From: Nitrospira sp.
GTDB taxonomy: Bacteria > Nitrospirota > Nitrospiria > Nitrospirales > Nitrospiraceae
DNA: 64,000 nt
NCBI GenBank assembly: GCA_024331095.1
Contig: JANDJE010000005.1
Span: 1-64,000, forward strand
Reading direction: 5' to 3'
A model generated the notes under the pieces. That model had not been told where the DNA came from. It searched no databases and worked only from the letters and a program-made list of their open reading frames with translations. Position 1 is the stretch's first letter. The number at the start of each line of letters is the position of its first letter. This document shows positions 1 to 64,000 of this stretch, in pieces. The position numbers and the translations under genes were made by a program.

Positions 1-58
1 CGGCGACTCCGCTGCCGATGACGAGAAAATCCGCCGGTGGCAAAACAGATCGCTGCAT
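1..58 (-). CDS. nadB: FAD-dependent oxidoreductase, N-terminus only; probably L-aspartate oxidase
   Basis: Only the first 19 codons lie in the window; the gene runs off the left edge. The ATG at 58 opens a peptide beginning MQRSVLPPADFLVIGSGVA, which contains the beta strand and glycine-rich start (VIGSGxA) of an N-terminal FAD-binding Rossmann fold. DFLVIGSGxAG near residue 10 is typical of L-aspartate oxidase (NadB, first step of NAD synthesis from aspartate). Succinate dehydrogenase-type flavoproteins share the fold and cannot be excluded from this fragment. The start is 7 nt after the stop of the lipoprotein gene, so the two are probably co-transcribed. Confidence 0.6.
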   Translation of the reverse strand, partial: MQRSVLPPADFLVIGSGVA

Positions 59-65
59 TGATGCG

Positions 66-587
66 CTATGGCAGAACGGGTTGTGGGGACGGTTCGGACA
101 ATGTGAGCTTGTCCTTCATGCCGAACGGCAAATCGCCTTGCACGCCGCGCAGAAGAAAAGAACCGGTACCGGTCCATTGCAAACGGGCGGAGCCGCGGTG
201 CCGCACGCCCGCTTCTTCGCCCCGCTTTCTCCACGCGCCCTGCCAATGGACGTACACGTCGACGTCGCCGCCTTCGATGACGACCCGCTCGATTTTGAAA
301 TCAAGCTTGATGGAATCAAACGCCTCGAAATCGGCTTCCACCTCGCGCTGAAGCTGATTGAGCCGGGCGTCCGACAGGAGCAACGAGCGAAAGCCCGAAA
401 GGTTTTTCTCCTGGTAGGCTTCCCGCAAAGCTTCGACCGCTTGATCGATCCTTTGGATCCGCTCATGGTCTTCGGGATATTGGAGAGGTTTCTTCGACGA
501 GCAGCCGCCGAGTGAAACGGCGAATACCACGACCCACCCGACGACCAGGAACCAGGACGAAACGGCACGTTCTCGTACTCCGAGCAT
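66..587 (-). CDS. Small secreted lipoprotein of unknown function
   Basis: A 173-residue protein. The N-terminus has charged residues, a hydrophobic stretch (WFLVVGWVVVFAVS) and a lipobox SLGGC near residues 25-29, so it should be lipid-anchored after signal peptidase II cleavage. The mature part starts with a charged helical stretch (residues about 38-95) followed by a beta-rich region. The conserved-looking pattern of a short helical region then KLDFKIERVVIEGGDVDVYVHWQ resembles NTF2/DUF4440-like stress lipoproteins, but I do not recognise the family. It precedes the nadB-like gene closely. The -10 box of its promoter ends 6 nt before the ATG, with no Shine-Dalgarno sequence, so the mRNA may be leaderless. 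Confidence 0.75.
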   Translation of the reverse strand: MLGVRERAVSSWFLVVGWVVVFAVSLGGCSSKKPLQYPEDHERIQRIDQAVEALREAYQEKNLSGFRSLLLSDARLNQLQREVEADFEAFDSIKLDFKIERVVIEGGDVDVYVHWQGAWRKRGEEAGVRHRGSARLQWTGTGSFLLRGVQGDLPFGMKDKLTLSEPSPQPVLP

Positions 588-592
588 GGCGC

Positions 593-622
593 AGTATAAG
601 AAGCGGCCGAAGAACCGGTCAA
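593..622 (-). promoter_or_regulatory. Sigma70-type promoter for the lipoprotein/nadB unit
   Basis: Read on the minus strand: TTGACC at 622-617, an 18-nt spacer, TATACT at 598-593. The predicted transcription start (about 7 nt downstream) falls at about 586, on the ATG at 587. Confidence 0.5.
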
Positions 623-701
623 GGTGCGAGCCTCATCAGCCGCTTCTTATTTTGTTCCTCCAAGCCGCACTCCGAAGCGCCGGACAGCCGCCGCCGCAAC
701 C

Positions 702-731
702 TTGACAGAATCGCTCACCAAAGGCTACCCT
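702..731 (+). promoter_or_regulatory. Sigma70-type promoter for the midA-nuo unit
   Basis: TTGACA at 702-707, an 18-nt spacer, TACCCT at 726-731. It faces the methyltransferase gene and would give a leader of about 88 nt. The -35 is perfect; the -10 keeps only the T, A and final T of the consensus. Confidence 0.4.
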
Positions 732-825
732 ACGCGACTCTATAAGATTCGGGGAGAAAGACGGGAAAACCCCGTCTGCTCGTGGTGTCACCTGTTCCAT
801 TTTGAACAACTGAAGCAGGTTGCTC

Positions 826-2004
826 GTGACAATCGGACACCCTGAACTCGTCGCCGCCATCGCTTCGGAAATCGCCTCTTCCGGACCGATTCCTTTCGTT
901 CGCTTCATGGAGTCAGCCCTCTACCATCCCCGATTCGGCTACTATATGAGAGAGCCGGAAGACGGAACGGAACGTATCGGCTGGAACGGCGACTATTACA
1001 CCAGTTCCGACGTACATCCCATTTTGGGGCGGGCTCTGGCACGGCAGGCCGAACAAGTGGACCGGCTGCTCGGAGAACCCGATCCGTTCACGGTCGTTGA
1101 AGCGGGACCGGGCAAGGGACTGCTCGCCCGACAGTTTCTCACCGCCTGCGCCGATGAGTTTCCGTCGCTTCGCGAACGTCTTCGTTACATCCTCATCGAG
1201 CGCAGTCCGGCGATGCGTGAACGGCAACGACAACATGTCGCCCCTTGGCTGAATGAACCGGACAAGCTCTCCTGGGTCAACGGTCCCGACGAATTGCTCG
1301 CGGACGGCATCACCGGCATGTGGTTCAGCAATGAATTGCTTGACGCCTTTCCGGTCCATCGCCTCCGAGTGAGAAACGGTCGAGTCCAAGAGGTTTACGT
1401 CGATTATCGGGACGGGGAATTCGTCGAATGTCTTCACTCCCTCTCAACCGATGCCCTCGCCGCCCATCTCCAACGGCTGAATCCCGACTGGCCGGACGGC
1501 TATCAAACCGAAGTCAACCTCGAGGCGTTGAATTGGATCAAGCAGGTGGCCCGGCGCATGCACCGAGGCGTCGTCTTGACGATCGACTACGGTCATACCG
1601 CGCAAGACCTCTATGGGCCCGAGCGCAGGAACGGGACGTTCCTTTGTTATTCTCGTCACTCGATCAATGAGACGCCGTTCGTGCGAGTCGGCCTTCAAGA
1701 CATGACCGCCCACGTGGACTTTTCGAGTCTGGCGGAGGCCGGCGAAGCGGAGGGCCTGCGCGTGACGGGGTTCACCAATCAACTGAGTTTCCTGATGGGG
1801 CTCGGGGTGGAAAGGATGGTCGCGGAATTGGAGCCGGAGAGCCCGGCGTTTCGCTCGGCGCTTCATCTCCTCAAGCCGAACGGCATGGGCGGCATTTTCA
1901 AGGTGCTGATTCAGCACAAAGGCATCGAGTGCGCCGAACTGGACGGGCTTAAGTACAAACCGTTTTGGGCGTCGGCATTGGCCGGATCGGAGATAGGCGC
2001 CTAG
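826..2004 (+). CDS. MidA/NDUFAF7-family SAM-dependent methyltransferase
   Basis: A class I SAM-dependent methyltransferase of the MidA family (Pfam Methyltransf_28, formerly DUF185). The N-terminus has the family hallmark ALYHPRFGYYM; the SAM-binding loop is VVEAGPGKGLL at about residue 90; ITGMWFSNELLDAFPVHR is the characteristic ExxD-type region. In animals NDUFAF7 dimethylates an arginine of complex I subunit NDUFS2 (the NuoD homologue) and is needed for complex I assembly. The gene lies 80 nt upstream of nuoA on the same strand, so NuoD is the obvious candidate substrate (inference). Start: GTG 826 has GCAGG six nt upstream; a TTG at 820 in frame is the alternative. Confidence 0.85.
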   Translation: MTIGHPELVAAIASEIASSGPIPFVRFMESALYHPRFGYYMREPEDGTERIGWNGDYYTSSDVHPILGRALARQAEQVDRLLGEPDPFTVVEAGPGKGLLARQFLTACADEFPSLRERLRYILIERSPAMRERQRQHVAPWLNEPDKLSWVNGPDELLADGITGMWFSNELLDAFPVHRLRVRNGRVQEVYVDYRDGEFVECLHSLSTDALAAHLQRLNPDWPDGYQTEVNLEALNWIKQVARRMHRGVVLTIDYGHTAQDLYGPERRNGTFLCYSRHSINETPFVRVGLQDMTAHVDFSSLAEAGEAEGLRVTGFTNQLSFLMGLGVERMVAELEPESPAFRSALHLLKPNGMGGIFKVLIQHKGIECAELDGLKYKPFWASALAGSEIGA

Positions 2005-2021
2005 ACGCCGTGAGACCGTAC

Positions 2022-2040
2022 TACACGTCAATACACGTCA
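2022..2040. repeat. Phased direct repeat TACACGTCA upstream of nuoA
   Basis: Two perfect copies of TACACGTCA at 2022-2030 and 2032-2040, ten nt apart, i.e. on the same face of the helix. A TACGAT at 2042-2047, a -10-like box also seen upstream of the YqhA-like gene, follows directly. This could be an activator site over an internal nuo promoter; it could also be chance. Confidence 0.35.
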
Positions 2041-2084
2041 CTACGATGGGTATCCGGCGTTGCAACGACAAAAGGACATAAACG

Positions 2085-2456
2085 ATGGCCGGTGAGGAGA
2101 TTCCCGCCAACTACATCCCGATTCTCATTTTTATCGGGCTTACGCTCTTCGTGGGCACGGTCAGCCTGCAGATCGGGAAACTGTTTCGCCCGAACCGGCC
2201 CTACCGCGCGAAAGTGGCTCCCTATGAGAGCGGGAGTCCGCTTTTCCAGGACGCCCGCGTTCAATTTCCGATCCGATACTATATCATCGCCATGCTGTTC
2301 GTGATTTTCGACGTGGAGGTCGTGTTTCTCTATCCATGGGCCGTCGCGTTCAAGTCGCTGGACCTGGCCGGCATCCTTGGGATGGGAGTGTTTCTTTTCA
2401 TCCTGATCGTCGGATTCTGGTACGAGTGGAAAAAGGGAGCATTGGAGTGGGACTGA
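2085..2456 (+). CDS. nuoA: NADH-quinone oxidoreductase subunit A
   Basis: Membrane subunit of complex I, 123 residues, with three predicted transmembrane helices (about 8-28, 62-83, 92-112). It carries the NuoA signature YESGSPLFQDARVQFPIRYY in the loop between helices 1 and 2, and the acidic pair FDVEVVFLYPW in helix 2, both close to the quinone channel. The ATG at 2085 is preceded by AAGGA at 8 nt. First gene of a nuo operon in canonical A-to-N order. Confidence 0.97.
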   Translation: MAGEEIPANYIPILIFIGLTLFVGTVSLQIGKLFRPNRPYRAKVAPYESGSPLFQDARVQFPIRYYIIAMLFVIFDVEVVFLYPWAVAFKSLDLAGILGMGVFLFILIVGFWYEWKKGALEWD

Positions 2457-2541
2457 CGAACCGAGCGCCCGTCCTTGAGAATGTCGATTGCACGGTTCGG
2501 AGCGGGGCGACGGCGCCCGAACTTACAACCGGAGCATGCGC

Positions 2542-3021
2542 GTGAGCGTCCTGGAACGACAGTTTGACGCCAACATCATTACGACGAACCTTGACGCCGT
2601 GGTGAGCTGGGCGAGAAAGTCGGCTCTTTGGCCCATGACCTTCGGGCTGGCCTGCTGCGCGATTGAAATGATCGCCAGCGTCTCCTCGCGCTACGATCTG
2701 GATCGGTTCGGTGCCGGAGTTTTCCGGGCGTCTCCGCGGCAATCGGATCTCATGATCGTCGCCGGAACACTGTCGAGAAAGATGGCCCCCGTGGTCCGTC
2801 GAATCTACGATCAAATGGCCGAGCCTCGCTACGTCATTTCCATGGGTTCCTGCGCCACGTCCGGAAATCACTACAACAGCTATGCCGTGGTGCAGGGCGT
2901 GGACCAAATCGTGCCGGTCGACGTGTATGTGCCCGGCTGCCCGCCCAGGCCCGAAGCGTTGCTGGACGGGATCCTGAAATTGCAGGAAAAAATCCAACGC
3001 GAGAAGGTCTTTGTAAAATAA
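2542..3021 (+). CDS. nuoB: NADH-quinone oxidoreductase subunit B
   Basis: Carries the terminal 4Fe-4S cluster N2 that hands electrons to quinone. Cluster ligands are visible: the CC pair in GLACCAIEM, the cysteine in [10 protein letters not shown] and the one in VPGCPPRPE. Length is about 159 residues, as usual for bacterial NuoB. Start: GTG 2542 has GGAG at 7 nt and gives a mature-looking N-terminus ([12 protein letters not shown]); the in-frame ATG at 2536 is too close to that GGAG but possible. A longer reading from 2488 adds residues not seen in the family. Confidence 0.95.
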
Positions 3022-3092
3022 CCCGCGAGGAGCTCCCGCGCGCGACTCGGCGCGTGGGTTTGCCGGCTCCCCGGTGCGCGCCGTGTGGCGAG

Positions 3093-4853
3093 ATGCAGAC
3101 TCTTCAGGCTCTGACCGAGACGTTGCGGAAAAAGTTCCCGGAAGGGGTGTTGTCCGTCCATACGGACACCGCCCGATCGGAGGTGACGGTCCACGTTGCG
3201 GCGTCGAAGATCCTGGAACTCGCCCGCTACCTGCACGATGAGCCGGACGCGCAATTCGATCACATCACCGATATCTGCTCCGCGGATTATCCGGACAGCC
3301 GACAACGGTTCGAGGTCATCTATCAGCTTTTGTCGATTCCCCATGGAAGACGGATCCGCCTGAAAGCACGGGTGACCGAAGAGCATCCGGTCATCGATTC
3401 GGTCACCGGCGTCTGGCGCGGCGCGGAATTCCTGGAGCGCGAAGTGTACGACATGATGGGCATCCGGTTCGCCGGCCACCCGGACCTGCGCCGCATTCTC
3501 CTGCCCGAAGACTATACGGAAGGACACCCGCTGCGGAAAGATTTTCCCACGGAGGGCAAAGGCTGGCGCAGCCAGTTCGATTTTCTCCCGAAGCTCGACG
3601 AACCGCCCCCTCAACACTTCGAGGGCGAAATCCCCGAAGAACAGAAAAAACCCTTCCTCGCCGAGTCCGTCACGGTCGGAACGAGACGCCGGGAAGAACT
3701 GTTGCTCAACATGGGCCCGCAACATCCGAGCACGCACGGCGTGGTGCGCGTCGTGCTCGACCTCGACGGCGAACGGATCATCAAGGCGACTCCGGACCTC
3801 GGCTATCTTCACCGCGGCGTCGAGAAACTGGCCGAAGGCCTTGCCTACATGCAGATTATCCCGCACACCGACCGTTTGGACTACGTCTGCGCCATGGCGA
3901 ACAACTATGCCTACGTACGGGCCGTAGAAAAACTTCTCTGCATCACCGTGCCGGAACGGGCGGAATACATCAGGACGATCGTCGCGGAAATGCAACGTAT
4001 CCTCGGACACCTTTTCTGGTTGGGGTCTCACGCCCTGGATATCGGGGCCATGACGGTCTTTTTCTGGACGTTTCGCGAGCGGGAAACGCTCCTCGACATG
4101 TTCGAGCGGCTTTGCGGAGCCAGACTGACCCTCAACTACTACCGTATCGGCGGCGTCGACAGCGACTTCACGCCCGAATTGGTCCAGCGACTCAGGGCCT
4201 TTCTGAGCACGTTTCCGGAAAAATTGAGCGAGTACGACACGCTGTTGGTTTCGAACCGCATTTGGCTGGGACGCACGAAAAACGTCGCGGTGATCTCGGG
4301 AGAGGACGCGGTCAACTTCGGCCTCACCGGCCCGTCGCTCCGAGGATCCGGCGTGGCCTATGACGTCCGCAAAATGGAACCGTACGGAGCCTATCATAAA
4401 GTCGAGTGGGAAGTGCCGGTGGGGACGAACGGCGACACCTACGATCGCTACTGGGTTCGCATCCAAGAAATGCGTCAAAGCGCCAAGATCATCGCCCAGT
4501 GTCTTGACCAGATGCCGCCCGGACCAATTATGGCCGACAAGTCTCAATACATTCCGCCTCCCAAGCAGCATGTCATGCGCGACATGGAAAGCCTGATTCA
4601 TCACTTCATCCTGTTCACGCAGGGATTCAAGCCGCCGAAGGCGGAAACCTATTGCGCCACCGAATCGCCCAAGGGCGAGCTGGGGTTTTTCATCATCAGC
4701 GACGGCAGTCCCCGTCCCTATCGGTTGAAAATTCGCGCGCCGTCGTTCATCCACATGGGCGCCTTCGATCACATGGCGCGGGGGTATTTGATTTCCGACA
4801 TCATCACGATCTTCGGCACCTACGACGTGGTGATGGGCGAATGCGACCGATGA
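3093..4853 (+). CDS. nuoCD: Fused NADH-quinone oxidoreductase subunits C and D
   Basis: One 586-residue chain with the NuoC (30 kDa) domain in about residues 1-190 and the NuoD (49 kDa) domain from about 205 to the end, as in Escherichia coli. NuoC signature: EREVYDMMGIRFAGHPDLRR. NuoD signatures: MGPQHPSTHGVVRVVLDLDG with the quinone-site histidine and GYLHRGVEKL, and the C-terminal GDxDRxxGE-like end shortened to VMGECDR. The arginine of HRGVEKL is the one I expect to match the arginine methylated by NDUFAF7 in mitochondria. Start: ATG 3093 chosen; a GTG at 3054 adds 13 atypical residues. Confidence 0.96.
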   Translation: MQTLQALTETLRKKFPEGVLSVHTDTARSEVTVHVAASKILELARYLHDEPDAQFDHITDICSADYPDSRQRFEVIYQLLSIPHGRRIRLKARVTEEHPVIDSVTGVWRGAEFLEREVYDMMGIRFAGHPDLRRILLPEDYTEGHPLRKDFPTEGKGWRSQFDFLPKLDEPPPQHFEGEIPEEQKKPFLAESVTVGTRRREELLLNMGPQHPSTHGVVRVVLDLDGERIIKATPDLGYLHRGVEKLAEGLAYMQIIPHTDRLDYVCAMANNYAYVRAVEKLLCITVPERAEYIRTIVAEMQRILGHLFWLGSHALDIGAMTVFFWTFRERETLLDMFERLCGARLTLNYYRIGGVDSDFTPELVQRLRAFLSTFPEKLSEYDTLLVSNRIWLGRTKNVAVISGEDAVNFGLTGPSLRGSGVAYDVRKMEPYGAYHKVEWEVPVGTNGDTYDRYWVRIQEMRQSAKIIAQCLDQMPPGPIMADKSQYIPPPKQHVMRDMESLIHHFILFTQGFKPPKAETYCATESPKGELGFFIISDGSPRPYRLKIRAPSFIHMGAFDHMARGYLISDIITIFGTYDVVMGECDR

Positions 4854-4878
4854 TGGACGATGAAGGATAGGTACGAGT

Positions 4879-5406
4879 ATGTCTCTGTCTGAAAAATACA
4901 AAGACGACATCGCCGACATTCTGTCGCGCTATCCGGTCAAACGCTCGGCGTTGATTCCCCTTCTTTATCTTGCCCAGCAACAGGACGGCTACGTGACCGA
5001 ACGCGCGATGATCGAGATCGCCGGCATCCTCGATCTGACCCCTCCTCAAGTCTATGAAACGATCACGTTTTATACGATGTTCAATCTCAAGCCGGTGGGC
5101 AAGTTCCATATTCAAGTGTGCAAGTCGCTGATGTGCGCGTTGGTCGGCTCCGATACGGTCGTCGGCTGGATCAAAACGAAGCTGGGGATCGGTCCCGGCG
5201 AGACGACGGCCGACGGGCTCTTTACGCTGAGCCTGGTGGAATGTTTGGCCTCCTGCGGCACCGGCCCCATGATGCAGATCAACGAGGACTATTACGAACG
5301 GCTGACCGAGGAGAAACTGGACCGGATTTTGGCGGACCTGAAATCCACCGGCTCCAGCCAATTAAAAAGCGGCCCCTTTATGTGGCCGGAACCGATACGG
5401 ACGTAA
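4879..5406 (+). CDS. nuoE: NADH-quinone oxidoreductase subunit E
   Basis: The 24 kDa subunit of the NADH-oxidising arm, 175 residues, thioredoxin-like fold holding the 2Fe-2S cluster N1a. The four ligands appear as QVCKSLMC (two cysteines) and VECLASC (two cysteines). N-terminal helical region (ILSRYPVKRSALIPLLYLAQ) is typical. The ATG at 4879 is followed 85 nt after the stop by nuoF. Confidence 0.96.
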   Translation: MSLSEKYKDDIADILSRYPVKRSALIPLLYLAQQQDGYVTERAMIEIAGILDLTPPQVYETITFYTMFNLKPVGKFHIQVCKSLMCALVGSDTVVGWIKTKLGIGPGETTADGLFTLSLVECLASCGTGPMMQINEDYYERLTEEKLDRILADLKSTGSSQLKSGPFMWPEPIRT

Positions 5407-5491
5407 ACCGGTACGCTTCTCATTATGAAGGCCCAGGACGAGTCGGACTCACGAGTGACTGCCATCGATGATGAAATGAACGGGCGCGATC

Positions 5492-6799
5492 ATGCCGCGA
5501 CATGAACTGATTCTACTCAAAAACATGATGCAGCCGGGATATGGCGGCTCGTTGACGGAGTATGAGCGGGCCGGCGGCTACCAAGCCCTCCGCGCCACAC
5601 TCGGCAAGATTCCGCCGGCCGACGTCACCGCGGCGGTGCGAAAGTCCGGCCTTCGAGGACGCGGGGGTGCCGGCTTTCCGACGGGGGTCAAATGGGGATT
5701 TCTCCCCAAAGACTATCAGGGTCCCCGATACCTCTGCTGCAACGCCGACGAAAGCGAGCCGGGCACCTTCAAAGACCGCCAGTTGATGGAACGCGATCCC
5801 CATCAAATCCTGGAAGGCATTGTTCTGGCCTCCTACGCCATCGGTGCGGAAACCGCCTACATTTATATCCGCGGCGAGCTGGTGTTGGCGGCCAAGATCC
5901 TGGAGCGGGCCATCGGCGAAGCCAGGACCGCCGGCTATATCGGTAAGAACATCCTGGGGACCGGCGTCAACGTCGACGTCTGGGTCCATCGCGGCGCCGG
6001 CGCTTATATCTGCGGCGAAGAAACGGCGCTCCTCGAATCGTTGGAGGGCAAACGCGGTCTGCCTCGCGTCAAGCCCCCGTTTCCCGCCACGCACGGCCTC
6101 TACGGCAAGCCCACCGTGGTGAACAACGTCGAAACCCTGGCCAATCTTCCGCATATTATGAACCGCGGCGCCGAATGGTTCGCGTCGATCGGCTCGCCGC
6201 CGAAGAGCACCGGCACCAGGGTCTTCTGCGTCAGCGGCCACGTCAAGCGGCCGGGCAACTACGAAGTCCCGATGGGGGTGACGGTCCGCGAGTTGGTGTA
6301 CGACTACGCCGGCGGCATGCGCTCGGACAAGCCGATCAAGGCCTTTATCCCCGGCGGCGCGTCGGCGCCGTTTCTGACGCCGGCCCATCTCGACGTCAAA
6401 TTGGATTTTGAATCGGTCGCGGCGGCCGGCTCCATGTTAGGGTCCGGAGGCGTCACCGTCATGGAGGAAGGCACGAGCATGGTCTGGGCCGCCCTCCGAT
6501 TGATGGAATTTTTCTATCACGAGTCCTGCGGCAAGTGCAGCCCATGCCGGGAGGGCAGTTCGTGGCTCGTCCAGATCATGCGCCGAATCGTCGCGAAAAG
6601 GGGCCGTATGGAAGACCTTGAAACCTTGTCCGATCTGTGCAAGAACATCGCGGGACGAACGGTCTGCGCGTTCGGCGACGCGGAGGTCGCTCCCATTCAG
6701 GGTACGTTGAAGTATTGGCGAGACGAGTACGTGGCCCTGATCCGCGAAGCGGAGGCCGCTAACTTGATCATGCCGGAACCGGCGGGAGCCAAACAGTGA
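5492..6799 (+). CDS. nuoF: NADH-quinone oxidoreductase subunit F (NADH- and FMN-binding)
   Basis: The 51 kDa subunit, 435 residues, that oxidises NADH and passes electrons from FMN to cluster N3. Visible motifs: GLRGRGGAGFPTGVKW (NADH site), CCNADESEPGTFKDR (FMN site), GAGAYICGEETALLESLEG, and the 4Fe-4S motif SCGKCSPCREGSSW with a fourth cysteine in GRTVCAFGDA. The start codon follows an 85-nt spacer after nuoE. Confidence 0.97.
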   Translation: MPRHELILLKNMMQPGYGGSLTEYERAGGYQALRATLGKIPPADVTAAVRKSGLRGRGGAGFPTGVKWGFLPKDYQGPRYLCCNADESEPGTFKDRQLMERDPHQILEGIVLASYAIGAETAYIYIRGELVLAAKILERAIGEARTAGYIGKNILGTGVNVDVWVHRGAGAYICGEETALLESLEGKRGLPRVKPPFPATHGLYGKPTVVNNVETLANLPHIMNRGAEWFASIGSPPKSTGTRVFCVSGHVKRPGNYEVPMGVTVRELVYDYAGGMRSDKPIKAFIPGGASAPFLTPAHLDVKLDFESVAAAGSMLGSGGVTVMEEGTSMVWAALRLMEFFYHESCGKCSPCREGSSWLVQIMRRIVAKRGRMEDLETLSDLCKNIAGRTVCAFGDAEVAPIQGTLKYWRDEYVALIREAEAANLIMPEPAGAKQ

Positions 6800-6884
6800 A
6801 CGCCGGCAATCGCCGATCGCTTCTCAAAAGGGCGGCCGGCGCACGACCATGGGCGAAGAGGATCATAGAGGATAACGAACGGCG

Positions 6885-9575
6885 ATGACGACGCCCGCCG
6901 TACAACCCGCCGCTCAGACCGTGCCGATGGTGCGTCTCACCATCGACGGCATGACCGTGCACGTTCCCAAGGGCACATTGGTCATCGAAGCGGCCCGGCG
7001 CGTCGGCGTGATGATTCCCCATTTCTGTTACCACCCGAAACTGAAACCGGACGCCAATTGCCGCATGTGCCTGGTGGAAATCGAAAAGATGCCCAAACTC
7101 CAAACGGCGTGCAGCACGCCGGCGGAAGAAGGCATGAACGTGCGGACGGCCACCACCGTCGTCAACGACGCCCACAAGTCGGTGCTCGAATTCATCCTGG
7201 CCAATCATCCCCTCGACTGCCCGGTCTGCGACCAAGGGGGGCGGTGCGATCTTCAGGACTTCTCCCACCAGTACACGCCCACGACCAGCCGATTCGTCGA
7301 AACCAAACGCATTTTCCAGAAAGAGTATTTCAGTCCGTTGATCGAGACACAGATGAATCGCTGCGTCCAGTGCCTGCGCTGCGTCCGGTATTGCGACGAG
7401 GTGATGGACGTCAAGGCCCTGGCCCCCGTGGGTCGCGGGACCATGACCGAGATCAAACACTTCGGGCCGCACCCTTTGGACTGCGAGTTTTGCGGCGGCT
7501 GCGTGCAGATCTGCCCGGTCGGCGCCATCACCAGCCGGCTGTCGATGTACGAATACCGCCCCTGGATGCTCAAGCGGGCCGATACCATCTGCGGCTACTG
7601 CGGAGACGGTTGCCAGATGACGGTCCAAACGAAAGGACGGGAGCTGATCGAGGTCAATTCGGCGTTCGGAGCGGGACGCAACAACGGCGACCTCTGCGTC
7701 AGAGGATTTTTCGGTTTTCATGCGGCCGGTCACCCCGAACGGCTCACTCAGCCGCTCGTTCGGCGAAACGGCGTGCTTGCACCGGCCACCTGGGAAGAGG
7801 CGCTCGAGTTCGTCGCGGAACGGATCGGCACGATCAAGGAAGCTCATGGAGGACAAAGTTTCGGCGGTCTGATTTCAGGCCGATGCACCAACGAAGAGCT
7901 CTATCTGTTTCAAAAATTCATGCGCGTGACGATCGGGACCAACAACATCGACAGCAGCGCGCGCTACGGTCATATCAACGGCGTCCAGGCCATGCGAGAC
8001 GTGCAAGGCACGCACCGATGGACCGTCAGTTTCGACGACATCGCGGCCGCCGACGTCCTGTTGCTGGTGGGAACGAACATAACGGAAACGAATCCCGTTA
8101 CCGCTCTCAAGGTCAAGGAGGCGATTAAAAAGCGGCGCGCGGCGTTGGTGACGATCGAGGCGTTGGAGCCGTCCATTGAACCGATCAGCAACATCGCCAA
8201 TCTTTCCCTGCATCATTTTTGCGTGCCGACGCCGCACCTGCGAAACGCCGTTCTCGGCCTCTTGAAAGCCGTTATCGAGAACGATTCGATCCATCCGGAT
8301 CTCACTCGGCGTCACCCCTCCTATGTGAACGATCTGAGGGACGCGCTGGCCCGGGTGACCTGGCAGGAGATTGAAACCGCGACGGGCAAGGACGCCGCGT
8401 CGTTTTCCGCGGCGGCGAAGACCATCGCGGAGGGACGGCACGTCGTCGTGCTCGCCGGGCAAAGCCTGTTGCGGAGCGCGGGAGGATACTGGAACTCGCT
8501 CAATCTCCTTGACCTGTTGCTTCTCATCGGCAAACTCGATCAAGCCGGTTGCGGATTCGCGCCGCTCGCGGAGGAAAACAACGACCAAGGCGCGATCGAG
8601 ATGGGCGCCGTCGCGGAGTTTTTACCGGGCCCCTGCGACGGGGCCGACCCTGTGGAGCGGGATCGAATCATGTCGTCCTGGGGAAGCGATCTTCCTCCCT
8701 CGGGCGGCGCCTCGTTGGTCGAGATGTTGGATCGGGCCGGAGCCGGGATTCTGAAAGCGATGTTCATCGTCGGCGAAAATCCCGCGGCAAGCCTCCCCGC
8801 TCAAGTGCGCGCCCAAGACTCCTTGCGGAAATTGGAGCTCTTGGTCTGCCAGGAGCTGTTCTTGACGGAGACCGCCGCCCTCGCCCACGTGGTCTTGCCG
8901 GCGGCGTCCTCGATGGAAAAGGCCGGCACCTTTACGAATACGGAAGGCCACGTCCAAGCCGTCCGCCCCGCGATCGAGCCGATCGGCGAAAGCCGCCCCG
9001 ATTGGGAAGTCTTCGCCGCCTTGTCGGTCATCTTGGGAACTCCGATGGACTACATGGAGAGCCGGGACATCCTTAAGGAAATCCGGGGCCTGATTCCGGG
9101 CTATGGAGCGCTCGGCCCGTCGCCGATGCCTCCTCGCGTTGATGCGGCGACCATCGACCGCTATCTGGCCGAAGGCTATCGGCGCGACCTGGTCGGACGG
9201 TACCGGCTTCTCCCCGAAGAGACGCGCCCTGATGGAACCGTGCACCTTGAATTGACACAGAGCCTGTTTCATTCAGGGAAACTCTCCGCCAAATCCAAGG
9301 GCTTGCTGCTGGTCGAACCGCAGGAGACGTTGCGGATCAACCCGCGTGACGCGGCTCGATTCATGGTGAAAAACGGCGATCGCGTTCGATTGTCGAACGT
9401 GCGAGGAGAAATCACGACGACGGTCAAAATCATGAACCGGATCCCCCCCGGTTGGGCTTGGTTTCCCAACCATTTCGGATCGTCGGTCATGAGCCTGTTC
9501 GATTGCGCCATCGATGCCGTCACCCGCGCGCCGGCTTTTCGAACAACGACCGTCTCCGTCATGAAGGTTGCATAA
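6885..9575 (+). CDS. nuoG: NADH-quinone oxidoreductase subunit G
   Basis: The 75 kDa subunit, 896 residues. N-terminal 2Fe-2S ferredoxin domain (CYHPKLKPDANCRMC), a His-Cys3 cluster region (CPVCDQGGRCDLQDFSHQY), a pair of ferredoxin-like clusters (CVQCLRCVRYC, CEFCGGCVQICPVG), then CGYCGDGC with a fourth cysteine 27 residues on (DLCVRG), which is the ligand set of the extra cluster N7. The rest is a molybdopterin oxidoreductase-like domain and a C-terminal dinucleotide-binding beta barrel (about residues 770-890), both structural in complex I. N7 is kept in many bacteria and lost in mitochondria. Confidence 0.95.
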   Translation: MTTPAVQPAAQTVPMVRLTIDGMTVHVPKGTLVIEAARRVGVMIPHFCYHPKLKPDANCRMCLVEIEKMPKLQTACSTPAEEGMNVRTATTVVNDAHKSVLEFILANHPLDCPVCDQGGRCDLQDFSHQYTPTTSRFVETKRIFQKEYFSPLIETQMNRCVQCLRCVRYCDEVMDVKALAPVGRGTMTEIKHFGPHPLDCEFCGGCVQICPVGAITSRLSMYEYRPWMLKRADTICGYCGDGCQMTVQTKGRELIEVNSAFGAGRNNGDLCVRGFFGFHAAGHPERLTQPLVRRNGVLAPATWEEALEFVAERIGTIKEAHGGQSFGGLISGRCTNEELYLFQKFMRVTIGTNNIDSSARYGHINGVQAMRDVQGTHRWTVSFDDIAAADVLLLVGTNITETNPVTALKVKEAIKKRRAALVTIEALEPSIEPISNIANLSLHHFCVPTPHLRNAVLGLLKAVIENDSIHPDLTRRHPSYVNDLRDALARVTWQEIETATGKDAASFSAAAKTIAEGRHVVVLAGQSLLRSAGGYWNSLNLLDLLLLIGKLDQAGCGFAPLAEENNDQGAIEMGAVAEFLPGPCDGADPVERDRIMSSWGSDLPPSGGASLVEMLDRAGAGILKAMFIVGENPAASLPAQVRAQDSLRKLELLVCQELFLTETAALAHVVLPAASSMEKAGTFTNTEGHVQAVRPAIEPIGESRPDWEVFAALSVILGTPMDYMESRDILKEIRGLIPGYGALGPSPMPPRVDAATIDRYLAEGYRRDLVGRYRLLPEETRPDGTVHLELTQSLFHSGKLSAKSKGLLLVEPQETLRINPRDAARFMVKNGDRVRLSNVRGEITTTVKIMNRIPPGWAWFPNHFGSSVMSLFDCAIDAVTRAPAFRTTTVSVMKVA

Positions 9576-9634
9576 AGGGGATGTTCTATTTCATAGTGAA
9601 GACTTAATGCGCACTGTTAGCCGGGAGTTGTATC

Positions 9635-10708
9635 GTGACTGAACTTGGGCTGCGTTTTTTCCTGTCATTGACCCAAATCGCCGTGGTCGTCGTCATCGTC
9701 ATCGTGACGGTGCTCATCCTCACCCTCGCCGAACGGAAGGTGCTGGGGTGGATGCAGGACCGCATGGGACCGATGGAAGTGGGCCCGTACGGCATCCTTC
9801 AGCCGTTCGCGGACGCCATCAAACTGTTTTTCAAGGAAGACATCGTGCCGGCGGGGGCCAACAAGTTTCTCTTTACGGCGGCGCCGCTGCTGGCGCTGAT
9901 TCCGGCTTTCATCGGATTCGCCGTGATTCCCTGGGGTCCAGATTGGACGGTCGAATTCAACGGCACCGTCATCAAGCCGTTCGTGATCAGCGACATCAAC
10001 ATCGGCATTCTCTATATCCTGGCCTTCGCCTCGCTCGGCGCCTACGGAATCATTTTGGGCGGCTGGGCGTCCAACAGCAAGTACTCGCTGCTCGGAGGAC
10101 TGCGGTCGGCCGCTCAAGTGATCAGTTATGAGCTGAACGTCGGGCTGGCCATCATCGGCGTCATCATTTTGGCCGGTTCGTTGAGCCTGGTGAAAATCAC
10201 CAATGCGCAATCGGGGTGGTTCTGGCATTGGTATCTCTTCGCGTTCCCGGCCCCCCAGATCTTCGCGTTCGTGGTGTACGTGATTTCTTCGGTCGCCGAA
10301 ACCAACCGCGTCCCGTTCGACCTGCCCGAGGCCGAGAGCGAGCTGGTCGCAGGGTTTTTCACTGAGTACAGCGGCCTGCGCTTCGCATTTTTTTATCTCG
10401 CCGAGTATGCCAACATGGTTTTGGTCTCGTGCATCGCGGCCGCGATGTTTCTCGGCGGATGGAACGCTCCGTATCCCGGCACCGTCTTCGATTTATTGGG
10501 GCTGCCCTCCCTGGCCTGGATAGAGAACACCATGTGGTTTGCGGCTAAAACCTATTTTTTCCTGTTTCTCTTTTTCTGGCTGCGGGCCACGCTCCCGCGG
10601 CTGCGCTACGACCAATTGATGCGGTTCGGCTGGAAGGTGATGCTGCCGATCGCGTTGGCGAACATTGTGGTCACATCGATCGCCGTCTATCTGTTTCCGA
10701 ACAGTTGA
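9635..10708 (+). CDS. nuoH: NADH-quinone oxidoreductase subunit H
   Basis: Membrane subunit, 357 residues, about eight transmembrane helices, forming the quinone chamber with NuoB and NuoD. Motifs: AERKVLGWMQDRMGP, FKEDIVPAGANK, and VAETNRVPFDLPEAESELVA, the conserved acidic loop. GTG start at 9635 with GGGAG upstream. Confidence 0.97.
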   Translation: MTELGLRFFLSLTQIAVVVVIVIVTVLILTLAERKVLGWMQDRMGPMEVGPYGILQPFADAIKLFFKEDIVPAGANKFLFTAAPLLALIPAFIGFAVIPWGPDWTVEFNGTVIKPFVISDINIGILYILAFASLGAYGIILGGWASNSKYSLLGGLRSAAQVISYELNVGLAIIGVIILAGSLSLVKITNAQSGWFWHWYLFAFPAPQIFAFVVYVISSVAETNRVPFDLPEAESELVAGFFTEYSGLRFAFFYLAEYANMVLVSCIAAAMFLGGWNAPYPGTVFDLLGLPSLAWIENTMWFAAKTYFFLFLFFWLRATLPRLRYDQLMRFGWKVMLPIALANIVVTSIAVYLFPNS

Positions 10709-10723
10709 CGGCCGAGGCGGCTT

Positions 10724-11266
10724 ATGGACAGACTGAAACAATGGCTGAAGACCGTCACGCTCTATGAAATCGCCGCGGGCATGAAGGCGACGCTGTCTCA
10801 TTTGTTGAACTACAAGCCCGTCACGTTGCAGTATCCGCATGAAAAACGCACCTTGCCCGATAACTATCGCGGCATGCTCGCGCTGTTGCGCTACGACGAT
10901 GGCACGGAAAAATGCGTCGGCTGCGACCTCTGCGAAGCGGCCTGCCCGTCCCGCGTGATCCGCGTGGTCAGCGCCGAAGTGCCGGGCGAGCCCACGAAAC
11001 GCTACGCGAAAGAATATTACATGGACATGACCCGCTGCCTGTTCTGCGGAATGTGCGTGGACGCCTGCCCCGTCGACGCGCTGGGCATGACGCGGGAATT
11101 CGAATGGGCGGTATACGACAAACGGCAGCTCCACTTGAACAAACAGCAACTACTGGCGATCGGCGACCGTTCCTTCCCCGTCCGCGAGAAGCGCCTGGAG
11201 CTCCAGCACCCCAACACGGCGTTCTTCAACGTGGCGTTCAAGCACGTGCCGCAAAAGCCTGTTTAA
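10724..11266 (+). CDS. nuoI: NADH-quinone oxidoreductase subunit I
   Basis: Peripheral-arm ferredoxin subunit, 180 residues, with two 4Fe-4S clusters (N6a and N6b). Ligands: KCVGCDLCEAACPSRVI and CLFCGMCVDACPVDALGM. An N-terminal amphipathic helix anchors it to the membrane. Starts 15 nt after nuoH. Confidence 0.96.
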   Translation: MDRLKQWLKTVTLYEIAAGMKATLSHLLNYKPVTLQYPHEKRTLPDNYRGMLALLRYDDGTEKCVGCDLCEAACPSRVIRVVSAEVPGEPTKRYAKEYYMDMTRCLFCGMCVDACPVDALGMTREFEWAVYDKRQLHLNKQQLLAIGDRSFPVREKRLELQHPNTAFFNVAFKHVPQKPV

Positions 11267-11347
11267 AGAAAGGCCCGCCCCTCGCAAAACCTTGAAGGGG
11301 GATACGGTGGCGGGTGTGTGTCGCAGACCAGAGAGGAGACGTTGCTC

Positions 11348-11860
11348 GTGGCGCAGTTAGTCTTCGGATATTTTGCCGGAGTCATCGCCGTCACCGCCAT
11401 GCTGGTGGTGGCGCTCAGGAATCCCGTTTATAGCGTCCTTTCCCTCTTGATCATGTTCTTCCACGTCGCGGGGTTGTACGTCACCCTCCACGCGGAGTTT
11501 CTGGCCGCCGTCCAACTGATCGTTTATGCCGGCGCCATTTTGGTTCTCTACCTGTTCGTCGTCATGTTGTTGAACGCCAAGCAAGACGACCGATATCACC
11601 GCCAATGGCGGGTGGCCGGATTCGTGTGCGTCCCTCTGTTGCTGGAGCTGCTGGTGCTGTTCGCCGGAGGGAAAATGGAGCCTTCGCCCCTGTTTTCCGC
11701 CGACCAGACCGGGCCCGGTACGGACAACGCCAAAGCCATCGGGATGACGCTCTTTTCCACGTACCTGTTTCCTTTTGAAGTCGCCTCGTTGATTCTCCTG
11801 GTGGCGATGATCGGCGCCATCGTCTTGGCCAAACGCGACATCGGCGGGAGCGGGGCATGA
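11348..11860 (+). CDS. nuoJ: NADH-quinone oxidoreductase subunit J
   Basis: Membrane subunit with five predicted helices. The signature LIVYAGAILVLYLFVVMLLN in helix 3 contains the pi-bulge region that couples quinone reduction to proton pumping. GTG 11348 is preferred because it places the first helix directly at the N-terminus as in other NuoJ proteins and has AGGAG at 9 nt; GTG 11318 and TTG 11342 are alternatives. Confidence 0.93.
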   Translation: MAQLVFGYFAGVIAVTAMLVVALRNPVYSVLSLLIMFFHVAGLYVTLHAEFLAAVQLIVYAGAILVLYLFVVMLLNAKQDDRYHRQWRVAGFVCVPLLLELLVLFAGGKMEPSPLFSADQTGPGTDNAKAIGMTLFSTYLFPFEVASLILLVAMIGAIVLAKRDIGGSGA

Positions 11861-11932
11861 TGCCGAGGAGACGACCGGCCATCGCCGTTTCACGTCGGAC
11901 GGGAGGCTTTGTCCATATTTGACGGTGGAGCC

Positions 11933-12238
11933 ATGACGATTCCCATCACCTATTATCTGATCTTGAGCGCCGTCGTCTTCCTGACGGGCGTCGTCGGCGT
12001 CCTGATTCGTCGCAACATCATCGCCATTCTCTTGTCGGTCGAGTTGATGTTGAACGCGACGAACATCAACTTCGTCGCCTTTTCCAGATACCTTGAGGAT
12101 TTGGGAGGTCAGGTGTTCGTGTTTTTCGCCCTGACGGTCGCGGCGGCGGAAGTCGCCGTCGGACTGGCGATCATCATCGCCTTGCATCGCTCGAAAGAGT
12201 CGATCAACCTTGAAGATTTCAAGCTGCTGAAATGGTAA
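11933..12238 (+). CDS. nuoK: NADH-quinone oxidoreductase subunit K
   Basis: 101-residue membrane subunit with three helices, homologous to MrpC. Conserved helix-buried glutamates lie in [18 protein letters not shown] and [14 protein letters not shown], part of the hydrophilic axis of complex I. ATG 11933 with GGTGGAG upstream; TTG 11909 would add eight residues. Confidence 0.94.
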
Positions 12239-12353
12239 AAAATCCGTATCTCGCAACGCGCGACACATCGTCCACCGACGCCGGAGGCTCGGAGGCTGTG
12301 CTCCCTCACACGAGCCGCCGCGGACGGCGAGCGCCGAAAAACCCGGTTTGACG

Positions 12354-14249
12354 ATGCCGTACGCTCTCATCCCACTGCTGCCCCTGCTGTCTTTCCTGAT
12401 CCTCGGCCTCGCCGGTCATTGGATCAAGGACAAGGCGCATCTGGTCGCCGTGCCGGCCGTTGTGTTGTCCTTTTTGCTATCCGTCACCGTGTTCGTCGAC
12501 GCAATTGACGGACACAACATGACGATCCCGCTGTACACCTGGCTCGTCTCCGGCTCTCTCGACGTCCACATCGGCCTGTCCATCGACCGGCTGACGGCCG
12601 TCATGCTCCTGTTGGTCACCGGCGTCAGCTCGCTCGTCCACGTGTACACCATCGGGTACATGCACGGCGAGCCGGGATACGCGCGATTCTTCAGTTACAT
12701 CGCCCTGTTCACCTTCTCCATGCTCATGCTGGTGTTGGCCGACAATCTGCTTCAGCTTTTCATCTTCTGGGAAGCGGTCGGGCTCTGCTCTTATCTCTTG
12801 ATCGGTCATTGGTACGAGCGCCCTTCCGCCTGCGCGGCGGCGACGAAGGCTTTTCTGGTCAACCGCGTCGGCGACTTCGGGTTTCTGCTGGGCCTGCTGT
12901 TGGCATGGGTCACGTTCGGCTCGCTGAACTACCACGAAATTTTCTCCGCCGCGCAGGAAACCGCCGCGCAAACGATCAACCTCCTCGCCCCCTTCGGCGG
13001 GATCTGGGAAGTCTCGCTCTTGACCCTTCTCTGCCTTTTACTGTTCACCGGCGCGGTCGGCAAGTCGGCGCAAGTCCCGCTGCACGTGTGGCTGCCCGAC
13101 GCAATGGAGGGACCGACGCCCATCTCGGCCCTGATCCACGCGGCGACGATGGTCACCGCAGGCGTCTTCATGGTGGCTCGGCTGGCGCCGCTCTACAATT
13201 TATCCCCCGTCGCGATGGACGTGGTGGCCGTGGTCGGAGCGCTGACGATGGTCTTCGGCGCGACCATCGCGCTGACCCAGACGGACATCAAGCGCGTGGT
13301 GGCCTACTCGACGGTCAGCCAACTGGGCTACATGGTCATGGCCTGCGGGCTCGGCGCCTACGTGTCCGGCATGTATCATCTGCTGACTCACGGCGCGTTC
13401 AAAGCGTTGCTGTTTTTGGGCTGCGGGTCCGTCATCATCGCGCTTCATCATGAACAGGACATGCGGAACATGGGCGGACTGAAGGACACACTGCCGATCA
13501 CCTATTGGACCTTCGTCATCGGCTCCCTGGCGCTGGCCGGTTTTCCCCTGACGGCGGGGTTTTTCAGCAAGGATGATCTCTTGGTGGCCGCCTGGTCATC
13601 CGGGTCGCTCGGACAGGCGCTCGCGATCGCCGGTCTGTTCACCGCGCTTATGACGGCCTTTTACAGTTTCCGGCTGGTCTTTGTGATGTTTTGGGGGCCG
13701 TCGCGCGTCGACCCGCACCATGCCGATCACGTGCATGAACCGTCCGGCGTCATCACCGGGCCGCTCATCATCCTGGCGATGCTCAGCATCGCGACCGGGT
13801 ACCTCGGCATCCCGTCATTCTTGGAACCGGTGTTCGCAACCGACGCCCCCGTGGAACCCCATGGTGCCGCCGGCATCGGCATCATGATCGCGGCGACGTT
13901 GGCGGGCTTGACCGGCATCGCGGGGGCCTACTACGTCTATGTGCTCAACCCCGGCTTGCCCGACCGCCTGGCTCGTCGGTGGGAAAGCCTGTATCAAGGC
14001 TCTCTGAACAAATGGTACGTGGACGAAGCCTATGACCGGCTGTTCGTGCGGACGACGATGTCCGCCGCCGTCGCCCTCTGGAAACGAATCGACGTCGGCA
14101 TCATAGACTCGGCCGTCAACGGCATCGGGCGGGCCATTGCCTGGGGCGGGTGGTTGCTCCGGTTGGTTCAAAGCGGTGAAACACAGCACTACGCTTTGGC
14201 GATGGCAGCCGGCATCGTCGTGATGGTGACGATTTTTTTTCTGTCCTGA
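12354..14249 (+). CDS. nuoL: NADH-quinone oxidoreductase subunit L
   Basis: Largest antiporter-like subunit, 631 residues. Signature FWEAVGLCSYLLIG(H)WYERP with the key glutamate, GKSAQVPLHVWLPDAMEGPTPISALIHAATMV with the key lysine and histidine, and a long C-terminal part that should include the lateral helix (NPGLPDRLARRWESLYQGSLNKWYVDEAYD marks its junction; individual motifs kept short here). ATG 12354 chosen over TTG 12348. Confidence 0.95.
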   Translation: MPYALIPLLPLLSFLILGLAGHWIKDKAHLVAVPAVVLSFLLSVTVFVDAIDGHNMTIPLYTWLVSGSLDVHIGLSIDRLTAVMLLLVTGVSSLVHVYTIGYMHGEPGYARFFSYIALFTFSMLMLVLADNLLQLFIFWEAVGLCSYLLIGHWYERPSACAAATKAFLVNRVGDFGFLLGLLLAWVTFGSLNYHEIFSAAQETAAQTINLLAPFGGIWEVSLLTLLCLLLFTGAVGKSAQVPLHVWLPDAMEGPTPISALIHAATMVTAGVFMVARLAPLYNLSPVAMDVVAVVGALTMVFGATIALTQTDIKRVVAYSTVSQLGYMVMACGLGAYVSGMYHLLTHGAFKALLFLGCGSVIIALHHEQDMRNMGGLKDTLPITYWTFVIGSLALAGFPLTAGFFSKDDLLVAAWSSGSLGQALAIAGLFTALMTAFYSFRLVFVMFWGPSRVDPHHADHVHEPSGVITGPLIILAMLSIATGYLGIPSFLEPVFATDAPVEPHGAAGIGIMIAATLAGLTGIAGAYYVYVLNPGLPDRLARRWESLYQGSLNKWYVDEAYDRLFVRTTMSAAVALWKRIDVGIIDSAVNGIGRAIAWGGWLLRLVQSGETQHYALAMAAGIVVMVTIFFLS

Positions 14250-14296
14250 ATCCCGGCAAGAATTGACGACCGAGATGACCGAATGGTAGAGCGCGC

Positions 14297-15928
14297 ATGA
14301 CGGATTCATTTCCCTGGCTGACCGTTCTGATCTTCCTCCCGCTGGTCGGAGCGGCGATGCTGTGTCTGTTCAAGGAATCCGCCGTCCGACCGATCGCCTT
14401 CGGGATCACGATCGCCGAGTTCGCGGTCGCGGCGCCCCTCTGGTGGCTGTTCGACTCCTCTTCCGCCTCCATGCAGTTTACCGAGCAGGCCGTCTGGATC
14501 TCCCGGCCTTCCATCCAATACCACGTCGGGCTCGACGGCATCAGTCTGCCGCTCGTGCTGATGACGACCGTGCTGCTGCCCCTCTGCGTCTTGATTTCCT
14601 GGCGCTCGGTTGAGACGCGGATCAAGAGCTTCATGGCTCTGCTCCTGGTGATGGAAGGAGCCATGATCGGGGTGTTCGCCGCCCTCGATTTCGTGCTGTT
14701 TTACATTTTTTGGGAAGCGATGTTGATTCCGATGTATCTCCTCATCGGAGTATGGGGCGGACCGAATCGTCTGTATGCCACGGTGAAATTCGTGCTCTAT
14801 ACCCTGGCCGGCAGCGTGTTGTTGCTCGTCGCCATTTTAGTGCTGTACGTCCAGGCGGACACCTTCGACATTCTTCGCTTGAGCAGTCAGTCCTACGCTC
14901 CGACGTTGCAATTCTGGCTGTTTCTGGCCTTCTTTGCCGCCTTCGCGGTGAAAGTTCCGATGTTCCCGTTCCATACCTGGCTGCCCGACGCCCACGTCGA
15001 GGCGCCCACCGCCGGCAGCGTCATTCTCGCCAGCGTGCTGCTCAAAATGGGGACCTATGGATTCCTGCGGTTCAGCCTGCCGATGCTGCCTGACGCGTCG
15101 AAGGCGTTCACACCGCTGATGGTCGCCCTTTCGATCACCGCCATCATTTACGGCGCCTATATGGCGCTGGCTCAGACCGATCTGAAGAAGCTCATCGCCT
15201 ATTCGAGCGTGAGCCACATGGGATTCGTCACGCTGGGGCTTTTCACCTTCAACCTGCAAGGCATCGAAGGCGCCGTGATGCAGATGGTCAACCACGGCAT
15301 CACCACCGGCGGCCTGTTTCTCTGCGTCGGCATCATTTACGATCGGACCCATAGTCGGCTCATCGCCGACAACGTCGGACTCGCGAGGCCGATGCCCCGC
15401 TACGCCGCCTGCTTGGTCATCTTCGCCCTGTCGTCGCTGGGCCTGCCCGGCACCAACAGTTTCGTGGGCGAATTCTTGGTGCTGGCCGGGACGTTTCTCA
15501 CGAACAAACTCGCCGCGACTCTGGCCTCGTTGGGAATCATCCTCGCCGCCGCCTATCTCCTGTGGATGGTCCAACGAGTGGCCTTCGGCGTCCCGTCTCC
15601 CGTTTTTCTGCCGAAACTTCACGACGTGAACGCCCGCGAGGCTGCCGCGCTGATTCCTCTTGTGGTACTGGTGTTCTGGATCGGTGTTTTCCCCAATCCT
15701 CTCGTCAGCCGCCTGCATCCCAGCGTGAACCATGTCCTGGCCCGCGCGCTTCCCCAACCCGCGACCGAGACCGAGGCCATGCGTCTCCACGACGAGACAA
15801 TCGGACCGGAAACTCCTCCGGCCCCGTCAGGAGGAGTCGCTCTGGCGCGACGGCCGAACGTCTCCGACACTCCACCATTCAACGGAGCGGAGGGTATTGA
15901 GCCTCTGCGGAAAGAAGGCCGTCCATGA
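14297..15928 (+). CDS. nuoM: NADH-quinone oxidoreductase subunit M
   Basis: Antiporter-like proton-pumping subunit, 543 residues, about fourteen helices. Signatures: FYIFWEAMLIPMYLLIGVWG (key glutamate), FAVKVPMFPFHTWLPDAHVE (key lysine and histidine) and LKKLIAYSSVSHMGFV. The C-terminal 45 residues after the last helix are a polar proline-rich tail of low conservation. Its stop overlaps the nuoN start (ATGA), so the two are translationally coupled. Only one nuoM is present here, unlike the duplicated-nuoM type of complex I. Confidence 0.96.
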   Translation: MTDSFPWLTVLIFLPLVGAAMLCLFKESAVRPIAFGITIAEFAVAAPLWWLFDSSSASMQFTEQAVWISRPSIQYHVGLDGISLPLVLMTTVLLPLCVLISWRSVETRIKSFMALLLVMEGAMIGVFAALDFVLFYIFWEAMLIPMYLLIGVWGGPNRLYATVKFVLYTLAGSVLLLVAILVLYVQADTFDILRLSSQSYAPTLQFWLFLAFFAAFAVKVPMFPFHTWLPDAHVEAPTAGSVILASVLLKMGTYGFLRFSLPMLPDASKAFTPLMVALSITAIIYGAYMALAQTDLKKLIAYSSVSHMGFVTLGLFTFNLQGIEGAVMQMVNHGITTGGLFLCVGIIYDRTHSRLIADNVGLARPMPRYAACLVIFALSSLGLPGTNSFVGEFLVLAGTFLTNKLAATLASLGIILAAAYLLWMVQRVAFGVPSPVFLPKLHDVNAREAAALIPLVVLVFWIGVFPNPLVSRLHPSVNHVLARALPQPATETEAMRLHDETIGPETPPAPSGGVALARRPNVSDTPPFNGAEGIEPLRKEGRP

Positions 15929-17403
15929 CGTTGTCGGCCGGCGATCTGTTGCTCATTCTCCCGGAAATTTTGGTGGTCGCCGCGGCCTGCACCGTGCTTG
16001 CAATCGAGCCGATCATGACTCCTCATCAACGGGACGGGCTGGCCTGGCTCAGCCTGAGCACCTTGGCCGTCTGCATGGGGCTCATCGCTTCGCAACTGGG
16101 AAATCCGGCGGAGGCGTTCGGCGGGTTCATCAGAGTCGACGACTATGCCTGTTTTTGGAAGTTGCTGCTGTGCCTCGTATCCGGCCTCACGGTTCTCTTG
16201 TCCTACTCGTATTTGAAAGAAGAACGGCTGCGCGTCGGGGAATACTACGCTTTCGTCCTGCTGGCCCTTGCCGGCATGATGGTCATGGTCTCGGCGGAGG
16301 ATCTTTTGACCATCTACCTGGGCACGGAATTGATGTCGCTGTCGCTGTACGTGATGGCCGGGCTCAAGCGCGCGGAGCCCCGTTCGCTGGAAGCGTCCGC
16401 AAAATACTTCGTCTTGGGGGCGTTTTCGTCCGGCATTCTGCTCTTCGGCATTTCCTTGCTCTACGGAGCGACGGGCAGCACCAGACTGCCCGCCATCGGG
16501 GCGGCCCTCGCCGGCCACGGCTTGGATACCCCGCTGCCTCTCGTGGCCACGATCCTGCTGGCGGCCGGGTTCGGATTCAAGCTGGCCGTAGTGCCGTTCC
16601 ACATGTGGACGCCCGACGTGTATCAAGGCGCGCCCACCTCCGTCACGGCGTTCATGGCCGTGGCGTCCAAAGCCGCCAGTTTCGGCGCCTTTCTCCGCGT
16701 CTTTGTCGAAGGATTGGGCGGCCTCAAAACCGATTGGTCGTTCCTGTTTCTCCTCATCTGCATCGCGACGCTGGTGCTGGGAAACAGCGTGGCCTTGGTC
16801 CAGACCAACATCAAGCGGATGTTGGCCTATTCGAGCATCGCCCACGCCGGCTACGCCATGATCGGCGTCGTGGCGTCGGGACGATCGCCGGAACTCGCGG
16901 GCAACGCGATCGGCATCGCCAGCGTCATGCTCTACCTCGCGTTTTACGCGTTCATGACGTTTGGGGCGTTCGCCGTCGTCGCGATGCTTCGGAAGGGTGA
17001 CGTCGAGGGAGATGAGATCGAGGATTTCACCGGCTTGGCCAAACGCCATCCGCTCGCCGCGCTGCTGATGCTCGTGTTCATGGTGTCGCTGGCCGGCATT
17101 CCGCCGACGGCCGGATTCATCGGAAAATTTTACGTCTTCATGTCGGCGGTAGAGGCGGGACTCGCCTGGTTGGCCGTCGTTGCGTTGATCTTCGCCGTCG
17201 TCTCCGCCTACTACTATCTCCGCGTCGTGATGGTCATGTACATGCGCGAACCCGAAACATCGACGGCCGCGTCGCCGCGTCTGGTGCTGTCCCCGGCCAT
17301 CTCGATCGTCCTGGCCTGCGCGATCGCCGGCGTCGTGATTTTGGGCCTGTATCCCGGCCCGCTCGTGAACCTCGCCGTCCAAGCCGTGCAGGCCTTGCAA
17401 TAA
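15925..17403 (+). CDS. nuoN: NADH-quinone oxidoreductase subunit N
   Basis: Third antiporter-like subunit, 492 residues. Signatures: YLGTELMSLSLYVMAGLKR (key glutamate), FGFKLAVVPFHMWTPDVYQG (key lysine) and NIKRMLAYSSIAHAGYAMIG. Last gene of the nuo operon; it converges with the metallopeptidase gene 33 nt away, and I see no clear hairpin terminator between them. Confidence 0.96.
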   Translation: MTLSAGDLLLILPEILVVAAACTVLAIEPIMTPHQRDGLAWLSLSTLAVCMGLIASQLGNPAEAFGGFIRVDDYACFWKLLLCLVSGLTVLLSYSYLKEERLRVGEYYAFVLLALAGMMVMVSAEDLLTIYLGTELMSLSLYVMAGLKRAEPRSLEASAKYFVLGAFSSGILLFGISLLYGATGSTRLPAIGAALAGHGLDTPLPLVATILLAAGFGFKLAVVPFHMWTPDVYQGAPTSVTAFMAVASKAASFGAFLRVFVEGLGGLKTDWSFLFLLICIATLVLGNSVALVQTNIKRMLAYSSIAHAGYAMIGVVASGRSPELAGNAIGIASVMLYLAFYAFMTFGAFAVVAMLRKGDVEGDEIEDFTGLAKRHPLAALLMLVFMVSLAGIPPTAGFIGKFYVFMSAVEAGLAWLAVVALIFAVVSAYYYLRVVMVMYMREPETSTAASPRLVLSPAISIVLACAIAGVVILGLYPGPLVNLAVQAVQALQ

Positions 17404-17436
17404 ACCCTTTCCGACCGTCCTGTTGATCTCGCCGTG

Positions 17437-18594
17437 TCACCCTCTGTATCGTTGCAGAAACCGCACGATCGCCGACTGAGTGACCAAACCGACGATTTTC
17501 TCATCTTGCACGACGACGAGCCGATCCCATCCCCCCTGCGCCATCTGCGTCATCGCCTGGAGGATGGGAGCCTCCGGCTCCACAAACAGCGACGGCACCG
17601 CCGGACGCATGATCTCATCGATCTGTCTTCTTGACCAGAGCGACGTCGGCACCGACTGGACGTCCCGAGCCGTCACCAGCCCCAACAAGCGACCGTTGTC
17701 CACCACGGGAAATCCGCCGTAACCATAGGGCTGAAACCGTCCGTTGACCGCCTCATCCAACGTGCCGCCCGGAGAAAGAGAAACGACCGTCCTCGTCATC
17801 AACTCGCGAACCGGCACGGTTATGAGCACGTGGCGAAACACGGCCTGCCGTCGGCTGACCAACGATGCGGCGCAGAGAAACATGCCGATAAACACCGCCC
17901 ACCCGCCTCCGGACGCGGCCGAAGCGGATAACTCGCCTGTCAACGATCCCGCGAGCATGAGCAGCCCCGACAATCCGAACAGCACACCGAATCCAAAACC
18001 GGCCGAAGCGGCTCGTTTCGTCGCCTCATGAAAATCCAGCCCCCACGCCCACAACCCCGCCCGCAAGATCCGCCCTCCGTCCAACGGAAACCCTGGAAGC
18101 AGGTTGAACAGCCCGAGCTGGAGATTCACCGCGCCCAGAAGAATGCAGAGGACGATCATTCCATGAAGAGAAGAGCCCTGCCGGGTGATTTCCAACAACA
18201 GGGCCGCCCCCAAACAAACCCCTCCCAGGACGAAACTCACGAGCGGGCCGGCGACGGCGATGAGCGCTTCCGCACGCGGCGAGGGAGCCTCCTTGCGCAT
18301 CTGAGCCACGCCGCCGAAGACAAACAGCGTGATCCGCTCGATCGGAATGTGATACCGACAGGCCACGTAGCAGTGCCCCAGCTCATGCAACAACACGGAC
18401 AGAAAAAGCAGCAGGGTCGCGACCCCGCCCATCACCCAATACCGAGCGGGAGACAGGCCGGGCAGATGTTCGGGCAGGTAGTCCGACGCGAGCGTCCAAC
18501 TCACAAGAATAAAGATGAGGGTCCATGAAACGTGGATATGAATGGGAATCCCCGACACGGACCCGATCTTCCACGAGAGGGCCGGCCTGTTCAT
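17437..18594 (-). CDS. M50-family membrane zinc metallopeptidase with two CBS domains
   Basis: 385 residues. The site-2 protease fold is shown by the zinc-binding HELGH in LLHELGHCYVACRY (about residue 65) and the third ligand in NLLPGFPLDGGRILRA (about residue 165), inside about six transmembrane helices. A pair of CBS domains follows (about 245-385; VRELMTRTVVSLSPGGTLDE, IDEIMRPAVPSLFVEPEAPI), which usually sense adenine nucleotides. This domain order is that of SpoIVFB/Rip3-like intramembrane proteases. The substrate is unknown; no anti-sigma factor gene is adjacent. It converges with nuoN and is divergent from the deacetylase gene. Confidence 0.9.
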   Translation of the reverse strand: MNRPALSWKIGSVSGIPIHIHVSWTLIFILVSWTLASDYLPEHLPGLSPARYWVMGGVATLLLFLSVLLHELGHCYVACRYHIPIERITLFVFGGVAQMRKEAPSPRAEALIAVAGPLVSFVLGGVCLGAALLLEITRQGSSLHGMIVLCILLGAVNLQLGLFNLLPGFPLDGGRILRAGLWAWGLDFHEATKRAASAGFGFGVLFGLSGLLMLAGSLTGELSASAASGGGWAVFIGMFLCAASLVSRRQAVFRHVLITVPVRELMTRTVVSLSPGGTLDEAVNGRFQPYGYGGFPVVDNGRLLGLVTARDVQSVPTSLWSRRQIDEIMRPAVPSLFVEPEAPILQAMTQMAQGGWDRLVVVQDEKIVGLVTQSAIVRFLQRYRG

Positions 18595-18669
18595 GAATAC
18601 ACCCTATCAACCCGCTCCCGAGCGGTCAATCGATCGCAACGTCGTCCGGCGTGCGCTATACTACCGAGC

Positions 18670-19377
18670 ATGGCTCGGCGATTCTCCTTTTGGCTGATCG
18701 GTCTTTTGACCATCGGCGGCCAGGCCTGTGCCGTGTCCGTTCAGGCTCAAGTCATCAGGTCCGGTCCGCCGAATTGTCCCGGCGTGGCTCTCACGTTCGA
18801 CCTCTGTCCCGTCAAAAAAGGACCCGGCATCGATACGGCGTTGCTGGATTACTTGATCGACCATCGGATCCACTCCACCCTGTTCCTGTCCGGCAAGTGG
18901 ATCACCAAACATGAAGAAGAGGTGGGCCGATTGCTTGGCTTTGAATGGTTTGAGATCGGGACGCACGGCGACGCACACGCGCATTTGCCCTTCTACGACG
19001 CACGCGCACAGCGGGCTGAAATCTTGGGGCCGGTCGCCTATCTGAACAAACATTACGCCCATCGGGCCACGTTATTCCGTCCCCCCTACGGAGAATACGA
19101 TGACGTCACCGTTCAGGTGGTACAGGCGCTCGGCCTCCGGTTTATCCAATGGGACATCGAGTCGGGCGATCCCGACCCCCGTCTCTCGACGGAACGGATT
19201 CTCGATCACGTGACGAAGCGCCTGAAGCCGGGCAGCATTCTCGTGTTTCACGCCAACGGAAAGGGCCGGCGCACGCGAGAGGTGATCGAGCGACTAACCC
19301 GTGACGTGCTCCCTCATAAAAAACTGACCCCCATGACCGTCGGCGAGTTGCTGAATTGCAAAGAGGCGATTCGATGA
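18670..19377 (+). CDS. Secreted polysaccharide deacetylase (NodB-like)
   Basis: 235 residues with an N-terminal signal peptide (FSFWLIGLLTIGGQACA; cleavage likely near SVQAQ). NodB homology domain: TFDLCP in place of the usual TFDDG, EIGTHGDAHAH with the metal-binding HxxxH, RPPYGEYDD (motif 3), and VFHANG near the end. The first aspartate (catalytic base) is kept while the second, a metal ligand in classical members, is leucine; TFDLC occurs in a known subfamily. Likely acts on a cell-envelope or exopolysaccharide in the periplasm. Its stop overlaps the start of the acetyltransferase gene. The ATG at 18670 gives the signal peptide directly. Confidence 0.85.
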   Translation: MARRFSFWLIGLLTIGGQACAVSVQAQVIRSGPPNCPGVALTFDLCPVKKGPGIDTALLDYLIDHRIHSTLFLSGKWITKHEEEVGRLLGFEWFEIGTHGDAHAHLPFYDARAQRAEILGPVAYLNKHYAHRATLFRPPYGEYDDVTVQVVQALGLRFIQWDIESGDPDPRLSTERILDHVTKRLKPGSILVFHANGKGRRTREVIERLTRDVLPHKKLTPMTVGELLNCKEAIR

Positions 19378-19850
19378 CAGCCGTTCTTGTCAGGCCTATG
19401 CGGCCAGACGATCGATCGGCCGTCGTGCGCATGCTGGACGAATCGGATCCTTGGCGAACGCTCGGCTACACGGCGGCCGATTGGGATCGTATCTTTTGTC
19501 CCCTCCCCCAGGGACGAGACGGCTACGTGGCCGAGCTCGACGAGCAGGTCGCCGGGATCGCAGTCGTCCGGCTGAATTTTTTGGCCGGCGATTATTTGGA
19601 ACTGTTGGCCGTCGCGCCATGGACGCGCCGGAACGGGGTCGGACGTCGGCTGATCGAGCACGTGGAGCAGGCCGTGTTCGCCCGGACCAACAACCTGTTC
19701 GCCTGCGTATCGGACTTTAATGAGCAGGCCAGGGCCTTCTATCGGAAACTGGGCTATCAAGAGATCGGCCCGATGCCGGATTTTTTGATTCCGGGCTCTT
19801 CGGAGTTTCTCTTGCGGAAGACCGCGGGACCGGCTAGAGACAGCCGATAA
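19374..19850 (+). CDS. GNAT-family N-acetyltransferase (RimI-like)
   Basis: 158 residues. The acetyl-CoA site is VAPWTRRNGVGRRLIEHVE (motif R/Q-x-x-G-x-G/A at about residue 85), and the C-terminus has NEQARAFYRKLGYQEIG, the alpha4/beta7 signature of RimI-type enzymes. The substrate cannot be inferred. ATG 19374 overlaps the deacetylase stop (ATGA), implying translational coupling; AGAGGCG lies just upstream. Confidence 0.85.
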   Translation: MTAVLVRPMRPDDRSAVVRMLDESDPWRTLGYTAADWDRIFCPLPQGRDGYVAELDEQVAGIAVVRLNFLAGDYLELLAVAPWTRRNGVGRRLIEHVEQAVFARTNNLFACVSDFNEQARAFYRKLGYQEIGPMPDFLIPGSSEFLLRKTAGPARDSR

Positions 19851-19992
19851 CCATCCCCCTCATCCCGGCCGCCATCATCCTGGACAGCGATCCCGCCGGA
19901 CGGCGACCCCGCCGGAAATCTCCTTATCGCTTCATGTCGGATCTTGCCACCGGCCCTACACCATCTGCTATACATTTGCTATAAGTGATCGC

Positions 19993-20391
19993 ATGAAGGT
20001 GACCAAACTGCTCCATACGCGGATGCGCGTCAGCGATCTCGACGCCACGATCACGTTTTACACCGCCGTGCTCGGCTTGGAGGTCGTCGAGCGCAAGACC
20101 TCGCCGCGCGGATCGCAGCTCGCCTTCCTGAAAGTTCCCAACAGCGAGGAGCTGATCGAACTGACCTGTTTCCCCCCAAGCGGGCCGGTTCGCGTGCAGG
20201 AGGATCTCGTCCATCTCGCGTTTCAAGTAGAGAGTCTCGATCAAGCCGTCGCGTCGTTGGCCGAGCAAGGCATTCCGATCACGGACGGCCCCACTCAAAC
20301 CTCTTCCGGCAGCCGCTTCATCTTCATTGACGCTCCGGACGGCTACGAAATCGAATTGATCGAGCGCCCGGCCGGCGTGAAGATCGTCTGA
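19993..20391 (+). CDS. VOC-family protein, probable lactoylglutathione lyase
   Basis: 132 residues with two beta-alpha-beta-beta-beta modules. Candidate metal ligands are the histidine of KLLHTRMRVSD, the glutamate of ELIELTC, the histidine of LVHLAFQVES and the glutamate of GYEIELIER, the glyoxalase I pattern. Glyoxalase I converts the methylglyoxal-thiol hemithioacetal; other VOC dioxygenases or resistance proteins remain possible. TTGCCA-N19-TATACA at 19944-19974 could be its promoter, giving a short leader without a clear Shine-Dalgarno sequence. Confidence 0.75.
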   Translation: MKVTKLLHTRMRVSDLDATITFYTAVLGLEVVERKTSPRGSQLAFLKVPNSEELIELTCFPPSGPVRVQEDLVHLAFQVESLDQAVASLAEQGIPITDGPTQTSSGSRFIFIDAPDGYEIELIERPAGVKIV

Positions 20392-20425
20392 CGAGCCGCA
20401 TAATCACGTGACAAGGAGTTGACGA

Positions 20426-21295
20426 ATGAAAAACGGGTTCTTTCGCGGGCACGGCCTGGGCAACGATTATCTCGTCATGGACCCCCGGGAGTTGACATTC
20501 AAGCTCACCTCCAAGAACGTTCAACGCATCTGCGACCGCCATTGGGGACTGGGCAGTGACGGCATTCTCGCGTTGACTCCATCGAAGAACGCCGACTTCG
20601 GCCTGCGGATTTTCAATCCGGACGGCAGCGAAGCCGAAAAATCGGGAAACGGCCTTCGCATTTTCGCCCGCTACCTCCACGCGACCGGCAAGACGAAAAA
20701 GCGTCGGTTCACGGTCGAAACCAAAGGAGGACTCGTGTCGATCGCGCTCCATATCGACCGTCATGGCGACGCCCGTGAAGCCACGGTCGAAATGGGGCGG
20801 GCCACCTTCGCGCCGGCGTCGCTTCCCTGCGCGCTCGACGTCCCGGAATTGATTCAACGGCCGATCAACGTCGCGGGTCGCACGTTGATCTTCACCGGCG
20901 TGAGCGTGGGCAATCCCCATTGCGTGGTGTTCAAGCCTTCCGGCCAGTCCTGGTCGCGCGAGGACCTGTTGGAGCTGGGGCCGGCCTTGGAAACCCATCC
21001 GTTGTTTCCCAAACGAACGAACGTCCAATTGGCCGTCCCGACCGGTCGCAAGGAAATTTTTATTCTGATCTGGGAGCGAGGGGCCGGCGAAACCCAGGCG
21101 TCCGGTTCTTCGTCCTGCGCCGCCGCCAGCGCCGCCGTTCGCTTGGGCCTGGTCGAGAGCCCCGTCACGGTCAAGATGCCGGGCGGAACCCTGCGCATCG
21201 ACGTCGCCCCGGATTTCAGCCTCACCATGAAGGGGCCGGTGGCCGAAGTCGCGAGGGGTACGCTCAGTTCCTCGTTCGTTCGATCATTGCGATAG
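20426..21295 (+). CDS. DapF-family epimerase homologue with both catalytic cysteines replaced by serine
   Basis: 289 residues with the full DapF layout: HGLGNDYLVMD at the start, HWGLGSDGI, NPDGSEAEKSGNGLRIFARY, VGNPHCVVF and ERGAGETQASGSSSC. Diaminopimelate epimerase uses two cysteines, in (C)GNGxR and in GETxA(C)GTG. Here the codons read TCG and TCC, so both positions are serine. In the classical enzyme cysteine-to-serine changes abolish epimerisation, so a different reaction (dehydratase-like, another substrate) or a loss of activity is likely. AAGGAG lies 7 nt before the ATG. Automatic annotation would call this dapF; I would not use that symbol without a test. Confidence 0.85.
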   Translation: MKNGFFRGHGLGNDYLVMDPRELTFKLTSKNVQRICDRHWGLGSDGILALTPSKNADFGLRIFNPDGSEAEKSGNGLRIFARYLHATGKTKKRRFTVETKGGLVSIALHIDRHGDAREATVEMGRATFAPASLPCALDVPELIQRPINVAGRTLIFTGVSVGNPHCVVFKPSGQSWSREDLLELGPALETHPLFPKRTNVQLAVPTGRKEIFILIWERGAGETQASGSSSCAAASAAVRLGLVESPVTVKMPGGTLRIDVAPDFSLTMKGPVAEVARGTLSSSFVRSLR

Positions 21296-21389
21296 GGTCG
21301 CACGGTCTTCCCCAGGCATCCGCCGACCGTCGCGCACGAAGCAATGAGGACGCCGATCCTGGTATCCTTTTCTTCATCGAGACGTGACT

Positions 21390-23237
21390 ATGACGCGCGA
21401 CGAACTCCATGCCAAACTCGCTCACCTTCCCGAACGGCCGGGGGTGTATCTCTTCAAAAACGCCCAGGGAACCATCATCTACATCGGCAAGGCCGCCGTC
21501 TTGGCCGGTCGGGTGCGATCCTATTTTCAACGCAGCGCCGATCACAGTCCCAAAACCGCCTTGCTCGTGAGCCAGATCGCCGACGTGGAAACGATGGTCA
21601 CCCGTTCGGAATTGGAAGCTCTGATCCTCGAGAGCAACCTGGTCAAACGCCACAAGCCTCGATTCAACATCGTCCTTCGCGACGACAAACAATACCCCTA
21701 CCTTCGGCTGCCGATCAAAGACGACTTCCCGCGGCTGTCCATCGTGCGCCGCGTCCAGCGGGACGGAGCCCTCTACTACGGCCCCTATACGCCGACCAAC
21801 GCCCTGCGTGAGACGTTGAAAGTCATCAAGCACGTGTTCCCGCTGGCGACCTGCTCGATCGACATCGACGGAACGGCGGAACGGGCTTGCCTCGAGTTTG
21901 AAATCAAACGGTGCATGGCGCCTTGCACCGGCAACCAGACGAAGGACGAATACCACCAGATCGTGAGGCAGGTTCGTCAATTCCTGGAAGGCCGCGATCG
22001 AGAATTGTTGGACGACCTGCGCGAGAACATGGAGCAAGCGGCCGAGCGCCAGGAATTCGAGGAGGCGGCCCGGTTGCGCGACCGTCTCTTCAAGGTGGAG
22101 CGGATGTTGGAAAAGCAGCGGGTGACGCAGGTCTCGGCCGTGGATCAAGATGTGATCGGCCTGGCACGGCAAGGCGACGCCGTGGACTTGCAGATTCTGT
22201 TCGTCCGCGGCGGCCTGTTGATCGGACGGAAAGATTTCTTTTGGCCGCAGTCGGCCGATGCCGCCGATGAGGAACTGGTTCGATCGGCCATCGAGCAGTT
22301 TTATAACAAAGACGGGCAACCGCCCAGGGAAGTTCTGATCCCCACCGCCCTCGAAGACGCAACGTTGATTGAGCAGTGGCTTTCCGACAAGCGGGGAGAG
22401 CCGGTTCGCGTGGTCGCTCCGGAACGAGGCGCCAAGCACCAATTGATCCTCCTGGCCGAGGAAAACGCGGCGGCGGCCGTCGCCGACCATCTGCGGGAAG
22501 AAGAGCGAGACCGACAGGCCGGCGCGGAGCTTCAACGGCTGCTCAGACTGGATCGGCCCCCTCGACGGATCGAAGGCTTTGACATCTCCAACACCATGGG
22601 CGATCTCTCGGTCGCTTCCATGGTCGTCTGGGAAGACGGCCGGATGAAGAAGGCCGATTACCGGCGCTTCAAAATCAAGACGGTCGGCGGCGCCAACGAC
22701 TTTGCCAGCATCAAAGAAGCGGTAATTCGACGGTACGGCGCGCTTGAAGGTGAGTCGAGCGCCATAGCCGAAAGCCTCTCCCGTCCGGACCTGATCCTCA
22801 TCGACGGCGGCCTGGGGCAATTGTCATCGGCCTTGGAAGGTCTCAAGGAGGTCGGATTCCCGAACGTCCCGGCCCTCGGCTTGGCGAAGGCCCGCAGCGG
22901 TAAAGAGGAGCGCGTGTTCTTGGCCGGCAGAAAAAACCCGATCACCCTTTCCCCAACCTCACCCGCAACCCATCTGCTCCAACAGATTCGGGACGAGGCC
23001 CATCGTTTCGCGCTCACTTACCACCGCCGCCTGCGCGGACGATCGTTGACGACGTCCGGAATCGATCGCGTCATCGGGATCGGCGAAGTTCGACGGAACC
23101 GATTACTCACCCGATTCGGCAGCCTGGACAAGCTGGCTTCCGCCGACGACGAGGCTCTTCGTGAGGCGGGGCTCGATCTTCGGACTATCGCCGATCTTCG
23201 GCGGACACTCGGTGAAAAAGACCGGGACGTTTCGTGA
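21390..23237 (+). CDS. uvrC: Excinuclease ABC subunit C
   Basis: 615 residues, normal for UvrC, which makes both incisions in nucleotide excision repair. Order of domains: GIY-YIG nuclease (GVYLFKNAQGTIIYIGKA, about 15-95), cysteine-bearing linker (RCMAPCTG), UVR domain for UvrB contact (about 205-240, EFEEAARLRDRLFKVE), RNase H-like 3' nuclease (GFDISNTMGDLSVASMVVW, LILIDGGLGQL, TYHRRLRG) and C-terminal helix-hairpin-helix motifs. ATG 21390 chosen over GTG 21384. Confidence 0.96.
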   Translation: MTRDELHAKLAHLPERPGVYLFKNAQGTIIYIGKAAVLAGRVRSYFQRSADHSPKTALLVSQIADVETMVTRSELEALILESNLVKRHKPRFNIVLRDDKQYPYLRLPIKDDFPRLSIVRRVQRDGALYYGPYTPTNALRETLKVIKHVFPLATCSIDIDGTAERACLEFEIKRCMAPCTGNQTKDEYHQIVRQVRQFLEGRDRELLDDLRENMEQAAERQEFEEAARLRDRLFKVERMLEKQRVTQVSAVDQDVIGLARQGDAVDLQILFVRGGLLIGRKDFFWPQSADAADEELVRSAIEQFYNKDGQPPREVLIPTALEDATLIEQWLSDKRGEPVRVVAPERGAKHQLILLAEENAAAAVADHLREEERDRQAGAELQRLLRLDRPPRRIEGFDISNTMGDLSVASMVVWEDGRMKKADYRRFKIKTVGGANDFASIKEAVIRRYGALEGESSAIAESLSRPDLILIDGGLGQLSSALEGLKEVGFPNVPALGLAKARSGKEERVFLAGRKNPITLSPTSPATHLLQQIRDEAHRFALTYHRRLRGRSLTTSGIDRVIGIGEVRRNRLLTRFGSLDKLASADDEALREAGLDLRTIADLRRTLGEKDRDVS

Positions 23238-23273
23238 GGTCTCCCTCGCGGACGATCACGGTTTCTTAGTTTG

Positions 23274-24647
23274 TTAATAAAGCACGTGCAGGCCCACCGA
23301 TCCGAGGTGCACGGAAGCTCGATAGGTGCCGTGAAGCGTCGGGCTGATGAAGCTGCCGGCGACCGTGCGCGATTCATAAAACCATTCTTGAAACGCAAGA
23401 TCGATTCCGATTCCCTTGGGCCATAAAGACGACTCTCCGCTGCAAGGAATCAATCCCAACAGTCGCCCCGCTCCCTTGCAGAGCAACCCCGCGCCGAGGG
23501 AGAACGTGTGCGCCGACAACGACAACAGCGCGGGATTGAAGGTCCGGTTGGGAACGGGGTCTCCCGTGTAGGTATATCCCGTTCTGGCGGCCACCTCCCA
23601 GTGCGGCAACCAGGTCGGGTTCAACCATCGATACTCGGTCCCCACCGCGATGACGGGAACGTCGTTCCAGTCCTGCGGCTGACGGATAGTCGCTCCGTTT
23701 TGAAGTCGGATGTCGAGGTGTCTGTTGGCGCTCCACCCCACGTATTCCACGTCAAGCTCGATCTTCCATTCTTTTCCGCTCGTGCGGATCGGCCAATAGG
23801 CGATGGCGCCGGTGACGACGTGGGGGAGCGCCAGCTCCGTGGAGGCATCGAGGACCTTCACCCCCTCGGCCAGGATGGAACCGTTCAACGGCACGACCGC
23901 CCGACTGCGATACACGAGGCCGAGGGCCATGACGGGAAGCCCCGCCGCGTTTTTCAGCGGAACATATTGAAGACCCGCCGTCACTCCCGCTCCGGTTCCC
24001 TTCCCGTTAAATTCAATGGACGCGCCGGGTGGAAGGCCGAACGTGAAATCACTGATCAGTTTCGTCTCCGCATGGCCCTCGCCGAGAAAGCCGGCGAATG
24101 TATAAATGTCGGCGCCCACCCCCACGGATAACCTGTCGCTGATTCGATAGGCCACGGTAGGCTTGATGTCGATCAAGGGGAGCGTAGAGGAAGTCACGAT
24201 GGTTCGAAACGGCCCGTCGATCGGATATCGTATATTTAACCCATAGGGTGACGTAACGCCGACGCCAAGAGTGACAGCCGACAGACGGGACATTCCCAGC
24301 ATCCCCAAGTCGGCGCTGAGATAAAAGAAACTCGGAGGCGGCCAGTTGACGCTGCCGTTGAAGTCGCCATAGATCTCGCGGCCGGCGGGACTATCAAACG
24401 CAACGGATCCCCCGACCAGATTGGTTCCCGCCACACTCTGCATCCCTTTCGCCCGGCTCAATCCCGCCGGGTTATAGTGAACGGCCGAGGGGTCATCGAC
24501 CGCCGCCGCGAACGCGTTGCCCTGACCCGCGGCTCGCGCTCCCTGCGGCTGAAATCGAATAGCCTGTGCGTTCGCCGATTCCGGATACAACGGGACGATC
24601 CCAAATACCAGCATGACGATGACTCCGACGGTGCCGTGCAGAAACAT
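23274..24647 (-). CDS. FadL/TodX-type outer membrane transport protein
   Basis: 457 residues. Signal peptide MFLHGTVGVIVMLVFGIVPL ending near ANAQA. The mature N-terminus ARAAGQGNAFAAAVDDPSAV followed by HYNPAGLSR is the hatch signature of the OMPP1/FadL family of 14-stranded barrels that take up hydrophobic compounds; the protein ends in LHVLY with a terminal aromatic as barrels do. ATG 24647 is chosen because AAGGA sits 9 nt upstream; upstream ATGs at 24656 and 24716 lack this. Divergent from luxR, 224 nt away. Confidence 0.88.
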   Translation of the reverse strand: MFLHGTVGVIVMLVFGIVPLYPESANAQAIRFQPQGARAAGQGNAFAAAVDDPSAVHYNPAGLSRAKGMQSVAGTNLVGGSVAFDSPAGREIYGDFNGSVNWPPPSFFYLSADLGMLGMSRLSAVTLGVGVTSPYGLNIRYPIDGPFRTIVTSSTLPLIDIKPTVAYRISDRLSVGVGADIYTFAGFLGEGHAETKLISDFTFGLPPGASIEFNGKGTGAGVTAGLQYVPLKNAAGLPVMALGLVYRSRAVVPLNGSILAEGVKVLDASTELALPHVVTGAIAYWPIRTSGKEWKIELDVEYVGWSANRHLDIRLQNGATIRQPQDWNDVPVIAVGTEYRWLNPTWLPHWEVAARTGYTYTGDPVPNRTFNPALLSLSAHTFSLGAGLLCKGAGRLLGLIPCSGESSLWPKGIGIDLAFQEWFYESRTVAGSFISPTLHGTYRASVHLGSVGLHVLY

Positions 24648-24744
24648 GCGGATCATTCCTTCTCTCGGCTCAACGCCGATCACCTCCATCGCACCGGAGT
24701 CGTGTCCGCGCCGCATAGCTTTCTCTCACATACGTATAGCTACC

Positions 24745-24784
24745 AGGAATACAATTCCTCGTGACATAGGGCCGTTCGGCCCTA
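24745..24784. promoter_or_regulatory. Two inverted repeats between the FadL-like gene and luxR
   Basis: AGGAAT-ACA-ATTCCT at 24745-24759 (six-base arms) and TAGGGCCG-TT-CGGCCCTA at 24767-24784 (eight-base arms). Both lie upstream of the luxR -35 box. The first could be an operator. The second could be an operator or a hairpin in the leader of the divergent FadL-like gene. Neither has the CTG-N10-CAG form of a lux box. Confidence 0.4.
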
Positions 24785-24807
24785 CGCACATTTAACAGAT
24801 CGCCATC

Positions 24808-24836
24808 TTGATTTGGCCGTTCATACAAACTATGGT
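24808..24836 (+). promoter_or_regulatory. Sigma70-type promoter of luxR
   Basis: TTGATT at 24808-24813, a 17-nt spacer, TATGGT at 24831-24836. The transcription start would fall near 24843, leaving a leader of about 29 nt with GAGG 9 nt before the ATG. Confidence 0.5.
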
Positions 24837-24871
24837 ATCCGTACTTCTGCTTCGGCCTGAGGCTATATCGT

Positions 24872-25687
24872 ATGGCATTCCAGCGCCCCTTTCCACGAAA
24901 CATCTTCAGCAACCTTTCCAAACAGGAATGCGAACAGTTTCTGGAGATCGTTCATTACCTCACCCAGGCCGTGACTCCCGAACAGGTACGGGAGGTCTTG
25001 TTTCTGATTCAGCGGTACTTTCCCTTTACCAAATCGTTAGGGGGACTCGTTCGTCTAAGACCGGACGGAGGATTTTCCGGCTTCAGCAACGTCGTCAACG
25101 CCAATTTCCCGGACGAATGGCTCTACCTCTATTGGAAAAACGGTTTCGTCGAGGTCGATCCCGTTTTTAAGACGGCCTTGGAAGCCCCGGGCACTCGACA
25201 TTGGCAGGCCATCTATCAAAGCCGGCCCTTCTCTTCCGAAAAAGAACGGGAGTTTCTTCAAACCGCGCAGCAGTTCGGTCTCCGCGATGGGATCACCACC
25301 GGCTCCGTTGATGAAGCGTGCGGACTTGCCACATTCTGCTCGTTCGCCAGCGAGCAATCAATAGACGCAGAGCGATTCATCCCACTTGTGGAATACCTGG
25401 GCTCTCACATTCATATGGCCCTTCTGAGAGCGGCGCCCAAAGCATCCCCCAAAACCGACCGCTGCATCAAGGAGCTCACGTCGCGGGAAGTCACGATCCT
25501 GAATTGGATGAAGAATGGAAAAACCAACTGGGAAATCGGCAAGATTCTCGGGGTGAGCGAACGAACGGTCCGATTTCACATCGAGAGCATCTTCTCCAAA
25601 CTCGAAGTCACGTCGCGCTCGCAAGCCGTGGCCATCGCCATCGAACACGGCCTGCCCACACTGCACGGGTTGCCGTCGGCCAGTTAA
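24872..25687 (+). CDS. luxR: LuxR-family acyl-homoserine lactone receptor and transcription factor
   Basis: 271 residues. N-terminal autoinducer-binding domain (about 20-185) with the conserved pocket pattern WLYLYWKNGFVEVDPVF (tryptophan, tyrosine, aspartate-proline) and a second tryptophan in RHWQAIY. C-terminal LuxR-type helix-turn-helix (about 200-265): LTSREVTILNWMKNGKTNWE, then ILGVSERTVRFHIESIFSKL. It should bind the signal made by the LuxI homologue encoded convergently 219 nt downstream. Luxr-type pairs have been reported in Nitrospira. No obvious loss of key residues. Confidence 0.88.
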   Translation: MAFQRPFPRNIFSNLSKQECEQFLEIVHYLTQAVTPEQVREVLFLIQRYFPFTKSLGGLVRLRPDGGFSGFSNVVNANFPDEWLYLYWKNGFVEVDPVFKTALEAPGTRHWQAIYQSRPFSSEKEREFLQTAQQFGLRDGITTGSVDEACGLATFCSFASEQSIDAERFIPLVEYLGSHIHMALLRAAPKASPKTDRCIKELTSREVTILNWMKNGKTNWEIGKILGVSERTVRFHIESIFSKLEVTSRSQAVAIAIEHGLPTLHGLPSAS

Positions 25688-25906
25688 GGTCCGGCTTTCT
25701 TCTCTCCCGATTCTCACATCATGAAATCGGACTCTCTCGGTGTTGCAGCTTGTCACGGCTCTTGGGCATCGCCTTGATAGACATATCACCTCTCTTCTTA
25801 TTGTGCAAATTGCGCAAACCTGAAAACGGAGACCGCTGCCCCACCCCTCGGCTCAGTCTCGGCTCAGCTCGGCCTCGGCTCGGATTGACGACCGGTTGGT
25901 CCTCTC
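25688..25906. other. Convergent intergenic region luxR-luxI with CTCGG-rich repeats
   Basis: Contains a weak hairpin (CCGATT...AATCGG at about 25708-25731) that might serve as a terminator but has no T tract, and a degenerate CTCGGCTCAG-type tandem repeat at about 25847-25882. No gene is visible. Confidence 0.35.
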
Positions 25907-26677
25907 TTAAGCAATACCGGCCAATTGCTCACTCCTCTCAACGTCAGCCGACCTTCCGGACGCCACGGTTGCCGGATCGGTCCCCTCCTCTGGCGTTGCG
26001 GGCCCATGAGAAGCCGACGAAGGCGCATGGGCCGTCGAGGTCAACCACTCCAACATGGCGGGGCGCAGAATCGACGCCTGGGCGCGAAATTCGTCGAGGT
26101 CGAGCAATCCTCCTATGGAGAGCACCTCTGCAGGCGGGATGGCGACAGGCTCTCCGATGGGACGGCAGGGCCAACCGATCCGCTGCACGACCCGCAAGAG
26201 CTTGTGCTCGACCACCATGTACGTGTAGCGAACGCCGTTCGCGAGACACCATTGGTACATTCCCTTAAAGATGGTTTTCATCAATCTTCCGGACAACCCT
26301 CGGTCCGTTATCGACGGGTCCACCGCGAGTCTCGTGATCTCCGCCGTATCCGGCGTTTTCCGAACACGGTGCTCGCCCACTAAACAGGCGCTGAACTCAC
26401 TTTCGATCATGAACGGAACGGGCGCATGTGTCATGCGGACCATCCCCAACAAGCGGGCTTCTGAAGAAAACACGCCGATCGACGTGCTCCATGCGTCGTA
26501 CACGTCTTCCTCGAGTCGATCGGCGCGCTCCGGCACCCATTTCAACCGCTCGGCGAAGACACGATGGCGCAAGTGGTACGCCTGTCGAAGCTCCTCCTCA
26601 TCGGTCAAGGTCTTGACCAACCATTCCCCTTCGTAGAACGACAGCTCTTTTTCCTCTACCAGCGCCGATTCCTTCAT
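25907..26677 (-). CDS. luxI: LuxI-family acyl-homoserine lactone synthase
   Basis: 256 residues. It makes an acyl-homoserine lactone signal from SAM and an acylated carrier protein or acyl-CoA. Family landmarks: LRHRVFAERLKWVP (arginine, phenylalanine and tryptophan of the SAM site), EEDVYDAWS (acidic residues), LLGMVRM, and AEITRLAVDP (glutamate and arginine). The C-terminal half (RYTYMVVEHKLLRVVQRIGW) is typical; the last 35 residues are a polar tail beyond the usual length of about 200-220. A strong AAGGAGGG precedes the ATG by 5-6 nt. GNAT-type PEP-CTERM/exosortase acyltransferases are the closest alternative, less likely next to luxR. Confidence 0.85.
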   Translation of the reverse strand: MKESALVEEKELSFYEGEWLVKTLTDEEELRQAYHLRHRVFAERLKWVPERADRLEEDVYDAWSTSIGVFSSEARLLGMVRMTHAPVPFMIESEFSACLVGEHRVRKTPDTAEITRLAVDPSITDRGLSGRLMKTIFKGMYQWCLANGVRYTYMVVEHKLLRVVQRIGWPCRPIGEPVAIPPAEVLSIGGLLDLDEFRAQASILRPAMLEWLTSTAHAPSSASHGPATPEEGTDPATVASGRSADVERSEQLAGIA

Positions 26678-26694
26678 CGCTCCCTCCTTGTTTG

Positions 26695-26709
26695 CGCCCC
26701 GTCGGGGCG
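26695..26709 (-). other. GC-rich hairpin just upstream of the luxI ribosome binding site
   Basis: Perfect inverted repeat CGCCCCG-T-CGGGGCG, ending 6 nt before the AAGGAGGG of luxI in the luxI mRNA. It could modulate translation or transcript stability. Confidence 0.4.
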
Positions 26710-26754
26710 GTTATTTCGTGGATGGGAGCGATGGTTCCACCTTGCTGAAAAGAG

Positions 26755-26780
26755 GTCACCTGGCGAATCCGCCAGGTGAC
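26755..26780. promoter_or_regulatory. Lux box (LuxR operator)
   Basis: Perfect dyad GTCACCTGGCG-AATC-CGCCAGGTGAC. Its 20-bp core ACCTGGCGAATCCGCCAGGT (26758-26777) matches the Vibrio fischeri lux box at both ACCTG/CAGGT ends and near the centre. It lies in the divergent region between luxI (minus) and the HK1 gene (plus). Its centre is 43 nt upstream of the start point predicted from the -10 box at 26799-26804. Confidence 0.75.
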
Positions 26781-26798
26781 GGGGAAACGGCTTTCGCG

Positions 26799-26804
26799 TA
26801 CATT
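26799..26804 (+). promoter_or_regulatory. Candidate -10 box for the HK1-RR1 operon
   Basis: TACATT, predicted start near 26811. No -35 consensus is present because that position is occupied by the right edge of the lux box, as in LuxR-activated (class II) promoters. Confidence 0.4.
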
Positions 26805-26905
26805 CTGCTGGCCGGTCCGGTTGAACAGCATGGCCATACGGTCGTTGGTTCGCTTATCTCGATAAATCAACGATTTCTGTATTTTTTAATGAAGGAGGAT
26901 ATGAC

Positions 26906-27724
26906 GTGGAGAGAGGCAAGAAAGGGTTCGGAATTCTCCAAGGCTTTCGAGACAACCGGCCTAACTCGGACTACCGCCGCGCGGAGGATGAATTTTCCCT
27001 TGAGAAAGGCGAAGTCTTTCCCTGCTCTTACGTGAAGACCTTCGGGAAAGACGACGTCGCCAGCGCGCTCAAAGCGATGGAACAGCGGGTCAATACTCTG
27101 CTGGAAGATCGTCGCCGCCTCGCGCAGGATCTCCACGATTGCATCTTGCAGTCGCTATACGCCGTCGGCTTAAACCTCGAGGCGTCCCGCCATCCGAATC
27201 CCGATCCATCCCAGGAATCCGCCCGGTCTCACCTGCACGTCGTGTCGCAATTGAACCATCTGATCCAGGACATTCGAGCCATGATCGAATCCCTGGAAGC
27301 CGGAACTATCCAAGAGTTCGACTTCGTCGCGGAACTGACGTCTCTTCGGGCGACCTATGAACAGGGAGGACGGCTCGCCATTCGGCTGGATCTCGATCCC
27401 GACGCGCCGGGCAATCTCACCAGCGAAGAGCAGAGAGAAATCCTGAACATCGTGCGAGAGGCCCTCAGCAACTGCGCCCGTCATGCCGACGCCTCTCGCG
27501 TCGTCGTCGCCATCCGCATAAGAGGATCGAAAGTCCGCGTCAGCATCGTCGATAACGGGCGGGGATTCGAACTGAACGGCGATTGCCGGCGGGGTTACGG
27601 ACTGACCAACATGGAGGCCCGCGCGAGGAAGCTGGGAGGAACGTTCCGCGTCGCGTCGACACCGGGGCAGGGCACCACCGTCACCATCGATCTCTCACTG
27701 TCGTCCGTTTTGACGTTCGTATGA
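26906..27724 (+). CDS. Cytoplasmic sensor histidine kinase, NarX/LiaS type (HK1)
   Basis: 272 residues without transmembrane segments. HisKA_3 dimerisation/phosphoacceptor region RRRLAQDLHDCILQSLYAVG (histidine at about residue 80), then HATPase_c with REALSNCARHADA (N box), VDNGRGFEL (G1) and GYGLTNMEARARKLGG (G2). The short N-terminus has no recognised sensor domain, so it may sense a partner or be controlled by expression level. Start: GTG 26906 with AAGGAGG at 7 nt. The stop overlaps the ATG of RR1 (ATGA). The upstream lux box suggests control by quorum sensing. Confidence 0.88.
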   Translation: MERGKKGFGILQGFRDNRPNSDYRRAEDEFSLEKGEVFPCSYVKTFGKDDVASALKAMEQRVNTLLEDRRRLAQDLHDCILQSLYAVGLNLEASRHPNPDPSQESARSHLHVVSQLNHLIQDIRAMIESLEAGTIQEFDFVAELTSLRATYEQGGRLAIRLDLDPDAPGNLTSEEQREILNIVREALSNCARHADASRVVVAIRIRGSKVRVSIVDNGRGFELNGDCRRGYGLTNMEARARKLGGTFRVASTPGQGTTVTIDLSLSSVLTFV

Positions 27725-28422
27725 AACGCCCGATCATTCGCATCGTCCTTATCGACGACCACGAGATGGTCCGCCAAGGTCTGCGCGCGTTCCTCGAACG
27801 CGAAAACGATCTCACCATCGTCGGAGAAGCGGGAACGGCGGCCGAGGCCGTTCCCCTCGTCGAGCGCCTGCATCCTCACGTGGTCCTCCTCGACCTCCAC
27901 CTCCCGGACGCGACCGGCGTGGACATTTGCCGGAAACTCCACGATTCGACTCCCCATACCCGTATTTTGGTATTGACCGGGCACGTCGAGGACGCCACGA
28001 TCATCGCCGCTTTGCAAAGCGGCGCCCACGGGTACATCCTCAAGGACGTAAGATTGGAAGAGCTGTTACGAGCCATCCGCGCGGTGGCGGACGGTCGCGG
28101 CTACCTGGACCCCCGCGTCACCCAAAAAACACTCAATTGGGTTCGATCGGGAGCGATTGTAAGCCCCTTTAGCAACGGTCTCGCCAAACTGTCCAAGCAA
28201 GAACGTCTCATCATGCCCTTGCTGGCGGAAGGCAAAACCAACAAGGAAATCGCGGCACATCTCTGTTTAAGCGACAAGACCGTCAAGAACTACATCGCCA
28301 ACATCTTTTTCAAGATCCAGGTAAAGCGCCGCGCCGAAGCCGTTGCGTGGTTTATCAAGGAAAATCGGGGTCCCTATACGACGGCCGCACCGCCGATTCA
28401 GCCGGTTCGGCATGACACCTGA
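27721..28422 (+). CDS. NarL/FixJ-family response regulator (RR1)
   Basis: 233 residues. Receiver domain (about 1-120): IDDHEMVRQG, phosphoacceptor aspartate in HVVLLDLHLPDA, threonine in LVLTGH and lysine in YILKD. C-terminal LuxR-type helix-turn-helix (about 155-215): LSKQERLIMPLLAEGKTNKE and LCLSDKTVKNYIANIFFKI. Translationally coupled to HK1, so HK1 is its likely kinase. Confidence 0.92.
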   Translation: MKRPIIRIVLIDDHEMVRQGLRAFLERENDLTIVGEAGTAAEAVPLVERLHPHVVLLDLHLPDATGVDICRKLHDSTPHTRILVLTGHVEDATIIAALQSGAHGYILKDVRLEELLRAIRAVADGRGYLDPRVTQKTLNWVRSGAIVSPFSNGLAKLSKQERLIMPLLAEGKTNKEIAAHLCLSDKTVKNYIANIFFKIQVKRRAEAVAWFIKENRGPYTTAAPPIQPVRHDT

Positions 28423-28524
28423 CTGATGCGCCGCCGCGCTTGAGGCCGTTTCGCCCATCGAAGACCTGGTCTTCTCTATCCTAATGGACTGATGCATTCT
28501 GGGTGCGGATTCGGAGAGCCACGC

Positions 28525-29346
28525 ATGAAGAAACAAGACCCAGGCCATCAGATCCTCGATGGACTCCGGCATGCCTTTTTTGATTCACACCGCCCACGCA
28601 CGCTTACCGGGCCACGACTCGACCAGACACGATGCTCTCCGTTTCCCGGACGTTCGAAATCCGGAAAGCAGGAGCCAAGCGCGTCTCTCACAGCCCTCAC
28701 GCAACAGGTTTTTTCTCTCCTCACGCGCCATTCTCGAACCGCCCCTCATATCGACAGCCTCCCTCCTCGAGGATCCTCTGCGGGAGCTGTTCCCTCATGG
28801 ACCACCCGACAGGCGAACGCCGCTCCCTGTCGGGAAAGGACGGAATCAGAGAACAGTGTCGCCTGTCAAATCCACCGACTCGCCGGGAAAATCAGGCACA
28901 TCACCCGCATGTTTGGCGACCTGGCCGCTGAAGACTTCGACCTGACGGCCGAACTGCATAATCTCAAGTCCGTGTATGACGATATCGGTCGAGTGCGAAT
29001 CGCCTTATCTCTCCAATCGGCCGCTCTTGAGACTCTCACAAGGAAAGAAGAACGCGAGATCCTCGGCCTCGTGCGGGACGGCGTGCGGCACCGTGTCCGC
29101 CATGCCCGTGCCACCCGCGTCGCGATTTCCATCCGACGGCTAGGGCGGAGGATTCGTCTCAGCATCATGGACGATGGAGAGAGCCTCGCCGCCGGCAAAA
29201 GACACGGCCAAAACCTTGACATCATTCGATCATTGGAACATCAAGCCAGAAAACTCCGCGGAACGATACATATCCATGCCAAGCAAAGACGGCGCTCGTG
29301 CATCACCATCGAATTCTCACTGGAACCGACGTTGACCCTCGTCTGA
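28525..29346 (+). CDS. Decayed histidine-kinase paralogue without catalytic motifs
   Basis: 273 residues. The C-terminal half (from about residue 120) aligns with HK1: FDLTAELHNLKSVYDDIGRV against FDFVAELTSLRATYEQGGRL, then EEREILGLVRDG and a matching end (SLEPTLTLV against SLSSVLTFV). The phosphoacceptor helix LHD is absent, the N-box asparagine is lost (RDGVRHRVRHA instead of REALSNCARHA), G1 reads MDDGESLAA and G2 reads GQNLDII. ATP binding is therefore improbable. The first 110 residues are arginine-, serine- and proline-rich and look like drifted sequence. Start ATG 28525 has GGAGAG at 6 nt. It may be a pseudogene without stops or a non-catalytic partner. Confidence 0.6.
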   Translation: MKKQDPGHQILDGLRHAFFDSHRPRTLTGPRLDQTRCSPFPGRSKSGKQEPSASLTALTQQVFSLLTRHSRTAPHIDSLPPRGSSAGAVPSWTTRQANAAPCRERTESENSVACQIHRLAGKIRHITRMFGDLAAEDFDLTAELHNLKSVYDDIGRVRIALSLQSAALETLTRKEEREILGLVRDGVRHRVRHARATRVAISIRRLGRRIRLSIMDDGESLAAGKRHGQNLDIIRSLEHQARKLRGTIHIHAKQRRRSCITIEFSLEPTLTLV

Positions 29347-29591
29347 TCCACAGGCAACGGAGTCGACACCGCGCCGAATTATTTCTCGGGATTACCTCTT
29401 GCGCCCTATTCCCCATCCTCCTGTTGAGAGCACCGGCGCCTTTGTACAGACATGATTGACTCCGTCCCAACGGATGATCGGAACAGCCGGACCTGAGCCA
29501 TCCCATCCGATCACGATCGACTGGATTTTCCTCTTTCGCGGGTTTTACACTGGCTTATTGTTTTCATTACGACACTGTTATGATCTAGACT

Positions 29592-32500
29592 TTGAGTAAA
29601 AAATTACCCGATATGATCGCCGACATCACAAGCGACCAGCCTTTTTTGCCCCTCCACGACGAACTGGCACTCCTTCGGACCCGTGTCGCCGAGTTGGAAC
29701 GGGAAGCCGCCGATCTTAAGTGGACGAATCGCGCGATCAACACCCTTGCCTCCTGCGCCGGAAACGTGGAAGGACTAGCGTTCCTGCGAACGCTCGTCCG
29801 ACAACTCGCCGATATTTTGAAAGTCTCACACGTATTTATCACGGAATTGGCACCCGGCGGGACGGATCGAGTGCGGGTCGTCGCGGGCTGGTCTCGCGAT
29901 CAGACCTCCGATCCGCTGGAGTACGACCTGGCGAGCACTCCTTGCAAGATCGTCATGGAGCAAGGCTCGGCCTTTTTCCCCGAAGGAGCCTGGCGGCTGT
30001 TTCCTCAAGACACGTATCCGGCTCGGCACCGCATCGAGAGTTACATGGGAGAATCCCTGTTCGGCCGAGACGGCCGAAAGACTGGGCACCTCTGCATCAT
30101 GGACGAGCATCCGTTTCTGTTCAACCATGCCCAGGGGCGCGCCATCGTCAGGGTTTTCGCGGAACGAGCCGGCGCCGAATTGGAGCGGCTCCGCGCCGAT
30201 GAGATCATCCGGCAGCGTGAAGAACGGTTCCGCATCCTATACGACGATAACCCCTCCATGTACTTCACTCTCTCGCCGGACGGACTTATTGTCTCCGTCA
30301 ACCGCTATGGAGCCGCGCAGCTCGGCTACACGGTGGACGAACTGGTCGGCCAATCGGTGTTGACGGTCTTCGACGCAACCGATCGAGAGGCCGTTCTGGC
30401 TCAGCTTAAACAATGCGCGGATCATCCCTTCCAAGCATTCGCGTGGGAAATCCCAAAAATCCGCAAGGACGGGTCCCGCCTCTGGGTACACGAGCGGGCC
30501 AGAGCGATCGTGAGTTCAGACGGAAGGCTGATTATTCTCGTTGCCTGCGAGGATGTCACCGAGCACCGAAAAACCAGCCGGCTCCTCTCGACCTTGATTC
30601 GCGAATCACCGCTTCCCATCGTCAGCTTGGATCAAACAGCCAAGGTCACAAGTTGGAACCCGGCAGCCACCAAGTTGTTCGGCTGGACCGAGGAGGAAAT
30701 CATCGGCAAGGAATTGCCGTACGTTCCGCCTGGAGAAGAGGAAGCCGCCGATTGCTTGTGGGAGGCCGGCGTCCGCGGAGAACTCACCGCCCCCGTTGAA
30801 TTACGACGCCGACGCAAAGACGGCACCTTGATCGATCTGTTGCTCTGGCCGGTGTACGTGCGCGAAAAGCCGGGCGACGATGAATTTGAAACAGCCATCG
30901 GCATTCTTGTCGACCAGTCGAATTTGATCAAGGCCGAGGCGGCTCGCCGAGAAAGTGAACGTCGCTTGCGCATGATCATCGACAGTGAGCCGGAATGCGT
31001 CAAAACCGTCGATCCCGAAGGCCTGATCACGAACATCAATCCCGCAGGGCTCTCCATCCTCGGCGCGGAATCGGTGCAGGACATCCTTGGCAAACCGGTC
31101 TTTTCCTTGATTCACCCCGATGACCGCCCCGCCTATGAACGGTTCCATCAGGCAGTTTGCAAAGGAGAAGCGGGAGTCCTCACATTTCGCATTATCGACC
31201 TGCACGGGAACGAACGATATATTGAAGCCCACTCAGTTTCCCTCCGCCGTGATGACGGAGCCATTCTAGGTGCGCTCAGCATCGCCCGCGACATCACGGT
31301 TCGCAAACAAGCCGAGGAAGCCTTGCGCGCCAGCGAGTCGCTCCTCCATCGATTTGTCATCAACGCTCCAGTCGGGCTGGTGATCGCCGACCGAGACGGG
31401 CGGCTTCTGCACGTCAACCGCGCATTTTGTGAACTCACGGGCTACGGCGAAGAGGAGTTGCTCGGTCGGACCTCCGCCCTTTACACCCATCCCGATGACG
31501 TGGGCGACAATCTGGGTCTCGCCGCCCGGTTCGCCACAGAGGAGCGAGCTGCCTTGACATTGGAGCACCGGTACGTTCGCAAGAGCGGCGACGTCATTTG
31601 GGTGTCCGTGAAGGCCACACATGTTCAGTTGCCCAACCACGACCAGCCGCTGCTTCTTGCAGCGGTGCAGGACATCACCGAACAGCGGAAATCCGAACGA
31701 TTGCTGGAGCAGGAGAAGCAGATCCTGGAATCCATCGCCGGCGATGCCCCCCTGTCCTCGGTCCTGGAAACCATCTGCAGGATGGTCGAAGCCACAAATC
31801 CCCACCTGCTGTGCTCGATCGTCTTTCTCGATGCGAGGCGCAACTGCCTCCGCCCTGGCCCGGCTCCCAGCTTGCCTGCGGAGTACGTCGCGCTTGCCGA
31901 CGGCGTCGCCATCGGCCCCTCGGTCGGCTCCTGTGGCACCGCGGCCTACACGGGGCGGCCGGTCATTGTGTCCGATATCGCCACCGATCCGTTGTGGGCT
32001 TCCTGGCGGGATCTTCCTCTCGCCCACGGTCTCCGCTCCTGCTGGTCCATGCCAATTAAATCGCCATCGGGACAGGTGCTCGGCTCATTCGCGATTTACA
32101 GCCGCGCCCCCCGGCATCCCACCGCCACGGACTTGGCTCTCATGGAACGAACCGCTCACCTCGCCGGGATTGCGATGACGCGGACGCGCGCGCGGGAAGA
32201 ACGGGAACAATTGAGCCAAGATCTCCACGACAATATTCTCCAATCCCTTTACGCCATCGGGATGCAGTTGGAAGCGAGCAGATTGGCATCCGCTCCGTCT
32301 CCAAAGAAGTCACGGGCGCACACGGCGCAGGCAATCGATCAACTGAATCGACTTGTCGCCGACGTCCGGCGGTACATCGCCTTCTTGAAGCATCCGTCGT
32401 CGCCGATCATGGATTTCGGGCACGCGCTCCGGCAATTGGTCTCGTCGTTCTCCGCGACCGGAGAAACGCCCCCAACCCTCGACATCCGAGATCCCATCGC

Positions 32501-32807
32501 CGACTTGCTCACACCCGAGCAGGGCGAACACCTTCTGAACATCGCGCGGGAAGCGCTGAGCAATAGCGTGCGGCACAGCGGCGCGAAACGACGCCTGGTG
32601 CGGGTAAGCCGAGCCGGCGCCTCGATCCGTCTGGAAATCCGAGACGACGGAATCGGCTTCGACCCGAAGAAACGGCGAAAACAGGGCCACGGCCTCAGCC
32701 ACATGGCGGCCCGAGCTAAGCGCCTTCGGGCACGATTCACACTTGAAAGCCGCCCGCAAGCCGGGACGTGCGTCATCGTCGATGTACCGGTGAAGGAACC
32801 GTCATGA
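29592..32807 (+). CDS. Large cytoplasmic GAF/PAS sensor histidine kinase, NarX type (HK2)
   Basis: 1071 residues, no transmembrane segments. Rough order: coiled coil 15-45, GAF 50-200, four PAS/PAC modules (about 210-325, 335-455, 458-575, 585-705), GAF 715-865, HisKA_3 868-940 with EQLSQDLHDNILQSLYAIG (phosphoacceptor histidine), HATPase 968-1070 with REALSNSVRHSGA, IRDDGIGFDP and GHGLSHMAARAKRL. The kinase core is close to that of HK1. Start uncertain: TTG 29592 or ATG 29613. A TATGAT at 29579-29584 would put the transcript start on the start codon. The stop overlaps RR2 (ATGA). Confidence 0.88.
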   Translation: MSKKLPDMIADITSDQPFLPLHDELALLRTRVAELEREAADLKWTNRAINTLASCAGNVEGLAFLRTLVRQLADILKVSHVFITELAPGGTDRVRVVAGWSRDQTSDPLEYDLASTPCKIVMEQGSAFFPEGAWRLFPQDTYPARHRIESYMGESLFGRDGRKTGHLCIMDEHPFLFNHAQGRAIVRVFAERAGAELERLRADEIIRQREERFRILYDDNPSMYFTLSPDGLIVSVNRYGAAQLGYTVDELVGQSVLTVFDATDREAVLAQLKQCADHPFQAFAWEIPKIRKDGSRLWVHERARAIVSSDGRLIILVACEDVTEHRKTSRLLSTLIRESPLPIVSLDQTAKVTSWNPAATKLFGWTEEEIIGKELPYVPPGEEEAADCLWEAGVRGELTAPVELRRRRKDGTLIDLLLWPVYVREKPGDDEFETAIGILVDQSNLIKAEAARRESERRLRMIIDSEPECVKTVDPEGLITNINPAGLSILGAESVQDILGKPVFSLIHPDDRPAYERFHQAVCKGEAGVLTFRIIDLHGNERYIEAHSVSLRRDDGAILGALSIARDITVRKQAEEALRASESLLHRFVINAPVGLVIADRDGRLLHVNRAFCELTGYGEEELLGRTSALYTHPDDVGDNLGLAARFATEERAALTLEHRYVRKSGDVIWVSVKATHVQLPNHDQPLLLAAVQDITEQRKSERLLEQEKQILESIAGDAPLSSVLETICRMVEATNPHLLCSIVFLDARRNCLRPGPAPSLPAEYVALADGVAIGPSVGSCGTAAYTGRPVIVSDIATDPLWASWRDLPLAHGLRSCWSMPIKSPSGQVLGSFAIYSRAPRHPTATDLALMERTAHLAGIAMTRTRAREEREQLSQDLHDNILQSLYAIGMQLEASRLASAPSPKKSRAHTAQAIDQLNRLVADVRRYIAFLKHPSSPIMDFGHALRQLVSSFSATGETPPTLDIRDPIADLLTPEQGEHLLNIAREALSNSVRHSGAKRRLVRVSRAGASIRLEIRDDGIGFDPKKRRKQGHGLSHMAARAKRLRARFTLESRPQAGTCVIVDVPVKEPS

Positions 32808-33538
32808 AGACCGCGCCTCTTGGGCAATCCAAAACCATCCGTCTGGTGATCGTCGACGACCACGAAGTCGTGCGCATCGGACTGCGCGCGGTGTTGAACC
32901 TCACGCCCGGCATCGCGGTGGTGGGACAAACCGCTCTGATGCGGGAGGCGACAAGCCTGTGTCTCCGTCTCAAGCCGGACCTTGCGCTGCTTGATATCCG
33001 CCTGCCCGACGGCAGCGGGGTCGACGCGGCGCGCGACATCCTCGCCTGTTCCCCTCGCACCAGAATTTTGTTCTTGACCAGCTTTGCGGACGACCATACG
33101 GTCATGGAAGCCATCCTGTCCGGAGCGCATGGGTATTTATTGAAAGATATTTCTTCTGATGCGCTGGTTCGAGCCATTCGGACCATCGCGTCCGGCCAAC
33201 CCTTCATCGATCCGCGCCTGACGACTCCCTCTCTCCCATGGCTGAAGAACCGCCGATCCATCGCAAGTCGAGCCGGACGCCCGTTGCTCTCTCCCCAGGA
33301 GAAGCGGCTGTTACCGTTGGTCGCCAAGGGTCTGACCAACAGGGAAATCGCGCGTGCTCTTCAATTGAGCGAAAAGACGGTCAAAAATTATCTCGCCAGG
33401 ATCTGTACAAAGCTCCAGATCGGGCGGCGGTCGCAACTCGCCGCCTTTTACGCGGCAAGTTTCAAGGGATCGGGAGGCTCTCTCGCCTGCTCTTCCGCTC
33501 AAGGTTTCGTCACTTCAACCGATACCATGTTTGAGTAA
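32804..33538 (+). CDS. NarL/FixJ-family response regulator (RR2)
   Basis: 244 residues. Receiver: VIVDDHEVVRIG, phosphoacceptor aspartate in LALLDIRLPDGSG, FLTSF and YLLKDIS. Helix-turn-helix: LSPQEKRLLPLVAKGLTNRE and LQLSEKTVKNYLARICTKL. Translationally coupled to HK2, its probable kinase, and similar to RR1, so the two pairs look like duplicates. Confidence 0.92.
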   Translation: MKTAPLGQSKTIRLVIVDDHEVVRIGLRAVLNLTPGIAVVGQTALMREATSLCLRLKPDLALLDIRLPDGSGVDAARDILACSPRTRILFLTSFADDHTVMEAILSGAHGYLLKDISSDALVRAIRTIASGQPFIDPRLTTPSLPWLKNRRSIASRAGRPLLSPQEKRLLPLVAKGLTNREIARALQLSEKTVKNYLARICTKLQIGRRSQLAAFYAASFKGSGGSLACSSAQGFVTSTDTMFE

Positions 33539-36095
33539 CCGGCGTCGGCGTGGGGCTGATGCTGATCCGACGGGTGACTCCGGGCGTCTTCGACTCGACG
33601 GAAGCAGCCCTCTCGCGGGACCGACAAACCGCCCTCTGCTTCTATCTATGCCCCTGCTTTCGACCGATATCGCCTTCGGCACCGCGTTCGAAGAGGCCGC
33701 CATCGGCATGGCGCTCGTCTCGACCGAGGGGCGATGGCTGTCCGTCAATCGGGCCTTGTGCGACATCCTGGGTTACTCCGCGGAGGAATTGACCCGCACC
33801 TCCTTTCAAGCCCTGACTTATCCGGAGGACCTTGCCGAAGACCTTTTGCTGGTCGAGCGGACGCTGCGCGGAGAAATCTCAAGTTACCAGATGGAAAAGC
33901 GCTACGTTCACAAGACCGGGCGCTTGGTTTGGGCTCAGTTGAGCGTCACCTTGGTCCGAAATCCTGACGGGACGCCGCGTTTTTTCTTTTCCCAGGTGCA
34001 GGATATTACCGCCCGCAAAGAGGCCGAAGCCGTTCGGGTTCGTTTGCAACAAGCCGTCGATCGGGCACAGGAAGGGCTGGCACTGCTGACCCGAGACGGC
34101 ACGTTGACCTACGCGAACCCCTCCTATGCGGCCATCTTCGACTACACGGCGCCGGAGTTGCTCGGCACCAACTGGGCACGATTATTCCCTCCGCAGGAAG
34201 TCTCCTCGCTCCACAATGTTCGGCTCCCGACAGTCGTGCAAGAAGGACATTGGCAGGGGGAATGTGCGGCCCTTAAACGAGGGGGGCAAACCTTCCATCT
34301 CGACCTGTCGCTGAGCCTTCTGCCTGCAACAGGGGAGGAAGAAGATACGATCCTGTGCGTCTGTCGGGACGTAACCGCCCGCAAACAGATTGAACACGAC
34401 CTCCTCCTCGCCAAACAGCAGGCGGAAGCAGGCGCCCGCGCCAAAGCGGAATTCCTGGCGACGATGAGCCATGAAATCCGCACACCCATGAACGGCGTCA
34501 TCGGGATGACCGATTTGCTGCTGGATACAGATCTGACCGCCGAACAGCGCGATTACGTCTCGACATTGCGCGCCTCGGCGGATACGCTGCTGTCGATCAT
34601 CAACGATATTCTGGATTTCTCCAAGATCGAGGCGGGCAAACTCACGATTGAACAGATTCCATTCGATCTGCGGATCACCGTCGAGGACACGCTGGAGCTG
34701 CTGGCGCCGCTGGCCCAAAAAAAAGGGCTGGAGCTGGCCGCGTTAATCGACTCGGGCGTTCCAACGTGGGTGAAAGGAGACCCCGGCCGATTGCGTCAAA
34801 TCCTCATGAATCTCGTCGGCAACGCCATCAAATTTACCGAGAGAGGGGAAGTTCTCGTCCAGGTGCTGCCGCTCGAGGAAACCGACGGCACCGTGCGCCT
34901 GCGGTTGGAAGTGATCGACACCGGCATCGGGCTGGCCGAAGAAACCAAGGCCAAACTCTTTCAGGCGTTCACCCAAGCCGACAGCTCCACCTCGCGCAAA
35001 TACGGCGGCACAGGCCTGGGCTTGGCCATCTCCAAACGGCTGGTCCATCTGATGGGCGGCGAAATCGGGCTCCATTCCTTTCCCGGTTCCGGAACGCAGG
35101 TCTGGTTCACCCTCAGGTTGGGGCTTGCACCCGCCGACTCCCATCCTCCCAAACCGGCGGTGGAGAGTCTCCGCGGCTTGCGTCTTTGCATCGTGGATGA
35201 CAACGCCACCAACCGCACCGTGCTTCAATACCACGCCACCTCATGGGAGATGAGCTACGGGACGGCAGAAAACGGCCACGCCGGGCTCTTGCTTCTACGG
35301 GCCGCCGCCATCGAAGGCCGTCCCTTCGACTTGGCTCTCATCGATCATCACATGCCGGACTTGAACGGACTGGATCTTGGCCGGACGATTCGAGCCGATC
35401 CCACCCTGAACCACACAAAGCTTGTGCTGTTGACCTCGCTGGGTCGACGGGGCGACGCGCGGTTGGCGCAGGAGGCAGGCTTTGCAGGGTACCTGACCAA
35501 ACCGGTCCGCAAAGCGCAATTGCACGAGTGTCTGCGCCTGGTGCTGGGGCAATCCCGCTCCAGCGTCAACTCCTGCCGGAAGGCTTCGTCCGCTCCGTCG
35601 CCGTTGATCACCAGGCATCAGGTGGCCGAAGCCGGTGCCTCCGTACGGCTCCTCGTCGTGGACGACAACCCGGTCAATCAAAAAGTCGCCGTTCGGATGT
35701 TGGAGAAGTTGGGCTATCGAGCGGACGTGGCCGGCAACGGCCATGAGGCGCTGGCCGCCCTCGCCCGCCGCTCCTATGATCTGGTGTTCATGGATTGCCA
35801 GATGCCGGAGATGGACGGGTTCGAAGCCACACACCGGATTCGAGAGAGAGAACTGCGCCAAACCTCAACCGTTAAATCTCAGCCTTGCGAGATCGAAAAG
35901 CAGACCCGTTTGACCAACGACGACCCCCTCACAATGATTCCCGGCCGCGTGCCGATCATCGCCATGACCGCCAATGCTATGGAGGCCGACCGCCAACAGT
36001 GTCTGGCCTGCGGCATGAACGACTTCATCAGCAAACCGATCACCCGCGAGGCTCTCGAAGGGGTGCTCGCACGATGGCTGACTGCACGCGATTGA
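33531..36095 (+). CDS. Hybrid sensor histidine kinase with two PAS and two receiver domains
   Basis: 854 residues from TTG 33531, which overlaps RR2; ATG 33648 is a plausible later start just before the first PAS domain. Domains: PAS/PAC (about 50-163), PAS/PAC (170-287), HisKA (305-370; [15 protein letters not shown], phosphoacceptor histidine), HATPase (415-535; [24 protein letters not shown]), receiver 1 (546-672; [10 protein letters not shown], aspartate in ALIDHHMPD) and receiver 2 (703-851; [10 protein letters not shown], aspartate in [11 protein letters not shown]) with a 30-residue insertion. BarA/EvgS-like phosphorelay layout but without an Hpt domain, so an external Hpt or cross-talk with RR2 is expected. 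No transmembrane segment. Confidence 0.88.
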
Positions 36096-36198
36096 CGACA
36101 AGCTTCTTCCCCTGACTTCTCACCACGGCTTCAGCTTCCGCCGATGTGAGCCAAACAGCAAAGGTCCGGCGACGGCTCAAGCTGTTCGCCGGCCCTGA

Positions 36199-36228
36199 TT
36201 GACACCTTCCAATCCGCCTGACTACGAT
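36199..36228 (+). promoter_or_regulatory. Sigma70-type promoter of the YqhA-like gene
   Basis: TTGACA at 36199-36204, an 18-nt spacer, TACGAT at 36223-36228; predicted start near 36235, about 30 nt before the ATG. Confidence 0.5.
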
Positions 36229-36265
36229 ACAGCCCGCCTCATCGTGGGCGCGTCAACAGATTCTT

Positions 36266-36835
36266 ATGGCCGACGATTCCATCACCCAAGTCCGAGACGG
36301 AACGACTCAACCTCCTCCCGTTCCGCTCTCACGCGCGGAGCATTGGTTTGAGGTCGTCGTCTTCGCCAGCCGATGGATCCAAGCTCCCTTGTACGCCGGT
36401 CTCATCGTGGCGGAATTGCTCTATGCCTATAAATTTCTGGTCGAACTCTGGGAAATGGCGATCCACATTCATCAGATGGACGAAACCGTGTTCATGCTGG
36501 GAGTGTTGGGACTGATCGATGTGACGATGGTGGCGAATCTTTTGACCATGGTCGTGATCGGCGGCTATGCCACTTTCGTGAGCAAGCTGGACTTGGAGAC
36601 CCATCCCGACCGGCCCGATTGGCTGAGCCACGTCGATCCCGGCACCATCAAGGTGAAACTGGCGGCCTCGCTGATCGGCATCTCCAGCATCCATCTCCTG
36701 AAAGCCTTCGTGGACGTGGCGAACGAGAACCCCGAACATATCAAGTGGAAAATTTTCATCCACCTCACCTTTCTCGGCTCCGCCATTCTGCTCGCCTGGA
36801 CCGACAAGATCATGCAGAAAGACAAGAATCACTGA
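36266..36835 (+). CDS. YqhA/UPF0114-family membrane protein
   Basis: 189 residues with about four transmembrane helices (around 32-60, 80-105, 132-150, 163-180). IQAPLYAGLIVAELLYAYKF, ETVFMLGVLGLIDVTMVANL and SSIHLLKAFVD are recognisable UPF0114 (TIGR00645) signatures. The function of the family is unknown. Single gene with its own promoter. Confidence 0.85.
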   Translation: MADDSITQVRDGTTQPPPVPLSRAEHWFEVVVFASRWIQAPLYAGLIVAELLYAYKFLVELWEMAIHIHQMDETVFMLGVLGLIDVTMVANLLTMVVIGGYATFVSKLDLETHPDRPDWLSHVDPGTIKVKLAASLIGISSIHLLKAFVDVANENPEHIKWKIFIHLTFLGSAILLAWTDKIMQKDKNH

Positions 36836-36932
36836 CCAGAAACCGCTCTCCGCCACGGTCATTCGTGCGGAGAACACCTCCGTTGTCTGAGCCATGTCCT
36901 TGCAGAACGGGCGCGAGAACGTACCGCATGAA

Positions 36933-39404
36933 TCATGACCAAGCCGGCAAAAGGGATCCGTCCGGCCTTCGCCAATGTGGCGTCCAGGCGAGAGCGACAA
37001 GCTTCACGGCGATATTCGCCTTCGTCAGTTTGATGGAGATGGATTCCAACGGTTCGCTCAAGGGATCAATGGCGGCGGCGAGCGCCTCGCTTTCCGCTTT
37101 GAACTGAGCTTCGAGGTCCGCCAACTGCCGTTGAAGGGCCGAAAGGTTTTCTTCCGCTGCGCCGACGTCTTTCGATTCCTTGATGGCCCGGCCGGCTCCC
37201 CGGATCGCCGTGGCGGCCCGTCCGACGTTCGCGGCGCTGACGGTCTTGCGCCCAAGAAACGCGCCGAGGAGAGAAGCCCCGACCGTGATCACGGCCTGCA
37301 CCTGGCTGGTCCGTGCCTCCGTTTCCTGCTTGACCTTCATCTGCTCGGCCCGTTTGATCCGATCTTGGAGCGCGGCGATCTTCGGCGCATACTTCTTTCG
37401 CAACGCCTCGACGGCCTGATCTCGTCGCTCGCGCCCAGCCTGTTGCTGCCGGAGACGAAAGTCCCGCTCCGACTCGCCGGGCTTGGACACTTCCTTGGTG
37501 CTGGGACTTCTCAACACCTCCAACTGCCTCGTCCGGTACAGCCACGCGGCACACTCCTTATTCCACTCGGCATAGTGTTTGGCTTTACCGGCAACGGCGG
37601 GCGGCGAAAGAAATTGCGCGCCGGCAGCCGGAGCCTGTTCGAGGTCCGCGACAGCCACATCGATGGAGCTTGCTTGATCCCAATCCACCGCCACCGGCCC
37701 ATCCGCCATGGGTGCCAACAGGGTCACCGACTCCGTGGCATCAACGCCGAGTTTGGAATCGGTGAAGCGAACCTGCGCCGAGGCGATCAGCATCGGTGCA
37801 TAAACCGCTTCGCATCCGCTCGGCTTGGCGCCGCGCAGCGGCACAAAGTATTGCGGCACGTCGGGCGGCAAGATCGGACGAGCGGCGTGGGAAGTGAGGG
37901 GTGAAGAGTGAGGCGAAGCAGTGGATTTCTCTTTCCCCTCACTGTTCGCCCCTAACCCCTTACCCCTCACCGGATCCATCAACGTCTTGATTTGCGTCCT
38001 CGTGAGCGGCCCGCGCAGGTAGGAGAGACACCAGCGGGTTTCAAAGACAACGGGCTCGTCCTCGTGCACGTTGTGCATCAGGAAAACACGATTGCCCAGG
38101 CCGGCTAGGATTTGCTCCATGCGGGTTCGATCAAACCGTTGTCCTGAACCGGCCGAGACCCCTTCCAACCCTTCGAGCACCCGCGCCTTGTCCCGCTCGG
38201 TCTGGAGCCGGCCGATGAACCAGGTGCCGGTGTTGGCCAAGCCTTTGTAATCGAGATCGACGGGATTCTGCGTGGCCAGCACGACGCCGAGCCCGAACGC
38301 ACGGGCCTGTTTGAGCAACGTAAGGAGGGGCTGTTTGGACGGCGGATTGGCCACCGGCGGGAAGTAGCCAAAGATTTCGTCCATGTAGAAGAGGGCGCGC
38401 AGGCTCGTGGTGCCTGATTGCGCGCGCATCCACCCGATCAGTTGCCCCAACAGCAACGTGACGAAGAACATCCGTTCGGCATCATTCAGGTGCGCGATGG
38501 AGAAAATCGCATGGCGCGGCTTGCCCGCCGGTGTGTAGAGCAAAGACCGGACGTCGAGGGCTTCCCCTTCGAGCCAAGCCTGAAATCCCGGAGCGGCCAG
38601 CAGATTGTTGAGCTTCATCGCCAAGGCGAACCGGTCTTTCGACGGGAAGAAGGACTCGATATCCAGCACGCCGATTTTTGTCACGGGTGGCGTTTGAATG
38701 GCGTGAATCAACGAGGCGAGGTCGAGGTCCTCTTCGTTCTTCCAACGGTGATTGAAGATCGTGGATAGGAGAATGTGCTCGCGACTCTGGATTGGATCGG
38801 CATCAATCCCGATCAGCCCCAGCAGGCCCGTCACCGTGGTGTTGATGCGCTCGCGCAGCAGTTCGGGCTCGTCGCGCACGTCGGCACCGGGCGCCGCGAA
38901 CGATTGCATGATCGAGATCGGCAGGCCGGCGTTGCTGCCCGGCGTGTAGATCACGACCTCGGCCGCCTCTCGCAACCGTTGAATCCGTTCTCCGCTCTGC
39001 CCCCATTCCGCCAAACCCCTCTTCCACAGATCGGCCTGTTGCGCCGCGTACTCGTCCGGCGAGAGCCCTTTCTTGCGCGCGTCGTCTTCATTGATCCACG
39101 GGCGGAACTCTTCCGTTTTCAAGCCGGGAAACGTCAGCATCAGATTGCCAAGATCGCCCTTGGGATCGACGATGATCGCCGGGATGCCGTCGATCGCCGC
39201 TTCTTCAAGCAGAGCGAGGCACAAACCGGTTTTTCCGCTGCCGGTCATGCCGACGCAAACGGCGTGGGTGACGAGATCCTTTGAGTCGTAGAGCAGCCAG
39301 CCGGGCTTGCTCTGCTTGGCGGCCAGGTCGTAGGGACGACCGAGATACAACACGCCAAGTTTTTCGAAATCGCCTGCAGCCGGTTCTTTTCCATCGAGCG
39401 ACAT
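36933..39404 (-). CDS. HerA-like ATP-binding protein (DUF87/DUF853 type)
   Basis: 823 residues. Walker A in CVGMTGSGKTGLCLALLEEA (about residue 50) and VDPKGDLGNLML; Walker B-like RALFYMDEIFGYFPP (about 340) and ATQNPVDLDYKGL, all typical of HerA-type hexameric ATPases that translocate DNA or move proteins. The C-terminal third has a charged coiled coil (ERRDQAVEALRKKYAPKIAA), a small hydrophobic AVITVGASLLGAFLG stretch and another coiled coil. ATG 39404 is 2 nt after the stop of the upstream membrane-protein gene, with AAGGAG at 8 nt inside that gene, so the two are coupled. A low-complexity insertion lies at residues about 480-504. A role in DNA processing is likely but untested. Confidence 0.8.
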   Translation of the reverse strand: MSLDGKEPAAGDFEKLGVLYLGRPYDLAAKQSKPGWLLYDSKDLVTHAVCVGMTGSGKTGLCLALLEEAAIDGIPAIIVDPKGDLGNLMLTFPGLKTEEFRPWINEDDARKKGLSPDEYAAQQADLWKRGLAEWGQSGERIQRLREAAEVVIYTPGSNAGLPISIMQSFAAPGADVRDEPELLRERINTTVTGLLGLIGIDADPIQSREHILLSTIFNHRWKNEEDLDLASLIHAIQTPPVTKIGVLDIESFFPSKDRFALAMKLNNLLAAPGFQAWLEGEALDVRSLLYTPAGKPRHAIFSIAHLNDAERMFFVTLLLGQLIGWMRAQSGTTSLRALFYMDEIFGYFPPVANPPSKQPLLTLLKQARAFGLGVVLATQNPVDLDYKGLANTGTWFIGRLQTERDKARVLEGLEGVSAGSGQRFDRTRMEQILAGLGNRVFLMHNVHEDEPVVFETRWCLSYLRGPLTRTQIKTLMDPVRGKGLGANSEGKEKSTASPHSSPLTSHAARPILPPDVPQYFVPLRGAKPSGCEAVYAPMLIASAQVRFTDSKLGVDATESVTLLAPMADGPVAVDWDQASSIDVAVADLEQAPAAGAQFLSPPAVAGKAKHYAEWNKECAAWLYRTRQLEVLRSPSTKEVSKPGESERDFRLRQQQAGRERRDQAVEALRKKYAPKIAALQDRIKRAEQMKVKQETEARTSQVQAVITVGASLLGAFLGRKTVSAANVGRAATAIRGAGRAIKESKDVGAAEENLSALQRQLADLEAQFKAESEALAAAIDPLSEPLESISIKLTKANIAVKLVALAWTPHWRRPDGSLLPAWS
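37894..37970. repeat. Low-complexity GTGAGGGGT inverted repeat inside the HerA-like gene
   Basis: Left arm GTGAGGGGTGAAGAGTGAGG (37894-37913); right arm, on the other strand, GTGAGGGGTAAGGGGTTAGG and further GTGAGGGG, ending at 37970. The arms are decayed heptamer-like GTGAGGG repeats that face each other. The insertion is in frame and codes for a serine-rich linker between two domains. Confidence 0.45.
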
Positions 39405-39406
39405 CG

Positions 39407-39736
39407 TCACCACTCCTTAAAGATGAGGAAGACGGCGCCGACCATCAGGCCGAAGCCGGCCAGATAATTCCACTTGAGCGGTTCCTTGAGATACAGCACC
39501 GAGAAAAAACAAAACACGATGAGGGTAATGACCTCTTGAATCGTTTTCAACTGCGCGGCGGTGAACTCATAGTGTCCGATGCGATTGGCCGGCACCTGAA
39601 AACAATACTCGATGAACGCAATACCCCAACTCACGACGATCGCCGCCCACAGGGGCGCATCCTTGTATTTCAAATGGCCGTACCACGCGAAGGTCATGAA
39701 GATATTCGAGATGGTCAAGAGAATGATGGTGCGCAT
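39407..39736 (-). CDS. DMT-superfamily small membrane protein (DUF486)
   Basis: 109 residues with four predicted helices. FMTFAWYGHLKY, SWGIAFIEYCFQVPANRIGH and LKEPLKWNYLAGFGLMVGAV are hallmarks of the DUF486 family, related to small EamA/EmrE-like transporters. No substrate is known. It is coupled to the HerA-like gene. Confidence 0.85.
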   Translation of the reverse strand: MRTIILLTISNIFMTFAWYGHLKYKDAPLWAAIVVSWGIAFIEYCFQVPANRIGHYEFTAAQLKTIQEVITLIVFCFFSVLYLKEPLKWNYLAGFGLMVGAVFLIFKEW

Positions 39737-39760
39737 GCATCTCCTAAGTTTCTCCCGTCT

Positions 39761-40201
39761 TTACGGGCGGGACCCTCCCCGCTGGATAAAACGATGAAAA
39801 TGTCCGTCACGGTGTTCTCCCGCGGCTCGGAGACTCCGCATGCGACACGAGTACGCGTAGTCTCTTCGCTCGCTGCGGCCTTGCCGGCGATTGTCCCGGT
39901 AGAAGCGCATCCGAAACTCGGTCATCGCTGAGTTTTTTCCCGCGCCCGATCGCGCCGGCGCTTTGCGCTCAAGTGCCACCTTGGATTCGAAGTCTGTCCA
40001 ACGAAGCAGGTCGAGCCGTATGGGTTCGCCGTCCGAGTCCTTCCCGAGAGGAACCTCGAAGCGAACCTTCAGGCTGTCGGAAAAGTTGAGCCGCCGCGCG
40101 ATCTCCCAAGCGAAGGGGACGCGAAGCATGCGCTCGCCTCGAAGTCCAGGTCCCGCTTGCCAGTTTCGGAAGTTGGTCCACGCCTTGTCGCATAAGACCG
40201 T
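39761..40201 (-). pseudogene. Gene remnant of unknown origin between the toxin gene and the DUF486 gene
   Basis: An open reading frame runs from the toxin stop (40201) to 39761 but has no start before ATG 40129. The first two thirds look like real protein (AWTNFRNWQAG, MLRVPFAWEIARRLN, VRFEVPLGKDSDGEPIRLDL, then KVALERKAP). The D...ExK pattern in IRLDLLRWTD and ALERKAP faintly recalls PD-(D/E)XK nucleases. The last 50 residues are arginine-rich and look out of frame. Most likely a truncated gene; a small functional protein from ATG 40129 is possible. Nothing else is seen in 39737-40201. Confidence 0.3.
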
Positions 40202-40501
40202 TTATCTTTTCTCTCCGCTGATCCAATAATCCGGTTTCCGATGCTGGTGCGCGACGGCTATCACAAGAATATGATCGTGTTCCACGGAGTACAGCAACTT
40301 GTACGGGAACTTGTGAAGGAGGCATTTTCTGATTTCGCCATGCTCGACAGACCAGGCTTGCGGATATTCGGCCATCCGCAATGCAGCCTTTCTGACTTCT
40401 TCCTTGAATTTCCCGCCAAGCCCCGCATACTCAAGTTCATCGTAACGGACCGCGTCCTCCAACTCCTGCTCGGCCAAGTTGGTGAAAACGACGCGCATCA
40501 T
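40202..40501 (-). CDS. RelE/ParE-family toxin
   Basis: 99 residues. VVFTNLAEQELEDAVRYDEL, GGKFKEEVRKAALRMAEYPQ, IRKCLLHKFPYKLLYSVEHD and VIAVAHQHRKPDYW follow the ParE pattern; the C-terminal H-x-x-R-x-P-x-Y-W is typical of type II toxins paired with the addiction-module antitoxin family. ParE-like toxins poison gyrase, RelE-like ones cut mRNA; which applies here cannot be told. The start overlaps the antitoxin stop by 4 nt. Confidence 0.85.
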   Translation of the reverse strand: MMRVVFTNLAEQELEDAVRYDELEYAGLGGKFKEEVRKAALRMAEYPQAWSVEHGEIRKCLLHKFPYKLLYSVEHDHILVIAVAHQHRKPDYWISGEKR

Positions 40502-40704
40502 TCTTCTTTGAAGATCTCCTCCATCGGAATACCTTTCAGCCTCCCTTCTCTATATGCCTTGAGCCTCTTCTCCGATTCCTCGGCCCATATGTCATCCAGC
40601 TTCTTGTCCGGCTCATCGAGGCTTTTGATCAGCCCCTCCACAAGCGCGAACCGATCTTCCGGTCTCAGCTTCAACGCTTCTCCCAGAAGCTCTTTCATGC
40701 TCAT
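40498..40704 (-). CDS. Addiction-module antitoxin (TIGR02574/PF09720 type)
   Basis: 68 residues. KELLGEALKLRPEDRFALVE, GLIKSLDEPDKKLDDIWAEE and RLKAYREGRLKGIPMEEIF match the small unstable antitoxins found next to ParE toxins. ATG 40704 has GGAGG at 9 nt. A longer reading from 40809 would run into the end of uvrA and lacks a ribosome binding site. Usual order: antitoxin first, toxin second. Confidence 0.85.
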   Translation of the reverse strand: MSMKELLGEALKLRPEDRFALVEGLIKSLDEPDKKLDDIWAEESEKRLKAYREGRLKGIPMEEIFKEE

Positions 40705-40790
40705 CGTATTGCACCTCCAGTTTCTTCGAGCGTCACTCGTAGTCTCCGGCACATCCATACACCAGACTCGGTAGCTCCTTGTGGGCAAGT

Positions 40791-43319
40791 CTACTGTAAT
40801 GTCGAGCACGCATCCACCCCCGCCTCCCTCAACACTTGTCCTGTGTAGGACCGTTTCGACTTCGCGATCTCCTTCGGCGGCCCTTCCGCCACGATCTCAC
40901 CCCCTCGGTCCCCCCCCTCAGGCCCAAGATCGATGATCCAATCGGCGTTCTTGATCACGTCGAGGTTGTGTTCGATGACCAGGACCGTGTTGCCGGCTTC
41001 GACGAGTCGATCGAGGACGTCGAGCAGCCGCTGCACGTCGGCGAAATGGAGGCCGGTCGTGGGCTCGTCGAGGATATAGAGGGTCCGGCCCGTGGCACGT
41101 TTGGAGAGTTCCCGCGAAAGCTTGACCCGTTGCGCTTCTCCGCCTGAAAGGGTCGTGGCCGATTGGCCCAACTTCACATAGTGAAGCCCGACGTCATGAA
41201 GGGTTTGGAGCTTGGCCTTGATGAGCGGAATGTGCTCAAAAAATTCCAGCGCGTCATCGACCGTCATGTTCAGCACGTCGGCGATGCTCTTGCCCTTGTG
41301 CAGAATGTCCAGCGTCTCGCGGTTGTACCGCTGACCTTTGCAGACCTCACAGGTCACATACACATCCGGCAGAAAGTGCATCTCGATCTTGATGAGCCCG
41401 TCGCCTTGGCAGGCTTCGCAACGACCGCCTTTGACGTTGAAACTGTAGCGCCCCGGTTTGTATCCGCGGACCCGCGACTCCGGCAAGTTCGAATAGAGAT
41501 CGCGAATGTAGCCGAACAATCCGGTGTAGGTTGCAGGGTTGGATCGCGGCGTGCGGCCGATCGGCGACTGATCGATGTCGATCACCTTGTCGAGCGCCTC
41601 GACGCCCTTCAGCTCCCTGCAGCCGTCAATTTTCGGTTTTTTGTGATAGAGCAGCTGCGAGAGCGAATGGAACAACACCTCCAGCACCAGGGTGCTCTTG
41701 CCCGACCCCGACACGCCGGTCACGCAGGTGAACAGACCAAGGGGAATCTTGGCGGTCACGTTCTTGAGATTGTGCTTGTGGGCTCCGACGACGGAGAGGA
41801 ACCCCTTGGGCTTCCGTTGTCTCCGCGGCACGGCGACGGTCTGCGCTCCGCGTAGATATTGCCCGGTCAACGAGTTGGGATCGCCCATGACTTCCTGCGG
41901 CGTGCCTTTGGCGACCACCTGCCCGCCGTGCGACCCCGCGCCGGGCCCCATGTCGAGGATGTAATCGGCCGCCAACATCGTCTCGGCATCGTGTTCGACG
42001 ACCACTACGGTGTTGCCGAGATCCCGCAGCTTGAGCAGCGTTTGCAAGAGGCGGCGGTTGTCCCGCTGGTGCAGGCCGATCGACGGCTCATCGAGGATGT
42101 AAAGCACGCCGACGAGACCGGAGCCGATTTGCGTGGCCAGTCTGATTCGCTGTCCTTCTCCACCGGACAGCGTGGCCGCCGCCCGATCCAGCGTCAGATA
42201 ATCGAGGCCGACATTCATCAAGAAACCCAGCCGCTCACGGATTTCCTTCAAGATGCGATGCGCGATCACCAATTCGCGATCCGTCAGCTTGAGCGACAGG
42301 AAAAACTCCGCCGCCGCTCGGATCGAGAAGCCGGTCACCTCGGCGATGGATTTCCGCTCGAGCTTGATCGCCAGGCTCTCCGGTTTCAGTCTGGCCCCCC
42401 GGCAGGCCTCGCACACATCAAGCAAGGTGAAGTCTTCCTCCTCGGCGTAACCGGGCGTCACGTGATAGCCGATGCCGTCGCAGGCCGGGCACGCGCCGTG
42501 CGGGCTGTTGAAGGAGAAGATTCTCGGCGTCACCTCGGGATAGCTGACGCCGCATTTGATGCAGGCCAGTTTGTCGCTGTAGAGCCTGGGCTTCCCGTCC
42601 TCGGTGAGGACTCCCACCAACCCGCCGGTCAGTTTGAGGGACGTTTCGACAGAATCGGCCAACCGCCGCATGAGGGCGTCGCCCTGCTTCATCACGAGGC
42701 GATCGACGACGATCTCGATCGTGTGCTTTTTCTGTTTGTCGAGGGCGATGTCTTCGCCAAGATCGACGACAGTGCCGTCGACGCGGGCGCGGACGTAGCC
42801 GGCCTTGCGCATCTCCGACAGTTCTTTTCGATATTCTCCCTTCCGCCCGCGCACGATCGGCGCCAGAATCTGGAACTTGGTCCCTTCCGGCAAAGCGGCG
42901 ATGGCGTCCACCATTTGTTGAACGGTCTGCGCGGCGATTTCCTCGCCACATTGGAAACAGTACGGATGGCCCACCCGGGCGAACAGGAGGCGCAGATAGT
43001 CGTAAATCTCCGTAACCGTCCCGACCGTGGAGCGGGGATTATGGCTGGTGCTTTTCTGCTCGATGGAGATGGCGGGCGACAGCCCTTCGATCGAATCGAC
43101 ATCGGGCTTGCCCATTTGTTCCAGGAACTGCCGCGCATAAGCGGACAATGACTCGACGTAGCGGCGCTGCCCCTCGGCATAGATGGTGTCAAAAGCCAGC
43201 GACGACTTGCCCGACCCGCTCAAACCGGTGAGGACCACCAGCTTGTCGCGCGGGATCTCGACGTCGATATTCTTGAGATTATGCTCGCGGGCGCCCTTGA
43301 TGATGATCGAGCCGGGCAT
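40791..43319 (-). CDS. uvrA: Excinuclease ABC subunit A lacking the insertion domain
   Basis: 842 residues against about 940 in Escherichia coli. ATPase 1: Walker [15 protein letters not shown], signature [12 protein letters not shown], Walker [16 protein letters not shown]. ATPase 2: [40 protein letters not shown]. UvrB-binding region and both zinc modules ([16 protein letters not shown] plus [17 protein letters not shown] plus CEVCKGQR) are kept. Between CPACDGIG and CEACRGARL there are only about 20 residues instead of about 120, so the DNA-contacting insertion domain of signature domain I is missing. The reading frame is intact. The protein should still act in damage recognition with UvrB and the UvrC encoded 18 kb away. 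Confidence 0.93.
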
Positions 43320-43433
43320 GGGGGCGGATTATATCATGCGACGACTCGACACATGGCCGTACGCCCGGCTCGGTCTTCCGCCGCCCTCGGAGAGGGCGCC
43401 GGGATTTCCCTCTCCAGGGTACATTGCTTTCGC

Positions 43434-44321
43434 TTACGACCGTTCCGGCCGCCTCCCCACCGCCCGGATGTTCACGAGCTTATTGAGGACATCAAACCAA
43501 AAGGGAGCCCCTAACGACACCGCCCCCGTCGTCAAAAACAATCCTACGACTTTTAGCGCCCAGGCTCCTACCCCTTGGGGAAACGACGTCGGAAGCCCCG
43601 GCTCGCGCGACCAGCCGAGTGGAAGGCTCAATTTCTTCGTTTCCTCGGACATCTGTTTGATGAGTTCCACCACCTGCCCATTTTCCTGCGGCAACGGCTC
43701 CTTCGCCCTGGCTTCGGCCATCGCCACAAGCGATGCTCGCATGGTGGCGTCATGGGCCAGCGTGTTTACGATCAACACGGTATCGGCGTTGACGAGGAGG
43801 GTGACCGCCAGCGCCCACACAAAGATCAGCAATTGCGCTCTCTTTTTGTACCAGCCGGAGACGCGGTCCATCGCGTCGTCGTACCACCGTTCCACATTCT
43901 CGCGCGCTTTTTTGAGGTCATCGCCCGCCTCATCGATCAAGTTCAGCAAGACCCGTTTGACCGGCTCATTGGAAAGGGAGGCGACGGAAGCCCGCATCTC
44001 GTTCAATGTTCGCGTCTTCGACGACCCCTCAAGGGGGGCGACCACATCAAACAGCGCCATGGCAAACACGCGAGAGGGAATGTAGGACGGCAACCGGCCG
44101 GCCCGTCCCAAGTGTTTGACCAACGCATGATCATAGAGTTGCCGGGCCAGACCCGATCCTTCCGCGTCGTACAACAAGTTGCGCACCCCTTCCCAGAGAT
44201 TCTTGGCCCGCATGTTGAGAAATCCGGCCACCCACTCGTTCAAGACAGAACACACCAGCGACAACTGCAGATAGATCAGCGAGAGACTCATTGCAATTTC
44301 AAGCGCCTGCGAACCGAACAT
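43434..44321 (-). CDS. Membrane protein of unknown function
   Basis: 295 residues with transmembrane segments near the N-terminus ([19 protein letters not shown]), in the middle ([20 protein letters not shown]) and near the C-terminus ([20 protein letters not shown]). Between helices 1 and 2 lies a long soluble region rich in charged helices ([20 protein letters not shown]). The end [19 protein letters not shown] is a pattern I have seen in uncharacterised bacterial proteins. ATG 44321 has AAGGAGG at 7 nt; the upstream in-frame start at 44402 adds an arginine-rich stretch. No function assigned. Confidence 0.7.
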
Positions 44322-44560
44322 CGCACGACCTCCTTCACAGTTCTTCCCTCGCCGGCCCTCTTTTGCTTTACAAACTCCAAGGCGACGAGACGATCTGATC
44401 AATCGTGAATAACCGGTGGTCGGAGGATACGCCGTTTTGATGAAAGAATCACTCTCCGGTAAAAGCCATTCACCTCCCGGACCTGCTCCATCATCGCTTT
44501 CGTCCGGCGACAGACAAGCCGGCTTGACACCGCCTCGAAGCGGGTGCTACCACGGTCCCC

Positions 44561-45337
44561 ATGGTGCAAACCGAGGACCCCGCCGCCGCGCAACAGACGA
44601 AAGTGCAAGCCAAGGTCGTCTCGACGTGGTCCGGCCGGGCGCGCGAACAAGCCGTGCAACGGATGTTCACAGCCATTGCCGGCGTGTACGACCTGAACAA
44701 CACGCTCTTAAGTTTCGGTCTTCATCACCGTTGGAAGAAAATCGCCGTCTCGTTCGTCACGCCGGTCGAACGTGGCCTGGCGCTCGACGTGGGTGCCGGC
44801 ACCGCCGACTTGGCGATCCTCGTGGAGCCGCGCATGGGCCCCAACGGGCGTGTGATCGCATCCGACTTGAACCACGCCATGTTGGCCGAAGGGCTCAAGA
44901 AAGTGGCCGGCAAGGGGTTGACCGGCAAGATCGTCTGTTTGCAGGCCAGCGCCGAACGGTTGGGGTTTGCGGACGACACCTTCGACGCGGTGACGACGGG
45001 CTTCTGCATGCGCAACGTCGGCAACTTGCCGCTGGCCGTCGCCGAGATCCGCCGCATTCTCAAGCCCGGCGGCCGGTTCGTCTGTTTGGAATTCTCCCGC
45101 CCGGTCTATAAATGGCTGCGGACCCTGTATGACTGGTACTCGTTTACGCTGCTCCCCTGGATCGGCACGAAAGTGGCCCGTGATTCCACCGGCGTGTATG
45201 AATATCTCCCGGCCTCGATCCGCACGTTTCCCGACCAAGAACGGCTGTGCCAGATTCTCCGCGAAGCGGGCTTCCGACAGGTGGAATACCGAAATCTGAC
45301 GGGAGGAATCGTGGCGATTCACGTGGCGACAAAATGA
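44561..45337 (+). CDS. UbiE/MenG-type quinone methyltransferase
   Basis: 258 residues. RAREQAVQRMFTAIAGVYDL followed by NNTLLSFGLHHRWKK is the N-terminal family signature, LALDVGAGTADLAI the SAM-binding loop, TTGFCMRNVGN the second motif, and LEFSRPVYKWLRTLYDWYSF the C-terminal signature. These enzymes methylate demethylmenaquinone or the ubiquinone precursor; the product would serve as the quinone for the complex I encoded in this window. Which quinone cannot be read from the sequence. Confidence 0.9.
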   Translation: MVQTEDPAAAQQTKVQAKVVSTWSGRAREQAVQRMFTAIAGVYDLNNTLLSFGLHHRWKKIAVSFVTPVERGLALDVGAGTADLAILVEPRMGPNGRVIASDLNHAMLAEGLKKVAGKGLTGKIVCLQASAERLGFADDTFDAVTTGFCMRNVGNLPLAVAEIRRILKPGGRFVCLEFSRPVYKWLRTLYDWYSFTLLPWIGTKVARDSTGVYEYLPASIRTFPDQERLCQILREAGFRQVEYRNLTGGIVAIHVATK

Positions 45338-45635
45338 CGTCACCGGTCGGTTCCACGATCCCGTCGTATTGCTAGTCGTATCCATGGCTGATCCGCAAGG
45401 AACTCCCTCAGGCTTGGATCATGAAGCCTGTCTTCTGCTCGCATGATCGGCCTTGAGGCCTGACGACCGACGGTTTGCCCCGCCCGGCTCCATCATCCAA
45501 GGGAGGGCGCCTTGCTTTCGGATTCAGCCCGATGCTATCATCCGACTTCTTCGAGGATCGCTTGCACGGCGGTCTCATGGATTCTCACGTAATGACGCGG
45601 ACATAGTACTCTTCAGGGCCTGGGGGAAGTACTTC
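45338..45635. other. Intergenic region before the USP/PCP_red gene
   Basis: 298 nt with no gene. An in-frame extension to TTG 45453 exists but the added residues look random. I see no convincing promoter. Confidence 0.4.
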
Positions 45636-47738
45636 ATGTACAAGACCATTTATATCCCGGTTGACAATTCCGACCATTCCAACGCCGCCGTGGACATCGG
45701 CATCCACCTGGCGAAGCGATTCGGTTCCAAGATCATCGGCAGCCACGTCTACGCCGCCAAAATGCACGATAAACGCTTCAAGCAGATGGAGGCCGGTCTG
45801 CCGGAAGAGTATCACGACGAGAAAGAACTCGACCGCCAGCGCCAAATTCACGATTCCTTGATCACGCGCGGGCTTCAAATCATCACGGACTCGTACCTCG
45901 ATTACGTGGACAAGAAGTGTTCGGAATCGAACCTGCCGATCGAACGCCGCTCTCTTGAAGGGCGCAACTGGAAGGTCTTGTCCGAAGACATCAACACCAA
46001 CGGGTACGATCTCGTCATCATGGGAGCCCTGGGGGTGGGGGCCGTCAAGGAGAGCGTGATCGGCAGCAACACGGAGCGAGTGGTCCGTCGCGTGCGCAAC
46101 TCCGACATGTTGATCGTCAAGAACGTCCAGCCGATGCGGACGGGCAAGATCGTGGTCGCGGTCGACGGCAGCCCCTATTCGTTCGGCGGCCTGATGACCG
46201 CCCTGCAGCTCGGCAAGGCGTTCGACATGCCGGTCGAGGCGATTTCCGCCTTCGATCCCTATTTTCACTACGCCGCTTTTCACAGCATTTCCGGCGTCTT
46301 GAACGAGGAAGCCGGGAAGGTGTTCCGTTTCAAAGAGCAGGAAAAGCTGCACGAAGAAATCATCGACAGCGGTTTGGCCAAAATCTATCAGTCGCACCTC
46401 GACATCTCCCGCGAGATCGCCCAGGCCGAGCAATCGGATCTCAAGACGACCCTCCTCGATGGAAAAGCGTTTGAGAAAATCATTCAATACGTCCGCAAAG
46501 ACGTCCCGGCCCTGCTGATCGTCGGCCGGATCGGGGTGCACAGCGACGAGGACATGGACATCGGCAGCAACACGGAAAATCTGCTGCGCAGCGCGCCTTG
46601 TAACGTTCTCGTCTCGAACAGAAAGTACGTGCCGCCGATCGATACGCAGGCGGAGTACACCATCGCCTGGACCGAAGAGGCCCTCCGCCGCATGGAGAAG
46701 ATCCCCGTCTTCGCCCGCGGAGTCGCCAAGACCGCCATTCACCGCTATGCGATTGAAAAGGGCCACACGATCATCAGCAACACGGTCGTGGACGCGGCAG
46801 TCGGTCATATCCTGCCCAAGGGAGCCATGGAGGCCATGCGGGCGCTGGGCGGAAGTCTCGATCAAGCCGGTATCGATCGGAACAAAATGCAGGCCGACGA
46901 CGCGGTGGCGCAAGACCTGATGGGCGCGACCTTGAGCGGCATCATGACGCAAATCGTCGAGGAGAAGCCCAAGACGTCCGATTCGACGCAGGCCTACCTC
47001 GCTCGCATGAGCCAAAATTATTTCGTGTGCGACGGATGCGGTTACATCGGAAAAGGCGACACGCCGGTCAAATGTCCGGTCTGCGGCGCGGACGGCTCGC
47101 GATTCAAACAAGTGGACAAGACGATCTTCGAAGCGGCGGCCCAAGCCGAAGGAGGGCTGGAAACGGACGTAGCGTACGACGACGTCCCCATGCAGTGGAC
47201 AAAAGACGCAAAAGAAGCCATCCGGGCCGTCCCGGCAGGCTTTCAACGGCGCCGGGCCAAGGCCAAGATCGAGAAGACCGCCCGCAAACTCGGCATGACC
47301 ACCGTCACCCTGGAATTTGCCGCCCCCATGATTAAAGAGGCGGCGTCGGAGGATTACCGTCCGATCTTCTCCAACAAGGGAACGGGAATCTCATCGGAGG
47401 CGGCGGCCAAGCTGGGAATTGCAGGAGGGGCAACCGACCAGCACGGCAACGGCGCCCATGCCCCCGCTGAGACGAAGGTCCAACAGGATGCCGATGCTTC
47501 CCCCTATACCTGGACTGCGGAAGCGCAGGCACGGCTGGAACGGGCGCCGGAAGGCTTCATGCGGGACTGCACAAAGGCTTTGATTCTGAAACACGCGGAA
47601 AAGATCGGCGTGACCCATATTACGCTGGAAGTCGCCAACGAAGGGATCGAGCAGGCCAAAGGCTACATGGCCGAGGCCATGAAAACCGGCAATCTCAAAA
47701 GCATGATCGCGGACCTGACCGGAAAAGGACGCGCCTAG
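45636..47738 (+). CDS. Multidomain universal stress protein with three PCP_red domains and a rubredoxin-like zinc ribbon
   Basis: 700 residues, soluble. Two USP domains (about 1-163 and 168-332), each with an ATP-binding loop (GVGAVKESVIGSNTERV; RIGVHSDEDMDIGSNTENL). Then PCP_red domain 1 (about 340-390, AWTEEALRRMEKIPVFARG), a CxxC...CxxC ribbon like those of rubrerythrins (about 463-495, VCDGCGYIGKGD and KCPVCGADG), PCP_red 2 (518-565, QWTKDAKEAIRAVPAGFQRR) and PCP_red 3 (623-670, TWTAEAQARLERAPEGFMRD). PCP_red is the small domain at the C-terminus of the B subunit of dark protochlorophyllide reductase; its role is unclear and no photosynthesis gene is nearby. GGGGGAAG precedes ATG 45636. 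Confidence 0.85.
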   Translation: MYKTIYIPVDNSDHSNAAVDIGIHLAKRFGSKIIGSHVYAAKMHDKRFKQMEAGLPEEYHDEKELDRQRQIHDSLITRGLQIITDSYLDYVDKKCSESNLPIERRSLEGRNWKVLSEDINTNGYDLVIMGALGVGAVKESVIGSNTERVVRRVRNSDMLIVKNVQPMRTGKIVVAVDGSPYSFGGLMTALQLGKAFDMPVEAISAFDPYFHYAAFHSISGVLNEEAGKVFRFKEQEKLHEEIIDSGLAKIYQSHLDISREIAQAEQSDLKTTLLDGKAFEKIIQYVRKDVPALLIVGRIGVHSDEDMDIGSNTENLLRSAPCNVLVSNRKYVPPIDTQAEYTIAWTEEALRRMEKIPVFARGVAKTAIHRYAIEKGHTIISNTVVDAAVGHILPKGAMEAMRALGGSLDQAGIDRNKMQADDAVAQDLMGATLSGIMTQIVEEKPKTSDSTQAYLARMSQNYFVCDGCGYIGKGDTPVKCPVCGADGSRFKQVDKTIFEAAAQAEGGLETDVAYDDVPMQWTKDAKEAIRAVPAGFQRRRAKAKIEKTARKLGMTTVTLEFAAPMIKEAASEDYRPIFSNKGTGISSEAAAKLGIAGGATDQHGNGAHAPAETKVQQDADASPYTWTAEAQARLERAPEGFMRDCTKALILKHAEKIGVTHITLEVANEGIEQAKGYMAEAMKTGNLKSMIADLTGKGRA

Positions 47739-47837
47739 CTCGTCTCACGTCATCTCTTCATGACACGGCTCCGGAGAGGCTTCCTTCGTTCCACGTCCTA
47801 TTCCGCCCGCGCGGCAGGACACTATACAGGGCACTAT

Positions 47838-47843
47838 TATAAT
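47838..47843 (+). promoter_or_regulatory. TATAAT -10 box immediately before the radical SAM gene
   Basis: Perfect TATAAT ending 8 nt before ATG 47852, so the transcript would begin at about 47850. No matching -35 and no Shine-Dalgarno sequence. Suggests a leaderless message. Confidence 0.35.
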
Positions 47844-47851
47844 TGGCTCGC

Positions 47852-49216
47852 ATGGGCAAATCGCTTCCCATTCTAAATCCGTCTCCCGCGCCGGGCTCTC
47901 CACCGTACCAAAGTCTCGGCGACCGCTCGCCTTCGCCGCTTCGGGACGGACGAACCGTCGATGACTTCAAGCCCTATCTCGTCGCGCTCAACCTGACCAA
48001 GCGGTGCAATCTGAAATGCGACCACTGCTATCTCGACGCTACCACCAGAGCGTCGGGCGGCCATGACGAGCTGTCCACCGAAGAATGTTTCCGACTGATC
48101 GATCAGATTGCCGACGTCAACAAAGGCTGTCTGCTGGTCATCACGGGAGGCGAGCCGCTGGTGCGGCCGGATATCCTCGACATCGCCCGCTATGCCGTGA
48201 ACGCCGGCTTCATGGTCGTCTTAGGGACGAATGGGATGCTGATCGACGATCGGATCGCCAAAACCCTGGTCGAGATCGGCGTGATGGGGGTGGGCATCAG
48301 TATCGACTCGCTGGACCCGGCCAAACACGACGCGTTCCGCGGCATTCCGGGAGCGTGGAACGCCGCGGTCGCCGGCATCGAAGCCGGCAAGCGCAACGGC
48401 CTTCAGTTTCAAATTCACTTCAGCGTCCAGCCTATGAACTATCAAGAACTGCCCCAGGCCATCGAGTGGGCCCATCGGCTCGGAGCCCGCGTGTTCAACG
48501 TATTCTTCATGGTGTGCACGGGGCGGGGAGAAGAACTGACCGATATCACGCCGGCTCAGTACGAAGAGGCGCTCGGCTATCTGGTCACTTGCCAGGACAA
48601 TTACAAAGGCATGCTGGTCCGCGCCCGATGCGCGCCGCACTTCAAACGGCTGGCCTATGAGAAAGATCCGAACTCTCCCCTCACCAAGGCAACCGGCTAC
48701 ATGGGCGGCGGCTGCCTGGCCGGCACCAACTATGCCCGCGTGACCCCGAACGGCGAATTGACTCCCTGTCCCTACATGCCCCTCTCGGCCGGGAACGTGC
48801 GGCAGCGCAGCTTCGCGGACCTGTGGAACCACTCCGACATTTTCAACTCATTCCGCTACCCTCAACTCAAGGGCAAGTGCGGAGACTGTGAGTATTCGGA
48901 TATTTGCGGGGGGTGCCGCGCGCGTCCCTACGTGGATCACGGCGATTGGTTGGACGAGGATCAGTGGTGTCTGTACACCCCCAAGGGCGGGGAGAAGATC
49001 AAAGTGGCGTTCAATACGCCGGAAGACGCCCCGATCCAATGGGACGACGCCTCGTCGGTGCGCCTCAGCCGCATTCCGTATTTCCTGCGAGCCATGGTGA
49101 AAAAGGGCGTCGAAAAACACGCCCGGGAACATAACATCTCACTGATTACCGTCGAGCTGATGGAAGAGTTGCGCAAGAAGCGATTCGGCAACGACGCACC
49201 GGTTTTTAAGTTGTAG
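47852..49216 (+). CDS. Radical SAM/SPASM protein with C-terminal PCP_red domain
   Basis: 454 residues. Radical SAM cluster TKRCNLKCDHCYLDA (about residue 50), VITGGEPLVRPD and GVGISIDSLDP; SPASM-type auxiliary cluster cysteines in GGGCLAGTNYARVTPNGELT, PCPYMPLSAGN and KCGDCEYSDICGGCRARPY. This arrangement is that of the AhbC/AhbD/NirJ group acting in alternative heme and heme d1 synthesis, and of peptide-modifying enzymes. The last 50 residues (IQWDDASSVRLSRIPYFLRA) form a PCP_red domain like those of the preceding protein. The substrate is unknown; a tetrapyrrole is one possibility (inference). Confidence 0.88.
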   Translation: MGKSLPILNPSPAPGSPPYQSLGDRSPSPLRDGRTVDDFKPYLVALNLTKRCNLKCDHCYLDATTRASGGHDELSTEECFRLIDQIADVNKGCLLVITGGEPLVRPDILDIARYAVNAGFMVVLGTNGMLIDDRIAKTLVEIGVMGVGISIDSLDPAKHDAFRGIPGAWNAAVAGIEAGKRNGLQFQIHFSVQPMNYQELPQAIEWAHRLGARVFNVFFMVCTGRGEELTDITPAQYEEALGYLVTCQDNYKGMLVRARCAPHFKRLAYEKDPNSPLTKATGYMGGGCLAGTNYARVTPNGELTPCPYMPLSAGNVRQRSFADLWNHSDIFNSFRYPQLKGKCGDCEYSDICGGCRARPYVDHGDWLDEDQWCLYTPKGGEKIKVAFNTPEDAPIQWDDASSVRLSRIPYFLRAMVKKGVEKHAREHNISLITVELMEELRKKRFGNDAPVFKL

Positions 49217-49298
49217 CGCGTCGCTCGCAACGCCCGTGAACGGGCCGAACGCGGATGTACCCTTCGGGTGACCGTTTCTCTTTCAGGACACATCGCAC

Positions 49299-49808
49299 AT
49301 GGACGCTTTTCAACAGATCTTTTTTGATCTCAACACGCTCATTCCGATTCTCAATCACTGGATTCACCTACTCTCGGCGGTGATCTGGATCGGCGGCCTC
49401 GCTTTTCTTGTTTTGGCGGTCACCCCGGGCCTTCAAACGGCGGTGCCGAAGGAGCAGGTCAAACCGATCACGGACGTCTTCTACCGCCACTACAAGAAAG
49501 CGGCGGGCGTTCTTTTGGTCGTCCTCCTGTTTACCGGCGGCATCAATCTGCACTACGTCAATCAGGTCATCACGTCGCAAACCGGCGCCGGCATGCAGCA
49601 TCATGCCAAGTATCTGATCGTTTTTTGCATCAAATTGCTCCTCGTGCTCGGTCTTCTCACGCTTTTTTTGTACACCGTGATTTTCAAATCCGATGACCAA
49701 GCCGAAGAGGGGGAAACCTACGAGGTCATTCCGTTTCAGCGCGCCGCGCTGTGGATGGGATTCTTTATCGTGCTGTGCGCCGCCGCGATGAAACACCTGC
49801 ATCTTTGA
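49299..49808 (+). CDS. Four-helix membrane protein, CopD/HemJ-like
   Basis: 169 residues with four predicted helices (about 15-42, 66-88, 103-128, 148-165). NHWIHLLSAVIWIGGLAFLV, FYRHYKKAAGVLLVVLLFTG, QHHAKYLIVFCIKLLLVLG and AAAMKHLHL contain histidines at helix positions used for heme b in CopD-like and HemJ-like proteins. Next to a putative tetrapyrrole-type radical SAM enzyme a heme protein is an attractive guess. AGGAC lies 9 nt before the ATG. Confidence 0.7.
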   Translation: MDAFQQIFFDLNTLIPILNHWIHLLSAVIWIGGLAFLVLAVTPGLQTAVPKEQVKPITDVFYRHYKKAAGVLLVVLLFTGGINLHYVNQVITSQTGAGMQHHAKYLIVFCIKLLLVLGLLTLFLYTVIFKSDDQAEEGETYEVIPFQRAALWMGFFIVLCAAAMKHLHL

Positions 49809-49865
49809 AAAACGAATCGCGGGGCCGCTTGCGGAGTCCGGGAAATCGGCGGACGCGCACGGAAG

Positions 49866-50627
49866 TCATCGCGAGCGCTTCGGGTCGGACCACGCCCGTT
49901 TGAAAACCGTTCTGAGACCGAAATAGCCGATCGAGTCCTTCAGATTCGAATAGAGCCGCTTGATCGGATTCATGTCCGAATTCGTCACGTACTCCATCGT
50001 CAACACGATCCGCTCTTCTCCTTCTCCGAGAGGCGTGACGGCGTGCCAGAGCTTGTCTCCGTTGAAAATCACCAGGTCGCCCGGCTCGGTGACCAGTTCA
50101 AGATGACGGAGCGGTTTCGTCGGATGATTTTTGAAGAGGTCGCATACCAACTTGCAGCATGTTGACCGGTCGACCAACCCCATCAAAATCGTATAGCGCG
50201 CCCCCTTGTAATACGACGTGTCATAGTGAAAGCCGATGTGGTCCCCGGGTTCCGTGTAGTAGTAGAGCGCGCACGCGTGGGGATCATTGTCCGGGCAGAC
50301 CATCACATCCGCGTCCGTAAGCCGGTTGAGGAAACGTTTGAACGACTCCGAGCGGTAGATGTCCAAAAAGCGGGGGGCTTTTTCCTGAACCGTATAATAG
50401 CTGACGCTTCCGCCTTTCTTATGGCCGGGAATGTAGTTGCGATTGAGTTCGCTCTTCACGCCTTGCGCCTGCGGCACCAGGACCTGTTCCACGAAGGCCC
50501 GCGGCAAAAACTGCTTGATGACCAGAAACTCTTCTTGATCCCAATACTCCCCGTGCAGCCGGTCGAGATCCAACGCCGCCACCGCTTGATCGACCGCCTC
50601 CACCACGGTGTTTGCTTCACGTATCAT
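49866..50627 (-). CDS. 2-oxoglutarate/Fe(II)-dependent dioxygenase-like protein
   Basis: 253 residues. Iron triad: histidine and aspartate in GFHYDTSYYKG and the distal histidine in KLWHAVTPLGEGEERI, with the arginine of ERIVLTMEY for 2-oxoglutarate. TEPGDLVIFNGDKLW is typical of the double-stranded beta helix. The N-terminus (EEFLVIKQFLPRAFVEQVL) resembles prolyl-4-hydroxylase-like members. The substrate is unknown. Confidence 0.8.
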   Translation of the reverse strand: MIREANTVVEAVDQAVAALDLDRLHGEYWDQEEFLVIKQFLPRAFVEQVLVPQAQGVKSELNRNYIPGHKKGGSVSYYTVQEKAPRFLDIYRSESFKRFLNRLTDADVMVCPDNDPHACALYYYTEPGDHIGFHYDTSYYKGARYTILMGLVDRSTCCKLVCDLFKNHPTKPLRHLELVTEPGDLVIFNGDKLWHAVTPLGEGEERIVLTMEYVTNSDMNPIKRLYSNLKDSIGYFGLRTVFKRAWSDPKRSR

Positions 50628-50779
50628 GGACGTCCACCCTTCAACATTTCAACATTGTGGTCATAATCTCCACGATCGGACCTACCTGTCTTTTACTATC
50701 GACCTTGCTCACGATGATGCTCGCATGGGCGATCCTACGGTGCGCGGGAGGACGCCGACGGAGATCGCTCTTCCTACGG

Positions 50780-51487
50780 CTACGGCCCGGTCAAGACCGG
50801 AGCCTGGACCACTTCAACGTCAGGCGGGATGACGAACTCGAACGTCTCGTTCGCCAAACCCACGTTCGCCCTCAAATCGGAAAATTCAAACGTCGAGACG
50901 TTGCCGCTGACTTCATACAAAGACACGGTGCGGAGAAAATACGTTTTAGGAAACACCTCGATGACGATTCGCTGAGGGTTTCTTGTCGATTCGTGGTCCT
51001 TGGCCTTTGGCACCAGCGTGACGAGACGAAGCCCGCCCGTCCCCCGCTCGTTGCCCTCCGCCGGCCGGATGTCGAAGGATTCTTCCAACTTGCCGACCCC
51101 CTGCAACAATTCCAACGGCGCCTTGGAGGCCGCCATCTGCGTCAACTTTCCGACCAGCACCTGTTTATGTTCCGGCACATACACCTTGACGTCGTCATTG
51201 GTGACGTAGATTCGTTCGTTCGCCGGTTCCAGATAGTCCCACCGCAATCGCCCCGGCCGTTTCAGATACACCTTGCCGCTCGACGTCACGGGCCGTTCGA
51301 ACCCTTCGATCCTGGTTTTTTGGACAAAGTCGGCCTGCAGATCCTTGGTTTTCTCATACCGACTCTGAATATGTTTGACGATGTCGCGGACTTCTTGAAC
51401 CGCTTGATGATCGACAGGCCCTTCCGCTCCCCAAGCCGAGGAAGTCACGCAAAGAGCCAGCGGGATCCAAACCCATCGACGACTCAT
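50780..51487 (-). CDS. lolA: Outer-membrane lipoprotein carrier LolA
   Basis: 235 residues with a signal peptide (WVWIPLALCVTSSAWG). LolA carries lipoproteins across the periplasm. Features: YEKTKDLQADFVQKTRIEGF, SSGKVYLKRPGRLRWDYLEP, YVTNDDVKVYVPEHKQVLVG. The gene overlaps the end of ftsK by 4 nt (ATGA), a pairing seen in many bacteria. Confidence 0.9.
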   Translation of the reverse strand: MSRRWVWIPLALCVTSSAWGAEGPVDHQAVQEVRDIVKHIQSRYEKTKDLQADFVQKTRIEGFERPVTSSGKVYLKRPGRLRWDYLEPANERIYVTNDDVKVYVPEHKQVLVGKLTQMAASKAPLELLQGVGKLEESFDIRPAEGNERGTGGLRLVTLVPKAKDHESTRNPQRIVIEVFPKTYFLRTVSLYEVSGNVSTFEFSDLRANVGLANETFEFVIPPDVEVVQAPVLTGP

Positions 51488-53934
51488 CCCTCCACCGCTC
51501 CCACGGGCCCGCGACGCCCCAGCACCTCGCGCCGTCCGTCACGACCCGCCGCCCCCACGATGCCTTCCGCCTCCATTCGCTCGATCATACGAGCGGCCCT
51601 CGGATAGCCGACCCGCAGCCGCCGCTGGAGGAGCGAGGCCGACGCCTGCCCGGTGCTCAGCACCAGCTCTTTGGCCTGCTCATACACTTCGTCTTTTGCT
51701 TCCTCTTCCGCCTTTGCTTCGTCGCCGTTGAGCGATTGCAATTCCTGATTGTAGGCGGGCGCCGCCTGTCGCTTCACAAACTCCACGACCGCCCGCACGT
51801 CGTCGTCCGACACAAAAGACCCGTGCAACCGAACGAGCCGGCCGGTACCGGACGCGAGATACAACATGTCGCCCTTGCCGAGCAAGGCCTCCGCCCCGTT
51901 CGCGTCCAGGATCGTCCGCGAGTCGGTTTTCGAGGACACCTGGAAGGCGATGCGCGCGGGGAAATTCGCCTTGATCAAACCCGTCAACACGTCGACGGAA
52001 GGCCGCTGCGTCGCCAGCACCAGATGGATACCGGACGCCCGCGCCATTTGGGCCAGCCTCGCGATCTTGTCTTCCACCTCCTTGGGAGCCACCATCATCA
52101 AATCGGCCAGTTCGTCGATCATCACCACGATGTAGGGCAACGGCTCCGGAGGCGTCGGTTTCGTCTGCGTGCAGCCCGGCTCGCCGGCGGCGATCGCGGA
52201 CTCTCCCGCCGACAGCCGTTCCTCCTCCGAGAGAAACTGCATCGGCAGCTCCGGCTGTTCAACGGATGGAGACGGTTTTCCCGTGACGGCTTCATGCAGG
52301 CCGGCCACTTTGCGATTGTACGCGTCGATGTTTCTGACTCCGGCCTCCGCCAGCAATTTATACCGGCGCTCCATCTCGGCCACGACCCATCCCAGTCCTT
52401 TGGCCGCCGACTTGGCGTCGGTCATGACCGGCCGCAACAGATGGGGGATCCCCTCGTACGATTGAAACTCCAGCATTTTGGGGTCGATGAGCAACAATTT
52501 GACTTCGTCGGGCTTGGCCGAAAAAAGAATGCTCAGCAACATCGTATTGAGCCCGACGCTCTTCCCCGCGCCCGTGGCGCCGGCCACCAACAGATGCGGC
52601 ATGGTCCTGAGATCGGCCGTCACCGGCGCTCCGAAAATGTCTTTCCCCAGCGCCAACGTCAGTTTTGAGCGCGCCCTGGAAAAGGCGCCGCTCATCAACA
52701 CCTCCTTAATGGAAACGGTTTCACGCGAGACGTTCGGCACCTCGATGCCGACCACCGATTTTCCCGGAAGCGGAGCCACGATACGGAGGCTCACGGCCTT
52801 GAGCGCCAGCGCGAGATCGTCCGCCAGATTCACAATCCGCGCGACCTTGGTGCCCGGCGCCGGCTCAAACTCGTACATCGTGACGACCGGACCGGGCCGA
52901 ACTTCCGTCACCCGGCCTTCGATGCCGAAACTCGACAAGGCTTTTGAGAGCACTTCGGTCTGAGCGTACAGTTCTTCCTCGGACACGCGGGCCGTCGAAA
53001 CGGGGGGATCGCTGAGAATCGTCGCCGGATCGGGAAGGCGATACTCGCCGGGTGCCACGGAAACACGGGAGCGCTCTCGTTCGACAGGGTGTTCTCTCTC
53101 CGATCCGACCGTGGAAGAGACAAAGACCGGCTTGCCGCCGCTCCCGGCGAGCCCGCTTGCCGACGTCGGCGTTTCGACGACGCCTTCGGTTTCGACACGT
53201 TCACGGCCGACGCCGATCATCGCGGGAGGTTGGACAACCTTCCGATTTTCAGATTCTTCTTCGCGGCCGCCGGTCGGTTTGGGGTCGTGGTCTCGACATT
53301 CCGAGAGTCGGGAGCCCGCCCGTTCCAGCCACGCTCTGCCTCGATCCCGAATACGCCGAGCCGTTTCGCCGAGCGAGAGCGGAGCGGTAAACAAGAGCGA
53401 GACCAAGAACCCCGCGATGATCACAATGTGGGCGCCCGTCCCCGCGAACACCGCCCGTAATCCGTTCCCGATCAACTGTCCGACCACGCCGCCGGCCGCG
53501 CCGCGAGCAATCACCCCGCTGCTGACGGTCGGCACCCCCGTCGCTTCCAGATGCAGAAACGCGCTCAAAAAACACACCGCCGCAAGCGAGCTCGCCGCCG
53601 TTCGGAGACTGATATTCACAGGATTGCTGGAGAAACAGCGGATTCCCAGCCGGGCCAACAAGACGGGGAACAAATACGCCGCTCCTCCGATCAGATGGAA
53701 AAACCCGGCGCCTACCAAAGCACCGAACGATCCGATGAGATTTTTCGGTTGAGGCGACGACGCGACGCCGGTCGCCGGCGTCGTCGCCTCGCCCGGCACA
53801 AACGAGAGGAGGCTCAGGAACAGCAGCAGACTCACCGCAATCGCGATGACCCCGGCGACTTCTCGTTGGAGATGGGAAGAAGCGTTGGAACCGCGGCGAG
53901 ACTCGCCCCGCTTGGCAGAGGTGGTCGCACCCAT
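51484..53934 (-). CDS. ftsK: DNA translocase FtsK
   Basis: 816 residues. N-terminal membrane part with about four helices (28-48, 70-95, 110-130, 165-190), a linker rich in charged residues (about 200-300), then the motor: Walker A LLVAGATGAGKSVGLNTM, IDPKMLEFQSYEGIPHL, Walker B VVMIDELADLMM, LATQRPSVDVLTGLIKANFP, and the gamma winged helix (SLLQRRLRVGYPRAARMIER). It pumps chromosome ends towards XerCD at the division septum. About 50 polar residues are inserted between AYNRKVAGLHEA and YIVVMIDE, where many relatives have a shorter loop. Confidence 0.95.
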   Translation of the reverse strand: MGATTSAKRGESRRGSNASSHLQREVAGVIAIAVSLLLFLSLLSFVPGEATTPATGVASSPQPKNLIGSFGALVGAGFFHLIGGAAYLFPVLLARLGIRCFSSNPVNISLRTAASSLAAVCFLSAFLHLEATGVPTVSSGVIARGAAGGVVGQLIGNGLRAVFAGTGAHIVIIAGFLVSLLFTAPLSLGETARRIRDRGRAWLERAGSRLSECRDHDPKPTGGREEESENRKVVQPPAMIGVGRERVETEGVVETPTSASGLAGSGGKPVFVSSTVGSEREHPVERERSRVSVAPGEYRLPDPATILSDPPVSTARVSEEELYAQTEVLSKALSSFGIEGRVTEVRPGPVVTMYEFEPAPGTKVARIVNLADDLALALKAVSLRIVAPLPGKSVVGIEVPNVSRETVSIKEVLMSGAFSRARSKLTLALGKDIFGAPVTADLRTMPHLLVAGATGAGKSVGLNTMLLSILFSAKPDEVKLLLIDPKMLEFQSYEGIPHLLRPVMTDAKSAAKGLGWVVAEMERRYKLLAEAGVRNIDAYNRKVAGLHEAVTGKPSPSVEQPELPMQFLSEEERLSAGESAIAAGEPGCTQTKPTPPEPLPYIVVMIDELADLMMVAPKEVEDKIARLAQMARASGIHLVLATQRPSVDVLTGLIKANFPARIAFQVSSKTDSRTILDANGAEALLGKGDMLYLASGTGRLVRLHGSFVSDDDVRAVVEFVKRQAAPAYNQELQSLNGDEAKAEEEAKDEVYEQAKELVLSTGQASASLLQRRLRVGYPRAARMIERMEAEGIVGAAGRDGRREVLGRRGPVGAVEG

Positions 53935-54036
53935 GAAGCGATGCTAGCACAGGGCACAGGTCATTTCAAACAAAGGTCAAACGAGAGCGGTCGCCGAATC
54001 GACAGGAACCGGCTCCGTTCCAAATCTCGAACGCCG

Positions 54037-54708
54037 CTACGGAGAGACGGGGGGCGCGGTATGGCGGATGATCTTCCCCTCGACGAGATAAACCACCAGC
54101 TCGGCCATGTTGGTGGCGTGATCGGCGATTCGTTCCAAATATTTCGCCACAAAGCTGAGCCGGATCGCGCGCGAAATGGTATGGGGGTTCTCGATCATGA
54201 ACGACAGGAGCTCGCGGAAAATCTGCTCCATCAGATCATCGACCAAATCGTCGTCTTTGAGGACTTTTCTCGCGAGCGCCGCATCTTCTTTCACGAAGGC
54301 GTCGATGCTTTCTTTCACCATCATCCTGGCGATGCCGCCCATCCGTGGAATATCGATGTAAGGTTTCAACTGAGGTTCTTGATTCAGTTCGATCGTCCGC
54401 TCGCAGATATTTTCGGCCAAATCGCTGATCCGCTCGAGCTCCGTCGAGATTTTCATGGCCGTCGTCACCAACCGCAGGTCCCGAGCGGCCGGCTGATGGA
54501 GCGCCAGCAGGCTGATGCATTCTTCGTCGATCTCCACGTCCAGGGCGTTGACTTTGTGATCCCGTTCGATCACCTGACTCGCCCGTTCCGAGTCTCGCTT
54601 TACGAGCGCCTCGAGCGCTTTGTCGATCTGATCTTCCGCCAAGCCGGCCATCCGCACCAATTTGGCCTTGAGTTCGGCAAGTTCTTCGTCAAAATGCCGT
54701 TGCGTCAT
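54037..54708 (-). CDS. phoU: Phosphate signalling protein PhoU
   Basis: 223 residues made of two three-helix bundles. HFDEELAELKAKLVRMAGLA, the first metal-binding motif region ARDLRLVTTAMKISTELERI with SDLAENI, and the second, KYLERIADHATNMAELVVY. It links PstSCAB to the PhoR kinase as a negative regulator. Starts 4 nt after pstB. ATG 54708 chosen; the longer reading to 54798 overlaps pstB. No phoB/phoR genes are in the window. Confidence 0.95.
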   Translation of the reverse strand: MTQRHFDEELAELKAKLVRMAGLAEDQIDKALEALVKRDSERASQVIERDHKVNALDVEIDEECISLLALHQPAARDLRLVTTAMKISTELERISDLAENICERTIELNQEPQLKPYIDIPRMGGIARMMVKESIDAFVKEDAALARKVLKDDDLVDDLMEQIFRELLSFMIENPHTISRAIRLSFVAKYLERIADHATNMAELVVYLVEGKIIRHTAPPVSP

Positions 54709-54712
54709 GCGC

Positions 54713-55531
54713 TCAACCGAACCGTCCCGTGATGTAGTCTTCGGTCTGTTTCTTCGCCGGAGTCGTAAACAGTCGTTTGGTGGGGCCGAATTCCACAAGT
54801 TCTCCCAGATACATGAACGCCGTCCAGTCGGAGATTCGCGCCGCTTGCTGCATATTATGCGTCACGATCAGAATTGTCACGCGGCGTTTCAAATCCTGCA
54901 ACAGCTCCTCGATGCTGGCCGTCGCAATAGGGTCGAGCGCCGACGTCGGCTCGTCCAACAGCAGCAGCTCCGGATCGGTCGCGAGCGCGCGGGCGATGCA
55001 GAGACGCTGCTGCTGCCCTCCCGACAACGACGTCCCCAGGGCGGACAATCGATCCTTCACCTCTTCCCACAAGGCCGCGCTTCGCAAGGCCTGCTCGACC
55101 TTTTCGTCGATCACGCGCCGATCTCTTATTCCTCGAACTCGCAGGCCATAGGCGACGTTCTCGTACACGGACTTGGGAAAGGGATTGGGTTTCTGAAACA
55201 CCATGGCCAATCGCATGCGCACTTCGATCGGATCGACTCCACGGTCCAGAATATTGCGGCTGTCCGGATAGAGTACGATAGCTCCTTCGTAGCGGGTGCC
55301 GGGATAGAGATCGTGCATGCGGTTAAAACACCGAAGAAACGTGGATTTGCCGCACCCCGACGGGCCGATCAACGCCGTAATGTTGCATTCGGCGATCGGA
55401 ACCGACACCCGCTTCAGCACCAGTCGAGTTCCATAATAAAAACTCAGTTCGCACGTTTCCGCCTTGAGCGGCTTGGGCCAGTCTCCTCTTCCGGCCGAGT
55501 CGGTGTATGCGCTATCCACGGGTAGGGCCAT
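54713..55531 (-). CDS. pstB: Phosphate ABC transporter ATPase
   Basis: 272 residues. Walker [20 protein letters not shown]-loop in [20 protein letters not shown], signature [15 protein letters not shown], Walker [16 protein letters not shown] and switch histidine in [34 protein letters not shown] at the end is specific for PstB. Confidence 0.97.
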
Positions 55532-55540
55532 AAGTCGAAG

Positions 55541-56431
55541 TTACCAGGACACGCGCTTGCGCATCCGATAGCGCACGTAGATCGCCAGCCCGTTCATGGC
55601 GAGAGTCATCCCCACCAATAGGAGGCCCGCGGCGGCCGCATTGGCGGCGAAGTCCTCGCCGGGCCTGGACACCCAAGCAAACATCTGGATCGGCATCACG
55701 GTGAAGGGGGACATGAGCCACTCGAACGAGAGGTACGGCGGCTGATCCGTCATCGGTGAAGGAGGCAAAAACGCGATGAACGTGAGGGCGCCGACCGTCA
55801 CGATCGGAGCCGTCTCCCCAATGGCGCGGCTTAACGCCAAAATGATGCCCGTCAAGATCCCCGAAGCCGAGTAGGGCAAGACATGGTCGGCAACCGTCTG
55901 CCACCTGGTGGCTCCCAATGCAAAGGCGGCTTCCCGAATTTGGACCGGGATGGCGCGGATGGCTTCCCGTGTCGTCACGATCACCACCGGAAGGATCAAC
56001 AAGGCCAGAGTCAACCCCGCCGTCAAAATGCTCGACCCAAGGCCCAGCATATAAACGAACAACCCCAGCGCGAGCAACCCGAAAATAATCGACGGCACCC
56101 CGGCCAAATTCGTGACGGTCACCTCGATCAATTCCGTCAGCCACGTCCGTCGCGCGTATTCCTCCAAATAAATGGCGGCGGCGACTCCGATCGGAATTCC
56201 CACGCAGGCCGTGACCAGCATCACCAGCGTCGAGCCGACGACGGCGGGAAGGATACCGGCCTGCGAGGCATGGCGCGAGGGGAACGACGTCAAGAATTGC
56301 CAATCGAGCCGCCCAATGCCGTCGATGAGAAGCGCTCCAAACAACAGGACCAGCGTGCCGACCGCCAGAGCCAGCGCGCTCAGCCCCAGCGCTTTGAACC
56401 AGGCTTCAAAAAATTTCCTGCGCTTGATCAC
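55541..56431 (-). CDS. pstA: Phosphate ABC transporter permease PstA
   Basis: 296 residues, about six helices, with the permease EAA loop EAAFALGATRWQTVADHVLP and PSIIFGLLALGLFVYMLGLG. GTG 56431 lies one nt after the pstC stop with GAGAGG at 9 nt; upstream extension to 56473 overlaps pstC and is unlikely. Confidence 0.94.
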   Translation of the reverse strand: MIKRRKFFEAWFKALGLSALALAVGTLVLLFGALLIDGIGRLDWQFLTSFPSRHASQAGILPAVVGSTLVMLVTACVGIPIGVAAAIYLEEYARRTWLTELIEVTVTNLAGVPSIIFGLLALGLFVYMLGLGSSILTAGLTLALLILPVVIVTTREAIRAIPVQIREAAFALGATRWQTVADHVLPYSASGILTGIILALSRAIGETAPIVTVGALTFIAFLPPSPMTDQPPYLSFEWLMSPFTVMPIQMFAWVSRPGEDFAANAAAAGLLLVGMTLAMNGLAIYVRYRMRKRVSW

Positions 56432-56432
56432 G

Positions 56433-57272
56433 CTAATAAACCTCTCGAAACCGCTTTCGCATGACGTGCCCAAGGATGTTAAAGGCGAACGTCATCACGG
56501 CCAGCACCAGTCCGGCCGCGAAAATGCTCCGATAGCCGATGCTGCCATGCGGCAGGTCGCCGAGGGCGACCTGGACAATGTACGCGGTAATCGTGGCGGC
56601 GGGCTCCATGGGATTCCAGGTGAGATTCGGATTCTGTCCGGCCGCGATCGCCACCACCATTGTTTCGCCGACCGCGCGCGACACGCCGAGCACGTAGGCC
56701 GCCACGATGCCCGACGTGGCCGCCGGCACGACGACGCGCCACGCCGTTTCCAAGTGTGTGGCCCCCATGGCGTACGATCCTTCCCGCAACACCATCGGCA
56801 CGGCCCGCATCGCGTCCTCGCTCAATGAAATCACGAGAGGGAGGATCATGATGCCGATGACGATCCCCGGTCCCAGCATATTAAAGCCCGGAATGTCCGG
56901 CCACAGCAGTTGCAGAGCCGGCGTCACCACGAGGAGGGCAAAATACCCATAGACCACCGTGGGCACCGCACCCAACAGCTCCAGTGTCGGCTTGATGACT
57001 TCTCTCATACGAGGCGAGGCGAACTCCGACAGATAGATGGCCGACACGGTTCCGACCGGAATGGCCACCAGCAAACCGACGACGCTGGTGACGATCGTGC
57101 CGGCCAACAGGGGCAGAATCCCGTAGTGCGGGTCATCGAAGAGAGGGGTCCATAGCGTATCGGTCAAGAAATCTTGAAGAGAGACGACTTCAAAAAATCC
57201 GAGCGACTCGAACAACAGGACGGCCAGAATCGTGACGGTGGTCGCCACCGACACCAGGGCGGCGAGCAACAA
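56433..57272 (-). CDS. pstC: Phosphate ABC transporter permease PstC
   Basis: About 279 residues from TTG 57272, with six helices and the EAA loop EGSYAMGATHLETAWRVVVP; VPTVVYGYFALLVV is a family motif. The start is uncertain. The frame is open further upstream through a typical cytoplasmic N-terminus (GRRARRGREFVIEGG) as far as a stop just before a run of seven G; removing one G would join it to ATG 57372 (MKGGKAILIDK...). The TTG start lacks a good ribosome binding site. Confidence 0.9.
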   Translation of the reverse strand: MLLAALVSVATTVTILAVLLFESLGFFEVVSLQDFLTDTLWTPLFDDPHYGILPLLAGTIVTSVVGLLVAIPVGTVSAIYLSEFASPRMREVIKPTLELLGAVPTVVYGYFALLVVTPALQLLWPDIPGFNMLGPGIVIGIMILPLVISLSEDAMRAVPMVLREGSYAMGATHLETAWRVVVPAATSGIVAAYVLGVSRAVGETMVVAIAAGQNPNLTWNPMEPAATITAYIVQVALGDLPHGSIGYRSIFAAGLVLAVMTFAFNILGHVMRKRFREVY

Positions 57273-57360
57273 CCCGCCCTCGATGACGAATTCCCGCCCC
57301 CGGCGCGCGCGGCGGCCGGCCGCTTCTATTCCATCCGACTTGTCGATAAGAATTGCCTTT

Positions 57361-57367
57361 CCCCCCC
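57361..57367 (-). other. G7 homopolymer at the 5' end of pstC
   Basis: Seven G on the coding strand, three codons into a reading frame from ATG 57372. With seven G this frame leaves pstC; with six it enters it. A sequencing error or slippage-based on/off switching are both possible. Confidence 0.4.
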
Positions 57368-57460
57368 TTCATCCCAACAGATAGGCATAAGAAGCCGGCC
57401 CGCAACACCACGGCCTCGACCGTGCGCCCGAAAAACCAAAATGGATGAGGGAACGTGATC

Positions 57461-58471
57461 CTATTGTTTCGGAGGACGTTTCAAGATCTCTTCGACCGGC
57501 AATCCCACCTCCGGCTCTCCCCCGAACCCCGTTCCGACGACGCCTTTTGCAAATCGCTCGCGGGCCATCTCATAGGCCTGATCAGGCAATGGAACATAGC
57601 GGACTTCCGCGATAAGCTTTGGCCCTTCTGCCAGATAGTATTCAACAAACTGGCGCACTTCCGGTCGTTTCGCCGCTTCGGCATTGACATAGATAAACAG
57701 AGGCCGAGAGAGAGGCTGATAGGTGCCGTTTCTGACGGTGTCCGCACTGGGCAAGACCGGCCCGTTTTTCCCGACAATAGCGACCGCTTTGAGCTTCTTT
57801 TGCTGTGCCGCGTAATAGGCATAGGGGACGTACCCCAACGAGTTTGTATTGCGTTCAATGCCTTGGACTAACACATTGTCGTCTTCGCTTGCGGTGTAAT
57901 CGCCCCGGCTGGATTTCGGCTTTCCGACAATCGCATCGGTAAAGTAATCAAAGGTGCCCGAATCGGACCCCGCCCCAAAGAGCACGAGCTGGGCGTCCGG
58001 CCAGGTGGAGCGAACCTGGTTCCAGCGCATGATTTTGCCTTGCGCCGCTGGCTCCCAAATCTTCTTTAACTCCTCGATGGTCATCGAATCCACCCACGTG
58101 TTCTTCGGGCTGACCGCCACGGTCAACGCGTCGAAAGCCACGGGTAACTCATAATACGCGATGCCGTTTTTCTGGCAGAGGGCCATTTCTTCCTTCAAAA
58201 TCGGCCGAGAGGCATCGGCGATATCGATCTCGCCGCGGCAGAATTTTTTGAACCCCCCGCCTGATCCTGCGATACCCACCGTCACTCGGATCTTGCCGCG
58301 ATGAGCGTTTTGAAACTCCTCGGCCACGGCCTCCGTCACAGGATAGACCGTGCTCGACCCATCGACTTTGATCAAACTCGACTGATTTGCTCCGACCGGT
58401 TCGTTCCCCAGGCACAAGAGCGTTAAGAGACCGACGGCAAGCCGGCACCCTACAAGCTGAATACGGCGCAT
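57461..58471 (-). CDS. pstS: Phosphate-binding periplasmic protein PstS
   Basis: 336 residues with a signal peptide (GCRLAVGLLTLLCLGNEPVG ending near ANQ). Phosphate-binding landmarks: KVDGSSTVYPVTEAVAEEF, VGIAGSGGGFKKFCRGEIDI, GAGSDSGTFDYFTDAIVG and SRPLFIYVNAEA. First gene of the pst operon in the order S, C, A, B, phoU. AAGGA lies 10 nt before the ATG. Confidence 0.95.
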   Translation of the reverse strand: MRRIQLVGCRLAVGLLTLLCLGNEPVGANQSSLIKVDGSSTVYPVTEAVAEEFQNAHRGKIRVTVGIAGSGGGFKKFCRGEIDIADASRPILKEEMALCQKNGIAYYELPVAFDALTVAVSPKNTWVDSMTIEELKKIWEPAAQGKIMRWNQVRSTWPDAQLVLFGAGSDSGTFDYFTDAIVGKPKSSRGDYTASEDDNVLVQGIERNTNSLGYVPYAYYAAQQKKLKAVAIVGKNGPVLPSADTVRNGTYQPLSRPLFIYVNAEAAKRPEVRQFVEYYLAEGPKLIAEVRYVPLPDQAYEMARERFAKGVVGTGFGGEPEVGLPVEEILKRPPKQ

Positions 58472-58600
58472 GGACTATCCTTCCTTTTTAAAGACCGCGA
58501 CCAAACGGATGAAGGCTTTTGAGCCTGGCACATGAATTCGCACATTACACAAAACGCCGTCTTCTACTTACTGTCATACTGTTCCACCGTCGTGACATTC

Positions 58601-58618
58601 GTGTTAACTCTGTGTTAA
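58601..58618. promoter_or_regulatory. PHO-box-like direct repeat
   Basis: GTGTTAA-CTCT-GTGTTAA: two identical seven-base units with an 11-bp period, the geometry of PhoB/PhoP sites (TTAACAC on the pstS strand). It lies about 130 nt upstream of pstS and 187 nt upstream of the divergent gene. Confidence 0.5.
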
Positions 58619-58692
58619 TTCCGACAGAAGAAGTGGGAGGTTCTCGCGTATTTCCCGCGCGCCAACGAATTCCGACGCCCTTTAGTTTTACA

Positions 58693-58707
58693 TGTCTGTA
58701 ACAGACA
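58693..58707. promoter_or_regulatory. Palindromic operator candidate
   Basis: Perfect TGTCTGT-A-ACAGACA, four nt upstream of the -35 box of the plus-strand promoter at 58712-58740, a usual position for an activator. Confidence 0.4.
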
Positions 58708-58711
58708 GGTT

Positions 58712-58740
58712 TTGCCCGTGTAACTTTCTCCTCTTATGGT
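58712..58740 (+). promoter_or_regulatory. Promoter of the second phosphate-binding protein gene
   Basis: TTGCCC at 58712-58717, a 17-nt spacer, TATGGT at 58735-58740; predicted start near 58747, leader about 58 nt. Confidence 0.4.
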
Positions 58741-58804
58741 ACAGAACCTTAGCGGCCATTGATGAGCGACATATAAAATGAAACGGGCGAAAGGAGGAAT
58801 GCGG

Positions 58805-59869
58805 ATGAGCGCGGCACTGTTTCGGGGGATGGGGGTCATCGTCCTTTTGGTTGCCATGGACGTCGCGGGGTTATCGGACACGGCAAGGGCTCAGCTTAAG
58901 CCCACAACCGACCCGCATATTCATGCGTACGTGCGGAGCTCGTCAACAATGACCGGGAGTTTAATGATCGTCGGGTCCGACACGATGAAACCGTTGATCA
59001 GACATTGGGAACGAAAATTGAAAGAATTTTATCCCCACGTTGACATTCGGATACAAAGTTCGGGGTCCGAGCAAGGTCCGCCGGCCCTTCTGGAGAAGAC
59101 CGCCCAGATTATCGCCGCCTCGCGCCCGCTCACGCCAGCCGAAATCTCGGAATTCAAGAAGCGGCACGGTTACGAACCGACGGAAATACCCGTGGCCACC
59201 GATGCACTGGCGATTTTTGTTCATCGGGACAACCCCATCACCGGTCTGACGTTCAAAGAACTTGAGGCCATGTTCTGTAAAGAGCGACGGCGGCAAGCGG
59301 AGCACCCGATCACGAAATGGGGCCAGCTCGGCCTGGGGGGGGAATGGAGTCAGGCAGATATCTGGCTTCATGGACGAACATCGACTTCAGGAACCGCCGC
59401 CTTCTTCCGCGAGAAAGTCTGCCTGAACGGCGAATTCAGCCCCAAGATCGTCGAGGAACCGGGATCGGCGTCGATCGTCGTGGAAGTCATGAGAGACCGT
59501 TATGCGATCGGATACAGCGGCATCGGCTACCGAACCTCAACCGTCCGCGCCGTTCCCCTTGCGGAACAACACGGAGACGCTTTTGTCGAAGCGACCTTTG
59601 AGACGGCCATCAATGGAACCTATCCGCTCAGACGGCTTCTCTATTTGTACGTGGACAAATCTCCGGAAAAGGAAGTCGCACCCATTGTTGCGGAATTCGT
59701 CAAATTCGCGACCAGCCACGAAGGTCAAGAGGTCGTGGTGAAGGAAGGGTTTTTCCCGCTCCCGACGGATGTGTTGAACCGGCTCTCCGCCGCGTGGTCT
59801 CAATCCATGTCTGTCGCCGAAGCCGCCGGATCGCTCTCAAAGAGCATGAATGAAAGGGCTCGCCCATGA
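58805..59869 (+). CDS. Second periplasmic phosphate-binding protein (PstS-like)
   Basis: 354 residues, signal peptide (MGVIVLLVAMDVAGLS, cleavage near ARAQ). PBP-like fold: LMIVGSDTMKPLIRHWERKL, IRIQSSGSEQGPPALLEKTA, AASRPLTPAEISEFKKRHGY, HGRTSTSGTAAFFREKVC and GYSGIGYRT. It is divergent from the pst operon and has no permease of its own, so it may deliver phosphate to PstCA or act as a phosphate sensor. ATG 58805 is chosen because AAGGAGG lies 7 nt upstream; ATG 58778 lies ahead of that site. Confidence 0.88.
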   Translation: MSAALFRGMGVIVLLVAMDVAGLSDTARAQLKPTTDPHIHAYVRSSSTMTGSLMIVGSDTMKPLIRHWERKLKEFYPHVDIRIQSSGSEQGPPALLEKTAQIIAASRPLTPAEISEFKKRHGYEPTEIPVATDALAIFVHRDNPITGLTFKELEAMFCKERRRQAEHPITKWGQLGLGGEWSQADIWLHGRTSTSGTAAFFREKVCLNGEFSPKIVEEPGSASIVVEVMRDRYAIGYSGIGYRTSTVRAVPLAEQHGDAFVEATFETAINGTYPLRRLLYLYVDKSPEKEVAPIVAEFVKFATSHEGQEVVVKEGFFPLPTDVLNRLSAAWSQSMSVAEAAGSLSKSMNERARP

Positions 59870-59918
59870 CTCGATCCGTCTTACACGACCTGTCTTTCGC
59901 CACGTCCATGGATCGCAC

Positions 59919-60671
59919 ATGATGAACCGTCATTATTATTCGACGACGTGGATGGCTCTGTGCATGGTTGCGCTGGGATTCGGCATGACCGCCTGTCAGA
60001 GCCGACACACGCTCACGCAGACCATCTATGAAAGTCCGTCTCGATTCGTCCGACTGGAAGTCGATCACACCGTGGGGGGAGGGCATTCTCACCCGACCAA
60101 CGTCACCACGGCCGAGATGGCAGCCGTTCTCGGTGGGATCATCATCAACGAACCGGTCAAGCTGGTTCCCTCTTTGCCCTTCTTCGGCAAAGACGAAGAA
60201 CCGCCTCGGCATCCCGCGTTCACCGCAGCCGAGATCGGCTTCTTCGCTCCGTTACTGACACAGGGATTGAAGACGGCGAGTCCCGAACAGGTCGTCACAT
60301 TCTATCAGTCCATCCAGCAAACCGCAGTCATTAGGAGAGTGACATCAGGAGGGGTCTTCCTTGACGGAGATGAGCTTCATATCATCGTAAGCAACTATCG
60401 GTCCCAAACTCATTACTCGTCCGATCCTGGAACGGCGGACACCCACGACGATCGATTCATGCCCCTGCGATCCATCACGCCCGTTCAGGCCAAGTTGGAC
60501 TTTGAGCCGGCCGCCGCCCTTGTGCCATCACAAAGCGGCTCGTTCTTCAGCCGACTCTTTCGGCCTGACCGCCCCGAGCTCGTTGTACGACTGAGCCTGG
60601 TGAGGGCCGGTTTACCGGAGAAAAACCGTCCCCCAACAAATACAAGCCAACCGCCGACCGGAAAACCATAG
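59919..60671 (+). CDS. Lipoprotein of the phosphate cluster
   Basis: About 250 residues. TTWMALCMVALGFGMTACQS is a signal peptide with lipobox MTAC. The mature protein has DHTVGGGHSHPTNVTTAEMA, a mixed middle (RRVTSGGVFLDGDELHIIVS) and a proline-rich C-terminus. I do not recognise the family. It follows the second phosphate-binding protein by 49 nt and is probably co-transcribed. No clear ribosome binding site; ATG 59922 is one codon later and the frame is open to 59850. Confidence 0.7.
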   Translation: MMNRHYYSTTWMALCMVALGFGMTACQSRHTLTQTIYESPSRFVRLEVDHTVGGGHSHPTNVTTAEMAAVLGGIIINEPVKLVPSLPFFGKDEEPPRHPAFTAAEIGFFAPLLTQGLKTASPEQVVTFYQSIQQTAVIRRVTSGGVFLDGDELHIIVSNYRSQTHYSSDPGTADTHDDRFMPLRSITPVQAKLDFEPAAALVPSQSGSFFSRLFRPDRPELVVRLSLVRAGLPEKNRPPTNTSQPPTGKP

Positions 60672-60754
60672 GTCGCCTCCGCTCGGTAGCCGAGTCTTGA
60701 TGAGACGTCCGTTGGCGACCGAGAAACAAATGGCGACCACCATCCGCGGACCGC

Positions 60755-62131
60755 CTAGTAGTTGAATTGCAGTTGGAATCGAATCAGGTTTCCCGCCTGA
60801 CTCTTGTACGGTTCGGACCCCGTTGCGACAGACGAAGTCCGATCGGTCCAGGAATAGGACGCCGTAAGTTCCAGATTGGGATTGATCTGGAGCTCCGCAC
60901 CGATTTCGAGCTCCCGCACGCGCTGACTCGGTGCGTTTGCCTCATGCTTTCTGCCGCCAAGATATTCTTGATACCGGATGAAGGGCCAGACGCTCAGACA
61001 GTAGGCTGGGCACTTGTAGTTGTACATCGCCTGGATGTAGCCGCCATGGAGCGGCCTGGTACTAATCGAACGGCGATCTTCGCTCAACCTCGGCCCATGC
61101 CCGAACGTATATTCACCCTGAAGGCCGAACGGCTGAGGATAGATCATGAAATAAGCGCCCACTCGTTCGTCCAGGAAGGTCGTCGGGCCGGTCGGGGTCA
61201 CGGCCGCGCCACCGCCTTCCGGCACAATCGACGTCTTCGAAATAACGAATTTTCCGTGGTAGGCACTTGCCCCCAGCTCCACAATTTGTCCATTGGAAAA
61301 CTCAAACGGGTATGCCGCTCGCACGATCACGTGCTTGTTGTCGTTCAGTTCCACCTGATTGGCGGTCTGGCCGTTATAGACTCCCACCCCCAACATGCCG
61401 TAATCGCCGGACCCCTTGAGACCGCTCTCGACCAGCTTTCGAAACCGCGCCCGCACATGCGTGGGGGCATAATACAGAAAAAATCCGAAGTCCCGCTCAT
61501 TGGCCACCGCACTGTTCAACGCATCGTTCCGATCGAGGGCCAGACGGTTCTGACTTGACTGCATGTTTTCGAAACCGTATGGGACCTTGGACTGGCCCGC
61601 GCGAATGCGCCACTCCTTGTTTTCTGTGAGAAAAATGTCGGCGTACCAGTCTCGAAGCTGAACCACATGACCCGCTCCGGTGGCACTTGAGGCAAAGTCG
61701 GGTTGGAGGTAGATGAACAACCGGTCATGCGGCTGGCCGCTTAAAACCAGACGAGCACGACGCAAGAAGAACCCGTTGTTATCCCCGATGGATCTGTCCC
61801 CTTGATTGCTTACCAGAGCGCCGTTCGGCTGCCCCAATCGATTCCACCGGATTTGCGTATAGCCTCGGACACTGATTTTCTCGTACCATTTCGCCGTCAC
61901 GGGAGTATCGCCGACGCTCCGGCTCTCTTCCATTTTTTTGCTTTCCCGCCGTTCTTCTTCCGCCTTGAGCTCGACCCATTCGTCGATAGTGATTTGTCCC
62001 TTTTCCAGCATCAAATCTTCCAGGTGACCGGCTCGAGCCGTTTCGTTCACTCCCACGCTCAACGCCATCAGCAGACACATCCCTATCCATCTCCAACGCC
62101 GGTTCTTCTTGTTCGTCAGCCCAAAGAACAT
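60755..62131 (-). CDS. Phosphate-selective porin (OprO/OprP family)
   Basis: 458 residues. Signal peptide (WIGMCLLMALSVGVNETARA), short helical region with KAEEERRESKKMEE, then a 16-stranded barrel pattern: FFLRRARLVLSGQPHDRLFI, WRIRAGQSKVPYGFENMQSS, NDALNSAVANERDFGFFL, and a terminal FQLQFNY with C-terminal aromatic. OprO/P-type porins take up phosphate or polyphosphate under phosphate limitation, which fits the neighbours. GAGGAGG lies 8 nt before ATG 62131. Confidence 0.88.
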   Translation of the reverse strand: MFFGLTNKKNRRWRWIGMCLLMALSVGVNETARAGHLEDLMLEKGQITIDEWVELKAEEERRESKKMEESRSVGDTPVTAKWYEKISVRGYTQIRWNRLGQPNGALVSNQGDRSIGDNNGFFLRRARLVLSGQPHDRLFIYLQPDFASSATGAGHVVQLRDWYADIFLTENKEWRIRAGQSKVPYGFENMQSSQNRLALDRNDALNSAVANERDFGFFLYYAPTHVRARFRKLVESGLKGSGDYGMLGVGVYNGQTANQVELNDNKHVIVRAAYPFEFSNGQIVELGASAYHGKFVISKTSIVPEGGGAAVTPTGPTTFLDERVGAYFMIYPQPFGLQGEYTFGHGPRLSEDRRSISTRPLHGGYIQAMYNYKCPAYCLSVWPFIRYQEYLGGRKHEANAPSQRVRELEIGAELQINPNLELTASYSWTDRTSSVATGSEPYKSQAGNLIRFQLQFNY

Positions 62132-62222
62132 ACCCGCTTCCTCCTCTCGTCCATTGTCAAAACCGCCAACGACAGCCGCAGGCAATTAGGTAGGCCGAGA
62201 AGATTGTGATGAGATGACGGAT

Positions 62223-62240
62223 CTGTTACAGGTTCGTTAA
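62223..62240. promoter_or_regulatory. PHO-box-like repeat upstream of the porin gene
   Basis: CTGTTAC-AGGT-TCGTTAA, the same 7+4+7 geometry and GTTA core as the site upstream of pstS, about 92 nt before the porin start and 71 nt before the divergent gene. Confidence 0.4.
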
Positions 62241-62310
62241 TTTTAAGAGGAGGGCAAGAGAACCCGCCTCTGGGGTAGAATACGGAACGATTCATCAAGA
62301 GGAGATAGAA

Positions 62311-62745
62311 GTGCCTTCCGAACACTCTCCGGCCGAACCTCCTTTCTGGTCGATCGGCCTCGTCGCGGCCATGATCCTGGTCGCCCCGCTCATTCTCTAC
62401 TCATTCGCTCCGCCCGGTCCTCTTCGCGAGGGCGATACGGTCTTTTCAGATGGAGAGCAACGAGTTCAGCTCACCACGCCATTGAACACTTCCGGCCGGC
62501 ACCGCGATGACACCTGTGTACTCGACCCCGACAGTCCGTTGATCATCGCTCAGGTGTCGGATGATCCTGCGAACCCATCGATCGTGGCGCATGTGCAAGG
62601 AAATCAGACCGGCGAATGGCCCTTCTGTCCGGTTCACGCGGAGGTGCGGCTCCACACGCGCCAAATCTTCCAAAAACCGCCTGTGTTCGGATCGATACGA
62701 GAGGTACTGACTAAGTGGACAGGCCGGAACTCAAACGGGGGTTAG
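62311..62745 (+). CDS. Small membrane-anchored or exported protein of unknown function
   Basis: 144 residues from GTG 62311 with GAGGAG at 6 nt. One hydrophobic segment near the N-terminus (WSIGLVAAMILVAPLILYSF), the rest outside the cytoplasm, with cysteines in HRDDTCVLDPDSP and WPFCPVHAEV that could form a disulfide. It overlaps the end of msrA by 4 nt (convergent). Not recognised. Confidence 0.65.
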   Translation: MPSEHSPAEPPFWSIGLVAAMILVAPLILYSFAPPGPLREGDTVFSDGEQRVQLTTPLNTSGRHRDDTCVLDPDSPLIIAQVSDDPANPSIVAHVQGNQTGEWPFCPVHAEVRLHTRQIFQKPPVFGSIREVLTKWTGRNSNGG

Positions 62746-63305
62746 GCCTTCAGGAGATCGGCATGTTCCTTACGGAACTTCGCCACTTTCGGCCCCACGA
62801 CATACTGACAATAGCCTTGGAAGGGATTTCGCTGAAAGTACTCTTGGTGATACGCCTCCGCCTCGTACCACTGCGAGGCCGGCACCACCTCCGTCACGAT
62901 GGGGTTTGGATATCGCTTTTGTTCGGTCAGAGCGTGAATCATCTGTTCGGCGATTTCCCGTTGGAGCGGATGATGGTAGAAAATGGCCGAACGATACTGA
63001 GTCCCCCTGTCATTGCCCTGCCGGTTGAGCGTCGTGGGGTCGTGAATCGCGAAGAAGATGTCCAGGAGATCTCGATACGAAATCACCCCGGGATCAAAGG
63101 TGATCCGAACCGCCTCGGCATGCCCCGTTTGACCGCTACAGACCACTTCATAGGTCGGATTGGGGGTCGTTCCCCCCATGTAGCCGGACTCCACGGACTC
63201 AACGCCTCGAACCAGATCGAATACGGCTTCAAGACACCAGAAACAACCTCCGGCGAGGGTCGCCACTTCGTACCGAGGCTGATTTGAACGGACGGCTGTT
63301 TTCAT
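62742..63305 (-). CDS. msrA: Peptide-methionine (S)-S-oxide reductase MsrA
   Basis: 187 residues. Active site GGCFWCLEAVFD with the catalytic cysteine, then GYMGGTTPNPTYEVVCSGQT, HAEAVRITFDP and the C-terminal YCQYVVGPKVAKFRK. Repairs methionine sulfoxide in proteins; length and motifs are normal. Confidence 0.96.
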   Translation of the reverse strand: MKTAVRSNQPRYEVATLAGGCFWCLEAVFDLVRGVESVESGYMGGTTPNPTYEVVCSGQTGHAEAVRITFDPGVISYRDLLDIFFAIHDPTTLNRQGNDRGTQYRSAIFYHHPLQREIAEQMIHALTEQKRYPNPIVTEVVPASQWYEAEAYHQEYFQRNPFQGYCQYVVGPKVAKFRKEHADLLKA

Positions 63306-63392
63306 ATCGACTGCAATTCAAAGAAAATCGGTTCGTGCGTCTCCGATTCCGACGAGACGTTTGTCGCCGGCGACGATCACGGCCGGAAGCTT

Positions 63393-63554
63393 TTATTCCT
63401 CCTCCCCCTCTTCAATATCTTCAATTCCCTCATAACTCATTCCGGGGAATGATGCCGCCGCCTTCTCGCATGCGCTTTCAATCATTTCCTCCGCGTCTTC
63501 CGCCGAATCCGCCTCTACGAGAAATTTCACCGTCACCACGTAGCGTTGTTCCAC
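63393..63554 (-). CDS. 53-residue acidic protein
   Basis: GTG 63554 with AGGAGG at 8 nt. The peptide starts VEQRYVVTVKFLVEADSAED and ends in a run of acidic residues (IEDIEEGEEE). The pattern of one beta strand and an amphipathic helix (DAEEMIESACEKAAASFPG) suggests a folded small protein. Function unknown. Confidence 0.6.
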   Translation of the reverse strand: MEQRYVVTVKFLVEADSAEDAEEMIESACEKAAASFPGMSYEGIEDIEEGEEE

Positions 63555-63872
63555 TTCCCTTTCCTCCTTTTTCAGGCCCTCGTCGACAACATCGAACCTG
63601 TCTGCCCGAACGTTTCCATAATTCCATTATCCGGTGATAACCGTCGGCCCTTGGGGGGTTGTACTTTCTGATAGTTGCGGCACCCCTGTCAACGGTGTTT
63701 GTCCGAAGCTGAGCGAGTGGATTCGATGAGTGGTCTATTGAAAAGCAGTGTGTCGGAATAGTCCGGCGATTTCAAGACGCATGGCAACGTTTTATCGACT
63801 CCCTACCCCTTGACGTCCGTCGATCAATACGATGCCCAAAGACGATCGGAATCGGAAAGAGTGCATCCTCGA
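63555..63872. other. Intergenic region without recognisable gene
   Basis: 318 nt. A TTGACA occurs on the minus strand at about 63692-63687 without a convincing partner. An open frame at 63772-63975 is out of frame with the PilZ-like gene and looks random. Confidence 0.4.
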
Positions 63873-64000
63873 TTACGCCTCGCGCTCCAGGTCGTCGAGA
63901 ACCGCCTCGAGCTTTTCCAGTTCTTGAGGACTGATTTTGGAAAAGCTGAGACCAAATATCTTGCCGTCCGCCCACCGGACCATGGCCTCGTCGATCCTCA
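63873..64000 (-). CDS. PilZ-domain protein, C-terminal fragment
   Basis: The last 41 residues of a gene that enters from the right edge, ending with TAA at 63873-63875. AMVRWADGKIFGLSFSKISP has the last strands of a PilZ domain (pattern A-x-V-x-W with G-x-x-F), followed by an amphipathic C-terminal helix (QELEKLEAVLDDLEREA). PilZ domains bind cyclic di-GMP. Too short for more. Confidence 0.55.
   Translation of the reverse strand, partial: RIDEAMVRWADGKIFGLSFSKISPQELEKLEAVLDDLEREA

Follow-up and report, generated by a model that had tools for sequence, protein, structure and literature searches.

Why does PCP_red, a small domain known elsewhere from the synthesis of chlorophyll, occur four times in two adjacent proteins of Nitrospira, one built on universal stress protein (USP) domains and the other on a radical SAM enzyme? 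Nitrospira are among the main nitrite oxidisers. The initial annotation of a 64,000-nucleotide stretch of Nitrospira DNA (hereafter, the window) proposed that these two genes and a membrane protein gene form an undescribed system, possibly engaged in tetrapyrrole or metal-cofactor chemistry. The window belongs to a Nitrospira-type genome of 2.6 Mb that is 80% complete. Here, we analysed the domain composition of the locus, its conservation and the relatives of the radical SAM enzyme.

Domain composition of the locus

All four PCP_red domains scored above the PF08369 gathering cut-off of 32.5 bits (Table 1), and the predicted structures showed a three-helix, short–long–medium pattern at each of the four sites. 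Pfam assigned two Usp domains (116 bits), three PCP_red domains (108 bits) and a RUBY_RBDX ribbon (27.9 bits against a cut-off of 26.5) to the first product, and Radical_SAM (83.5 bits), SPASM (42 bits) and PCP_red (48 bits) to the product of the listed reading frame 47843–49216. The M4 residue of the latter is nearly invariant in the alignment, indicating that the conserved start is the ATG at 47852. The arrangement described in the initial annotation was thus recovered, with three PCP_red domains mixed with two USP domains and a rubredoxin-like ribbon, and one on the neighbouring radical SAM/SPASM protein. The number four holds at this locus but is not a fixed property, as the USP proteins of orthologous loci carry from one to five copies. 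Scanning of the window against Rfam gave no RNA element match, and promoter and terminator scans gave matches at chance level only.

Table 1. Positions of genes, domains and motifs in the window
Feature	Position	Strand	Evidence
mpqE, methyl-plastoquinone methyltransferase	44561–45337		409.7 bits, cut-off 335
Tandem-USP protein, USP-USP-PCP_red-RUBY-PCP_red-PCP_red, 700 aa	45636–47738	+	Pfam, AlphaFold model, Foldseek, conservation
Helical insert in USP1, aa 41–99, HDKRFKQMEAGLPEEY...	45756–45932	+	Conservation (42% of columns invariant), model helices
Helical insert in USP2, aa 206–265, FDPYFHY...EEAGKVFRFKEQEKLHEE	46251–46430	+	Conservation (53% of columns invariant), model
PCP_red 1	46668–46799	+	54.3 bits, PF08369
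Rubredoxin-like ribbon, two CxxC (aa 465, 480)	47022–47108	+	RUBY_RBDX 27.9 bits, motif
PCP_red 2	47196–47318	+	41.4 bits, PF08369
PCP_red 3	47511–47636	+	34.4 bits, PF08369
AhbD-like radical SAM/SPASM enzyme, C-terminal PCP_red, 454 aa from conserved ATG	47852–49216	+	
Radical SAM motif CNLKCDHC	48005–48028	+	Motif search
SPASM region CX27CX17CX36CX2CX5CX2CX17C, fits full AhbD motif	48629–48970	+	Motif search
PCP_red of radical SAM protein	49040–49174	+	51.9 bits; three-helix domain aa 402–448 in model
Small membrane protein with about four hydrophobic stretches, distantly similar to CopD/DUF4149	49299–49808	+	Adjoins pair in 62 of 75 paired loci (best 80 of 347 USP relatives)

The locus is part of a wider PCP_red expansion, since the PF08369 search of the window's genome detected 12 domains in five proteins; PCP_red was present in every listed genome of the window's own class, mostly with 8–13 matches. 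Two further PCP_red proteins lie on the same contig (L011:16040–17251 and L012:12417–13211), one with four repeats and the other with two repeats after an N-terminal part that contains CxxC. Sequence matches of the domain included the C-terminal domain of BchB, the standalone protein Asr4154 (2L09), 2KRU, 3AEK and others. The domain is thus shared with BchB/ChlB of dark protochlorophyllide reductase and with Asr4154, but the proteins of the locus lack the nitrogenase-like BchN/BchB core and carry PCP_red in repeats and joined to USP and radical SAM parts; the BchB model TIGR01278 gave 63.7 bits against a cut-off of 490, covering the C-terminal domain only. A fusion of USP with PCP_red in Methanomicrobiaceae appears in a 2025 survey (PMC12159084), the available part of which gives this archaeal pairing by automatic annotation and describes neither a radical SAM partner nor a gene pair. 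Our literature search returned no function for an isolated PCP_red domain.

Both USP domains retain the nucleotide motif G2xG9xG(S/T), at aa 130 and 297, and the AlphaFold model matched tandem USPs such as Rv2623 and TTHA0350 in Foldseek; the AlphaFold models of the two proteins were of medium quality (pLDDT 74 and 69). The partner resembles tandem universal stress proteins (Rv2623, TTHA0350 and UspE) in its two USP folds, here both with the ATP motif, but differs from them in that both USP domains contain a helical insert of high conservation and that PCP_red and rubredoxin parts are added. Four USPs are up-regulated in the published low-oxygen proteome of N. marina (PMC8115632). Invariant columns made up 42–53% of the inserts, compared with 13–34% of the USP cores and 4–17% of PCP_red, so that the two helical inserts, and not PCP_red, are the most conserved parts of the protein. 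None of the Pfam models marks these inserts as separate features, and the USP2 insert is partly of low pLDDT. Their invariant residues are D/E/H/K/R rather than a cysteine core. Of all parts of the protein, the inserts would be the most probable place for a ligand or for contact with the partner. The low conservation of PCP_red relative to the inserts favours a docking role over a site with strict catalytic or ligand-binding demands; it is plausible that PCP_red acts as a contact or ligand module common to both proteins.

The membrane gene is real and encodes a product of 169 aa, but its proposed CopD/HemJ-like identity was rejected, as all models stayed below their cut-offs. The scores were 19.8 against 32.1 bits for PF05425, 36 against 195 for the NCBIfam CopD model NF033808 and 19.7 against 24.6 for DUF4149. 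HemJ (TIGR00701) gave no match at E 0.01 in the window's genome, and the family was undetected at that level in 16 of 17 genomes, with one sub-threshold match in the 17th. In an alignment of 83 membrane proteins, no histidine except H23 is fully invariant; H168 comes close, being present in all 78 sequences with a residue at that position, while at least one sequence of family f6 (L145) ends before it. Because H23 is the sole invariant histidine and H168 is not found in all members, heme binding, which the initial annotation had suggested, is not supported by the sequence.

Conservation of the gene pair

A scan of GTDB genomes with the USP protein gave 347 relatives, of which the best 80 were analysed. 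The USP-PCP_red protein was conserved at these 80 loci, and among the best 80 the radical SAM-PCP_red gene came next on the same strand in 75 of the 78 testable loci, often overlapping or within about 150 bases, with the membrane gene third in 62 of the 75 paired loci. The paired loci included N. moscoviensis, N. defluvii, other Nitrospirota classes and one Myxococcota genome. Adjacency was also observed at 17/19 testable loci of relatives and at 8/8 testable loci of other Nitrospirota families; although the three sets share a few contigs, these counts indicate that the pairing is not due to chance. Nearly all members of Nitrospira's order have the pair, in almost every case as a single copy. 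The pairing of the two genes is thus well supported, and what they encode looks like a genuine enzyme system that has yet to be characterised. With PCP_red matches above the family threshold and the genes neighbouring each other in relatives, the proposal of an undescribed conserved system was borne out; no paper describing the pair was found in our literature search.

Across 20 loci of relatives' genomes, the order of USP-PCP_red, radical SAM-PCP_red and membrane genes was kept in families f1, f2 and f3. Family f4 has the USP-PCP_red and membrane genes together, and in the one f4 genome where it was read, the radical SAM-PCP_red gene is on another contig. In f14 and f38, which are other Nitrospirota families, the pair is present with a USP protein that has two PCP_red domains and, by alignment, lacks the rubredoxin ribbon. 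The Myxococcota genome has a 406-aa USP-USP-PCP gene, too short for the ribbon, that overlaps a 406-aa radical SAM-PCP gene by 4 bases. The simplest form is thus USP-USP-PCP with radical SAM-PCP; the rubredoxin ribbon, further PCP_red copies and the membrane protein are extras on a core of two proteins that share PCP_red. Several orthologous loci lack the ribbon and the membrane protein, so neither can be essential to the chemistry.

Other genes were observed near the operon. In a class-mate (L145 of genome G164, 2190–10868), the USP-PCP_red, radical SAM-PCP_red and membrane genes are clustered with genes for proteins of four and two PCP_red domains, a CADD-like protein and an Mrp/ApbC iron-sulfur carrier. 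Downstream of the operon in the window, on the opposite strand at 49866–50627, lies a HalD-family 2-oxoglutarate oxygenase-like gene (41 bits; cut-off 26), which adjoins the operon in many Nitrospira. Most Nitrospira have one gene between mpqE and the USP gene (L048:4445–6082), which the window's genome lacks at that position; where read, it encodes a B12-binding radical SAM protein closest, with 442 of 775 bits, to slr0320 ('photosystem II high light acclimation').

Relationship of the radical SAM enzyme to AhbD and NirJ

The best curated models for the radical SAM-PCP_red protein were NirJ2 (TIGR04055, 323 bits) and AhbD (TIGR04545, 317 bits), which represent heme or heme d1 enzymes and have cut-offs of 500 bits. 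The protein scored below every curated model, and the AhbD model exceeded 500 bits in 0/22 Nitrospirales genomes. Profile comparison with AhbD of the same phylum aligned 337 columns at 35% identity, including the TGRG and CAPH segments, and identity to AhbD and AhbD-like proteins of the phylum was about 34–38%. The full AhbD motif, published for methanogens and sulfate reducers, consists of CX3CX2C and an eight-cysteine SPASM spacing of CX20-33CX17CX36-37CX2CX5CX2CX17-35C (PMC10452713). Both parts were found in the radical SAM-PCP_red protein; the SPASM spacing was present in every member of the main radical SAM-PCP_red clade, as well as in most canonical AhbD and AhbD-like proteins.

In a maximum-likelihood tree with a midpoint root and long branches, a branch with 96/85 support separated the PCP_red-fused enzymes as a clade of their own from AhbD, an AhbD-like group scoring 430–455 bits, TIGR04053, NirJ and Paenibacillus enzymes. 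Two proteins of family f18, in which the PCP_red tail is weaker and the SPASM spacing is lacking, grouped on the far side of this branch, a pattern that may reflect more than one gain or loss of the PCP_red fusion. Furthermore, f14 and f38 genomes hold the pair together with a separate canonical AhbD or 430–455-bit AhbD-like enzyme. By sequence, the protein is a member of the wider AhbD/NirJ group, but it differs from AhbD and NirJ2 in its score below the cut-offs, its own clade, its C-terminal PCP_red, its fixed USP partner and its coexistence with AhbD in some genomes. Based on the score, the clade and this coexistence, a straight AhbD assignment was rejected and the enzyme is called AhbD-like. 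The leaning of the initial annotation towards tetrapyrrole chemistry was supported, as the radical SAM part is nearest to AhbD, NirJ2 and NirJ and has the exact AhbD SPASM spacing. An antiviral role was also rejected, as the weak matches to viperin models (71 bits, radical SAM core only) had no further support.

A tentative mechanism and its alternatives

Both proteins carry the small helical PCP_red domain in their C-terminal part, and their genes are mostly tightly spaced or overlapping. Our preferred reading, held tentatively and as somewhat short of an even chance, is a dedicated two-protein radical SAM system in which a USP partner and an AhbD-like enzyme act on a tetrapyrrole. The tandem-USP protein would be a regulatory, scaffolding or substrate-holding partner of the SPASM enzyme, with PCP_red docking the two proteins or binding their common ligand. 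The enzyme would perform an AhbD/NirJ-like oxidative change, such as decarboxylation or loss of a propionate, and the target is probably a propionate-bearing tetrapyrrole. The tetrapyrrole reading draws on NirJ2 and AhbD as the best models, the SPASM spacing, the 337-column alignment with AhbD, and the match of PCP_red to the C-terminal domain of BchB, a tetrapyrrole enzyme. The AhbD reaction requires an electron acceptor, the identity of which is not settled (PMC11306076, PMC10452713). In Nitrospiria, the rubredoxin ribbon of the partner could fill that role by accepting the electron that remains from the radical reaction; the membrane protein would perhaps pass it toward the quinone pool.

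Evidence against a tetrapyrrole target comes from the structural search. SPASM enzymes often modify peptides, and the top structural matches of the radical SAM-PCP_red model were SkfB, BlsE, PqqE and SuiB, although no AhbD or NirJ entry came up in the PDB search. As an alternative, the enzyme could be a SPASM maturase. Its substrate would be either the partner, for instance at a residue within the invariant USP inserts, or a small peptide, and PCP_red would serve for recognition. Strict gene pairing, the high conservation of the inserts and the peptide maturases among the nearest structures are all consistent with this, but the sequence kinship is to AhbD and NirJ2 rather than to peptide maturases, and the inserts lack a cysteine core among their invariant residues. 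We consider a maturase unlikely.

The second alternative is an AhbD-type, oxygen-independent coproheme decarboxylase standing in for ChdC at low oxygen. Among 18 Nitrospirales genomes, HemE was detected in 17, a ChdC/Cld-family protein in all 18, HemF in none and a true HemN over the cut-off in one. At the HemE loci read, the genes after HemE are HemH and HemY in f1 and just HemY in f3. The combination of HemE, HemY and ChdC/Cld without HemF fits the coproporphyrin pathway, and Nitrospirales look like heme makers of this type, in which coproheme should be an intermediate; CgoX-type sequences of Nitrospirota have been noted (PMC10740692). Matches to PF06778 fell into two classes of about 200 and 130 bits, of which the stronger was taken as putatively ChdC-like. 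AhbD serves organisms with hemY and hemH (PMC10548856, PMC7242693), and the identical SPASM spacing agrees with the decarboxylase reading. In contrast, the score of 317 against 500 bits, the separate clade and the separate AhbD or AhbD-like enzyme of f14 and f38 speak against it, as does the ChdC-family protein already present. Given the coproporphyrin pathway, the pair is not needed to explain heme b. We consider a low-oxygen decarboxylase role unlikely as well. Separately, HemH was undetected in 6/6 f3 Nitrospirales genomes, the genome of L101 (G027:C1:903000–918000) and five others, one of the six being a single contig; the same six have HemE, HemY and a ChdC/Cld-family protein, leaving the iron-insertion step unaccounted for.

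The set might also make or insert a modified heme that serves Nitrospira's cytochrome bd-like oxidases. In the window's genome, the gene of a protein with two PCP_red domains is directly followed by a membrane gene and the gene of a bd-like oxidase (L013:8372–11892, G000:C46), and in f38, bd-like and c-type cytochrome genes lie just upstream of the USP gene. Only these two neighbourhoods are of this kind, while other loci adjoin thiolase, histidine kinase or multiheme cytochrome genes, making this role improbable. A step of methyl-plastoquinone synthesis, suggested by mpqE upstream of the pair in the window and most Nitrospira, is highly improbable and was rejected, as the pair and MpqE dissociate both ways: f14 and f38 have the pair with no MpqE match, f13 and f21 have MpqE with at most one PCP_red, and in f3 mpqE is far from the pair.

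Returning to the two-protein tetrapyrrole system, its furthest extension would be a new radical SAM subfamily by which nitrifying Nitrospira and their relatives make a tetrapyrrole cofactor not yet described. The ATP-binding partner with its USP domains would gate this subfamily, and PCP_red would be a module for handling tetrapyrroles in general, predating or outside chlorophyll synthesis; we regard this as rather unlikely. The near-universality of the pair in Nitrospira's order suggests that it probably belongs to core physiology. The locus offers a testable handle on the role of PCP_red outside chlorophyll synthesis and, through the USP partner, on the role of a universal stress protein beside a dedicated enzyme, and the radical SAM-PCP_red protein suggests that AhbD-like enzymes reach beyond heme b synthesis.
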